From: Ulva prolifera
Taxonomy: Eukaryota > Chlorophyta > Ulvophyceae > Ulvales > Ulvaceae
NCBI GenBank assembly: GCA_023078555.1
Contig: CM041204.1
Coordinates: 4,494,430 to 4,558,429, forward strand
Direction: 5' to 3'
DNA: 64,000 nucleotides
This document shows, piece by piece, positions 1 through 64,000 of this stretch. Each line of letters opens with the position of its first letter. Position 1 is the first letter of the stretch. The translations under genes and the position numbers were made by a program. The notes beneath the pieces are model-generated. The model had not been told where the DNA came from and searched no databases. It saw nothing but the letters and a program-made list of their open reading frames with translations.

Positions 1-213
1 GCCCACCAAGATTATGTCTCGATGATTCATCGCCATATCAGGCTGTTCACAGCCTCAACGCAACGAAACGTATAAAATCATGTTGCCAGTGAAGCCTGAC
101 GCTTCATTGCTGTAGCATGTAATGCTTGGGCATGCTCGCCAGAACCTTTGATGTACACACAAGCAGTCGCAGAGTCAGACGCGACATGCTTTGAAGACAA
201 CGGACATGGAGGC

Positions 214-3200
214 TACACCTGGTAAGGTTGTTCCTTCAGCGCTCTTTGATACACTTTGAACAGAGTCGGTGGCACGTTGCACTGCCGTTGCAGCCTGGGC
301 GCCTGCTTGCCTCAAGCAGTTCATCAGTGCCTCCTCTTCCATGTGCTGCTGACTGGATGAAGCACTCCCCCTGCACATGTTGCACTGTCTGTTATGACAC
401 ACAGCGGTGCTCCTTGAGGAATGAATCTGGCGACACAGACAACTTGAGAGCCCACGGGGTAGCATGATATGGGCGCAGACAACAGTCGTGGCGGCAAGAA
501 ATTGAAGACACCCCCAACAATGCATACTAGAAAGGTAGTGGGCCCACACTTCTTCTGCCACCCTGTTGGGCGATCATGCTGGTACGACGACGTAGCACAA
601 TCGGCACGACAATATGCAGTCCGCAGAGCAGCTTCGTAGGCAAGGGCGACTTTGCTTTCTTCCAACTCCAGCCATAGGCGCCGATTCTCCCCCATCAGCG
701 AGGACCTATCTTGCAGCAACTGCTTGATCTGCATGCTTCAACAAAATCATTCCTCTTACACTCGATGTGCTAATTTATTTTCCTGTGCCTAGCTACTTCG
801 ATCGCAGTCACGTGTGGCCACCATGTATGCATCTGATCGAGGGCTGACCTCTTGCTGACCTTTTGCTGAACATTTTGCTTGCAACAAACATGCAACAAAC
901 ATTTTGATTCGATTCTGCGTGCGCTTTGGGGAATTGAAACAGCCGTGCGTGACCAACTCGCTGAGCACAGGAGGAGGATCTGTGAGTTGCATACGGATGT
1001 CTGAGGGGGATTTCCAGGTGGGTTAACCCTTCCGCATGGGGTGCCATTCATTCGGAGATGACAATGTACTCTTCAGGTCATGGCGACGTATATCCAGAGT
1101 TACTTTGCTTGACAATTTGAATCAAAAAATGCGATGCGGAACAGCAGAAGGCGCGCATCAAGCGGTCTCCTCACCGCGCAAATTTTTGAGTTGAGAGCTG
1201 GCAACAGGTCGGGCCAGGTTTTAGACAGGTGATAGGTCATAAATGCAATCAGAGGAAGAGCCAGAATAAAAGCTCGAAATGAGCGCTATTCGACCATGCA
1301 GACTTTGTATCTCGAATTCTGGAGTGCACCTTGTGGTGAACATGGCGTCCATGAATTGCAGAGCAATCCCAGACACATGTGCACAAACAGCCTCAGCACA
1401 TGATCAACATACCTGATCTGTAATCACATACGATGGCGCGCTTGCGAGAGAGTCGATTCCTTGGAGAGCTGCCAATGCTTGAGCTTGCTGCTGTGCCACC
1501 ACATTAGCTCTTGCAAGGGCGTTTCGTTCGTTTTCGAGGTCATTCAGCCGCAAACGCAGTTTCTCCGCTTGCTCCATGCCTTCTGTTTGAGACAAAGCAG
1601 AGCTTGTTCGCAGTGCTTCAAGTTGCACCTCGAGAACTGCACGATCCTGCAGAATGCAAGTGAAACTGCCCGTCCTGCTTGGTGAACCACAAAGACTAGG
1701 ACTCGGCTCGGATGGCAATTTCAATGCAGCACACAGTCCTCAATTGAACCGAGGCAGAGCACAGCGGCGGGAGAATTGTAAAGGTTCTTATGACTTGTGA
1801 GCGACCTGACACGCTGATGTTGCCGTAGTCAAATAAGGCTGTACCTGAAGAGCTGCATCTAGGCGGTGTTTGAGACTGTTAATTTCTTTTCCTGACGCAA
1901 TGCGCAGCTCTCGCAATTCTTTGCACATCTGAGATTCCCTCTCTTGCAAAGCGGCGACGTGAAAAGCAGCTTGGCCCTCCAACACATTTTGAGAGGCTAG
2001 CTGTTCTGCTAGCGCAACCTGCACGTCAACATATCGAAGGTCCTGCGACAAGGCGATAGAACGTAAGGCCCGGCACTCCACGTTCTATGTAGCAGTTGAA
2101 GCATATCATGGTGTCGGACTGGTCATTCAAGACAATATTGATCGAATTGCGATGGCCGAAGACTGCCCGAAATCTGCGTCATCTTCCGATGATGAGTCCC
2201 ACAGCGGCACAAGGCATGCAAATTTGAAATGACTAAGCTTGAGGGAGGATACATTACTATCATGCTAGGCACCGGGGTTCGTGAGGCTTGCAAAAACGTC
2301 CTGCTGATGGTGCGGTGACCTGCGAGAGTACCTTGGCGCACACAATCGGCAATCTGGTCATCTCCACGCATGAACGACGAACAGGCATCAAACCACACCT
2401 GGGATCTGAAGTACATGGTAGCAGGAATTCCAGGGCGCGCTGAATGAAATTCGGGCATGTCGTGTCGCCTAGAATCGGGTCCTCCCGAGCTCGGCCAAGA
2501 GCTCATCTCCCTGAATTCCAGTCTCCTCGATTCTAGATAAATCCTCTACAGAATTCAGGCCTCTTGGTGTGACGCGCTTCACGGGATGACCGACGTTTGC
2601 GAAGCTCAGACCAGGTATCGAAGCCCGACCCACCAGACACAGTCAATTATCTCAAGACACTACGTGCGAAGCCCTGGCATTGCAGCATTTCATCAAGAGG
2701 GTGTCTCTACTGAACGGAGTGGCACCAGAGCCTGTCCATCCGCGCAGCCTCGGGAACTTGCTTTGATTCCGACAGCACGGCAGCCCTCCACTGGGAGCTC
2801 GAGATAAAGAGGTTATTGTGGCCACGCCGATATTAATGAGCTGCGGAACACTCAAGCTCGTTCCGCAGAGATATGAAGTGACTGTAAGACGTCGGTACTT
2901 CAATTGTGCTCAGTTTCGACGCAAGGGTCCCTGGCCACCTGAAAGGGCAGCCAATGTGCATCGCCTGGATGGCCACCAGTGCGTACACCTCCCGACCAGC
3001 ACAAGCAAACATGGAGCACATCACCTGTGCGAGGCTTCTCGAAGCTGGAAATGTCTTCCGTGAATTGGTTTTTCGGTGTTAGATCCCGCACGTGCGAAAA
3101 CTCATGCAGCAACAGGAGAAACTGGTGTGTAAAGTGCAAGAAACAGGGCCGACCCTGATTTCATCAAGAGCATGATGTGGTATAATAAAGCTATCACTGC

Positions 3201-6200
3201 AAATATTCGCATTTGAGTTCCTACTTTACAATGATTCTTTCAGAGCTGCTCCGTGAATTTACACATGCTGTGAGGGGAGAGGTGGCGGCAAATCCGTCCC
3301 GGTTTCCACAGTCGATAAAGTCCCAACGGTTCGTCAATGTTCACACATGCCCACAGCTGTTGTCTCTGCCTCAGGGTGTGCTCCCTGTGTCACACCTGCC
3401 CCCGACGCCGGCCCGTCCCCCACCCCGGCTGAGCCCGGCGCGGCGCCGACGCCGGCGCCGGCGGCGGCGGGCGACGAGCGCGACGCCCCTGAGCCTCAAC
3501 GGCCTCTGGCTGCCGGACGGTGTTCGCGGCGATCGGACAACGCCCGGAGTGCCCCTTCGGCTCCTCCTCCCCGGTCGCGCAGAGGCGCTCAGCGAGGTGA
3601 CATTCTCGCGTTCTTCCCTGGCTCGCCGGTGATCGGCGATGTGTGCGTGTCTCACCCGCTGGCTGGCTCGAATGTCCGCTCGGCGGCGGCCTGTGACGGC
3701 GCCGCCGCAGCGCAAGCTGACCAGAGCAAGCGCGACAAATATGGCCGTGCGGGCTCTGGCGCATTCACCCTGGTGCCACTCTCTCACGAGACGTACGGGA
3801 GGATTGGCCCAGCCGCGTTCGCCTTCCTGAACCGGCTTGCCGACCTTGCTGCGGGTTCGGGCGCCGCCTCCCGGCGGCTGTTCTTGGAGAATGCGATGCG
3901 CGACCTGTCCACGACGCTGTGCCGCGCGGTGGCCCGGCAGGTGCATGCCGCTGCCCCGCTGATGGCGCGTCATGCGGGCAAGGCTGTTTTGACGGGGCTT
4001 TCGGTCCCGTCCGATGACCTCACGCCGCTCACGGGCCACCCGGCTTGAGCGGCGCTGCGCACCCGCCCGGGCTGCGTGGTGGGCAGTTGCCGCTGCGTGT
4101 GTGCTCGCAGCCTTGTCCGCTTTATTGTGGTGACGGCTCGGGCGTGCCGCGTTTCGCTGGTGTCTTCCCCGTGCGCCTGTGTGTGGCCCGCCGTTGGGGC
4201 GCGGCCGGGTAGTTTGGGCGGGCTTGGCTGGCCTCTGGGGGTTGCGGGTGTGGGTTTGCGGGCGGGTGGGGTGGTGTGCGCGGGCTGGGGTTGGGGGGTT
4301 GTGCTGGGGGAGGCGGGGGCCTCCCCGGGCTGGGGGTTTGTTGCGGTCTAGCTGTTTGTTTGCTGGGCGGCCTTGGCTGCTTGTGCTTCCGGGGCTCGTG
4401 CGCCTTGCTGTTGGGCGGGGTTCGGGTGGGGATGGGCATGTTGGCATGGGCGTGTGTGTGGTTGTGTGGCCGTTTCGCTGTGTCCGGCGCGGGTGCTGCC
4501 GTTGCGTGGGTGTTTTGGTGTGCGCTTCGTGTGGCTTGCTGCGTGGTGTGCGTTTCCCCTGCTTCTTGCTTGCGGTGCTACCTGCCTCGCTTGCTTTGTC
4601 CTTGTAACACATGCCCACATACATACAATGCATGGTTGAGTGTGGCGTTGTACAAAGGGAATGCTTATGTGCTCCGTATGGGGCTTCAATCTTTGGCAGG
4701 TATTGCTGGTAGGGCTGTGGTACGAGCTCTTGCCCGGCCTAGTGCCATGAATGCGTGAGTGTGTTTGCGAGTGGATTCCGCAAACCGGTTGCGTGCCCGG
4801 CCTCTGTCCTTGGTAACTACGTACCATGCCATCCACAAATGTTCGACTGGAAATGCAAATCATGTTCATTTGGATCTTCGCACGCTACCACCGCCATGAC
4901 CTAGATCTCACCTCAGCTGCAATGCAATGCCAAGCGGGTGTTTGGTCGTCAGCAAATGGAGATCAGTTTGTGTTGAAATTTCGCAGGTAGTGTGCAAGCA
5001 ACACCAGCGTTGTCATCCTGCCAGGCAGATAAGCTATACCAGCACACCTCTGAGATTACTGCTGGTCAATTTGTACAGGTGTACAAATGGATGTCTGAGT
5101 TGCGGTCCTGCGTCACCGGGATGTCCCACCTGTGGCATCGCCCCGGGGCGCAATGGTGTTGGCGGCGGATTGGACGTGCTGCGCAACAGGGGCTCAGGAG
5201 TGTTGCCTGCCGCTCAGGGGCGGCTCTGCCTTGTGGCGGGTGCGGGGGATCTGGGTGTGTTGCTGGGGGCCGGCGATACTTGTGCGCGGCGGTGGCCGGG
5301 TGCCTGATGGACCGCCGTGCCTGCGTGTTGTTCTGGGAGGTGCGGCGGCAGTGGCTTGTGTGTGCAGTGGTCCTGCTTCCGCTGTGTGGGAATTCATGCA
5401 GTGCTGCATATACACATGACGACACCGTCTCGCGTGAGTTCCGCCTGGCCTTCGGTGCGCGTCGGGTCAACGCACGGCTACATGCCATTGCAGTGCCTCA
5501 GGGTCATGGACAGAACAATCACTCCTGCTTTCATGGGCCCTCAGTGGCGTCTGAGTTATGAGTGAGAAGATGGCCCTTTCCAGGTGGCAATGCAGACCAT
5601 GTTGATGGCCACGCTACAAGCTGGCGCCTACCAGATCAAGCGAGCGTCAGCTGCCACAGAAAGCTATGCTCCCTCCAACACTAATGTCAGCCAATAGAGG
5701 AGGCTGTTTAAGCCATGAGAGAGTGTACTTTTCACACTCACAGAGCCCACTCACTGGACCCATAGCGACTGAATGAATTGTGAGCCATGGCCGACCCTGC
5801 TTCACCATAGGGATGGCCAGCCATTCTGCCATACATATCACAAATCAAGTAATCTGCAAAACTCCTTTTGGCATGTTCTGTTTCTAGAGTGTCCACTGCG
5901 TCCAGCAATGTACCACCACTACAAGGCGCTGTGTAGCCCATTTCACTGCCTGGAAGTTGTGCTGGGGCGATTGCACCGCGTGGTGCGTTTGCCAGTGGCC
6001 GCAGGAGATTTGCAGGGAGGTGGCGGTGCAAGTGACTGCCGCTGCACAGACTTGTTCGATTTTGTCTGCTTGAAGATTGCGGCACCGCCGGTTTCGGGAG
6101 TGCGGGCGCAAGGTAGACCCTTGCCCTGTGTCAGGAGTGTCTGCAGCTGAGCCTGCACCGCGGTACGCTTTTGGCGCTCCTGTTCCATCTGCAAAGGCAG

Positions 6201-6720
6201 AACCATGTGTGTTGTGACTGTTGCTGCTGGCGATGATGAAGATGGTGATGTAGTGGACAACATCACTACGATGCCAACATTACTGTATTAGTCCTGAAAG
6301 GTACAGCTGCCACAGCAGAGTGCACAAACTGATTATATAGGAATCGTGTCAGTTGTCTGTGTACACGTTCAGCTGGGAAACCATTTGGCGGGATAGGTGC
6401 CATGCCTCAGACTCTAATGCAGCGATCCTTGCTTCAACCGCAGCCTGCTCTGAGGGTGTCATGCTCCCTTCGACTCGGGTTGTCACTGCTGTTGGTGGAT
6501 ATGATACGTCACGCCCATCGTAGGCACTATAATTGACAGAACTAGGTGGTGCAGGATAGTCTATGCGCCTCAGCTGATGGCATAGACCGTCGGAACCGAT
6601 GATCCCATGGGTACGGTTCGTTGTCAGTTTCCCACCCCCTTGCTGAACAAGGACTTCATGCTGGTTGAATTTGTCATTCCCAGGATCGTCGTCGTTGGTT
6701 GCCCAGGGGCAGCGTCTACA
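214..6720 (-). CDS. Coiled-coil protein gene, several exons, 3' end beyond the left edge
   Basis: I do not recognise the family. Exon-like segments on the minus strand, in transcription order: 6720-6367, one beginning at 6188, 2084-1845, 1646-1413, one beginning at 728, and one ending at 214. The segments 2084-1845 and 1646-1413 are whole numbers of codons, flanked by AG and GT, and join in phase 0. The encoded sequence is rich in Q, E, A, L and R with heptad-like spacing (for example MEQAEKLRLRLNDLENER), so a long coiled coil is likely. The first segment also has a low-complexity S/T/P stretch before its coiled part. The start codon and the joins around 6188 and 728 are unresolved, and exons upstream of 6720 are possible. 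The intron between 6188 and 2084, about 4 kb, contains the LINE insertion at 3356-4606. That the 6-kb and 2-kb segments belong to one gene is inferred from strand, phase and composition. Confidence 0.5.
3343..3355. repeat. Left target-site duplication of the LINE
   Basis: The 13-bp string ACACATGCCCACA occurs here and again at 4607-4619, exactly bracketing the GC-rich LINE fragment. A perfect 13-bp duplication is what target-primed reverse transcription leaves. Confidence 0.75.
3356..4048 (+). pseudogene. C-terminal fragment of LINE polyprotein
   Basis: The frame stays open through about 230 codons to a TGA at 4046-4048. After a Pro/Ala-rich stretch comes a segment with the order DILAFFPG, IGDVCVSHPLA, SKRDKYG, VPLSHETYGRIG and ENAMRDLSTTLCR. 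This order is typical of the C-terminal end of LINE reverse transcriptases in chlorophyte genomes. The D ... DV ... KRDKYG pattern resembles a PD-(D/E)XK-type nuclease fold, but that is inference. There is no start codon of its own; the reading frame is cut by 5' truncation of the insertion. The long open frames on the opposite strand here are a side effect of high GC. Confidence 0.75.
3356..4606 (+). mobile_element. 5'-truncated LINE retrotransposon copy
   Basis: A block near 70% GC stands out from DNA near 50% GC. It carries the C-terminal part of a LINE polyprotein (3356-4048), then a very G-rich 3' untranslated region (about 4180-4440), and ends in the family tail ttgctttgtccttgtaacac, which merges into the right duplication at 4607-4619. 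The same tail recurs in several other places in this window. The copy lies inside an intron of the minus-strand coiled-coil gene, in antisense orientation. The reverse transcriptase and endonuclease parts are absent, so this copy cannot move by itself. Confidence 0.85.
4607..4619. repeat. Right target-site duplication of the LINE
   Basis: Second copy of ACACATGCCCACA (first copy 3343-3355). The element tail ends TGTA immediately before it, so the boundary between element and target is blurred by shared ACAC. Confidence 0.75.
5100..5390. other. GC-rich islet, possible old LINE or repeat fragment
   Basis: Composition rises sharply (G-rich on the plus strand) between DNA of normal composition on both sides. 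It resembles the 3' untranslated part of the LINE in texture, but I could not align it to the other copies and see no tail motif. No gene is supported here. Confidence 0.25.
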
Positions 6721-7630
6721 AGAAAGCATTGCTCGACCATCAAGATGTGAAATTCAAAGCATGTTGAAACTGAAGCTCTCACGCCCAGCAGTGGCATGTC
6801 CTATATGGTAGCTAACGTCCACGCAACACACCCACCGGCAGGAGTTGTCTTGACGCCAGCAGCTGGCCCGTTGCACAATGAGCTGTGGCAGTCAGTCAGG
6901 AACCTCTCCAGGATCGGGGTCCGATTCATGACTCCAGCTTGACGCCTTGCCAACAACGATGCTGTTGGTGTGTTCAAGCTGCTCTAGCCGCAACAGAGGT
7001 CCTGAACGAAAATGCCGTTGACAATCGACATCCCCGCAGCATCTAACATGTCACTCCGTCGTACTGGTATCTTTCAAGTGTACTTCAGCAACCGCGGCCC
7101 TCCTCAGTGAGGGTGTATCCGCCGAGCACATTTCCATCAGACGATTTGGTCCAGCGTCGCATGCCGCGATACTCCAAGGTGGCACTCATTGGGATGGTGA
7201 ATTTTAAGCGACCTGCTTGATACGCCTGAGCACAGCGTTGATGACAGAGGTGACCATTTGCGCGATTCGCAAGCAGCTTGATGCATGCAGCAGCGCACCC
7301 TCGGACACACGCGACAGATGTCGCTCCGTCCATTGATGACGAAGAGCTGACCGAAACATGGGCAATCGGGGCTGTGTTCATCTGAAGCACTTACATTCGA
7401 TTTTTCATCCTGAGGTCGGACGTGATCGGGGACGGTCGCGGGTGAGTCACGGACGTTGGTGCGACAATTAAGTTGGAGGCAGGTAGCACTGCAAGGAACG
7501 TAAAAGCAAAACAGCACAAGACCCCACCAAGCGACAACCAGGCGACATCACAAACATCACCTGATACAGATACCTGCATGTAGGTGTTGCAGCTGCAACG
7601 CATGAGCCGGTGTGTGTTTAGTTTTACGGT
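6721..7630. other. No identified gene
   Basis: A stop-free stretch of about 100 codons lies on the minus strand at 7390-7085 and a second one overlaps it in another frame. Either could be an upstream exon of the coiled-coil gene. Neither has a recognisable motif, and nothing else is evident. Confidence 0.3.
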
Positions 7631-7633
7631 ATG

Positions 7634-7717
7634 GGGTTCATGACATGTCATGGGTTCATGACATGTCATGAACAGCTGATGTATACCCCACTGCAGGTGG
7701 GGTATACATCAGCTGTT
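7634..7717. repeat. Palindrome cluster: duplicated palindrome plus 21-bp hairpin
   Basis: Two tandem copies of a unit centred on TGACATGTCA lie at about 7634-7670; the second copy is part of a perfect 20-bp palindrome (7654-7673). It is followed at once by a perfect hairpin with 21-bp arms (7671-7691 and 7697-7717) and a 5-base loop (tgcag). A LINE tail begins about 50 bp further on. The array could form cruciforms or RNA hairpins. It does not match the LINE. Confidence 0.8.
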
Positions 7718-7765
7718 TGGTGTGGTAGTTGATGTTTGTTGATACATTATTGGTGGAGAATCGTT

Positions 7766-7980
7766 GTGTTGCAAGGACAAAGCAAGCAAGGCAGGTAGCA
7801 CCGCGAGCAACAACCAGGGGATTCGCACACCACGCAACAAGCCACACGCAGCAAATACCAACACACCCACGCAACGTCAGTACCCGCGCCGGCCGCAGCC
7901 ACACAGCCAACCACGCGGCCACACACACCCACAAACTCACCCGCGGCGTTCTCGCCGCTCTCTCGCAGGCCGGGCGTCGG
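7766..7980 (-). mobile_element. LINE 3' tail fragment, subfamily A
   Basis: Read on the minus strand this ends in the tail ttgctttgtccttgcaacac, preceded by the same roughly 120-bp segment seen at 4480-4606, with about one base in ten changed. It therefore represents an older insertion than the copies at 4480 and 58574. The DNA outside the tail is TGTT. Confidence 0.75.
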
Positions 7981-8834
7981 CCGCGGCTCGGGCGCACTGA
8001 TGGACAGCGTGTGCCGCCTCTGCCGTGTGCCCCGACCCTCGGACACAGTGCGCCTCGGGCGTGCTCCGTTCCGGGTGGGTCGGCGGATGGGGGCGCCCCC
8101 GTGTGTGTTGTTCCAGCGCTCGGGGCTGGCCTGGTCGGGGCATTGGGGTGGGGGTCCTGGGGGCCCTCGGCAGCTTCCGCATGGGGCGGGCGCCGGCCAG
8201 GCCGCCGCGTGGGGCTGCCGCGGCCGCGAGGGCGGCGGGGTCGTGTTGCGTGTTGGCACGGGGGTGTGTGTGTTGGGGCGGAGTCTGGACCGCGTGCGGG
8301 TGCGTGGGTCGGGTGTCGGTGTGTTACAAAGGAAAAAGCCGGAGGGGCCGGCAGCACCGCCAGAACCAAGAGGGAGAGCACGAACAACGAAATGCGCACG
8401 CAACAAGAGAGCAACAGCCAACGCCACGGCACACAGGGCACAACAGGGACCCGCACACTCCCCCACGCGCACCCACCCCCAAACGCACCTACACACGGAT
8501 ACCCGACCCACGCACCCGCACGCGGCCCAGACCCCACCCAAACACACACACCCACACGCCCACACGCTACACGACCCCGCCGCCCGCGCGGCAGCGGCAG
8601 CCCCACGCGGCGGCCTGGCCGGCGCCCGCCCCATGCGCAAGCCGCCGAGGGCCCCCAGGACCCCCACCCCAATGCCCCGACCAGGCCAGCCCCGAGCGCT
8701 GGAACAACACACACGGGGGCGCCCCCATCCGCCGAACCACCCGGAACGGAGCACGCCCGAGGCGCGCTGTGTCCGAGGGTCGGGGCACACGGCAGAGGTG
8801 GCACACGCTGCGTATCAGTGCGCCCGAGCCGCGG
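7981..8834. repeat. 341-bp inverted repeat of LINE sequence
   Basis: Left arm 7981-8321 and right arm 8494-8834 are near-identical reverse complements, mostly LINE 3' untranslated sequence at about 70% GC, with a spacer of about 170 bp. The spacer holds a subfamily B tail in minus orientation. Because of the symmetry, long frames are open on both strands, which should not be read as genes. Confidence 0.8.
8325..8834 (-). mobile_element. LINE 3' fragment, subfamily B tail
   Basis: On the minus strand the fragment ends in ctttttcctttgtaacac at 8325, directly beside TGTG, with a 3' untranslated body extending to 8834. It shares only the core of the tail (GGTGCT...CC, then TTGTAACAC) with subfamily A, so two lineages of the element are present. 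The left arm of the inverted repeat is the same body in opposite orientation. Confidence 0.65.
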
Positions 8835-8849
8835 ATGACGCTGTGGCAA

Positions 8850-9140
8850 TATGAGCTCTGTTAGCTGCTATGATCACTAGTCATACAGTACAGACTCCTG
8901 CACCACGTATCACGCTCAGCACACTGTTCTCTGCTGTAGTCAGTAGACAGACACACACAAACAGCAAAGCATTCACACCTGTCAATTGCCAGTCAAAGAT
9001 GACCTGGAATTGACAGCTAAGTCCTATATTCTGTTCTCTGGACAGCCGACCTACGGTCTGCCCGCAGACTCACACCCAAATGCATGTGATCTGCTGCACT
9101 CGCGTTATCACCGCTACGACACGCTTGCACCAGGGAAGCT
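8850..9140. other. No identified gene
   Basis: A short stretch of ordinary composition between two LINE clusters. I see no coding signal. Confidence 0.4.
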
Positions 9141-9149
9141 CTGCTTCCC

Positions 9150-9725
9150 ACAGACACCCGGCCCGCGAGAGAGCGGCGAGGACGCCGCGGGTGTCGGTGT
9201 GTGGGTGCGTGTGGGGGTGGGTGCGTGTGGGAGTGTGTGGGTGCTTGTTGTGCCTTGACGTTGGCTGCGGCTCTCCTGTTGCGTGCGCATTGCGCTGTTC
9301 GTGCTCTCCCTCTTGGTCCTGGCGGTGCTGCCGGCCCCTCCGGCTTTTTCCTTTGCAACACGCACACACACAAGCCTCCCACCCAACACCCACACGCCCA
9401 CCCCCATCCGCACCCCGCCCACCAGCCGGGCGCAAGAGCCCCGAAATCACACGCAGCCAAGGCTGCCGTGCAAAGAAACAGCGAGACCCCAACAACAACC
9501 CCCGCCCCGGGGAGGCCCCCGCCTCCCCCAGTACAACCCACCCCGCCCAGCCCCTGCACACCACCCCGCCCACCCGCAAACCCACAACCGCAACCCCCAC
9601 AGTCCAGCCCAGCCGGCCCAAACTCCACGGCTGCGCCCCGACGGCGGGCCACACGCAGACGCACGGGGAAGACAGCGGCGAAGCGCGGTACGCCAGAGCC
9701 GCCACTACGACAAAGCGGACGAGGC
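9150..9725. mobile_element. Rearranged LINE 3' fragments, tail and body in opposite orientation
   Basis: The stretch 9150-9355 carries a subfamily B tail in plus orientation, ending in ctttttcctttgcaacac. Directly after it, 9360-9725 is the G-rich 3' untranslated body in minus orientation, matching 4150-4440 of the large copy as its reverse complement. Body and tail thus point away from normal colinearity, as after an inversion during integration or after two nested insertions. Long frames on either strand here are compositional. Confidence 0.65.
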
Positions 9726-9739
9726 CGCGAGCGCACGTA

Positions 9740-10861
9740 GCGACGACCGCCTATCAGGCAGCCCGAGAATCGTCGTGTACGTTGTGTGATTCCTGCAACT
9801 CTGACCTGAGCTGCAACCATGTGTTGAGGATTGGACGCTTCCTGCAGTGCCCAATGCATCCCTGTCTGCGTCCTGCGGCCTGGGTAGCACCTGATCAGGT
9901 CAACAGGTCCACCAGCTCCGGAAGTGGCTGGATGCCAACGTGGGCCTATCTGAACGGCTTCTACTGTTTCGTGACCATGATGACGAGGCATGCACGGAGT
10001 CACATGTGCACATCCCGGCCCCATATCTTGTGCATCTGCCAACCTCATGCTTGCCACCTCTTCAAGCCAACATCTGACAGCGCCTCAGCCTACATATGCA
10101 TGCTACAGTCATGGCGCAGATGGCGCCATCACTCATGGCACAGCGTAATCAGTTGGCTGCATACGTGGCGTAATCGCCAGTCCACGCTTGCAGTGCGCAC
10201 CAGATGCCGACCAGCAATCGCTCCAGCTCACGCTTCAATTCCTATGCGGTACGTGTCTGCCCCGTTCTGGCTCAGAATGGTCACAGGGCCGGAAACATGT
10301 GCAACCCCGTTTGGTCCATTGCCTAATACAATGATGCTGGCAGCATCAGAGTTGCCCTTAACTTTCGGGCACAGGTGTGGGGGCGCCTCGTGCTGCTCTG
10401 AACACGACGGCGAAGATGCTAGACTTTGCCTTGTGTGTGCTGCATATTGTATGCTGCCCTTACGCTGGCCGGGATGCGCAACGGCCATACTCTGCTGGTG
10501 ATTGTATGGACATGCTGTGAGGTGTTTAGCATCATTACAGTGGGTCTTGCCACTGGCGTGCGAAGGTCTCCAGTGTTCCATTGTGACTCTATTGCTTTTG
10601 CAGGGCGAATCGCGTAGCTCTGTTTGGGATGGTAGCAACCAGCCAGGGTGCCCGCGTGGGGAGGACCACAATTGCTGCCATTTGGGGCACCAGGTTGGCT
10701 CAATACCAGATCCACAAAGATGCTGGGGCAGCTAATAACTGCCTATGTTACGTGTTCTACCTCATCAATGCGACTCGAGGATCCTGCTCAGCGTCAAATT
10801 GACACAGCTTTGTCTACACTAGTCCCCTCCAAGAAATATTGCCTGATCATACATGCATGGG
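9740..10861. other. No identified gene
   Basis: The minus strand is open for about 148 codons at 10671-10228, with no motif that I recognise. It might be an exon of a gene downstream of the bestrophin gene. Nothing else is supported. Confidence 0.3.
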
Positions 10862-13800
10862 CTACGCCTTGTTAGACTTAGAGCCGCTGTCTTCTTCTTC
10901 CGCCTCATTTCCGCAAGGTTCCTCGTCGTTTTCCACCTCCTCATGCTGAGCAACGGTGCGCCAGAACTTGCTCAAGAAGATGGACTCGTTCGGCAGGACA
11001 GGCATCACGGCATCACCTCCTGCTGTGAGATGCCGAATGATAGCATCAGCTCCAAATGTTGATACATTGAACTTTGCCAGGTCTGAGAAGCTGACAACGC
11101 TCTTGGTGACCGGGATGTCCAGCATCACTTGCAGCACCTACTGATGCAGGGCGCTGTCAGTCATCATTCAAGTGCGTATGCAAAGCCTGGTTGCATGCTC
11201 ATTCGATCATCGCTGCCCCAGTGTCACTGGACATGTGGCTGAATGTGTACGTTGCACAGTTGCTGCAGTGCGCCCTGTGATACGCGACAGTGAAGGAACA
11301 TTGCTTTTAGACTCAAAAGAACACATAACGGTCGTCACACAATGAGAAATCATCGAAATCATCATGTTGCAAGAATGATGTTATGCCTGCATTGTCTTTA
11401 GACGACGCTTTCCTAGTTGCTCTACAAGATTGTTTCCGCAATGCATTTCGAGCATGGGGTGGCTCTCGAACTGGATGACCTCCTGACCAATCAGCACACC
11501 ATTGACATATGCCACTCTTCACGATTGTATGCACATACGCACTGTTCAGAAGCACATGTGGATGAAATACATGCAAGGGTTGGCCAGCACTGCACCTGAG
11601 TCAGGTCGGACATTAGCTGTGCTATAATGCCATCCAGGGGCAGGTCGTTCCAATCGTAGCCGAAGGGGTTTTCGATTTCGCCAGAAATGGAGTCCAGCCC
11701 CAGAAAAAGGAAGGTTACTGGAGCCATGGCAAAGAGAGTTGCCCATCCACAGTAGGTACAGAAGAATGGGGCCAGTTGCATCAACCACAGGAGGATGAAT
11801 GTTCGCAGATGTGCCACATATGCGAACGGCATTGGTGTGGTCAGGATCCTGCAAAGACCATTGACGTTGCACTGTCCCGAAACCTCTTGATAGCTGCCTG
11901 AACCAGTGCCCAGTCCTGAAGAAGCATCATGCTACAACGAGTATTGCCCCAGTCGCAATAGCGATAGTGCCTTTTGCTTTAGGCGGTCCTTCAGCCTGGA
12001 ATGGGAGGCTACAACCGCTGAGAAGACGCACGAGCCATGTACAGCAAGCACTAAAGTCGCCACCCAGCACACACATCGAAAGACATGTCCAATCCTGTCA
12101 CGTCCGTTCCATTGCTGCGTTACTGTCATTCACACCCTTGTTCTAATGTCAGATGCATCTTCACAGACGTGCAAGATCCAGCAGCATCACATGTTGCGCC
12201 AACAGGAGCGATGACTACAAAGGGTATAACACAATAAACAACAGAGTGGGGACACACATCTCACATGTGCCGATAGAATTGGTGAGATCTGATAGGTTGA
12301 GATCCATTGCAGGTGCCATGTCAGGCAGTAGCACCTTGCTGCCAACAGCTGTGCACAGGAGCTCTGAGAGTCTTTGGGCACATGCCATTGGTCTGTTGTG
12401 CACGGACGCCAGAAAATTCACTGCGTCATCGGAGACAAGACCCCGCACCTACAGAACACACCTTGAGACGATCCAGGGCTACACATTTGCACCTGGAAAG
12501 CATCACCCCCGACAGCAAAGCCTGGCATTGGTCGCAGCGGCATGTACATCCAAGCCCCGTGGACGGGGGATCGTGTATCACCCTGTGAGCTGCACTTTTT
12601 ATGCAACTGATAGCAGCGTCCATGTTAACACAGCAGCACAACATGCATGAGCACGTTACGATTCACATGCATACAGCCCACGATTATCACAGTTGTCCCA
12701 GCTCTGATTTGCACATGCAGACTGCACGGAGATGGCGTTGTGGAAGCACTCGCCAGCATCAGCACATGCTGTTGAGCACAAGTGTAACATCTATACGTGT
12801 ACAGCTGCAAGGGGATTGTGGAGCAGATTTACCTCATCCACGAAAGCCTCCTCCCGCAGATGCTGTTTGAGCATCAACACTGACACCATCACCCATCGGA
12901 TCATCTTCTCTGCATGATAGAAATCGCTGACGTTGCTTGCAACCTGCCTCGCAAAGTCTCGAGAGTGATTGACAACCTCTCTGAATGTCCGACGACCTTC
13001 CCACCATCTCTCGTACCCAGTGTTCACACGAAACACTAGCAGGAATGTTACAGCTGCGCCAACGACACTGTTTGGAATCTGAACAAACCAATCGAATTTT
13101 GAGCCACAGCAGATGGCACAGTAACCATCAGTCCAGGCTCTGGCGCCTGGCCATGTCAGGGCACGCCTTCAATTTCAACACAAGTATGATGGGGATCATT
13201 TGAAATCGAATTGCATCACAGCAAGACGCCTCAATCAGTCATGCATATGAGCAAGCATGCATATCCAAAAGTTTGTCCAAGTACTGGAGGCTGCAAGAGC
13301 ATTGGCGCCTGTAGATATCGCACATCGAATCCACGAATGTAAATGAAGACCAATCGTTGCCAACTCTTGATGTCTAGGCCTTCCTCGCCTCCACTCTCAC
13401 GCAGAGGCAGATTCGACTTGCACACGAAGAGCAATATGCAGCAGATCAAGACGGTCCAAATCATGACGACACCAATCGGCAGCCAAGGGAAGCTGCGGCC
13501 GTTCATCACAAGGACTGTGACCACCCAGTCATATCCTTGAACTTCTTCTGCCTTCTCACGGGCATGCAAGAGCATAGCTGTACCTTCGCCGCCACCAGGA
13601 TCATTCAAAAACTCCTCAACAAGCCCTGGAGCACGCGGCTTTGCATGAGCCCGATGAATTCGAGGATAGGCAAATGGTCCCTTCCACAGTGCACTTGCTG
13701 GAGGCGCAGGCTGCAAACAGCACATGGTCGAACTTCAATCCAGCTGACCTAAACACGTGTTGAAAGTGCAACTCTTGCAACCGGAGACAATACACTGAAG

Positions 13801-14124
13801 CCTCATATCGAGCCGTGCGGTGGACAGTGAGCATCACCAGGTACTGCAGGCCTGTCGCATCTTTGCATGGATGCGGTCGGCACTGAGAAGCACTGGCAAG
13901 TCTGATTTTATGGCAAACAGGTGTCAAGCTGTTGCTCACCGGGTCATTCCAATACTTCTCTGTAAACGTCTGGTCATTATGCACATACGCCGAGTGAAAC
14001 GTCTCGCCTTGCTTACCGGGGTCTTCAAGCGATTCATAGAGCCCGTCCTTCTCAGCTAGAGGCCGCCTGAGCGCAGGACGGATCTCATACAATGACGATG
14101 TACATACCAGAACATAGCCACTGG
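10862..14124 (-). CDS. Bestrophin-family chloride/anion channel, N-terminal exon not resolved
   Basis: Bestrophins are pentameric membrane anion channels; in green algae and plants several act in the thylakoid or chloroplast membranes. Exons on the minus strand: 14124-13940, 13638-13324, 13078-12833, 12448-12258, 11848-11596, 11137-10862, all with GT-AG borders and compatible phases to a stop at 10862. Diagnostic parts are YDWVVTVLVMNGRSFPW before the first membrane segment, FRVNTGYERWWEGR (the family signature), PMPFAYVAHLR, and ENPFGYDWNDLPLD (the conserved acidic cluster near the channel neck). The last exon adds an acidic tail of about 90 residues that I cannot match. The acceptor at 14124 follows a strong pyrimidine tract, so an earlier exon carries the start codon; I did not find it. 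Whether the channel sits in chloroplast or another membrane cannot be told without the N-terminus. Confidence 0.85.
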
Positions 14125-14212
14125 GAAGCAAAGCAAAAAAGCAATCTTGTTGCAGCAGGCAGCATGGCTACGCCACTTGCTTGACTGCCACATAGAAGAT
14201 TAAGTGTCCACT

Positions 14213-16080
<1,868 letters not shown>

Positions 16081-16842
16081 TGCGTGCTATGAGGTGTACT
16101 CAAGTATTCACGCCTTCAGCTTCCTTGACTGCACAACACGCGCTTGAGGAACAAAATTGCCACTCAAAGGTGACTGGCTGGTGCAATGTGTTCCCAATTT
16201 TGTTGCACTATAGCGTGAAACTCTGAATTAGTCGACAACGCTCTCTGCCTTCAAACGACAGTACATGAGCAAGAACGCTTTTCTGGAAACATGCCGTGAA
16301 CTATTGTTCTCACTTGTGATCAGGTCATTGTGTTACACAGATCGTCGTTGCTGCTCCTGAATTCAGGTCAACGGTCGCGCGACTTCACCACGTAGCTGAC
16401 ACGACACGTATCATGTAAACACCCCTTCAGACTGCCATGTCAAGTCTGTTCGATGAGCAATCTGCAATTGCAGCTTGCTCCCTGATCAGAGAGGGACGGC
16501 CATCGCGATTCTGGTGGCGTAGGGACTTTCGACCAAGCAGTTAGCGGCCGGGATCGCGGGAGGTCCATGCACGGGCCGCAGGATGAAACAGGACAGTACT
16601 GCAGGCAATGGAATTTCCGCAGGCAGTTTTAGGGCTGGCAGATGTATCGACCGAGGGGCTCGCATGTGCGGTGTTGATGCACGTCAACTTATTAGGCGTA
16701 GCATGTTGCGGGTACCAACGTCAATAGCCGAGGGACGATAAAGAGTGGTATCTGTGATCAATCGATCAAGTCTTTCTGAGTAGGATGCGCCATCAGGAGG
16801 GGCGAGGTCGATCGCTCAGGTTCGCCCGGACTGCTGCTGCAG

Positions 16843-17352
16843 TTTGCAGCTGTCAAGTCAGCCACAGCTGATTTCGTGTCACTTGCGTTTGAAGTGTCTG
16901 TTTGCTGGAGACTTCTGAAGCATCTTGCTCCGCGTTCGCTCAATTCTGATTTCGATGCTGTGTGTAGCGGAAGGGGTCGGGGACCTGGTAGGGGCCGAGG
17001 TGGAGGCAACCGCCACTTCAACGCGCAAGACGGTCAGGAAACTCAGGTAGACGGACATGCGTACGCTCCTGCTCCAGGAGGATCGGAATCAAGCGAACCG
17101 GCAGACTTCCGTGTCGCAAAACAGTACCGCGCTGCTCCACAGCCCACAGACCAGACTACAGGATTTGAACCTTCCGACGCAAAAGCCATGATGAGAGGCA
17201 GGTGGGAAGCAGTCCAGCATAACCCAGGTACCATCAGGCATACAAAGGCTGCCCCTGTGAAGACTGCATGGGGAAATGGAAGCGCAAGTTCTTTGCTCAG
17301 GAAATTTGATTTCACGGCGGAAGTCATAGAAAGAGCAAAAACCAGTACATGA
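16843..17352 (+). CDS. Small RGG-rich protein, 5' end uncertain
   Basis: The frame is open from about 16780 to a TGA at 17350-17352. It encodes a glycine/arginine cluster (SGRGRGPGRGRGGGNR), an acidic and Ser/Pro-rich middle, and a C-terminal part with WGNGSASSLLRKFDF. RGG clusters commonly bind RNA, but I cannot name a family. A possible acceptor ends at 16842. An upstream ATG at 16437 opens 35 codons (MSSLFDEQSAIAACSL) and could be the first exon, but I found no phase-compatible join. The gene converges with the SFI1-like gene, the two stops being about 110 bp apart. Confidence 0.45.
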   Translation, partial: FAAVKSATADFVSLAFEVSVCWRLLKHLAPRSLNSDFDAVCSGRGRGPGRGRGGGNRHFNAQDGQETQVDGHAYAPAPGGSESSEPADFRVAKQYRAAPQPTDQTTGFEPSDAKAMMRGRWEAVQHNPGTIRHTKAAPVKTAWGNGSASSLLRKFDFTAEVIERAKTST

Positions 17353-17461
17353 CGGAAAAATTAACATTTTTGCTTGAATAAGACTGAGCGACAGATGGAA
17401 GCTATATTGCCATCGGAATTCCCGAGCATTGGTATCTTATGTGTATGCACATAAACTGTCT

Positions 17462-20400
17462 TCATTCATCTGCATATGAACCCCATGGAAGCTGTAACGC
17501 TTTCCCGGCATTGGTGGCAGCGCCTGAAACGCTATCACGTCCCCTTCCAGAGCCGGTGGCCTGAAATGTCAAGATTCGATTCACCCGTGGTCTGTCTGGT
17601 GTTGTGGAGTGTTCCCGGTCGTCGCTCTCTGTCTCGTGGCTGCTGCTGTCCCATATACCCCGTGGAGAACGATCTGCTGATGCTGTAACCAGCTGTGTAT
17701 ATGCCCTCTTGTCCTGACTTGCCCTCCGTGGTGATGCAAAAGGAGAGACAGTAAGAACCCTGCTTTGCATTGCTTTGGCGAATCTGCATACAAATGCGAT
17801 GAGAGTGGCCAGGCACTTCTGGTGCCAAGTAGTATGGGAAGCGCATGTGCAGACTACTTCGGTGTGCTCATAATCAAGTAGCTTCGCTAAACAATCTCCA
17901 CACTGAGATGTTCTAGCAACATCATATTGGTGCATGCCCATCTGTCATGCCAATGCATGGCAGCATAGGTGATATGTGCTCAAGCTGATGTGATGCGGCT
18001 CTGTACATGGGTTTCATGAGTGCACTGCATATCCACATGGTTGTTTGATGAGAGGATTCAGATGAGCACCCTTGCCATGCCTCGAAAGTCACTTCAAGCA
18101 CACGTGTATCACGCCTCAGCAGCATGGCTTCTGCTGCCTGGTACAGGCGTGCTTGATGTGTCATTGCCAGCCGCCATCGGTTCCACATTTTCCCACATAG
18201 ACTCCGAGCATGTACCACCAGGAAGCTTGATGCGGCCGCCTGAAGTCAGTGTCCCACTTCGTTTGAACCCACATGACATTCGAAGAATCATTTGTGGGCT
18301 GACAAGTCGGAGTGAAAGCGGGACCTTGCAAACTAGCGGTGCACCGCGGGTGGGAGCTCCATTGCAATCGCCGCTGGCGTCAGCATATGCATATGCATCA
18401 GCAAGGCCACTTCTGCCACTGTGATTCCATGAGATGTTAGAGCGCAGTTTGCCAAGGGCATGCACACACCTGCAGCTGCATGATGAGTGCACGCTGTCCA
18501 GTGATGTGCTGCTGCCAGGCACGCAGTACTCGACGCCTGTGAACTCCATGCATGTGTGCAACAGTCACCTTGGTCATCTCGCGCATGTCTCTCTTCTGTT
18601 GACTGACTACGCTTTGCCACAATTGAAGAACCCTCCATGCAAGTCCTGTCCGCCAGAACTCGAATGCCATCATGTCCTGCCGCCTTGCGCTCTGCATTGC
18701 CCTCACACACATTTGCCAGCGGCCCCACACCTTGCGGACTGTCTGACGCTCCACTTTTGCCCACAGGGATCGAGCACGGCTCATGGTCCCCGTCCATGCA
18801 TGCCATGCCCGGAAGCACTTCCGGAAGACGCGCCTCCGCCGCTCCCGTGCAAGCTCGCTGCCAGCTGCAAGGGCACAGCGCACAGCGCGCTGCTTCCTCA
18901 GGAAAGCCTTTTGCTTGATCTGCGTGTCAGAGACGTGGCTGCGCCATGCACGGAAGCAGTACGCACGACGGGAGCCGCGCATTGCTTCGATGGCAAGATT
19001 GGCAACCTGCCTTGTGTGCAGTTTTTTGTCCACTCGGCTTTTCCACCCGTGTAATGCATTACCCTGCAGGTGCGCTTCTCAGTGGCATGAAATGCACAAA
19101 CTTGGATCAAGGTTGCCTGCGGGCCAGAGGTCAGTAGCTAGGAGCCAGCGCAGCAAACAACGGTGAACAGACACCAATGACGCTCTACTACACTGTTGTA
19201 CCCGTGTGCATGCAGCAGGCTCTGGGCAGGACATTGGCTTGCTGTTCAGCACGTGGTCCTGGTTGCTACGATACTCGTCACTGAATCCAGCCTGGCATCT
19301 AGTCGCCTTTGTACCCGTGTCGGTGTGTGGACATGGTGTATCCGATCAGGTGTGTCATGTTGGTCAAGTGGCAGCATAGCACCAAGTTTACTGAACACTC
19401 AGCAACTGCATGTGTCCAGAACTCACCATCAATCTTGTGCGGCAAAGCAAAGATGCCCGGAACAGTCCCTGCCATGTAGTCAGCAGAGCGTGGGCACTCG
19501 ATTGGGCTGAGGTGGCACACAGGGTGCTGCAAGCTGCTACATGTGAGCGCTGGTTGTTAGCCACCGCGCGCCAACTTGAAATCACGAAGCGCTGAAGTGT
19601 GGAGCCGCGCCGGCCGACAAAACGCTGCATGGCCCTGCTCATGCGTACCCTCCTCTACAACAGAATTACATGCTTGTCACTTGACATGATCTGTTCGCAT
19701 GTGCAGTGCTGCAGACCACATTCGAAGCATGAAAACACGAGCAGCAGCCAGGAGTGTATGTAGTCCAATGTGAGCACCGACCTCCAACATGAAGTGGACG
19801 GGCACAGAGCCGCACCCGCCATGTAGCCCAGGCACGACGTGAACAAGACAGACGGTTGTGTGAAAAGGCCTCGCGAAGCCGCGCCCGCTTTGCGGCTGCG
19901 CCCTGAGCATGTAAGCAGAACACTCGCCACGAACGCAAGAGTGTCCATCGTCGGTGCTGTTCACAGGCTGCAGCATCACGCGATCTGGCCGTCTCCATGC
20001 AGACCATACACCAGGCCCGCCAGGCCCGATGCATTCTTGACATCAAGCATCGCGCTGCGGCGCGTCGGTACTGGATGTGCTGCCACCATGTGCGAACTGC
20101 TGCCGAGAGCACCCTGCACAATGCATTATATCATGATAGCGCAGTATGTCATCTCGGCCTGCCCATCGCTCAGGCCAGCACCCAGCCTGATTGACTGTTC
20201 CAAAGGGCACCCAGATGACAGCTGCAATGTGAAGTGTGGCGGTCGGAGCTCTGATTGCCTTGCGTGACGACCGTTTCCAGCATGGTGGCTTGATCGTACG
20301 ACACGGGAGACGGAGGTGCGTTCACGTTGAATGGCATTCAGATATGGACTATCATGTGTGGCCACATACCTCCAAAGTGCGCTCTACCTCAACAGCACGC

Positions 20401-23400
20401 AACTCACCGCAGCATTAGGCAAGCTCACGGCGGCGCAGTTCCACCCACCCTCACGACATCACCGACACTAGCAGGTTGGCCCGGACATACCGCCACACGG
20501 CTTATGCTATAGAGCAGACTACCATACAAGGGTTGGTGACGTCAGGTAAGCACGCAAGGTGTGTTCCTGTAGCGCACCTAGACCTCCACTGGTGCACTGC
20601 CATGCGGGCAAGCTCCTCCTGCCTGGCCGCTGCTGACACAGCTGCCTGCCAGGCTTCCATACACCGTGCCAAGGTGCATGCCCTCCATCGTGCCACTGCT
20701 CGCAAAAGTGCCGCTTTGGCTGCCTGTCGCGCCTGCACCCTGTCCAGCCATGCTGAAAAAGCGCGTGCGGCATGCATACTGCCCCACCATGCAGCTGCTC
20801 GGGCAAGTCTCTCACGGCGGCCCCTCTTCGTGGCAGTGGCTTCCACCCATCTGGTGAACATCCTCCATGTGAAGCTCTGCTGCCAGTGCCTCACAGCCCT
20901 GAGAGCACACGCTCGCATGTGCTGGCAATCACGCACTGAGCCTGCCCAGCTCTTAAACGCTGCACTCAGCTGCAAACGTTTCCAGTGCCGGATAGCTCTC
21001 GCAGCCGCATGCCGCTTCTGTTCCCTCATGAACAAGAACTCAGCCCACGATGAGAATGCTGCGGCTACACAGCTGTTCCGCCAGAATGCCACAGCCCGCA
21101 GTGTGGCCGCACGGCTGCGCTGCCGCTTTGCAACGAAGGCAGCCCATGCCCGCCAGGCGGCGTGCATCTGCCTTGATCTCAAGGCGGCCAGAAGCGTCTG
21201 CGCTCTGTGGGAAATGGCATTCCTGCGGCCGACAGCGTGGCACCAAGCACGAAAGGCTTGCGCTGCAGTCCGGTGCATGATCTTCTGCAGGCAAGCACGT
21301 GCGAGCGCTCCAACATGCCGCTGCCGCTGCGCCGCAGTGCGCCATGCCCGCAATACCTGCATCAGCGGCCGCGTTCATCTCCGGCAGCGTCATGCCTGTG
21401 ATCAGTCCTACGTCGCATGACAGTATGTGCACGCTCTGGTCCGCTGGCGCAACAAGCGCTGCGACTACGACAGTCACAAGGCAATGCCAGCAATTCTCTG
21501 GAGACAGCACCGGCACTGCTCCTGGGTTCTTCGTGCGTTCATGGCATGACGAAAGGTGTGGGTGACGTCCCCATGGATGCTTTGCATGAGGACAGCGACA
21601 GTGAATAGTCTGGCACATTGAGCACGAGGCGAGCCCAGCCTAACGATCACTGGTGGACCACCACCGCCCATCGCCTCCTCTGCTTCACCGCACCACACAG
21701 CTCAAGCCCCTGAGGCTGTGCCGACATATGATGGATCGGCACGAGCCGCATTCGTATTAACAGGCGCGCACGATAGTCAGTATACACGATGGCGCGAGCA
21801 TGACCAACAGAGAAGTACGATCACATGTTCTGCTGTGGGTTCAAACAAAAACACTGGCAATGTACACATGCAAGGCCATGTCGGACCAGATGCTACAGTG
21901 TGCTTGCGACGGCGTCGGTTGAGTCGTTGTCGTGTAGTTAGCACATGAAAGCAGTCACTGAGCACATACCCCCGGGGCCGTGTGGGCATGGTAGAAAGCA
22001 ACGGCGGCAGCAGTGCAGCGGCGGACATGGCGGCGTGCCATGGTTCCGTCCGCCCATGCAAGGATTGCGCTGCGCGCCATGCGGCATGCGGCATGACTGC
22101 CGAGTTGCTTTGACACAACAGTGAGCTGGTGCTGCCGCTCTGCAACAGCGCGCCACCTTGAAAACGCAAGGTGCATGCATGCACGGGCTGAATGGGCGGC
22201 AGCAATGACGGTCATAGCCTTCGCCACTCTCTGTTCCCTTGCGCATGACCTCCACTTGCCGAATGCAGACCTGCAACGATGAAATCCAGTGGTGTACATA
22301 GGAAGATTATGTAAACACCATGACCAAACAGGGCAAGCCTCATGTGATCTTGGCACAGTATCCTTGCAGCCCATCGGACGTATGATACTGACACAGCGCC
22401 TCACTGAAATACAATCTTGAGCTGTACGGCTCGGGCAGAGAGGTTTTGGTACTGTGTATCAGCTCAGCCCATCCATTATGTGGAGATCGCACCGGAGACA
22501 TGAGGCCAGCCAGTGCCGTGCAGCCCGCACCGTGCGCAATCTCTCAAGGCGAACAACATGCACTGCACATCGCCACGCATCGAACGCAGCGGCTGTGACT
22601 CTGTGCTGCCAGCGTGTCACTACTGTCCGTTTCAGACGCCTCCAAGCAGCTGCAGCCACCCAGACCATCATGGCGCGGCGGCATAGGCCGCTGCAGCTGT
22701 GCATCACAGCAACTGTTGTCAGCCGACGGAACAGGTTCCGCTGGTGCACAGCGGCCACCCATGCTGTGAAAGCGGAGGAAACGTGAGGGCCAGCACGTAT
22801 CCTCCGCATGGCTCTAACACCGCACTTGGCCAACCTGCAGCCCCACTGCATTCAGTGGCTTTGGCAGACCTTCAGGACGCATGCCACTGATCGATGGGCA
22901 CGGCCCACCCACAGAATTGTGCACGGTGGGACCGGATTTCATGGCCCTGGGTGTCATCGCTTCACGTGTGATGGAGCAGATGTTGTGTGACAAAGACAAG
23001 AGTCGGGGAGGCAGGTAGCACCACAGAGCGGTCAGCTCAAGAATGGAAAAGAACAGGAAGGAGATGCTTTGTGACTTGGGTGCGTGTGCCTTCATGTGGC
23101 ACATAAGTGCAACAATACCAAAACATTTTGAGCTTAGGGCATGCAAGCGTGACAACGCACCGTGGTGTATGTGCCAGCCTGGCAGCCATGGCTTCGGAGG
23201 CAAGACGCTGACGAGCTTGCTCTGCTGCGTGAACTCGCCACCATGAAAAGCTGAGCTGCATGGTGCGTGAGAGGCTCCGTGCCAGGAGCGCCTGTGCTGC
23301 TGCAGCACGGAATGCCTTGATTGCCCACGCAGAAAAAGCTGTGGCCATCACCCTGAACAGCACCTGCAGACCAAACTGGTTTAGGTGCACGCCAGACACG

Positions 23401-26400
23401 TACATTCGGCCGCGCAGTTCCACATGCCGCCTGTCACGTCCCTGCCTGATGCACAATTGTGGTCATGTCGCATGGCGAGCGGTCAGAAGATCGCAGTCCC
23501 AGAAAAACAAACAATTCGGCATCATGTCACAACCAACGCAGTGCAGGTAGTGATTCTGCAGCCATGTCAACATCTGACACAAGGACCACGCTTGCGAAAG
23601 GACACCACGTGGCAGAGACACCATCCTGTTCTTGTCAGGTGCAATCCAAGTCAGGGCAATAGTAGTGCAAACTGCACGTGCACACTTGTGACCTATTCAT
23701 GCACTGATTTCGGGCAGCGTGGTCAAAGCTTGTACAACAGAAGGCCTCACCTTAGCAAGCAGCTCTCTGCATGCTCTCTGCTGAGCCGCCCATAGGGCCA
23801 GTGCGGCAAAGCAAACAGCCTCAGCTTCTAGTGCAAGACGCTTCATCACCCGGACATGCAGCCCCTCTGCGGCTATCAGGATGGCTCGTGCAGCCCGGGA
23901 CTGTGCAATCCAGGCATTCCATGCCATCCTTTGCCGGCGCCGCTGCATTGCTACGACTGTTTTTCGGAGGAGGCGCTGTTTCGCTGCGTTTGCACACAGA
24001 CACGCCATGGCCTCACGCATGAGCACCGTGGTGCGGTGGCACAATGCTGCATGAGATGCTGCGGACTCAGCCACAAACAGCAGCCATGTCTGCCATGCCC
24101 GCGCCAGCACACTCCAGCGGAGGCGCCCTACAGCTCTCTCACAAATCTGCCGTTTCCGCCTGCAACAGGCGACTAGTGAACCTTGTGAAGATCAGCCCAG
24201 ACACAATTCTGCACCACTTCGTGCCTACTGCACGTGCAGCTTTTCTGCAAGATGTACATTCGAGTCGATCATACATAGCAGGGCCACACCGGCGCCAACA
24301 GGAGTAGTGCACCCAGGATTTCCATGCTTTCCGTCGCTGTGCATGCCTGAAAGCACACGCCGCTGCTGTCTTCTTCTGACGTGATGCTCTGGCATGCTCC
24401 ACAGCCGTACACCAACTGATGAACGCTTGCGAGGCTGCCTGCGCCTTGAAGTGAGCCGCTGCCCTGGCCTTTTGCGCCCGCTTCTGCAATCCCGTGCTAT
24501 CTAGTCACCGATCGATTTGTTTTCAATCCATGACATGTTCATTGACACGGACGCGAGCAATAGCTCCATCATGCAGCCATGATTGCGAGAGGATTTCTCA
24601 ACTATCTCTAGAGATACAGGCCTACGCCCCAGCTTAGACTGCTACGGCGTGGCCAGCGCCGATTTCGACACAGGGCCTTAAGAGCGCTTCAGACTGTGCA
24701 CCAGAAGTCGCACTGCAGCACCGGCATGCCCAAGGCGCTGAAAGGATTAACGCTGCATCTACGTCGCCAGTGGGCCCAGATCTACCCTGTATGGTGTGCT
24801 TGCAAGGTCCAGGCACTGAACTGGCACTCATACCTCAGAGATACATGAATCGGACGATCATCGCACAAACCAGAACATTGACAATTCTCTGTGGGCGTCC
24901 CAGGTGTGAGCAGCGTGAATGGCTTGAAAACTCTCCAGCCAAAAGTGAGTGTAGCCGGATGAACGCACCTGCTGCCAAATGCAGGTCTGGAGCTGCCACT
25001 CTGACCAGATTGTACTCAGCTGCCGTCTTACTAGCTGGGCCACAAAGTACTGAGCGACGCGTTCTGCATTTGTACGGCGCTGAACATACACTTTCCATGC
25101 GATGAAGCTGCTCTGCATGTGGCTGTGTGCGAACATCGCAATGGCGGCTGAGAGGCGGTGCCGCTTGCGGAGCCATGCCCTTGTAGCTCGCTGCCAGCAG
25201 CTCATAGCTTCATGCACCAACCTGTATTGATCAACGCTGCTTTGTTGCCATGCGCAACAACTTAATCACTGTCACCGTGTTCATAGACTATATGTCCATG
25301 GGGCTTCGTGGGATCTAGGCACAACTGATTTTACTCCCTTCCAACCTGATCCTCTTCTCCTTGGGTAGTCAACAAAGCATTGCAACGAGGGTCTGTGCTC
25401 AGCAGGTGGATGCGCCAATAAGCCAGCAGCAGCATTATCACTTGCACTGGGGGCATACGTTGAGTCAAAGTGTGCCACTGCTGACTGCCAAGCCCGTCCT
25501 TCATCCAGTACGGTCCTCCACCGCCTCCATGCAGATGCAAGCAACCTGTGCCTGCATTGGTGTAGTGCCCAGCGAAGTTTTTGATGTATTTGCTGGTTTT
25601 CTATAAGGGCATGCCAGCCGGTCCACAGGTGGCGGTGCAAGATGCGTGAGAGGAGCAGCTTGGCAGCATGTGACCTCTCTTTTGCCACCTTAACTTGAAC
25701 TCGCCATGCACTCCATACTGATTGCATGCGATATTCAAGCCTGCACACGTTGATTGCATCACCCACGGCCCCCAATCCTGGCCAGCTCTCGGTTGCGTTT
25801 GCATAGCGCCGTGCTATCGAATTGCTGCAGTTCTAGACTTGGCTGTAGGCAGTGCACATCCTGAGGCAGGACTCATAAGACCTTGTAACGGTGAGAACTA
25901 CCCAATCTATGAAAGCTAACGCTGCCAAGAAAGTAGACAGTGCACGTTACAACTTGTTTGGGACACCTTTAAAACTTCCGCGACCCGCTCTAACAATTCT
26001 ATGCTTCGATCGCAGGGCGCAGCATGCATTGCAGTTATATAAGATACATACCAATGTGCATGTGCATCTTTGAGTGCAACGCAGACTTCAAACCAACCTC
26101 GGAGCGCCAGCTGTACAGTGTTTCCAGCCCAATGCGCGACTGCTGTTGACATTCGCTCCCGTTTCTCCAGTTTGCCTGCTGCATACTCTCTCCAGGCAAC
26201 CCAGACAGCTACCACTGTGCGGGCTCGCCAATGGTTGATAGCCATTTGTATCTTTGTCCTTGTAAATGCGGACCATGCTGCCACCGCCTGCCACTGCCTG
26301 AGAGCTGATCCAAGCAGCAGCTGCTGCCAGCGGGCAGCAGCTACATGCATGGCTTGCCTGAGCCTGCGGCGCCTCTTGGCAGCAGCCCGCCAACTGGAGA

Positions 26401-29400
26401 ATGCACGTGAAGTCTGTGCAGAGCTAAACCACTGCAAAGCCACCTGGACAAAGCGCTGCCACTGCGCATAACCCTGAAATGCACGCATCCCACATCGTAG
26501 GAGTCCATGTCGCGCCCGTGATGCAGCCCGCATGAGCTTTTGTGTTTTGTTCTGCCTGTGCCATGTGTACAGACGCCAAGCCTCCCACCGCCGTGTCAGG
26601 GCTGACACGCGCCAGAAGTTAAGAGCATGCTCAAGCTGACCACGCTTGAAGCTGCGCTGAAGCGCCCATTTGTGCCAGCAAGAAAACGCACTAGCAGTTG
26701 TGCGGTGCTGAAGCCGGCACAGAGCACGGCGTGCAGCAGCTAATGTCTCGGGCTTGGGGAAAGACGTGTCAACCCATGAGTTCCAGCATCTCCGCAAGCG
26801 CCTGCAAGTGCAACAGGCAATGTTTTGTCAGTGGGAAAGAACACTCAATGTCATCATTAATACCACTCTCATCAGCCCAATTCACAATAATTCTATCATC
26901 ATTTGCGCTGATTGATGCTTGCATGCACGCTGCCCGATGGCAAATTGCAATTCGCGCACACACATGCGTGGCAGCCACAAGAACATAAATCCTTATGGCA
27001 GCCACAGGAACATAAATACCGATCATGAATCATGGGAATTCAATTCAGGCCTGTTCTTATATGGAACTTCAGTACATGGCGTGAGAGCAGAAGAGCACCA
27101 CTGATGCATGATGATCGCCGCCACCATGGCCTTCTTGGAGATGCGCACAACGTCCCGCCAACACGCCCACGCTCTTGCAATACTATTGTGCCTCAAGCGC
27201 ACCAGTGCCGCAGACATGATGTCGCGATTGCGTGCTTTGAACTTTGCCCAATCCTTCCAGTGGATAAAGGCAGAAGCCTGCAAATCGTGCGCCACATCAC
27301 ATCTCCACCGCTCACACACTGTTGTAATCTAATTATATCTTTTGTCGGTGATGATCTGTGCTCACTGCTGAAGGGCATGCTGCTGTGACAATTGCTGCGT
27401 TCCTAGCAGAGTAATCAGCATGGCGATCGAGCCGGGGTCATTGACAGCAAATGATGTGAATCTCAACTCAAATATCAATCAGCAGGGGCATGTGCGGCAT
27501 ATGCCACTGATTTGAAGCAGTGTACTTGTGTAGTCAATGCTGCTAAGAATTTGAGGGGACCTGGCTGGACGCGCACATCTAAGCAACAGCACATGCACGC
27601 TCACAAATAAGGTCAATTTCAGACGGATCTCTGCCGCAAACATCACAAATGGATCACACCAGCTTTCCCGCCCTCCAGACACGCACAGCCTTGTCCATCG
27701 TCTCCTTTGCGTGCTTTGATTCTGCCATTGTGTCTGTCCATGTGTTCCATGCATGGGAAACATGCACATTGCAGATACGGGCAGCTGCAGCCTGCAGCAG
27801 GCCCCGCTTTCGCTGCCGCCAATGAACATACCCTTTCCACCCGCTCCATGCAGCTGCAATCTGCGCACGCTGCATCCGTGCAACAGCCTGTGCAAGCAGA
27901 GAGCGCTTATGCTTCCACTCTGCGGCACGCCATAGCCACGTTGCAAAGGCCTTTGCCTGCGTCAGCTCTGCCCACGCCACTGCCGCCCGCTGCAGCTTCT
28001 GCCGCTTCTCGCGAAGCATGCCAGCACGCTCCCACCACCCCAGGAACGCTGCTGCAAGCGTCCGAGACATCAACCTTTGCGCAAGGTCTCTGCATCTGTG
28101 CATAACGTGCACGCCTTCACGCCACCCATGCAGGGCTCCTGCCGCTGTGACACGTGTGTGGTGCGCTGCAGCAAGCCTTTCGTTTACCCCGTACTCTACT
28201 GCATCCTGCCACGTCTGCCAGGCTCTCCCGAGCGACCTCTTCATCAACCACTGAAGGGCGCGATGTGCGGTCCGTACATCATTGACATGGTCCACCCATT
28301 GATTCCATGCTGAAGCCACACTTTGGTGCCGCAGATGCGCGACCGCACGCGAAATGGCCTCACGCTTGGTGGCTTGGTGGCTGCAGTGGTCCGTCCATGA
28401 AGACCAAGCAGCTCCCAGCCTAAAGGCGCGAAACTTTGCGGCAGCTCGCTTCATAAGTGTAGCCTTCCGCTGCGCATGAGCACAGCAGTCCGCCCATGCA
28501 CCCCACACGGACGCCAGGAGTACGTTCCTCGAATGTTGCACAGCCCTGACCATGAGCGCCGCCTTTCGTTTCGCTTGGACACAGAATTCCAGCCACGTGA
28601 CAAAGGCAGCGGATACTTGACGCTGTCGCCAGTGCTGCTGGGCACTCTGCAAAATTGTTGACTTCTTTGCTTGCCAAGCTACATGGCCCCTCCATTGGTC
28701 CCACGCAGCGCCCAACAGTCTACACTGCCACCTTTCCACACAGGCCGTGATCAGGCGCCGCTTGCGTGCCCTCCACACGGCATAAGCAGTCCAGGCCTGC
28801 AGTGCCTGGCCAGCGCGATACCGCCTCATATGCGTGACTGTACGCTGTGCCAGATTGCGCTTGAACTGTCGGTGTTGCACAGCACATCGCCACGAGGCGA
28901 TTGCCTTTGCCAGTACACCCGCCTGCAGGTGCCCCACTGCGCGTTCCAGCAGCCGCCTGACATGTTTTGCCTCAGCTATCCAAGCCTGCCACCCACAGAA
29001 TGCAGCATATGCTCTACTCATTGCAATGCGCCGCGCCACTGCCGTGGCTGCGTTCCGAGCTGCCTGCAGCTTGACGCAGTGCTCAGCCCAGCCTCGGTAT
29101 GCCTGTGCCAGCGCTGCTTGATTCCATCGGGCAATGGCACGATGTAGCTTGGCTTCTCTGCTTGCTGCAGCGTGCCATGATGAAAATGCGGCAGCCAACC
29201 TTGAATGGATGATGCGCGTCAAGATAGCGTGAATCTGGTCCCTCCTGCACGTTGCAGCAGGTGTGTTCATAGCATTCCACCTCAGGATGTGAGCTACAAA
29301 TCCCAAATGTGCACATGCCTACACGGATGCCTGCTGTAGCAACACTGGCGTGGGCTGTATACTTTGTGCAGACAATTAAACTTCATGGACAAAATTCGCT

Positions 29401-32400
29401 GACCATGTCAAGATTGGAGGATGCAGGACAAGTGCTTCAAGCCATCTTGAATAAGTGGAAACTGTCACGAAGATGGGCACCAAAATCCTGTGGCACGATG
29501 GCCTGTTCATGATAGTGTACACTGGCAGGAGCACTTGAGAGGCGCTTGTACCTGTGCCGGGTCTTTTCGGATTCGGCCTTCCAATCAAGCAGGATCCGGT
29601 TGGCTAGTAACTCACGTGCAGCAGCATAGGCCCACTCTAGCTTCCATTGAGCTCTGAAGGCGTTAACCCAGCAAGACAGCATCGTTTGCTGCACACAATG
29701 TGTATGCATATGTCGGACGGCACCCTCCACAGCTACCAACCGCTGCCTTACCTTAATGGCCTGTACCCTGCAAGATGTTGGTTGTTCAACTGCCACTCAG
29801 CAGAAGGGAAACTCGCTGGTAGTCAAGTGTGAACTCGAGGCATCGAAGGTTTGCCTCAGAAGGACCAGTGCAAGGTTGGAGGCAGCTGGAAGGTAAAAGT
29901 TTTGGCCATCCAACCCTAGCATGTCTCCATATGCATGGGTTCTGAACAGACGGTATGAATGAAGATTGATTCTCTCACACTGTGTAATGGTGTCACAATG
30001 CACATGAAAAGTCACACCAAGTGGCGAAGGCCGATGCCATACTGGTGGTTTGAGCCATCCTCACCCACAGCTGCGCAGTCTGCCTGGCTGCCCAGAGCTT
30101 TGCAGTTCTATCATGCCAGGACGCAAATGCCCTAGCAAGCGTGCCGTGTCTCAGCCTTACAATCACCTGCGTGGCCTTAGCAGCAGTTGAACAAAATCAT
30201 GCAAGCCGTTGCGCACAAGGTCCACACACAATGATGCCATGTGTGAGTCAATGCCTGCTGTGGCAAGTGTCGAGCAGCATGAAACCAACATCTGTCAGAC
30301 AGCTTCAATGACAGCACAGCCATGCGTGTAGCTAGGAAGTCGTACGTGCTGACACCGCGCTTGGACTGTTGCTTTATCAAGGGCATACTGCAACCATATG
30401 TTGAATGCCCGGCGGGTAGTATGACGCCTGATCCTGGCTACAACAAGAGCCAAACCCTCGTTCAGATGCAGACTTCTTGCAGTCCATTGACGCCATGTCT
30501 GGAATGCCAAACTCCTAGTATTCCGCGTCCAGAACGCGATGGCAACCTGCAATCAGTGTCGGCCGTTGATGCAGGCGGCTACAGCCGAGACGACTACGCA
30601 GGCACATCGAGCGGAACATCCACATGCTGGAAGCTCCAGAACGCAACTTGCAAGATACGTCATGCATGTGCTACCCTCTACAGGTCTAGACTTGCACAGA
30701 GACCAACTAACAAACAAAAAACCCCTCAGAAAGCACAAACATGCTTCCCTGGTCTCGCTGTTCCGCACATGCAAGCCAGCTGGGCTTAACGCTATCGCAC
30801 ACCTGCATGCGTTCCTCCTTCCTCGCAACAGTCTGCACCCTGGTACGCCAACTTTCCATTGCTACCATCAAAGCTCTCCTGCGCCACCTAGCGAGAGCAC
30901 GGTGCATCCTTGACCGCATCCACAGTGCTGCCTGTGTGCCTGCCTGCCACAGCATCAGAGTCTCCGTTGCACGCCGGCGGTGACAGAGCTTGTGGAGAGC
31001 TACCTCTGCCACACCATGGAGCGCAGTGCTGGCCGCCATGGACCTCCAGAATTGTAGACCCCGCCTCTTTGCGCCCCGCGCTGCATGTCCTGATGCAGCA
31101 GCATCTGCTACTCTCATGCGCGAAGCGGCAGCACGTAGTATTGCAAAACAACGGCGCAGAGCACTGCGCTTCAGGTGCAGGCCTGCAAGAGCCATTTGCT
31201 TTGCCACGCGGGACGCCTCCCGCCACAATGCAAGGCTACAGAGCAGCTTTGTAGAGTTACGGTGAGCCACAGCAGACCGGTGTTGTCGCTTCTGGTGCTC
31301 AATGGCCCCCCGCCAGTGCCAGAAGCTAGAGCGGGTTGCAGACTGTGCCCAGAGCGTTGTTGCGCGGGACAGCTGCACTGGAGCGAGGCCGCGCCAGCGC
31401 TGTAGCAAGCGAGTGATGAGGTTGACTTCCCAGAAAGCCACAGCGGTGGACCATTGAGCAATGGCTGCATCACGGGCAGGGCGGCTCATTCGGAGGACCT
31501 GGCTGTGGTGCTGCCAGTATCGAAAGTCTGCAAGTCGATCCACAATAATTTGGAGAATAATATCATGCAGACAGGACAACAGGCACAGTCTGGTGCGCAC
31601 GGCAGGACAAAATGCTGTGAGTCTTAAATGCTGCCATGTCTTCATCAGGCAGTGGAACTGCATTTGCCATGATGCTCGAGTTCTCGTCTTCGTTGAAGAT
31701 TTTAGGGGGCCTTTCAGGTAGAGATGGCTGTCGATGTGCATGTGCATCCATATGTGATGCCATGCGCTGCCCACTGACAGGCCAGCGCATTGGTGGCGCA
31801 GGAACGAGTTCAGCTGTTCGGCTGCGATCCACACGCGCTTCAGTGCGTGCTGGCACAGGAGTCGCCGTACGATCTGGAAACGGTATTGGGAGATGATTGG
31901 TTTGCACACAATATGCTGGTGTGACTTGCTGCCGTGGGGTGCATCCCAAGGGCCCTGTAACAGACTTATCGGATTTGTGCACTCCGTGACAGTCAGGCAG
32001 GTGAGGATGAGATCCAAGCGGCGAATATGGACTTGTCGAACGATTGCAACACACTGCTGGGGACTGCTCATGCACTGGCAGATGCTGGCGCTGCTCCAAC
32101 ACACTGGAGATAGGAGAAGATCTGCCCAAGCTCTGAAGCTGCTCTGCCTGCAAACGCCCAGGTCGAAGTCTTGCCAGTGGGACACTTCAGGCCCAGAACT
32201 GTGCTTTCGTGGCCGTGACTGTCGACAGTATCGCACTTGCAGCTTCTCCCACCAATTCGGGTATGGTTCTAAGCACAATTTCAGCAAGAAACGGTAATAG
32301 CGTGTGTCTTCTTCAGGAACCATTCCTTTGCTACGTAGGACCAAATCATAAGCTTGTAGCAGGTGTTTCAGGGACGGATTAGCTGGACCAGCATGCACTT

Positions 32401-32440
32401 CCCTTGCTCTGCCTTCTGCACGCGCGAGAATCGCAGCCAT
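17462..32440 (-). CDS. Giant Sfi1-like centrin-binding repeat protein
   Basis: Sfi1 proteins form long helices that bind one centrin per repeat and build centrosomes, basal bodies and related fibres. About 20 minus-strand exons were recognised: 32440-30803, 30546-30356, 30166-30065, 29767-29552, 29244-27660, then segments near 27320-27127, 26809-26050, 25740-25300, 25220-24900, 24490-24180, 24110-23770, 23400-23190, 22830-22480, 22290-21990, 21356-20502, 20121-19780, 19640-19440, 19033-18450, 18200-18060 and 17770-17462. Nearly all encode repeats of about 33 residues with cores such as LGAAWSSWTDH or AFSSWRAA (A-x-x-x-W or W-x-x-W). I count about 80; yeast and human Sfi1 have roughly 20. The start (ATG at 32440) precedes a non-repeat domain with PEEDTRYYRFLLKL, and the last exon is Ser/Arg-rich and non-repetitive. 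Total length is roughly 3,000 residues. The exons after 27660 have approximate edges. The first exon is open throughout, but in-frame introns within it cannot be excluded. Two neighbouring genes instead of one are possible, though no internal start or end is evident. Confidence 0.85.
20502..21356 (-). repeat. Sfi1 repeat block in one exon, about 9 repeats
   Basis: A single exon, with acceptor at 21356 after tgatgcag, encodes consecutive repeats with cores FRAWCHAV, WRAWAAFV, FSSWAEFL, FKSWAGSV, FTRWVEAT, FSAWLDRV and MEAWQAAV spaced about 32-33 residues apart. This regular spacing is the best local proof of the Sfi1 family. Confidence 0.85.
22975..23025 (-). mobile_element. Relic of LINE tail in an SFI1-like intron
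   Basis: On the minus strand the sequence contains GGTGCTACCTGCC, then a degenerate middle, then tttgtcacac, the subfamily A tail with several changes. Only the last 40-50 bp survive. It lies against TGTG, as the other tails do. Confidence 0.5.
27660..29244 (-). repeat. Sfi1 repeat block in one exon, about 16 repeats
   Basis: A 1.6-kb exon (acceptor after aacgtgcag, donor GTGTGA) encodes about 16 consecutive repeats. Examples of cores are FSSWHAAA, YRGWAEHC, IASWRCAV, WDQWRGHV, FVTWLEFC, WGAWADCC, WSSWTDHC, WNQWVDHV and WSGWKGYV. Neighbouring repeats resemble one another closely, suggesting growth by internal tandem duplication. Confidence 0.9.
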
Positions 32441-33365
32441 GACCTGAAGACAGGAAATGTGCACTATAGTGAGCTAGTACGATCGCCATTCACAGTTTCG
32501 CATGTGTTGGTTGCGGTAAACCACCTGGAAGTCGAATTCATTGTATGCTTCTTGTGGCGCATTGCGTGGCATCTTTGGAGATGGCCTGTGCAAGGACACA
32601 AGGTCTTGCTGTTTGCGTCTCGGGTGGGATGTCATGTAAACGCTCCGGTGGCTATTGCGCATGTACGCCGTTGGCCTGTCGGCGTGACTGTGACTTGACA
32701 GCCGAGTCGACCGAGCAGCCTAAGGTCACGCACATCGGCATGATATTTTGCGGCAAGTATTCAACGATGAATTCGCCCGTGGCATATGGCAGCTCTTCAA
32801 CACCACGCTCCTACGCACACGCATGGAAAGCACGCAAGCGCGCCACAACGGGCATTCGGCCCCACCTTCAACGCAATCACCAACGTCGTAGGCTCATGGC
32901 ACACTCTGGCGACGACGTCATCCAAATGGTCATGTGACACGCTCCGCTGATACAGCAACTGCAGTGTATGGCCTGCCGCCGTATCTCTCGAGTCGGGGGC
33001 CACTCCCCTACCCGCGATACGTAAACGAGTCTATGATCTCCACAGTTACCCAGGGATGTGCCTGGTTTTGATCAGATTGTCGGGCCGCCACGCCTCTTGC
33101 TGTCTCATTAGCACACTGTTTTCGTTGTTGCCCATGCTGGTCAAACTGCGCGCCCCAGTCGCCACAGCGTGCGTGTGACATATCACAATGCAAGACGTGC
33201 CACTTGCAAATCTTGCCAAGGCGACCCGTACTGCAACGATGTGACGATGTGACAAAGAACAGCGCCTGCTCGGTGGCTGTGAAACGTCGATTCCTCGCGT
33301 GCGCATATCAATACCGAATTCCTGGCCCAGTAAACTGCCTTTGCCTTCCGTGATCCAGTCTAGTC
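32441..33365. promoter_or_regulatory. Shared upstream region of the SFI1-like gene and TBCB
   Basis: About 925 bp separate the two divergent start codons. No other gene is apparent, so this must hold both promoters. I see no clear TATA box or known algal motif. The TAATAATA-type elements were not scored. Confidence 0.45.
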
Positions 33366-34311
33366 ATGGCCGGGCTAGCCAGTATGATCTCGAGATCTGA
33401 GCTTGATCAACTCAAAGCCTATGTGACAGCTCCGGGGAAGCTTGGAGCGAATCAGGCCGATAGCACCGTCCTGCTCCACGTCACTCACTCCAATCTTCGG
33501 GCCGAGTTCATGGAACTTCGGTTTGACAAGCATGTACGGATCCCTCGGAAAGCACTTGGCTGCTACAGAGAGTTGCTTCTTCTCTCGGCGCATGTGGCAG
33601 CATTCAATCATCACTTCCTTTGCCCTGTAGGCCACGGTTGACTCGATAAAGAGCAAGCTGGTATCACATGTCGGCACATCGCCATCGGCCATGGAGCTTG
33701 AGTTGAAGGACTCACAAGGCAGGCTTCTTGCGAGTCTGTCAGATCTAACGAAGAAGCTTGGATACTATTCCCCCCAAGATGGCTTCATACTGCATGTTCA
33801 CGATGTTGATCCTACCTCTGTGACCGCAGACGGTTGGCTGGAAGATGTTTCGAAGGTAGAAAAGTACGTAATGTCAGATGCCGATTATGCCATGAGAGAT
33901 AACACATATCGCAAATATAAGGAGTCCAAATTGGCGGAGGACGCAGAGTGGACTATCGAGAAAGAAATGGCTCGAAGAGCAGGCAACGAGGCACCAGCTG
34001 CTCAGCAGAAGGTGACAGACCCCGAGTACCAGGCTACGGAGGCAGGTCTAATAACAGTAGGATGCAGGTGTCAAGTGAAACTAGGTGCACGGCGGGGAAC
34101 TGTGCGATTTGTTGGTAAGGTCCAAGAGCTTGCGCTGGGATACTGGGTCGGGATTGAGTACGATGAGCCTGCAGGAAAGCATGACGGGACTGTGAAAGGC
34201 ACTAGATACTTCCAGTGTCCGTCGAATCACGGAGTGTTTCATCGGCCAGATAAAATTGACCTAGGAGACTACCCTGAGATTGATTTCCTTGGTTCAGATG
34301 ATGAGCTGTAA
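33366..34311 (+). CDS. TBCB: Tubulin-folding cofactor B
   Basis: Cofactor B captures newly folded alpha-tubulin from the chaperonin and, with cofactor E, takes part in tubulin dimer assembly and recycling in the cytosol. Two exons, 33366-33533 and 33631-34311 (donor GTACGG, acceptor ccctgtag), join in phase 0 to give 282 residues, a usual length for the family. The N-terminal ubiquitin-like domain covers about residues 20-105 (DSTVLLHVTHSN, then KLGYYSPQDGFILHV). A helical linker follows (DADYAMRDNTYRKYKESK), then the CAP-Gly domain at about 200-265 with GYWVGIEYDEPAGKHDG and the loop FQCPSNHGVF. The acidic C-terminus ends in DDEL, comparable to the acidic end that binds CAP-Gly domains in animal homologues. 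The gene is divergent from the SFI1-like gene and 523 bp ahead of a WD40 gene on the same strand. Confidence 0.95.
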
Positions 34312-34833
34312 GCATGCTATTGGTTAACCATGCCACGTTGTGGAACAGTTGCGCAGCACTGAACCATGTTTCAGATGTCTGCCAGGACATGCGTATGCAA
34401 GGGCCCTGATCGATCCCTGATGATCGACCATGCTCATTGGGTGACGACATGAGCACGCTTTTGAAACAACGCAAGTAGCTCCACACGCCGAAAATGTCTG
34501 CCAGCGATTGACAGCGCAATGCTCTCGGGTTCCTTCCGGCCATCTACACGTGTCATGCCATGCATGCGCGTCGCATACTACAAGCCAGATAGCTTGTGCT
34601 GGCCCAACATGGTGTCCTGCATTGCAGCCATAGAAGACGTTTGCAAACATACGTTTCGCACCAGATCTTTCGGCCGCACGCACCTACTGACTTCAGTGCC
34701 AGCTTCGCAACTTGGAGCTAGATCGGATCTTCCCTGTGCTACAGCTCCCGTGCTGCAAGCGACAGCAAAACTGCTGATTTGTTACTCACACGTTATGAAG
34801 GCCAGGTGACGGTGGCACGACTGCATCTGGACG

Positions 34834-36809
34834 ATGGACGCCAATGACATAAGCGGCATCGAGCCAGTGGTGCTAGAGGCGGGCCTAAGCGGGACGTTTG
34901 AAGAGCATACATCAGATCAACAGGTGTGCTGTCAAGAGCTTTGCGAATGTTTGATGGGATCTGTGTCGGTTTACACCTCTGGTTCGGCGTAGGGAATCGA
35001 CTGGCACCGACTTCATCAGCGGCGAGACGACTACCGTGCCGAGCGCTTGGCTCAGTACAGGAATTACACAAATGTGATCGAACCACGTCTGGCGCGATAT
35101 AAGAATCTCCGTCAGTTCCATGAAGGAGGTGCCTGCCCACCTCTGCGGGAGATGCTTGTCAACCATATCCCATCACTGCAAGGTGTCACTGACCTGCACT
35201 TCTTCACTGCGATGATATTATGCAGAGCTTGGTGGTGAACTCACGGATCGTCCTATGGACGCGTCCCTCTATAGGTTCTATCGAAATTTTCCCCAAGTTC
35301 ACTCAAATATCGTCCACTTTCAGCTCCGCAACTTGATCTGGTCGACCTCATGCCATGACCTGTACGTTGTCTGCGGTAACTGTATCCGGCATTGGAATAT
35401 GCTGACAGGGAGGAACAGGGTGATTCTCGATCTCACTGGTAAGCAGCAACATGGAGGGCAAGGATCCAGGTACATGGGAGTTGTCCACATATCAACTTCC
35501 TGTGTGAAGAACGGGCTGGCTGCTGCGGGTGAGTGGTATTTCTGTCAGACAGTCATCTGTGGGCCTCTGGATCAGACCTTTCAGGCTACCATCCATATGT
35601 CCCACACCACATGTGTGACCTGCATGTGGAGTGAATCGTGCTATGGAAGATAACAAACTCACCAAATCTTCTCTGGTACAGGAGGTTTTAGTGGTGAAAT
35701 CGTCCTGGCGTCTGTAACGGGTAAATACCATTGGGGTATGCGTGTCAGCAACTCTGACAATTGCATCACCAATGGCCTTGAGCTTGCCGAGGGTCACAGT
35801 GGCGCATCCTTGCTTATAGCTGCAAACAATGATAACAGAGTACGTGTCTTGGATGTCGAGACGAAGAATCAGAGCTGCAGCATAGACCTCCCATGGGCAT
35901 CTAATGGAGCATCAATGTGCCCAACTCGAAGGTACTGATTAGATTCTCATGTGCAGGCAGAGAGTCCATACAGTGCTCTTGCCTGATACTGAATGCTTCA
36001 AACTATGCTTGTTGTCTTCTGTTTTGTTGTTCGTTTGCATGAGCAGGCAGATGCAATTGGTTTGTACCTTTGACACATACGTTCAAACAAGCAAAAGATG
36101 GTGCACTGTCTTCAATGCACAAATAATCTCTTTAGCATCGATACTTGTACAACTTGTTACTGCATCGAGCCTGTGAAGGAAGATGGCTGGGCGCACTGTC
36201 ACTGTGTCTCCCCATCTTGCCTGGCGCATCCGCGGCCACTGTGTGATGTGCGTCTATAGCGTCACTCAATCAAGCCTGCTGTTGCGAATTATGAGTGCAC
36301 ACGCAGATGAGGGGCACATGTCTGCACCCGTGTGCAGGAGCATGATTGCAGTTGTTGGAGATGACCAGGATGTCCATCTGCATGACATGTCATCATGCCG
36401 GCCTGTCCTCAGCCTCAAGGGCCACCTAGACTGGAGCTTTGCTGTGAGTTGGCATCCGAATGGCAACCTCCTTGCCACTGGTAACCAGGACTGCACAACC
36501 CGCATCTGGGACGTCCGCAGCCCTGGCGAGGCACTAGATGTCCTCCCGTCCGAGATGGGCTCCGTGCGGTCGTGTCGGTTCTCTCCAGATGGCCTTTCAC
36601 TGGCGGTGTCTGAGCCAGCTGACTTTGTGCATGTCTATGATGTGAAGAATGGCATGGCCCGTGGACAGGATATCAACTTCTTCGGTGAGATTAGCGGGAT
36701 AGCATTCTCGCCTTCGAGTTCGTCGCTTTTCATCGGGATTCCGGATCAGATGTACAATAGTGTCCTGTGCTATCATAAAGACAGTCAGGATGATACCCAA
36801 ATGCTGTGA
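34834..36809 (+). CDS. WD40-repeat protein of the plant/fungal family related to Arabidopsis At1g78070
   Basis: Five exons, 34834-34923, 34993-35128, 35226-35528, 35682-35931 and 36338-36809, close in phase to 416 residues. After a short acidic start comes the family-specific segment GIDWHRLHQRRDDYRAERL, then VHFQLRNLIW, which precedes the propeller. WD blades follow: SLKGHLDWSFAVSWHPNG with LATGNQDCTTRIWDVRS is the clearest, and the end carries EPADFVHVYDVKNG, INFFGEISGIAFSP and LFIGI, a strongly conserved finish in this family. The family is found in plants and fungi and its function is not established; a scaffold role is the usual guess for a propeller. The assignment to the At1g78070-like group is from memory of that family. 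The start codon could lie further upstream if an earlier exon exists. Confidence 0.88.
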
Positions 36810-38958
36810 GGTCCTTCGTGGTCTGGCATGCATTGTCTGTGGGGATCCATAGATAATGTGAATGCGCTGTGTTGCATGTGCAGTCACAGCAAGTCCTGTT
36901 TTATGAGAGTATAGGTCGCTACTGAGATGCAGTAGCCGTGGCAGGTCTCCAGTTGAGAACTGCACGTGAAGACTCGGCGACAGTATGGGTGCTTGCGAGG
37001 TGTAGCCGGCTGTGAGTATGCAGGGTTTGGCCTGTGGCCTGTGTTTTCAAAAGCCAGACTAGAGCGAAATCAATTATCTAGAATTATTCCCTTTTTAATC
37101 CAGCATGTGGTAGTGGAAGGCTCACAACAGATGACAAGTTAGCATTTTGACCAGCATCCGCAACCCATCGTGTTTGAAGCCGTCGAGGATGAATAGTAAT
37201 GTTTACACGACATAACGATTAGAATACTGAGTCGAAATCCGCAGGTAAACCGTGGCGTCTTGCCTTATGTACCTATTGTGTTCAGAACAGTGTCAGCTGT
37301 GCCTGCCTGGCAGCAGCCCGCAGCGCTGCAGTACTCGAGACAACGAGGTACAGTGCAGCTGCAGCGAAATGGCATCAGTGCTGTACGTTATTGCAGACAT
37401 TAGTGGCGGTACGGTAGCAGCATGATCTTAAGCGTGTTAGCTTTACGAAGTGCTGAGTTATATTTGCAAGCCTGATCCAATGTTGTGCATAGGAGAACCA
37501 AATAGCGCTGGTCTAGCCGGAAATCTGCCTTGCTCATGTGCTGAATTGAAATGAGGTAGAAGTGCCACTGCACGATGCTACTTGCATGACGATCACGGAA
37601 CGACGTTGTTAACTTCGGCCCATGCTAGAACAACAAATCCAGGCCCGCTCCACAACAGCCGGTGTCAAGGTTGCCCACTCCATGCTGTCTTGCTGCTTCC
37701 AGCCTTCGCTCTACATGGCCACCTGTGAGCCCAGTGGCACGTGCATATGTTGCTGGGCTAGTACCACACGTAGTCATGTTGCGGCTGGCTTGTTTCTCCC
37801 AGCAGTCAGGCCTCCTCCATTTCCGTGCAGCGCGCCACCTTTTGCAGGTCAGCCCTTTTGCAGGCCAGCCCACTTCGTGACTCGTCACGCCCTGCACATG
37901 CGGGGCACGCGTGAAGTTGCTGAGGAAGCTGTGGTTTCGGCGGCATGTGTCGGAGGCTCCTCGCGGGGGGGCATGCGCCATGGAGTCTGCCATGTAGGGT
38001 CAACGGAGAGGACTCTTCCCGCCTGCTGCAGTGTACTCGAAGATTATCAAGCTGCCAGCGTGCACAAATGCATCTTTCCAAGGCCGTTGCATTCTTTCAA
38101 ATCCTACCATGGTATGGTGTGACAGCCTGCAATGGGATTGTGGAGCACCTCCACTTCGATGTACAGCAGAATCGGCACCCACCCAGCGCAGTCCTATACG
38201 CAGGGAGCACATTAGAGATCCTTAACAGGACCGATTGCACCCAAGCCAGATTTGCACGATCCTGTTTCTCGAGGTGTTATATATAATCAGCTTGTGTTAC
38301 AAAGACGAGCTAAACATCACAACTAGTACCTGGCAACACTGATCTCAACTTTTGCGTCCACACTGTACTCCGCAGCGCTGTTCTACTTGTGTTCTTACCC
38401 AAAAACCACAACGGGGCATGCAGATTGATCGACAGCACTGTATGGCGTACACTGCCACTCATAAATCCACATTCTTCCGCTGTCCAATCGAATGGCATTT
38501 GCAACCAAACAACAAACTCCATTGACTGCCATTAATGGGACGGTATTTCCAGGGTTATGAAGTTGTGAAGCCTACAGCATTGTAACTGTACAAATGCTTC
38601 CTATGCAAGCGGTTTCAGATCTGCTATCAGCAGGTCCAAGAATAATCAGATCACAAGTCTCCCTCGAACCGGCATTTGTGTGAGGCATCAGTCCTTTTTG
38701 ACAGGTGGACCGCCACCAGAAGTGGGGAGGCCAGAGTATGTCTGCACACCAGCAATGGTCAGGCTGTAGGTGAGATGGCTAAGTTTGATGACACGTCTCA
38801 GTACAAGCACAGTGACCTGCCTGCATGGCCTGACAAGAACGATGAAGCGACGACACGCTAGGAAATCCACCGAAACGAGCGAAAACACATAGGAGCCCAT
38901 CAGCGCTTTCGTATCAGCCAGGCAGGTGGCACAATTGCACCAGAAGAATTGTCAATCG
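36810..38958. other. Intergenic, no identified gene
   Basis: Contains 3' flanks of the converging WD40 and phosphate carrier genes. Frames of 60-170 codons occur on both strands at 37622-38290 and 38676-38861 but have no motif, no splice logic and Cys-rich composition. A small imperfect tandem of a 15-bp unit containing ccttttgcagg lies near 37840. Confidence 0.5.
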
Positions 38959-41061
38959 TCACAAAGAGACACGTCTGCGCACCTTGTAGGCATCGTAGAT
39001 ACCCCACTGCAGGCCTGTCAAGGTTCCAACCATGACAATTCGCAGCCCAAGGCCACGTGTTGCCAGTTGCCACATGCCCATTTCAGCCAGAACTGAGTTC
39101 ATGGTGGCATTAGGGTTGGCTGAAAGCTTGGAAACCATGTTATCCGCCGGCTGGGACACCAGAGCACAAAGGATACCTGCAACCAGAGGCGAGTGAAAAG
39201 GAGCTGGAGCAGCGGTTCAAGACGAACCATTTGGCCAAGGCATTTCTTAAGAATGTGTAGCACACACACAGAATGACATGCACATATAGCAGTCTGCATT
39301 GAGGACACAGACGCAAAAGAGGACGAGCACTCGATTCGAAATGCATTGCTTGTGATGCATCTTCATGGATGGCAGTCACATGACAGAGTGCCCAAGCCAT
39401 ATCTCATCATCAGCCAGATGATGGACCAAGCCGAACATTTGTGTCGCAGGTGTCGTATTTCATCGATGGACATGATTCTCTTGAAACGGAAAGCTGGCAA
39501 CACTTTGAAGAGGCTTGAGAGTGGCCAGCAACAGCATAGAGATATGGACAAGACAGCACCCATCATATGCAGGTACGCCGGGCAGAACCCAGAGCACAGA
39601 CCCAGCATGGGTGCAATATATCATTTAGGCCAATGTCCCATGAAGGCCATCGGCGGTACAGGGGACAAAGATGCACACCAGCGATGTACCCAGCAGCGAA
39701 AGAAACTCCAAGCTGTTCAGTCTTGTTGCACTCTGATTTTGGCTTGGGCACAACATTAGCATAAAGCGCATTCACGACGTTCTCAAACGCCGCAAACTTC
39801 ATCATTGTGTAAGGGATCTGGCGACCCCAAAGTGGTGTCAGTGGCTTGAACAACCTGCGCCAGCAGCAATTGCTGTCATGACGGTGTGTATGAACACTAC
39901 ATGTGATGGGGAGCCCCAGCGAGCTGACAACAGGCAGCCTGCAAGTTGTGCGCATCATGTGCTTGACATGCAGGCAATACCATGCTTGCATCACGCTATA
40001 GACTGCAGCAACAGCTTGAATGATCGTGCAAACTGGAGCTGACTGGCGGCTCCGGATCGTGAGCATGTCAGGGATTTACGCAATACCAGCCGCGTCAAAC
40101 CGCACCCACCAACGCCCTCTTGGGCAATAACCTTTGGCATGCCGTCGGTCAGGCCCTTTGCATATCCAGGAACTGTCTGCACCTTGACCTGCACGCGGGA
40201 ACGGACTACAAGCAAGTTGATGTGACAGGTAGGCGTCTGTCACAGGTAGTCAGCACACCGAGTCCACATGTTGGCTAGCACACCTTAACCGCCTCCCATG
40301 GGCACAAAGCAATGTCTGCAATAAACTCTGCAGATGCAGATGCCACCAAGAAGATCGGGGTCTGGTACTTGACGGCCATATCCGGCCCAGCAATGTCAGC
40401 ATATGTCCTGCACATCAGCTCTGGTCAGGCAGCCGTGGTGATTTCCGTTCGTATGCAACCATCAACACAGCTCACAGAAATATCAAGTGTTCAAGAGACA
40501 ATATCCACAGCATTCACCAACCGATCAGGCAGACCTGCAGTATTGACCGGACCGACCATGTCCCCAAGCACATGAACACTGGCAGCACAGACACTGCAAA
40601 AGACAAGATAATGCAATTCGCATAAGAAAAGCATGACCCACTAATTGAGCTGCTACGCACTTCTTGAAGTACTCGTAGAATCCGAATTTGCACACGCCCT
40701 GGAAGCCGTAGCCGATCAGTGTCGGGACGAAACCACGGAACAGGCCCGCAACACCCTGTTCCTTGAACACCGTAGAGAACCCATTCCCGATTGAAGTGTA
40801 CTTCTTGGGGTCAATCTGCATGTTGCACTTGACGACATCCAACGGAGTCACTGCCATATGGGTCAAACCACAGGACAGCCATCCGCCAATCGCGCACGCC
40901 ACATAGTAGTCCTTAGAGTGCATCTCAATTTTCTTCTTAGGTGCTTCGACAGCTGAGAATGCGACTGCCTTGCGCTCCGTCACAGAAGCCACAGAGGACA
41001 TGGTGGAGACCGGGCTGGCCGTGCCGTAAACGGCGGAGGGAAGAAGGTCACGGAGCCCCAT
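38959..41061 (-). CDS. Mitochondrial phosphate carrier (SLC25A3/PHT3 family)
   Basis: Imports phosphate with protons across the inner mitochondrial membrane for ATP synthesis. Five exons on the minus strand, 41061-40661, 40407-40284, 40188-40106, 39854-39679 and 39176-38959, close in phase to 333 residues. Three carrier repeats are visible through their motifs: TPLDVVKCNMQ at residues 72-82, CPWEAVKVKVQ in the second repeat and QPADNMVSKL in the third. PLWGRQIPYTMMKF is a signature of the phosphate carrier as against other SLC25 members. The N-terminal 45 residues are Ser/Ala-rich and could be a cleavable presequence. Divergent from the mitochondrial GTPase gene GUF1, with 1,475 bp between start codons. 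Confidence 0.95.
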
Positions 41062-42536
41062 ATTTGCTGTCGATCACACAGTGGTAACGTGAACATGCAC
41101 GCAATTGGGATATACTGACGGTTCGCAGCGGTGGCTATTCTACTAGTCTGCTGGCGAACGGGCGTCAGTGGCGCGGGCGACTCGCCGAATCTCGCTTGAT
41201 ACGCGGCGTACCGGGCATCAGCTGGGCTCACTTGGACCAAAGCCGAGCACCTCGTTATAGAAGTTGTGACGTTGCTATTCTGCATTCTCTCTTGTGTATG
41301 GCGTGCGTATGCTGTCGGGCCTGGCTCAGCTCCGGTTGTCACAGATGGTCCCCGTCCTGATTCTTGAATATAGGTGCGGAAAGAGTGACGAATGACAACC
41401 TTCAAGACACTGATATCCAGCTAGCTACTCATGCTCGCTGGGAAGAGCTTGATGTTGTGAGATGGCTTCTCCGTTCTTTGCGTGTACATACGTATTGATC
41501 ACGCCCGCATGACGCCACTGCCTGAATTTTCTCTGCAAGGCCGATCTTTATGGGTCACGGCTCCATCACACTATCGACACTTGGCTGATGGCAGCTGCGC
41601 TGCATTAGTTCGAGTCACGGTCTGGATCATTCCTCAACAGCATCCGTCAGCATGATTATGGCAATGCTCTCTGCAATGCTACATTCGACAAGCGTACATA
41701 CCTTCTTGTTGACATATTGACAGCCAGAGGCTTTTTAACAGGCATCTATTTTCCGAAACGACTGTGACTTCAGCTGAGATGAAGCTTTCAGTGTGCAGCC
41801 AGACTCTGCGGCAATACATTGCTAGCGCGAACGCACTGAACAGGCCGCATCCCACTCAATTGCCAACTTCTCCATGATCGCTGCCATCTGCAACAATTCT
41901 TACGATTGCAGAGAAGCCTATGGTTTCAACAATGGCGCCTGTTGCTGCTGCTGAATGCCCCTGTGGAGCTGACACATGCTTCTTTCTCGACCGTGGATCT
42001 TGAACCTATCCTCTGTTGGGGCTGTCCTACAGACTCTACATGCAGACCAGCATGCACAGCCAAGGTGGCAGATAGTGTCACATATCCAGCTCAGTGTCCA
42101 CGTGCTGGGCTTACATTGGAGGCACTGCTTGTCTGGCCTGATCAAAGATATCATGTGCAGGCGGCATGTTCGCGCACAGGGTTGCCGAGTAACCTCCCGG
42201 CATCAAATTGAAACAATGTCATATGTGGTTGCTAGGATGCCTGAGTCCCTGATCTGTTGTCTCCGTTGCGCTGCAGTTGCTGCTTTCGGTGTTCTTGGTG
42301 TAGCTAAGCCAATGGGAGGTGTTTCCGCATCCGGTTTCAGGCGGATTTTGGATCAATCACAGCTCTTACTGAGTTACATCTGCGGATTCTGCAAAGTGTC
42401 GCTGGGCAACATCGGTGTCAGTTGCCAAACCGCAACACAAGTCTCATGCACGCTTGCGTGGCTTAGGGCGTACATCCGGCCGGAACGCTAGCCTGCCCAT
42501 AATGTCATACCGATCACGGCGCTTGCGCTAGGCCAC
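41062..42536. other. Shared upstream region of phosphate carrier and GUF1
   Basis: Separates two divergent genes for mitochondrial proteins. Frames of up to 171 codons on the plus strand (41976-42491) have no recognisable motif, and I take them as chance. Promoter elements were not identified. Confidence 0.4.
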
Positions 42537-45500
42537 ATGCGTTCAGATTCCGAACCTGCCCGATGGCAGGTGTTCTGTCGCGCGTGCCGCAACATGGCTT
42601 GGACGGCACGACTCTGTAGGTCATTGTATTTTGCGGAGCCGATATTTCTCTCTTTTGACCACGCATGTCGCACTGGATTATATCATTCATCAAATATACT
42701 TCCGATAGATGACTGGGGCTCATCATCGCGAAAGTATTGTTCTCCGTCATGCGGGGCATCCTCTACACCCGACATCGCGGCTGCAATCGCAAAAATACCC
42801 CCAGATCGGATCCGCAACTTCAGCATCATAGCTCACATTGACCATGGGAAGTCTACTCTAGCGGACAGAATCAACGAAAAATGCACCAATCGCACAGTTC
42901 GGCAGGCACAGCTTCTCGACGAACTGCAGGTCGAGAGGGACCGAGGCATCACGGTCAAGGTGAGCGCCCACCTTGATATACGTATCTAATGAGATCGATT
43001 TCGTCAGTCAAGATCATCGTGCTCAGTCGAGACGGCTGAGCATCCTTCAAGCTTCCATCTGCAGGCCAACTCAGCATCTTTCATCTATCACCACGGCGGC
43101 CAAGAATATCTGCTCAACCTAGTCGACACGCCAGGGCATGTTGATTTCTCGTATGAGGTGTCTCGTGCCCTGGCTGCCTGTCAGGGTGCCCTGCTGCTCG
43201 TAGATGCTGCTCAAGGCATTCAGGTGCGCCATGCACAAAAGCGTGCCCGCTACGTAGTCCTGCAGTCCGACGCAACCACGCCGGCCCTTATGCGGCCACC
43301 CATACTGCTGATCTTCTCAACTTGTATGCTTCTACTGTCAAGCTCCTACATGCATTTGAATTCAACAGCACAGTTACGGGAAGCCAGTCAGGGCTGCCGC
43401 TGAGTCCTGGGCATGTCACACAAAACATCATAAATCACATCGTTCTCAGCTGTGACTGATGCATTGGCACATGCGATCCAAATTGTAGCCATGCACACAC
43501 CCACAGCAGCAGGTCAGCAGCCATGGCACCACATACATCTGCCTGCGCTATGCAGCTGCAGCCAGTTGCTGATGACAGAGCAACAAGCAGCCTGCTCCGA
43601 CACGGCCCACGCACCGCCGAGGTCACCCACGCACATATGCAGGCACAGACAGTGGCCAACTTCTATCTCGCCTTCGATCTGGACCTTGAAATCGTGCCAG
43701 TCCTCAATAAGATCGACCTGCCAGCTGCAGACCCAGACCGAGTCGCCGCGGACGTGGAGGCGGCATTTGACCTCCCTGCAGCCTCCATAGTCCGCGCCTC
43801 TGCCAAGACTGGCCTCGGCATCGAAGACGTGCTTGCCGCAGTCGTGGAGCGCGTGCCGCCGCCGCAGAGCGCCGCTGGCCCGGCTGCGCCGTTCCGGCTG
43901 CTGTTGTTTGATGCCAAGGCGGACGAGTTCCGGGGCATCGTGTGCATGGTGCTGGTCAAGGATGGCACTGTGCGCAAGGGCGACCGGCTGAAGACAATGT
44001 CCACAGGTTCCTCTTACGAGGTTCTGGAGGTGCGGCCCATATGCATTGCGGATTCGTCATACTACTGTGCTCACCATTGGTACTGAGTACGCGTCAGAGG
44101 TGTGCTGAAATTGATTGAGTGGTACGTGGGGAATGTGGCATGCATGCAGTCATGTGTCCGGCCGTCCCAGGTAGTCCAACGCATCTTCAAACCCCCCTTG
44201 GCTCCACCCGTGCACTTGTATACCCGTACATGGTAGACGTCAAGCAAGGACAGCGCTGGATCTTGGTGGCCGAGGGGGCATGTTGCACGCTGCATGCGTG
44301 CATGCATCTCATCTGTCCATACGTCAGCTGTTGGGATGCGCTCTGCAGCATCACACAAATTCATGTATTGCATCTGTGCAATCTCGAGATGTGTGCATCT
44401 ACATGTACGAGGCTGGTTGTGGTGTTACACTGGCACTTCATGCATCGGAGTGGCTTTTCTTGGGTTGATTACGTGCACTGCCGCACACTTGGCCAGGCTG
44501 CATCAAGCGAGTGATGCGCATGCATATAGTTGCCCCTGAGTTGCACACATGCACTGTTTTTCAACTGCTTGCTGCTTTCGCGGTGCTGCCCGCCTCGCTA
44601 CCGTTATCCTTGTAACACACACATGCATTATGATTGTACCCAGCTACTCCTGAGCCTTCAATGATTTCGGCCGTGGAAAGTGCGGCATGTGAGCAGTTGC
44701 GGTGGCCTTGCATAGGTTGCATCGATGTTGACACATGTAGATCACCGGTGCTGGTGTGTTTGCAGCTGGGGGTGATGTGCCCTCAGATGGTGCCAACTAG
44801 TGCGCTCTACACCGGCCAAGTTGGATACATCGTGACTGGCCTCAAGAGCACGAAAGCAGTGCGGGTCGGGGACACATGGCACGCTCATAAAGCTACAGGC
44901 GTAGAAGCACTTCCAGGATTCAAGCCTGCAAAGGCCATGATGTTTGCTGGTGTGCCCCATATGGTGAGTGCTGGACACACTGGTACCTAGCAGACAACAA
45001 TCAGATTCAAAGGCTAAACAATTTCGCACATTCTATATTGGACAAGGACATCCTTTCGTAAGCATGTCATTACTACGGGGTCACTGGACACCTATCAGAT
45101 CTGCTAGATCACGCCTGTACAGGTCGAGCTTCTGCCACCTCTAGCACCGCTTGATTCATCACGCACTATAGATGCCGAACATTACTGCAAATCTTTTCAA
45201 ACATATCCTCAGTTAACACGTAGGTATATACCCGTTAGGCCAGGATGGCTTCGAGCGGCTGGCAGACGCGATGGACAAGCTCACGCTGAACGATGCGAGC
45301 GTCACCGTTCGCAAGGAGACGAGTGTCGCCCTTGGCCCGGGCTTCCGTTGCGGCTTTCTTGGCATGCTGCACATGGACGTCTTCATGCAGCGCCTCTTCG
45401 ACGAGCATGGGTCAGCGGTACGCTGACCACGCGGCACGTGCAGCCATTCCAGCAATGTGTTGTTGCAAGTGACCCACTATGAGATACAGTCTGGTGCGAC

Positions 45501-47150
45501 ATGTCCAGCTGTGCAGGTTCTGACAACCACACCGATGGTCCCGTATCGGCTGAAGCTGGCAGATGGCAGCAGTGTCGACTTGGAGTCGCCGCTGGACTTC
45601 CCAAAGGATCGCTCCTTTGAAGACGTCCTGGAGCCCACAGTCGACTGCACAATTATTGTGCCTGCCGCATACACCGGCCAGGTGCTGCAACTCTGCTCGA
45701 CACGGCGTGGCGAGCTCAAGGTCAGCCCCCGACCCTCGAGTGCCCACATGACCTAGATCAGTGACACATCTGCAGCCACCGCCCCCGCACGTTGGGCGCT
45801 TCATGAACCAACTGGCCGGAAAATGCTTGCAATCTTGACAATCAACCACGTTTTCATTGCCCTCCTGAGATTTCAATCGCAAACCTCACAGCTGGCCGGT
45901 CCACTGCGCCGGCACTGCATGCAGCTGATGCATACAGACTTCACGCACGGACTGCAGGAACACTCTTACCTCTCCTCAGATAGATGTGTCATCCGATACC
46001 AGGTACCGCCCACACACCTCTCAGGACTGAAGTGCACTACCGCCTGCATATGCTGCTTGCTCCCTCTGCTTGCCTTCAGAGCCACGCATGCCTGATGATG
46101 GCGCTGGTCTACGGTCTTTGTCCAAAAAGGATTTGAAGCTGACGACCTTGTGACCCTGTTGTCATGCTGAATCGCACTCGCGATCCCTGATCAACAATCG
46201 TGGCAGCTCTTTGGTCACACTACCTGGTCCTGGAACCAGCTCACTGCTGTCAAACCATCGACAGCATTGCATGCCATGCCAATACCCTGCGACGCACTCC
46301 AACTCATGCCCGCCACGCAGCTGCCACTCGCGGAACTCGCCGGGACGTTCTACAGCACGCTCAAGTCTCAGACGTCCGGCTATGCGACATTTGACTACGA
46401 GCCCGGGCCGCACCGCAGCGCCGACCTTGTGCGCCTGGACTTCCTGATCCACGGCAGCCCCGTGGACGCGCTGTCGCGGGTGCTGCACCGGGCGGACGCT
46501 GTCACCGCTGCGCGTGCCGTCTGCAAGAAGCTCATCGGCGCGGTCTCGCGGCAGGCTTTCGAGGTGTGTGCGGTCTTCTGTGTGGCCAATGCGCAAGACC
46601 TGGTCGTTGTCGATGCTGATTTTGCCTGCATGTGTCTTGGTGAGATATGTCGAGTGTTCTGTTGGAGGGTGTGTATGGGCTGGCGCTCCGGCGGTCGCCT
46701 CCAAAGACCCTTTCTGGAGCCTCGATCCATCAAATTGAGGACTGTGTGTGACTTTGGCAGGTGTGCGGATGTGGTGCGTGCCTGAAGATTGGCGCTAGGC
46801 ACCAGGGCCTCTGAGAGCACGTTTTCCAGGAGTGGATGTTACTTGCCCTTCTGCGTGTGCCTAGTGGGTGTACTTGGGCGGCGTGGGTGCCTCTCTGATC
46901 ACACCGAGGGCTCAGAAGAGTGTGTATGGTGGTGCAGGTTGCGATACAGGGGATTGTGGACAACAAGGTTGTCGTGCGGGAGTCGATTCGCGCCACTCGC
47001 AAGGACGTCCTCGCGAAGTGCTACGGTGGCGACATCACCCGCAAGCGCAAGCTGCTGGAGAAACAGAAGGAGGGCAAGAGCCGCATGCGCAAGCTAGGCG
47101 CTGTCAGCCTGGACCCGGACGCGTTCCATGACGTCATGTCTGCGCGATGA
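42537..47150 (+). CDS. GUF1: Mitochondrial translation GTPase GUF1 (EF4/LepA)
   Basis: EF4/LepA acts on the elongating ribosome and supports translation under stress; GUF1 is the mitochondrial form. Nine exons: 42537-42959, 43065-43223, 43643-44029, 44766-44949, 45224-45417, 45517-45720, 45958-46002, 46321-46563 and 46938-47150. They close in phase to 683 residues. GTPase motifs: AHIDHGKST (99-107), [14 protein letters not shown] (162-166), NKID (216-219). The LepA core [12 protein letters not shown] and the EF4-specific C-terminal [19 protein letters not shown] are present. The [18 protein letters not shown] context fits mitochondrial GUF1 better than chloroplast LepA. The N-terminus is Arg/Ser-rich and suits a mitochondrial presequence; an in-frame ATG at 42594 is an alternative start. 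Exon 7 is only 45 bases. Intron 3 contains a LINE tail relic. Confidence 0.93.
44560..44630 (+). mobile_element. Relic of LINE tail in GUF1 intron 3
   Basis: The plus strand reads GGTGCTGCCCGCC, then tatccttgtaacac and a short ACAC run. This is the subfamily A tail with several substitutions and no body preserved beyond about 60 bp. Confidence 0.6.
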
Positions 47151-50100
47151 CGACGGGCCTGCCTGTCGTCCACTGCACAGAAGTACAGAACCGGCCGATG
47201 GCGCGCCACCGGCCACCAAGGGGGGGGTGGGACGGTCTGTTGGGCAGGCAGGCTGCCTGTCGCTTTTGTTGGGAAGGCATAGAGAAGCAGTGCATGCTTT
47301 GCAAGCAGATCTGGTCGCGTGCAAGCGGGTCGAGGGAGCTCGTAGCTAGGATGGGTCGCAGCTACAAGGACGTGTCCGCTGCAGTGCCAGCGGCGACAAA
47401 ACGGAGGGCGCCGGGCTAACGCCTGCCATGGCATGTTCAGGCGCCACACGCATGCCCGGCGGCAGGCTGTGAATGCGCTGGTAAATGTGCAGTAGCCATG
47501 CGTCACCGCGGCCGTGGCGCATAGCGGAGGCTAGGTGCCTGGCAGGGGCTGTTTCAGCACCTCTTGCCTGGAGGGTGGGGGGTCGGAGGCTGTTTGCAGC
47601 AAATGCATGAAGCACAGGGGAGCTGCTCTTACTATAGCTTGTGCCAAATGCGAGTGGTCAGAGTTTTGTGAGTCCTAGTAAGTCGTGTACACCTGACGAG
47701 TGTCGTTCCTCTTGTCATTGTGGTGGTTGATTTGCCGTCAGTTGGTGTCAGTGTTTTACCGACAGCACAGGGGGTAGCATGCCATGGCAGTGCCTGTGCT
47801 CCCAGCTCTGTGTATATGTGTGAACAATGTGTGCTGCAGTGCTGCCTTGTGCATGTCACAGCCCATGTTGCATCAACAAAGGTCAGGGGTTGCTAGTTCC
47901 ACGATCTGAGACTACCTATGGCGTGTAGCTGTGTGGAGCGCCCCAAAGACGGCACCCTGGCGGCCTTTGGCTTCAGCGCATGCAACAGCGTGCTGCAGCT
48001 GCATCAGGCGCAGCTTTGCCCATTTGTGACTACACGCCAATGGCAGGGCTTGATCGGCAAGAGAATTCCGCGCCAGACGCACTCATCACGCGCCCACCCT
48101 GCATGCCAGTGGCTGCATCCCAGGTCGGCACGATGCCTGCGACATTATCAGCGAGGTCGCAATGCGCCAGCGCCGCAGACGACAGGGGCGCTGTGTCCGT
48201 GGTACATGGGGAATGAGAGCCCTCGCAACCACCACGGTGTGGCAGCAGGTTCTGCGCAGCCTGGGCGGCTGTCAGTTCGGATAGCCCTGTGACAGGCCGC
48301 GCAGTGTTCCCCAACGGCAGGCAGGCAGGTGTCCCCAAAGCGCACCCCCCACCATGATGCGGAGGAGGTGCACGTCCCTGTGCTGGGCGCAGTCGTATTG
48401 AACAGCTGGTCTCGGTTGGCAGCTGCAGCCACGCGATTCTATTGATGACTGCCACGGTGTGCTGCCTGAAGCGCGCTTCATGTGAGCCTCGATGAAAGGC
48501 GGGTGCGGCAGACCGGGACCGCGTCGGCCTCAACATTGGACTGCAGCTGCACCGCGCCAAGGCATACTCTCCCTGGATCGGAGCAGAACCGTCATGCTCG
48601 CGTGGTCACATGCATGCTGCAAGAGACTCACATCAGCGGCAGTCGCCACGCAGTCGGTGTTGTCCAGCACCAGGGTGACGTCCTGCGGGCTGCACATCGC
48701 CCCATGCATGCCGAGTGCACGAGGCCACTGGCGTACACCCCCGCATCAGGTCACATGCACTGCTGATCAGTGCCACACGCGTCTACGTCCCCAGCATCTC
48801 CGCAACCTCCGCGCGCCCGGCCAGGGCTGAGCGCACAAGCGGTCATGGAGCACCCACAGCTCAGCCGCGGTTCAACACGCACACATCGAGCGCCAGGCAC
48901 ACACACTGCATGCACCTTCACTACACTGATCAGTGGCTCGAGCCACCACAGCAGCATACCGCCGGCCCCGAAGGCCGTCAAGCGAAACAGGCGCGAGCAC
49001 GGGCGTGCACCTCGACGTGCTGTGTGTGCTGCGCCGCTGTCCCAGCGCGCGGCGCGAGCGCGTGGCGCCTGCGGCACCTGCGCAGCCGTGCACTGCAAGC
49101 TACTGTGTGCGCTGCTGCACGGCTCTGAGGGGTACTCGTGAGCGGCCACCGCAGCAGCAGCTGCTGTGTGTGCAAGCTGCCGCATCACAGTGGGAAGGGG
49201 GTACGTATGTCAATAAGGGAGACACCCTGAGAGTCAACAGCTTGCTTGAGCAATTCCCGGGCCGGCGAGATGAACGCAATGCAGTCGTGACATGTCGGCA
49301 TATGTATATAGCTCAGGCAGTGTGTTACAGGAAATGAGGCGACGCAGCAGGTGGCAAGGTGAAAACAGCGAGCTGCTCAAGAACAGGTCGACCTGTTGGG
49401 TGCACCCAACACAGCGCACCTAAGCCACAGCCAGCAGCTCATAAGGCCCAGGCACAGATCAGGCAGTGTGTGTATGCAGGGAAGTGCAGCGCCCGTGCCA
49501 GGTCTTGTGATGCACAAACCCGTGACGCACAAACCTCTGGCGTCCAGCACGTGTCATAAAACAGCACAAACCTACAGCGACTAAATCTGCACAGTATCTC
49601 GTCGAGATGTGCACAGTATCTCAGTATCTCAGAGATCACAGGCCGGGGGCAAGGAATGTCACGGATCGCCGGACACCGCCAGGGAGGTGAAACGGCCAGC
49701 TCCCAGGGGAACCATCTCGAGGAATTTTCAAGCCTAGGTCATATTGTTCCTTCGATGCAAGTGGCTGTGCCACCAGTCCGAGTTCGAGACGGTGATTTGT
49801 CAACCTCCTGGACTCAGAAGCATTCCACATCCGGTCACAGCACCCCCTGACTCCAGCAAATACCAGGTAGTTGTTGCTGTGATCAATACGAGTTGCGTTC
49901 ACACAAGGTCACGTGTGGCCAAACTGAGCTGCATGCCGTGGCTGAGATGCCGAGCTTGGAGTGGCGTGATCGAAGAGACGTTGAGATCAGCGTCTCAAGA
50001 GCGTATGCGGGTCGGTGCAGTACATTCTAGATGTCTCCCGTTGCTGCGCTGCGGTTGTCGCAATGAAGTGTCGGACGCCAGCTGCAGCGCGTACTGCCGT

Positions 50101-52155
50101 CAACAGAATTGAGCGGCTTCCTGAGGAGTGTGGAGGCACCATAACATCACCACAGTACTGGTGGTGGCTCAATGGAGCTCCAGCTAGCAGGGATTTGACC
50201 AAACCACATATGCGCACATGCAAACGATGAATGTATACGACCGCGCATGCATGTCGTGTCGGGATTTGATATATTACGTAGGCGTGACGTTGGCTCTCGG
50301 AGTTCCGCGGAATGCGTGTGGCCACACAATTACATGAGTCCCCAAAGTGCGCCTAGCAGACACAAACTGCCCGATGTCACAAAATGTCGATCGCGTATCT
50401 GGAGTGTCAGGAACTGGGTAGCCGTTCCTCACAGAGCGTTGCACGCACGTCGAACAAAATCTTGCAAGATCGTAGATGCACCAATTGCAAGTTGCCACCA
50501 ACACAATATTGCAAGCATATCTCGAGATACCAGTGCACCGGCAGGGACCATCGAGAGCTCTTCGGGACACTGGCGAATTGACTATGCCTGTGCACGATCC
50601 CGCCATGCTATGCTGAGAGCCCTAAAACTTGGTCAACGCGTTTTAATGGCCTGATCAAGACGTGGTTCGGAAGAACTCAGCGTTCTACGCTAGCTTGGAT
50701 GTGTCAACGCCATTGACGCGATACTGCCACAATCACGAATTGGTCCGCAGATCGTTCGCAACATACAGTCCGCGCCAAATGGGCGTGCTGTCGCAGCGCA
50801 CATTGCTTGAGTGAATTTTGGGCCGTTCATGCGAGCGGAGCCCCAGTACGACGTCGACGTCGAGACCATCTTTTCATGTTGCGACTTGTTGCTGGAACGA
50901 GAACGACGCCGCAATGCACAAACGGCCGCTCCGCACACTGACAGCTGTCAATTTTGTATGTAATGGGATCGATGTGGGTGTTTGTAGAGTCTCGGCCACT
51001 GCGCATATGCTACTGCTCAGCAGCCGCAGACGAAACGATGCATCGTCCCGTGTGACACGTTCCGGCGGCATCGTGACATAACATGCATGCACCGTTTAAA
51101 CGGGGTACTCGCAGATACACCGCAAGGCACTTGTGTGATATTTATCAGGCTGTGGACATGTGAATGGCATGGTGATAATCCGTTCCGTTACAATATCCGT
51201 CCCGTAGTATCTCGGGAGTTAAGCCAAGCTCCGTCAGGCAACTCACAGCTTGTCCGATGCGGTCAAACATTCCGTTCATTACGAAGGTTACATTTCGAGA
51301 GTAGCAGAGGATCTTACTGCATTTTGGTCACAGGTGACTATTTCCACAGACAATTGTGCTCTTGACTTACATTGCAAGCCGTGCGCCATCAAGACGACTG
51401 ACCTGGTACACAACGTTGCATTTCCCCGTCTATGATGCAATTTTCATCATCGATACGGAACACGCCAATAAGTCTCCGCATCCCCGCAGGAGTGCTCCGT
51501 TCTGCAAAGCCTTCAGGGCTGTTCGCAACCAGCGGGCATCATGCTCGACCTTTCAGATGCTGATAGCTCAGCCACAGGGCCCCAAGTAAGGGCAAAGGCT
51601 GGATCTGAACGGCGTTCTAGTGCGGCGAAGGTGCGCTGCCGTATGGTCTGCCGTGCGTGAGTGCCAACTCCCGCCTGGGCCGTGAGCATTCCATTCCCCA
51701 AAGTGCACTGGCACTGGGAAACAATTCCGCAATCATGTGCTATGTGGATGCAGCTCAAGTCACATGTATTCAGCCAGTTTGCTTGCGCCGGCAGGGCATC
51801 ATCGTTGCGGGCGTTCCACTGGGCCGCTCACGGCTGCAAGTCGTAAATATGCAATTAGGTTCCGGATCGCAAACACACTCTGCACATCCTACTGAGTGTG
51901 GAATCTTTTCATTTCTCTGGCAGCTATCCGAGCCCGCGTGCTACTGATGTCGCGCATCTGGCGTGGTATCCGCCCACGAAAAACTATCTACATCGGCACG
52001 TGTGGCGCAAATCTGCAGCGTCAAGCGTTTATGTGCTTGATATCTTCTTCCAAATCTGTGTTAGCCATCACAGCGCTACCCATTCTTATGTGATGTGCTT
52101 CCGGAGTGTTTGTGGTTAGCTGTCGACGGTGCAGGTCGATACCTGCGGACCATCA
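47151..52155. other. 5 kb without an identified gene
   Basis: The part at 47880-49200 has higher GC than its surroundings and is stop-poor on both strands, for instance 48560-48030 and 49188-48751 on the minus strand and 48715-49128 on the plus strand. The minus frame near 48690-48610 reads DVTLVLDNTDCVATAAD directly before a strong GTGAGT donor. A real but divergent gene may be present there, but I could not build a model or name a family. The rest, 49200-52155, has ordinary composition and no coding signal I trust. Confidence 0.3.
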
Positions 52156-55100
52156 ATGACGGGCTCCAATCCCAGCAGCGAAACTTACCAAGATGGGCAA
52201 GGCAAGGTATCGAAGAACAGCGGAGCTTGCAAAGCGAATCGTCCCAAGCTTCCGCGTCCTGATGGACCACCCCCGCAATGCCCAAGATGCAACGCTGATA
52301 CCAGCAACACCAAATTCTGCTATTATAACAACTACAACATAAATCAACCACGGTACTACTGTAAGGTATGCTGTCCTGGCACTTGCTCATCTCCGGGTGC
52401 ACGTCGGTCCTTTGTGTATTATTCCCTGCGCCGGCGGTAGCACTGTACAGCGTACTGATGTCCCAGCGTCGCGTTGCCGAGTTGTGGAACCTGTGCATGC
52501 GGATGTCTTGATGTAGCTGCGTCATGACGGATGCGTCGCCGTGTCGGCGGTTCAGCGTGCTGTCTAGTGGTGCTGGCCGAGACTGTGATTGCAGTGGCAT
52601 TGCTGGTTTGGCAATGTGTACCTCCATGACGTCGTGATAATCGTGCATATCGCCAACGCTATGCGCCTTCTCTTGGCATGTTGTGTATGTGGGTGCTCCC
52701 AGGTCGGTCTGCACGCTGCGTTCCTGCTCTTCTACGTGTCTACATGCGCTCGCAAGGCCTTCCGCGCGATCGCGTGAATATGATGGACAGCTGTTTGTCT
52801 AGTGTACATGATGGCGCATTCATTTGGGCAACGGATCCGACACCGCGCGTTGACCTTCAGCCACTCTGCAATTTGTCGAACAAGTCTAGATCTCTCTCCG
52901 GACCAGTGCTCTCGCGCTTATGCTGGCTCAAATATATACACAAGCGTGCCCCAGCTTTGCCGTGTCCACCTGTGCTAATTTCGGCCATGTTCGATTGAGA
53001 ATTGCGATTCACAAATATGGGTCGAGAATTCATCTGCGATGATTTGCCCCGTGCCTGACATGCAAATGAATAGGTCCTTACTCTTGTGAACGCCATTGCA
53101 AACAAGATCCTCTTTCATGCAGGCGTGTCAACGCCACTGGACAGACGGTGGGACTTTGCGCAAAGTCGAAACAGGGGCAGGTAAACGCAACAGCCGTCGC
53201 CAGCGAAGTCACAGCACCGCAGGAGGGGACGCAGCAGCCAACTCTAAAGCACCCAAAACCCGAGGGGGGGGCTTGCATCAACAGCAGTCGGCCCATGGTG
53301 GAGCACCGGCGACAAGGCGGTCAGCCGCAACGGCCACTGTCGCCAGCGATGTGCCATCAGGGCCTCTGATGGACTCCATGATGCCGGATTACAACAGCAG
53401 TGATGCTGGAGCATCCTTCCAAGAGGGGTCCTCCTTCAATGACAAGGTCCGCATTTTGCATTGATGCTGGCAGCATGTTGTTTTGACCCACAACATTGAC
53501 TCCATGTAGTCTTAAGGGCGTATGTGCACCAATTTTGTGCGCCAACGGGTTATTAAGTACATCGGGCAAGGTGTGCATGCTGGGGCGGGCGACGCGAACG
53601 TTCAGTGTGGCACACGGCACTAGGCAGGGCTTGCTTTGCATCCATTCCTGTTCATGGCAGCAACGTGATGCCATGAACGGATCTGTAGTATGATCTGCAT
53701 TCTGTTCTCGAAGCAACTACCTGTCACAGCTCAAGTCTGCCTACCACTACGATATAGGGTTGTGATGAAGTGCTAGTGGCTTGCAGATGCTGCTCGATGA
53801 CGAGTGTCAAGCAATTGCCGACCTCGATGTAATTTTTGAAAATGAGAGGCTAGATGCCATTCTTGGTAGTTCAAACACGATGCCAGTCGAGACGGACCGT
53901 CCACTTCAGCAGATGCTGGGCCTGGACAACCTGGAAGATCTGCCTACCATGTCACAAGGGGAAGCTGACTTCCAGCGAGCGATGATGGAAGGGTGTGGCC
54001 CAAATGCAATATGCATCCCTATCATACCCTGCATGATCCACCGGTTTCTGCTGAACCACACAGGTGTATTGCATCCTGCGCGCCTGATACAGTATCCATG
54101 TAATGTTCCCAATGGATGTGCCTTCTGGAACGGAATCCTAGGTTCCAGTGTCTAGTTCCAGCGATTGGTGTCCCAAGTGGGAAGAATTCGATCAAGTAGG
54201 AACTTATGTTACAACCGGTGAGCAAGCATTCCGAGGTTCAGGCAAGGCAAAAACAACTTGTGATCTCGATCTGCCCCCCCCCCCCCCCCATGCTTCCTTA
54301 CACGCAATCACTTGCAGGTGCACGAGCAATCCAGACGCGGGGCAGCTGCTTCTCAGTGCTGGCGGCATGAGCACCCCTGGCACGTCACAGGGCGGCCCAC
54401 TGCTCGTTGCCGATGCCTCTGGACCTCTGCGGGCCAGCTTCGGCGACGATGAAACGGCTTCACGTGGCCCGCCGTCCCCCAGGGCTGTATCGCACACTGG
54501 CAGCCCATCACTCCAAGCCAATGGTGGTGCTGCCACGATGATCAATGTGGACGCAGCATTCCGCACGCACATCAAAGACCCATCCCCTACAACAGCACAG
54601 AACATGGTCCCACCTGGGCAGCACATGATGCCGGATGCATCGCCAGCACCTGCCGGGCAGGTACAACCCGAGCCTACGATAGTGCCAGTGGCCAGCAGTG
54701 CACCGCAGTGGCCGGACGGCGCGCCACAACTGCGAGATGGTGCGGCGGATGCAACGCTGGCAACTTCCAGCGCCCCCGCGCAGCTGCAGCCGGCCTCCGG
54801 GACCGAGTGGACACAATCAAGCACACCCCAGCCCACGGCGAACTACAGAGTCGGCCTGGCGCCAGGGCAGCAGTGGGCGGTAGGGAGCATGCCGATGCCA
54901 GGGCCGCAGTATTCCGTGCGGCCGGGCAGCTTGCCCGGTGCACGCAGCGGCGCTGTCTTGGTTCAAACGAGCATGCCGCCCGGCAGTGGTGGCATGATGG
55001 CGTACCCTGTGAACATGGGTATGCATGCGGGCCGAATCATGCAGGTCCCGCATGTCGCCCCCGGTAGCAATGGTATGTACACCATACAGGCGACCAGCCT

Positions 55101-56088
55101 GCAAGGCTACATGGGAGCTCGCCCGCAGGGACAGATGCCAACTCCACAGTACTACATGATGCCGTATGCAAGCCCTCCCCGGGCATGCATGGCGGCAAAT
55201 GCTCACGCCGGCCAACAGCAACCGCCGGCGCCGACGGCCGCCCTGCAGCCAGCGACATCTGCACCCCAGCCATCTCCTCACGCTACTGCTGATGCTCCGC
55301 ATGCAAACGCTGTCCCAGGCACTGTGGAGGCCATGCCAGCAACCGCCAGCCAGATATATGCAGTGGACCACAACCGCCAGCTGCTGTTACGGCATCAGCG
55401 CATGTATAGTACGGCAGATCCTGCCGCCGCGAGTGGCAGTCCCAGTGCCACAGCCACAGCTTCGCCGCAGCAGACATTCGTCCCTGTGGCCGCACATCAG
55501 CTCCAGGGGCGAATCTATGTCCGCCCTCCCGAGGCTGTTGGCGGAAGCGCCGCCAATGGATCGTCTGCTGCAGCGTCTGGGCAGGCTGCAGCCGCTCCTC
55601 AGGAGGCTCCAGCAGCACCACACGCAGCACAAGTACCCGCGATGGCCCCGGGCGTTGCCGTACCGCATGGCGCTCCTACTGCGTCTGGTGCAGCGTCTGC
55701 GTCGGCAGCTCCCAGTGGGTCTTCATCCCAAACACAGATGTATGCAGCAGATGTCCGCCAGGCTGGGGGGACGCCAGGCGCACCTTCCGCGGCCCCTGCA
55801 CATGCGCCAGCGGTGCAGGGTGCAGCTCAGCACCCCCAGCAGCTCAGCGGGTTTCAGGGCCCAGTATTCTGTATGGCTCCAGGGCAGTGGCAGCATGGCG
55901 GCCGGCCGGTGTTCACGCTGCAGCCATACTACGTTCAGCCTGGTGGGTATCTGAATGGTGGTGGCCATATGTACGCCAGCGCCCCGATGCAGCTGCAGCA
56001 GCAGATGCAGCATCCGCAGACAGTCGCAAACAATGAGGGGGCGGCAGCGGGCACCAGCGTATCGTTGAAAGAGGAGCCAGCAGGGTGA
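52156..56088 (+). CDS. Dof-type zinc-finger transcription factor
   Basis: Dof proteins are green-lineage DNA-binding factors that recognise AAAG cores. Four exons, 52156-52365, 53123-53446, 53787-53992 and 54318-56088, close in phase to 836 residues. The finger is at residues 42-72 with Cys42, Cys45, Cys69 and Cys72 ([20 protein letters not shown] ... [17 protein letters not shown]). The spacing is C-X2-C-X23-C-X2-C, two residues longer than the usual X21; the extra pair lies just after the second Cys. Intron 1 (757 bp) cuts the finger between the third and fourth zinc ligands. A basic segment [11 protein letters not shown] follows, then an acidic helix-rich part ([17 protein letters not shown]), then about 590 residues rich in Ala, Pro, Gln and Met, typical of activation regions. 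Exon 3 ends at a weak donor (GTGTGG), so its end is the least certain join. The start is the first ATG after an in-frame stop. Confidence 0.92.
54274..54289. repeat. Poly-C run in the last Dof intron
   Basis: About 16 consecutive C, 28 bases upstream of the exon 4 acceptor. It probably serves as part of the pyrimidine tract; its length may be unreliable in assembly. Confidence 0.85.
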
Positions 56089-57690
56089 TCTTCAATGATG
56101 AGTGCCGATAATGTGACACTTGTGAGAGTTGGGCGCGCAGCTCGATGACTGGCACTGCCTGTGTGACCCGAGTGACTGCTGCGCGAGCCAATGTGTCCAA
56201 ACTTTAACGCCCCTTCTGGAGAGACAGGCTAGTCAGGAGGCTGCACAGTCTGCAGGTTGGGGCCCCGCCGCTTAGTATGACGCACGCATGGTTGGCTGAG
56301 CATGGATGTCTACGACTGGTATGTGCCAGTAGATGCGTGGACTGAGAATGCTATAGTGGCAGTCGTGTGATGTCCCAGCATGGCGACCTGCCCACATTCA
56401 GATTCATGTTTGCCGCGGGCTGTGGCCTGGGACTCTTCCCAAGCTCTGATGGCGAAGGATTCTGTTTTCCATTGTTTTGTCACCATCAAGAAGAGATGTA
56501 TCTGGTAATTTTTAGCGGCTGTGTCGTGATGTGAGGCTTGTAGAAAGGGCCGTGGATGTTGCACTGTGGCTGCCGCCTATGAGCCTTGCACATGGGGCCT
56601 TGCTGTTGTGATATGGTAGTAGGAAGTGTGTGTAGCGCTGGTTGTGAACTGACCTCAAATCCACAGGTGCAACGCTTCATGGGATTGTGATGAAGCAGTG
56701 GGGTGTGGGATATCCTAGACGCTCCATGTGTACATGCATTAGTTGTAGGACTGTTGTATTGACTGGGTGCTAGGTGTTGGTTTGCTCCGATGAGGATGGC
56801 TGCAAATGTGCCCCAGGAGTGGGCTTGTGCTGTGTGCGGTGCATGCAGTTTGGGAGAAAGGAGGAGTGGCGTCTGATGTGTAGGCGTTGACATGTCCAAT
56901 CTTGAGCCATTGAGGCCAGCCGCCGTGAGGCGATTTGCACAGTGGGCTCGCAGTCGGTGTGCTTCTATACGCTGTATCAGACATTTAAGCACAGCTGTGT
57001 GTACTATGATGTAACATCAGCAACGATTGGGAAGTACAGCTGCAGAAGTCTGGGCGATGCTGACAGCTGTTTGGCCAACAGTCTCCCACGGCCACATGTA
57101 TGGCATCTACATACAATGCAGTGATGCATGTCGTTTCAGGGGTGCTCAGCTCTTGTTTCCACCATGCATCTGGTAGTCACACGATTGCATGAACTGCTCG
57201 CTATCAGGCCTCGGTTAAATGCCCGGTCCCTGTTGTAGCCCTATCTAAAATTCTGCATTGTGATCTGGCTGGTGGTGGTCAGAGTTGCAAAGGGAGGTGG
57301 AGCTCGTGTGGGATTGCTGGGATGGTCAATCCTTGTGATGGACACATTTTGACGTGATCCCTTTCTATAGGCTTCAGGGTAGAGCTGGCGGGGGCTGGCT
57401 TGTCTCCTCCAGCCATACAGCTACCAGAAGCCAAACTTGGTTGACCCGAGTCAGGTACACATGGTGGACATGCTGGTGGCTCCACATCTGCGTTCGCGTA
57501 GCCAGTTGGCAGCAAATCGGAGTCAGGGCGGGAAGGCTGCAATGAAAGCTTTGAGCAGGTGGTTAGTGTTTGGTGGGAGTCGGCGGGCACTGTGCGCCTC
57601 CTGTGTGGCGGCAGCGCCCTGCCGCTGCAGGGCTCAGTTGGCGAGTCCAGGCAATTGCCGCCGCTGATTGTGCCTGCGTCGTGAGACACA
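56089..57690. other. Intergenic, no identified gene
   Basis: 3' flank of the Dof gene, then sequence of ordinary composition. Open frames are short or Cys/His-rich with no motif. Confidence 0.5.
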
Positions 57691-57699
57691 CACAGGCCG

Positions 57700-58260
57700 C
57701 CGCCAACCTTGCATCCTGTTGAGACGCCTCGCTGGTGTCTGGCGCTGCCCCCCTTGCTGCCCCGGACACACCAGGAGCAAGCCCCCACCAGCCCCGGGGC
57801 GCAGCAGTCAGCCCCGCTGTTGGCTGCCCCCTCGGTGGCTGTCCCCGGTTCTCGCAGAAACGCTCAGCATGCCATATCCTTGCACTGTTTCCGGGCGCAC
57901 TGGTGGTCACGTCACACACGCGCTGTCCGCCTTGATCGTCCACACCGACGTGCACAGCCGTGCCGGAACAGGCGCCTTCACCCTGGTGCTGCTGTCAAAC
58001 AAGAAGTGTTTGCGGTCCTCAACAGGCTTGGTGACACGGCCGCAGGCTCTGGCGCCACCTCCTGACGGCTGTTCCTCAAGGATGCAGTGCGTGACCTGCC
58101 CATGACATCCTGCCGCGCAGCCGCTCGTCAAATCCGCGCTGCGGCCCCGGTGATGGCACGCCACGTTTGCAAGGCACGTGTGACTGGCGGTCCTGTTCGA
58201 TGCCTCTCGCCGCATACTGGCCACCTGGCTGCTCGAGCGGTGGGCTGCACCTGCTGGGCT
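57700..58260 (+). pseudogene. Decayed LINE polyprotein C-terminus
   Basis: The order of motifs seen at 3356-4048 recurs with frameshifts and stops. A segment equivalent to DILAFFPG is followed by VCVSHPLA-like sequence at about 57870-57910. GAFTLVLLS stands for GAFTLVPLS near 57970, and the next part continues in other frames to about 58250 (GDTAAGSGATS for ADLAAGSGAAS). Stop codons and indels show that it is old. Confidence 0.7.
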
Positions 58261-58547
58261 GCTAGGCGCTACATCCTGTTGGCCCCCACCATCCGGCTGC
58301 TCCGTTCTGCGCAGTGCGTGGCATGGTCGGTGGCTGCATGGCCTGTAGTCGATATGCCACAGCCAGCACAGCCCTCAGGCTGACATGGCGCAGGCTATGT
58401 ATGGGGAGGGCTGTGCGGCGCCTCGGCCGCTGCAGTGGTGGTGTGCATGGGGTGGGGCGGGGGTCTGGGGGCTGCGGCCGCCTACAGCCTGCAGACCCGT
58501 CCAGGCGGTTCTGTGTTGCGCCATCTCGAGCGCGGATGCGGTAGGTG

Positions 58548-58573
58548 TTTCTGTGGTGTTTGTGTGTGTGTGT
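58548..58573. repeat. Left target duplication of the short LINE tail
   Basis: A 26-bp string beginning TTTCTGTGGTG and ending in TGTG repeats is found again at 58701-58726, on the two sides of the 127-bp tail fragment. Confidence 0.8.
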
Positions 58574-58700
58574 TACAAGGACAAAGCAAGCGAGGCAGGT
58601 AGCACCGCAAGCAAAAAGCAGGGGAAACGCACACCACGCAGCAAGCCACACGAAGCGCACACCAAAACACCCACGCAACGGCAGCACCCGCGCCGGACAC
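58574..58700 (-). mobile_element. 127-bp LINE tail insertion, subfamily A
   Basis: Read on the minus strand it matches the end of the large copy (about 4479-4606) with one visible mismatch over about 127 bp. Its 3' end (tccttgtaacac on the minus strand) abuts the TG repeat. The near identity and intact 26-bp target duplication mark a recent insertion from an active source element. Extreme 5' truncation is common for LINEs. Confidence 0.85.
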
Positions 58701-61251
<2,551 letters not shown>

Positions 61252-61713
61252 TTACGCCTTCGCCTCAGCCCTAGCCTTCACGCATCCCTTGATGGCACGC
61301 CGCTGCACGCATGGAGCTAAGATGAGTGTAGTGAGGGGAAAATTGAGAATGGTGCACCCCGAATTAATTGGCATGATCACGACATCTGCCGAAAGGCTGT
61401 GCATGTGCGAAGCCATGGTATGTGTGAGGTACACACCTGGTTCCGCAGGAACTTGGGCTCCATCTGCAAACAATTGACAGATTCATTAACATATTCTCAA
61501 CGCGGAAACTGTGACACCTGGACGACACGAAACCAACCGCGGTGCCCGAGCGGAAGAACACGACGGTGACGCCTCCTGTGCGGGAGAACATGAAAATGAG
61601 ATCAAACGCACCCCCTTCCTGGACTTGTACTTGAAGGTTTTAGGCTTCTTGATGCCATTGCGGTGAGCTTTGTACGTCTGGTTATGGGCGGTATGGTTCT
61701 TGGACTTGGCCAT
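61252..61713 (-). CDS. RPL29: Large-subunit ribosomal protein eL29
   Basis: A small basic protein of the eukaryotic 60S subunit. Three minus-strand exons: 61713-61612 (34 codons, [20 protein letters not shown] and on), 61463-61437 (9 codons, MEPKFLRNQ) and 61302-61252 (16 codons plus stop, [16 protein letters not shown]). All introns are GT-AG and all joins are phase 0, giving 59 residues, close to the 60 or so usual for plant eL29. The opening motif and the PKFLRNQR segment are diagnostic. The 27-base second exon is easily missed by gene finders. The gene is divergent from the gene at 62081 with 367 bp between start codons. Confidence 0.93.
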
Positions 61714-62080
61714 GGCTGCTCGTTCTGTACAGACGCTCGAACCGATTCAAAAGAATCAATTTGCTGACTGCAGTGCAGCTTTGTCGGCAGGGCGTGCTGC
61801 ATCCTGATGATTGCGAGGTTGGCCGCCGGCAGTCTAACGGACAGGTCACATTCCTGTAGACACAACGGCCGCCAGGCCGCACCTGAGCCTGGACCTCAAT
61901 GCGAAACACCACCAGGTCACGCGATGCCAGGTCACCCACCGGTTTTCGGCCTGCAGACACAACTCGCCAACATTTTCCAGCAGCTGCTCATGTGTACGTC
62001 TATACCTGGCGTTGTCCAATCGAGCAGATGCAGACTGCTTCCTGGAGATCTCAACTCAAGTACGCTTGTTCAGCAGGTAG

Positions 62081-62703
62081 ATGGTAGCGTTGAAGGACGT
62101 ACTCACAATATTTCAGAAATGTAATTCATTGTATCGATCGTTCCAGGATGAGCATCTGCTTTTGCTGGCTCGAGTTCAGAGCATTGCCAACATGATCGAG
62201 CGACTCCCCGCTCTGGCCAACCCGGCATTCTATCGGCTGTTCTCATCTGACCCCAACCTACATGTCGAAGTTTCAAAACAGCAGCTCAAGGTAGTGGAGA
62301 CCACATGGGAGGCAGCGCTGGAATCATTGTGCGGTCTTCCAGAAGTCCATCGCTGTCATCATCCAAAACTGTGGCCCCCTTGGCACAAATTTCCACCTAT
62401 CGTCATTGCAGGTCAGAACTGCAGCAGCTCATCCGACAGCTGCGTCGGAGGAACATCGAGCTTCAGACTCTCCTCACGCGGAGCAACCTGAGCGCGGAAG
62501 CTCTCAACAAGACTCTAGGTGCCAATCCAAGTATCAATCAAGTGGCAAACGCAATTCAGCACATTTGTGACATGTCAGAGCAGCAAGTCAATGTGGAAGC
62601 TGCACTGCTGCAGAAATTGACTTATGATTCGAGTGCATCAGAGACCCAGGCCATTGTGGCTTTTTTCAAAGGTGTGCTCTCTACATACCAGCAAGCACGA
62701 TGA
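62081..62703 (+). CDS. Small helical protein, possibly C1orf109/AIRIM-like 60S maturation factor
   Basis: Two exons, 62081-62328 and 62412-62703 (donor GTGCGG, acceptor cattgcag), close in phase to 179 residues. The protein is almost all helix: an N-terminal helix (VALKDVLTIFQKCNSLYRSF), a second (LLLLARVQSIANMIERL), a central one running across the splice (ESLSELQQLIRQLRRRN) and a C-terminal part (SINQVANAIQHICDMSEQQV). Length, order of helices and a late PS-x-x-x-x-x-x-x-x-Q-x-I pattern recall human C1orf109 (AIRIM), which works with AFG2 ATPases on late pre-60S particles. This match is from memory and weak; another small coiled-coil family is possible. An earlier exon (for example ending near 61998, QTQLANIFQQLLM) did not join in phase. 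Confidence 0.4.
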
Positions 62704-62959
62704 TCACATGTCGAAAGATCAGGCCGGTGGCTGGGCTTGCTTGTGGGTGAATGACTACTGTCATCAGCCATACACCATGACCCGGTGCGCCGCTGTTGCG
62801 CGGGTGCATGACACATCTCACAGGTGCTTGCTTTACATTGCGCGCTGTATGTTGCTCATCTGCTCCAACGGCCGTCTCATCAAGGCACTGCATATTTGAC
62901 AGCACTTGTCTTGGGTCATGACACAAGAACAGTCCTGGATCAGCGGTCATTGTACATGG

Positions 62960-63105
62960 TGTTGACTTGCAGATGCATGGTATGTCCTCCATCACCATAT
63001 GTGAAAGTCCCAAACGGTTTTTTGTATGTAGATACACCGCACATCGACCCCACAGAGTTTGAGATGATGGCCGCACAGATCAGGGACACCGCTGAGCTGA
63101 AGTGA
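62960..63105 (+). CDS. Exon-like 3' terminal frame, unassigned
   Basis: After an acceptor-like tgacttgcag the plus strand encodes about 45 residues ending VKVPNGFLYVDTPHID and MMAAQIRDTAELK with a TGA. It looks like a genuine protein end, but no phase-compatible upstream exon was found; it might be an alternative last exon of the gene at 62081 or belong to a separate small gene. Confidence 0.25.
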
Positions 63106-64000
63106 GGCCTCTAGTGATGGCGTGACGCAGCAGAAGTCCCACAAGGCAGCACTGCTAGCACGCAATGCTGCATGCTCAGGAGTTTCGTTGCACCGACTGG
63201 TGTCTCAATGAACTGATCCCACGGATTTGGTGACCTTTAATGGCATCCAGGTGTGTGATCCATTTCCAGAACTGCGGGCGTTGCGATCAGCCGTCGGGTC
63301 TTCTGTGTCGTCGCTTGACTATCTCGAGTGTTACCCCTGCCATGCAGACCCAGGACGAGATGGTGAAGGCGCAGCACAGCATTGCTTTGCCGCAAGACGA
63401 GGCCAGAAATGTTGGTGGGAGGATGGTGCATGGCTGGCCGCCATGGCTACACACTGACCTGGCAGGTCAGCCTGGCCTGGGCGCCCCGACCCGTGCACTC
63501 CTGCCTCGTGCCGGAGGCGAGCGGGCGGTAGACTGTTCGTTTGGTCGCTCGCGAGGACCGCACACGGACGAGAGCATGTGTGGGTTGTCAGGGGGGACAG
63601 GGGAGCGCTTGCCGTGGCAGCTGGGAGCGTTGGCATGCTGTGCGTTAGAGTGGATATACTTGCAGAATGTATCTGAGCGGAGTACGCGCCGTAAGGCTTG
63701 CAAATACGCGCTGCTGCTGCTGTTTCTTTGTGGCTGCCTGCGTTTGTGGAAGGCTGCGTCGCAGGGTCTGCTGGTTTGCCTGCTTGACGTTTCCACCAGC
63801 CACGCAAGCTTTCTCCGTAATCACACTCTATAAAGCACGACTACCCAGGAATGTAATATGTAGTGTCCTGTGCTCTAGTCCATGCAGGAGTGCGGAGACG
63901 CCTAAGAGAACCTAGATTGTACATCATGTCGCATCATCCAACCAGAACTGCCAGGAGACATCGCCGTGCGAGCCTGCTCTGTTAGGTGACTTCATGCTCG
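63106..64000. other. No identified gene
   Basis: Open frames on both strands around 63240-63830 overlap one another and lack motifs. A gene entering from the right edge cannot be excluded. Confidence 0.35.

Follow-up and report, generated by a model that had tools for sequence, protein, structure and literature searches.

A large intron-rich gene of Ulva prolifera with tandem Sfi1-type repeats, a candidate centrin scaffold of the flagellar apparatus

The window analysed here, 64,000 nucleotides of contig CM041204.1 of the green alga Ulva prolifera, carries an intron-rich gene on the minus strand (31.5 to 18.1 kb), with tandem 29- or 33-residue repeats featuring a core of the Sfi1 centrin-binding type. 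The repeats are present far above chance. Well-supported units number 62–65, and the figure of about 80 given in a preliminary description of this DNA is attained only by counting weak units. The array probably constitutes one large gene, which would encode a giant Sfi1-like scaffold for centrin in a basal-body-associated fibre. The product is a candidate backbone of the fibres that link algal flagella to the nucleus. As an observation the preliminary description was largely right and is confirmed in part; its interpretation, as a whole, is partly supported.

Two sets of splice models were scored with generic, hand-chosen weights, not trained on U. prolifera. They differ at both gene ends and in several borders of the core exons (starts at 29244/29293, 27277/27328, 26739/26801 and 23363/23441 in the first and second model, respectively). 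The modelled protein measures 2,612–2,782 residues over the splice models, 2,729 in the middle one. The GC content is 59% in core exons and 52% in introns. At 0.057 bits per codon in the core, the codon preference is too weak to decide the terminal exons. The span of 15 kb previously assigned to the gene is plausible, an ATG being present at 32440, and is ambiguous at the 3' end, where stops from 17980 to 16541 (17462, 17535 and 16879 among them) differ by few bits only in the second model. The exons are:

32237..32440 (-), candidate first coding exon, MAAILARAEG...YYRFLLKLCLEPYPNWWEKLQ, 68 residues without repeats; tentative
31563..32147 (-), candidate N-terminal low-complexity exon (AEQLQSLGRSSPISS...), hand-placed, open frame with in-phase TTTGCAG acceptor; tentative
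30803..31510 (-), first repeats of the array, first W codon at 31396; every setting of both splice models, and repeat scores
30346..30546 (-), repeats 30495 and 30396; both splice models, spacing of 33 over intron 30802-30547
30069..30175 (-), repeat 30118; second splice model (the first ends the exon at 30018), 36-residue spacing over the intron
29481..29767 (-), sole weak repeat 29583 (4.5 bits); second splice model, borders vary with setting and in the first model
27660..29293 (-), largest exon, 16 repeats in 29/33-residue register; second splice model and matrix (first model starts at 29244)
27099..27328 (-), repeats 27259 and 27160; second splice model (first starts at 27277)
26052..26801 (-), 8 sites, the first (26776, 8.4 bits) crossing the splice junction; second splice model (first starts at 26739)
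25459..25740 (-), repeats 25706 and 25520; both splice models
24969..25221 (-), repeats 25196, 25097 and 24998; both splice models, 29-residue spacing over the intron
24290..24483 (-), repeats 24414 and 24315; both splice models, 33-residue spacing over a 485-bp intron
23751..24159 (-), repeats 24086 and 23912 plus two weak sites; both splice models
23161..23441 (-), repeat 23240 plus weak site 23327; second splice model (first starts at 23363)
22493..22813 (-), repeats 22662 and 22575 plus weak site 22761; second splice model, 5' border varies with setting
21970..22270 (-), repeats 22254 and 22155; both splice models, 33-residue spacing over the intron
20578..21356 (-), 8 repeats, seven at exact 33-residue steps; both splice models
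19816..20113 (-), repeats 20088, 20013 and 19929 plus weaker 19821; both splice models, 33-residue spacing over the intron
19427..19654 (-), repeat 19573; both splice models, 29-residue spacing over the intron; divided into two exons when the second model is run with its lowest intron penalty
18470..19006 (-), repeats 18946, 18718, 18655 and 18517 plus weaker ones; both splice models
18070..18239 (-), last clear repeat of the array (18176); second splice model (first ends at 18104)
17462..17944 (-), open frame taken as the C terminus in the preliminary description; codon score gives no support

The first of these exons was hand-placed and chosen by neither splice model. Its ATG directly follows a CAG acceptor-like site, and a donor-like GTGCGA marks its end. 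It matched itself and one other genomic site at E 0.29, and nothing in Pfam or PDB; its synonymous codon score (-0.185 vs +0.057 in the core) speaks against coding. The score is slightly against both hand-placed N-terminal exons, and in 31563..32147 the adjacent frame is likewise open and scores slightly better (0.024 vs -0.013). Outside the gene the window has thirteen long open frames (at least 230 residues); Pfam scans of nine of them gave nothing at E 0.01 or below.

A matrix built from 16 repeats of one exon (27654-29318, minus strand) retrieved, between 17 and 33 kb of the same strand, 34 matches above 8 bits on which it had not been trained, some overlapping; the rest of the six frames gave 1 match, the reversed window none. 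A matrix made exclusively from 24 repeats of a paralogue on C6 found 41 non-overlapping sites above 10 bits in the same interval and strand (39 Trp-centred), and 1 elsewhere. These two scans are free of the partial circularity of counts made on the spliced middle model, where the matrix had been derived from sites of the window and splicing was modelled with a preference for repeats. In that model 65 sites exceed 15 bits, 62 with Trp at the centre, against a mean of 1.03 (maximum 3) in 30 residue shuffles and 4 in the reversed protein; 59 sites exceed 20 bits, against 0.10 in shuffles and none in the reversed protein. First to last repeat, the array measures 2,583 residues, or about 2,600 rather than the 3,000 residues of repeats announced earlier. 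There is space for about 78–82 units, and 80 repeats is therefore an upper bound.

A single predicted transcript is supported. Of 18 repeat-flanked introns, 10 fall inside a repeat and 8 keep exact 29- or 33-residue spacing, tying 31510-30069, 27328-23751 and 22813-19427 into blocks. A rather unlikely alternative is a set of two or three neighbouring Sfi1-like genes on the same strand, split for example near 29.4, 23.0 or 19.2 kb. It is favoured by the remaining 8 introns, which lie outside repeats and of which one only keeps the 29/33 spacing, and by in-frame Met codons near the starts of the exons at 29293, 22813 and 19006, each placed after one of these introns. Five of the eight exons that follow such introns have no Met near the start, however, and gaps at the candidate breaks (187, 347 and 420 bp) are short for gene borders, the largest gap in the array being 613 bp. 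The preliminary description was to be abandoned should fewer than about 40 repeats be found; a single gene stays above that number, but were all three breaks real, no part would hold 40 repeats.

The periodicity is that of Sfi1-repeat proteins, for which a period of about 33 residues is expected. In the spliced middle model, 77 sites score above 2 bits, and the steps between them are of 33 residues in 37 cases and of 29 residues in 14. The Trp-centred hydrophobic core of the repeats also has the orientation of Sfi1. The minimal motif [FLW]xxW[KR], applied to PfSlp (PMC10180636), occurs 29 times, against a mean of 4.96 and a maximum of 12 in 1,000 shuffles. A relaxed hydrophobic triad occurs 37 times, against 10.5 by shuffle (maximum 21 in 1,000). 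The motif published for single Sfi1 repeats, Ax7LLx3F/Lx2WK/R, is degenerate in its strict form: among 67 repeats, A is found at -16 in 45, L at -8 in 11 and at -7 in 21 (a hydrophobic residue at -7 in 40), F or L at -3 in 37 (F, L or W in 59), K or R at +1 in 29. AlphaFold2, run without alignment on one exon, drew five helices over 501 of 528 residues at low confidence (mean pLDDT 50.6).

The repeat core may also be viewed as a generic amphipathic helix with a Trp, whose partner would be calmodulin or a different EF-hand protein instead of centrin. EF-hand matches are numerous in the genome, and one of them, at C1:5376386, is recognisable as calmodulin. ASPM, a protein with many IQ motifs, would be the analogue of such a system. 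Against this, a single IQ-type (calmodulin) motif was found in the 2,729 residues, not the many of ASPM-type proteins, and published Sfi1 repeats have both the order L-xxx-F/W-xx-W and the 33-residue period seen here; binding of calmodulin in place of centrin thus appears improbable.

Decay into a non-functional array, which the weak codon preference and some degenerate repeats might suggest, is very improbable given that long exons are open unaided (1,634 bp at 29293-27660, 779 bp at 21356-20578, 750 bp at 26801-26052). The lack of stops in the spliced chain carries no weight here, because the splice model forbids them. The repeats are only about 20% identical to one another, and with exons this long still open, Trp, Ala and hydrophobic positions have therefore been kept over a long divergence.

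Two further loci with such repeats reside elsewhere in the genome. The C6 paralogue, modelled at 3,154,608-3,160,013 on the minus strand, comes to 1,268 residues, in which 31 repeats score more than 8 bits. The same 33-residue repeat was detected in both directions between this paralogue and the window gene (best tblastn E 9.9e-8, 30% identity, from window gene to paralogue). Its 28 Trp repeats, with L at -7 in 18, F/L at -3 in 25 and K/R at +1 in 18, are nearer the published motif than those of the window gene, except for A at -16 (9 of 28). The window-trained matrix scored 27 sites above 10 bits in locus L014, 7 in L016 and none in nine other loci.

Of four C6 pieces, one had Pfam Sfi1 as its top family, with a sub-threshold match of 178 residues (18.5 bits, E 0.00079); the N-terminal 843 residues of the C6 splice model matched this family at E 0.0015. 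The family matched no piece of the window protein, nor the other three C6 pieces or the C5 piece, chains being scanned in pieces. Since neither the window pieces nor the C6 paralogue (best 18.5 bits) reach the curated cut-off of PF08457 (22 bits), the gene is filed as Sfi1-like by repeat, and not as a PF08457 member or Sfi1 orthologue. A search of the whole genome with PF08457, exon by exon, gave no match, and is uninformative because it was empty in 14 control genomes as well. Profile searches of the PDB with three-repeat and single-repeat alignments returned no Sfi1 chain (three lysozymes and one viral nucleocapsid, E 0.09 or weaker), and a repeat exon alone had no PDB match. A DUF3717 hit (E 0.00095, 19.4 bits, cut-off 25), limited to 17 residues in a single exon, was discounted; other Pfam matches of single exons are weak and were taken as chance. 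The Sfi1-type identity proposed earlier is thus sustained by the period, the hydrophobic triad and, indirectly, the sub-threshold C6 piece, but not by any Pfam Sfi1 match of the window gene itself.

A canonical centrin resides at C2:9622478-9623008. It is identical to a Chlamydomonas centrin at 81% of 95, 96% of 26 and 71% of 24 residues. In an alignment of 16 EF-hand loci, two were recognisable as centrin-like genes. The genome also has matches to SAS-6, IFT57, SF-assemblin and two radial-spoke loci. For IFT57 the alga's three best matches are above the cut-off, sub-cut-off matches occurring also in 3 of 14 control genomes. Together with centrin, these matches indicate that the genome keeps motile-flagellum genes, and the possible absence of a flagellated stage, raised earlier, is not borne out at gene level.

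In the favoured reading, that of a centrin scaffold, each repeat would form a stretch of alpha-helix, its Trp and the residues at -3 and -7 sitting in the pocket of the centrin C-lobe, so that a single chain would align some 60 centrins along a helix 200–390 nm long. The length of more than 200 nm predicted earlier is reasonable, 2,583 residues as a single helix measuring about 390 nm; the yeast Sfi1 filament reportedly measures 60 nm. Bundled side by side, such chains could build one of the centrin fibres in the flagellar apparatus, be it the rhizoplast, the nucleus-basal-body connector or a fibre between basal bodies; this fibre could shorten on calcium rise and would hold the basal bodies at the nucleus. 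Other centrin structures may be served by the two shorter loci with Sfi1 repeats. It is possible, and is proposed tentatively, that one polypeptide with about 65 sites is the backbone of the rhizoplast or nucleus-basal-body connector, spanning it from end to end as a molecular ruler of 200–390 nm, giant Sfi1 scaffolds having evolved independently of those in ciliates.

Centrin was first discovered in the contractile flagellar roots of a green alga (PMC8622359). No algal Sfi1 protein is named as scaffold of these fibres in the literature examined, and no giant Sfi1 of a green alga was found among the titles and abstract openings listed for green-algal Sfi1. According to a review, Sfi1 could not be recognised in many species, and the time of origin of the Sfi1-centrin complex is uncertain (PMC6070874). 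Homology searches can miss such proteins because the repeats keep little but Trp, Ala and the hydrophobic register. A photosynthetic alga with three Sfi1-type repeat loci, one at three times the repeats of yeast, offers concrete scaffold candidates and makes the question testable.

The window protein has in common with yeast Sfi1 and human SFI1 the 33-residue period and the Trp-centred L8xxxL4xxW1 triad; a helical array is predicted at low confidence. It differs in having 62–65 repeats, against a published 21 in yeast and about 25 in human, and no match to Pfam Sfi1 or to an Sfi1 chain in PDB. This is about three times the yeast and two and a half times the human number, rather than the fourfold excess first stated.

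Paramecium PtCenBP1, said to have some 89 repeats, and giant protist centrin/spasmin scaffolds are likewise large chains of Sfi1-type centrin sites. Their filaments are proposed to shorten with calcium (PMC6189993, PMC12661445). They serve contractile lattices or myonemes, and hundreds of sites have been described in protist myoneme and ciliate scaffolds (PMC12661445), against 62–65 here; the size of the U. prolifera array is notable, yet has precedent there. Paramecium has dozens of lattice centrins (PMC5483020), in contrast to the two centrin-like genes found here among 16 EF-hand loci. Toxoplasma TgSFI1 and Plasmodium PfSlp are, as the window protein, large, divergent, and recognised via repeated Trp motifs rather than by overall homology (PMC9406199, PMC4348508, PMC10180636). 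TgSFI1 has 31–32 sites in 3,903 residues and a long disordered C terminus, whereas in the U. prolifera protein 62–65 sites occupy most of the chain.

The longest open frame in the gene region, at 27654-29318 on the minus strand, is marked by cores of the AFxxW type, mostly in steps of 29–33 residues, and its commonest Trp-Trp distance is 33. A first matrix of 29 positions, built from 16 repeats of this frame, identified above 8 bits 34 additional matches (overlaps included) in the 17-33 kb region of the minus strand, against 1 in the remaining six-frame window and 0 in the reversed window. The iterated matrix, trained on the same sites that it counts, places 59 non-overlapping sites above 10 bits in the gene region and 1 outside it in the window; above 4 bits the figures are 70 and 16. 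As an independent test, a matrix was derived solely from 24 repeats of the paralogue on contig C6. It finds 41 window-gene sites above 10 bits, 39 of them Trp-centred, against 1 elsewhere in the window, and 59 against 23 above 4 bits. The window corresponds to G000:C9:4494430-4558429. The genome searched measures 88.9 Mb in 44 contigs, and the chlorophyll a/b-binding family gave 38 matches in it, which marks the source as a photosynthetic alga; the resemblance of its centrin to that of Chlamydomonas makes a green alga probable. Sfi1-like repeats reside in two other loci:

G000:C6:3154608-3160013, minus strand, Sfi1-like gene L014, 1,268-residue model with 31 repeats above 8 bits
G000:C5:1246141-1248827 (extent of the sites), plus strand, more divergent Sfi1-like locus L016, model with 9 repeats over 8 bits and 14 over 4 bits

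Searching with a C6 stretch gave no additional strong locus among the best candidates scored (next best E 0.66). Pfam Sfi1 is the top family for one of the four C6 pieces scanned (198 residues; E 0.00079, 18.5 bits, below the cut-off of 22), and the spliced C6 stretch of 843 residues matches it at E 0.0015. No Pfam Sfi1 match was obtained in the window-gene pieces scanned or in the C5 piece; the window gene is thus tied to Sfi1 by its repeat architecture and through the C6 paralogue.

PMC8622359 gives the centrin-binding triad as W1xxL4xxxL8, which may run in either direction; its least conserved position is 8. For Toxoplasma Sfi1, PMC9406199 reports Trp in all repeats, with F, L, W, V or I tolerated at both remaining positions. 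In 67 window-gene sites, picked because they centre on Trp and score more than 4 bits, position -3 is F, L or W in 59 (F or L in 37), -7 is hydrophobic in 40 (L in 21), -8 is L in 11, -16 is A in 45, and +1 is K or R in 29. The minimal motif [FLW]xxW[KR] occurs 29 times in the middle model (the spliced protein of 2,729 residues) versus 4.96 expected, the triad 37 times versus 10.5, and the protein has one IQ-type match. Judged by these tallies, the window gene carries Sfi1 repeats in degenerate form. L014 repeats are nearer the canonical motif, A at -16 excepted. The GC-rich segment 7656-10501 carries long open frames in several frames of both strands, and one minus-strand frame contains six AFxxW-like matches. 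A Pfam scan of three of the seven long frames gave no match.

The exon model combined log-odds of codons with generic weights for donors and acceptors, and it rewarded repeats that fit entirely into one exon; spacing between repeats did not enter it. Exons 31510 to 18070 are identical at intron penalties 10 and 13, and nearly so at 7; most core exons agree with an earlier version of the model, several borders differ. Introns measure 130-613 bp, and core acceptors are TGCAG in 9 of 18, a sequence favoured by the weights used. In the middle model, exact 29- or 33-residue spacing is kept across 8 of the 18 repeat-flanked introns. Drawing frame-preserving GT-AG pairs at random around the modelled sites would keep the modelled length in 1.29 of 19; given two accepted spacings, chance would yield two to three. 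Ten of the 18 sit inside a junction-spanning repeat. The register and the junction-spanning repeats hold together each of the blocks 31510-30069, 27328-23751 and 22813-19427. GC content is 59% in core exons and 52% in introns. The joins from block to block rest on short gaps, 187-420 bp where breaks might fall, and on missing Met: of the 8 exons preceded by an intron outside repeats, 5 have no in-frame Met near the start. A split into separate genes near 29.4, 23.0 or 19.2 kb is considered less probable than one gene.

Taken as one gene, the middle model holds 65 sites above 15 bits (Trp at the centre in 62), whereas 30 residue shuffles average 1.03 and never exceed 3, and the reversed protein has 4. 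Above 20 bits there are 59, against a shuffle mean of 0.10 and 0 in the reversed protein. Above 4 bits 73 sites compare with a shuffle mean of 25; since shuffles match so often at low thresholds, 73–77 is unfit as a repeat count. The preliminary description had proposed about 80 repeats; the 2,583 residues from first to last site have space for about 80 units of 29–33, which makes that figure an upper bound. Its minimum of 40 is exceeded provided that the array is a single gene. With one cut at 23.0 kb, 44 of the 65 strong sites would lie upstream of it; with one at 29.4 kb, 56 would lie downstream. Several breaks combined would leave every part below 40.

An adjoining gene on the opposite strand (33631-34311, plus) encodes ubiquitin-like and CAP-Gly domains, the domain composition of tubulin-folding cofactor B. 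Long TG dinucleotide tracts lie at 14801-14933 and 58705-58832. Locus L037 (G000:C2:9532079-9532231, minus) weakly resembles residues 5-56 of the candidate N-terminal exon (E 0.29, 37%), through either a shared motif or chance.

A canonical centrin is encoded at C2:9622478-9623008 (81% identical over 95 residues, 96% over 26 and 71% over 24 to the Chlamydomonas protein). L021 (G000:C2:2009082-2009496, minus), a divergent centrin-like EF-hand gene 32-43% identical in pieces to the same Chlamydomonas centrin, might be a partner of one Sfi1-like paralogue. The gene at C1:5376386 is presumably calmodulin. The EF-hand survey gave at least 19 matches, and 16 of their loci were aligned. What use this alga would have for a flagellar-root protein, a question raised earlier, is answered at gene level by the flagellar representatives searched: SAS-6 for the basal body (E 6.8e-24), IFT57 for flagellar transport (E 2.3e-21), SF-assemblin for the flagellar root (E 1.2e-22), and two radial-spoke loci for the motile axoneme (best E 1.6e-38).

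The chain is predicted, at low confidence, to be helical, and centrin may sit on every repeat; a single chain would then measure 200-390 nm. The larger figure multiplies 2,583 residues by the alpha-helix rise of 0.15 nm per residue. The ends of yeast Sfi1 lie 120 nm apart according to PMC10180636; scaling from 120 nm for 21 repeats gives about 370 nm for 65. According to PMC6070942, centrin fibres of Chlamydomonas run from every basal body to the nucleus and also join the basal bodies to one another, and Sfi1 fibres decorated with centrin are thought to coil up and become shorter when calcium is present. A chain of 200-390 nm would suit such a basal body-nucleus or inter-basal-body fibre.

No described counterpart in this lineage was found in the literature listings, as far as these were covered. 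Giant Sfi1-type chains are reported from protist myonemes, with hundreds of sites (PMC12661445), and as PtCenBP1 from the infraciliary lattice of Paramecium (PMC6189993). Toxoplasma Sfi1 carries 31-32 sites along its 3,903 residues (PMC9406199, PMC4348508), whereas the window-gene model has 65 in 2,729. Given these precedents the window gene is very large but of a known type, a very large addition to the giant Sfi1-type chains already described.
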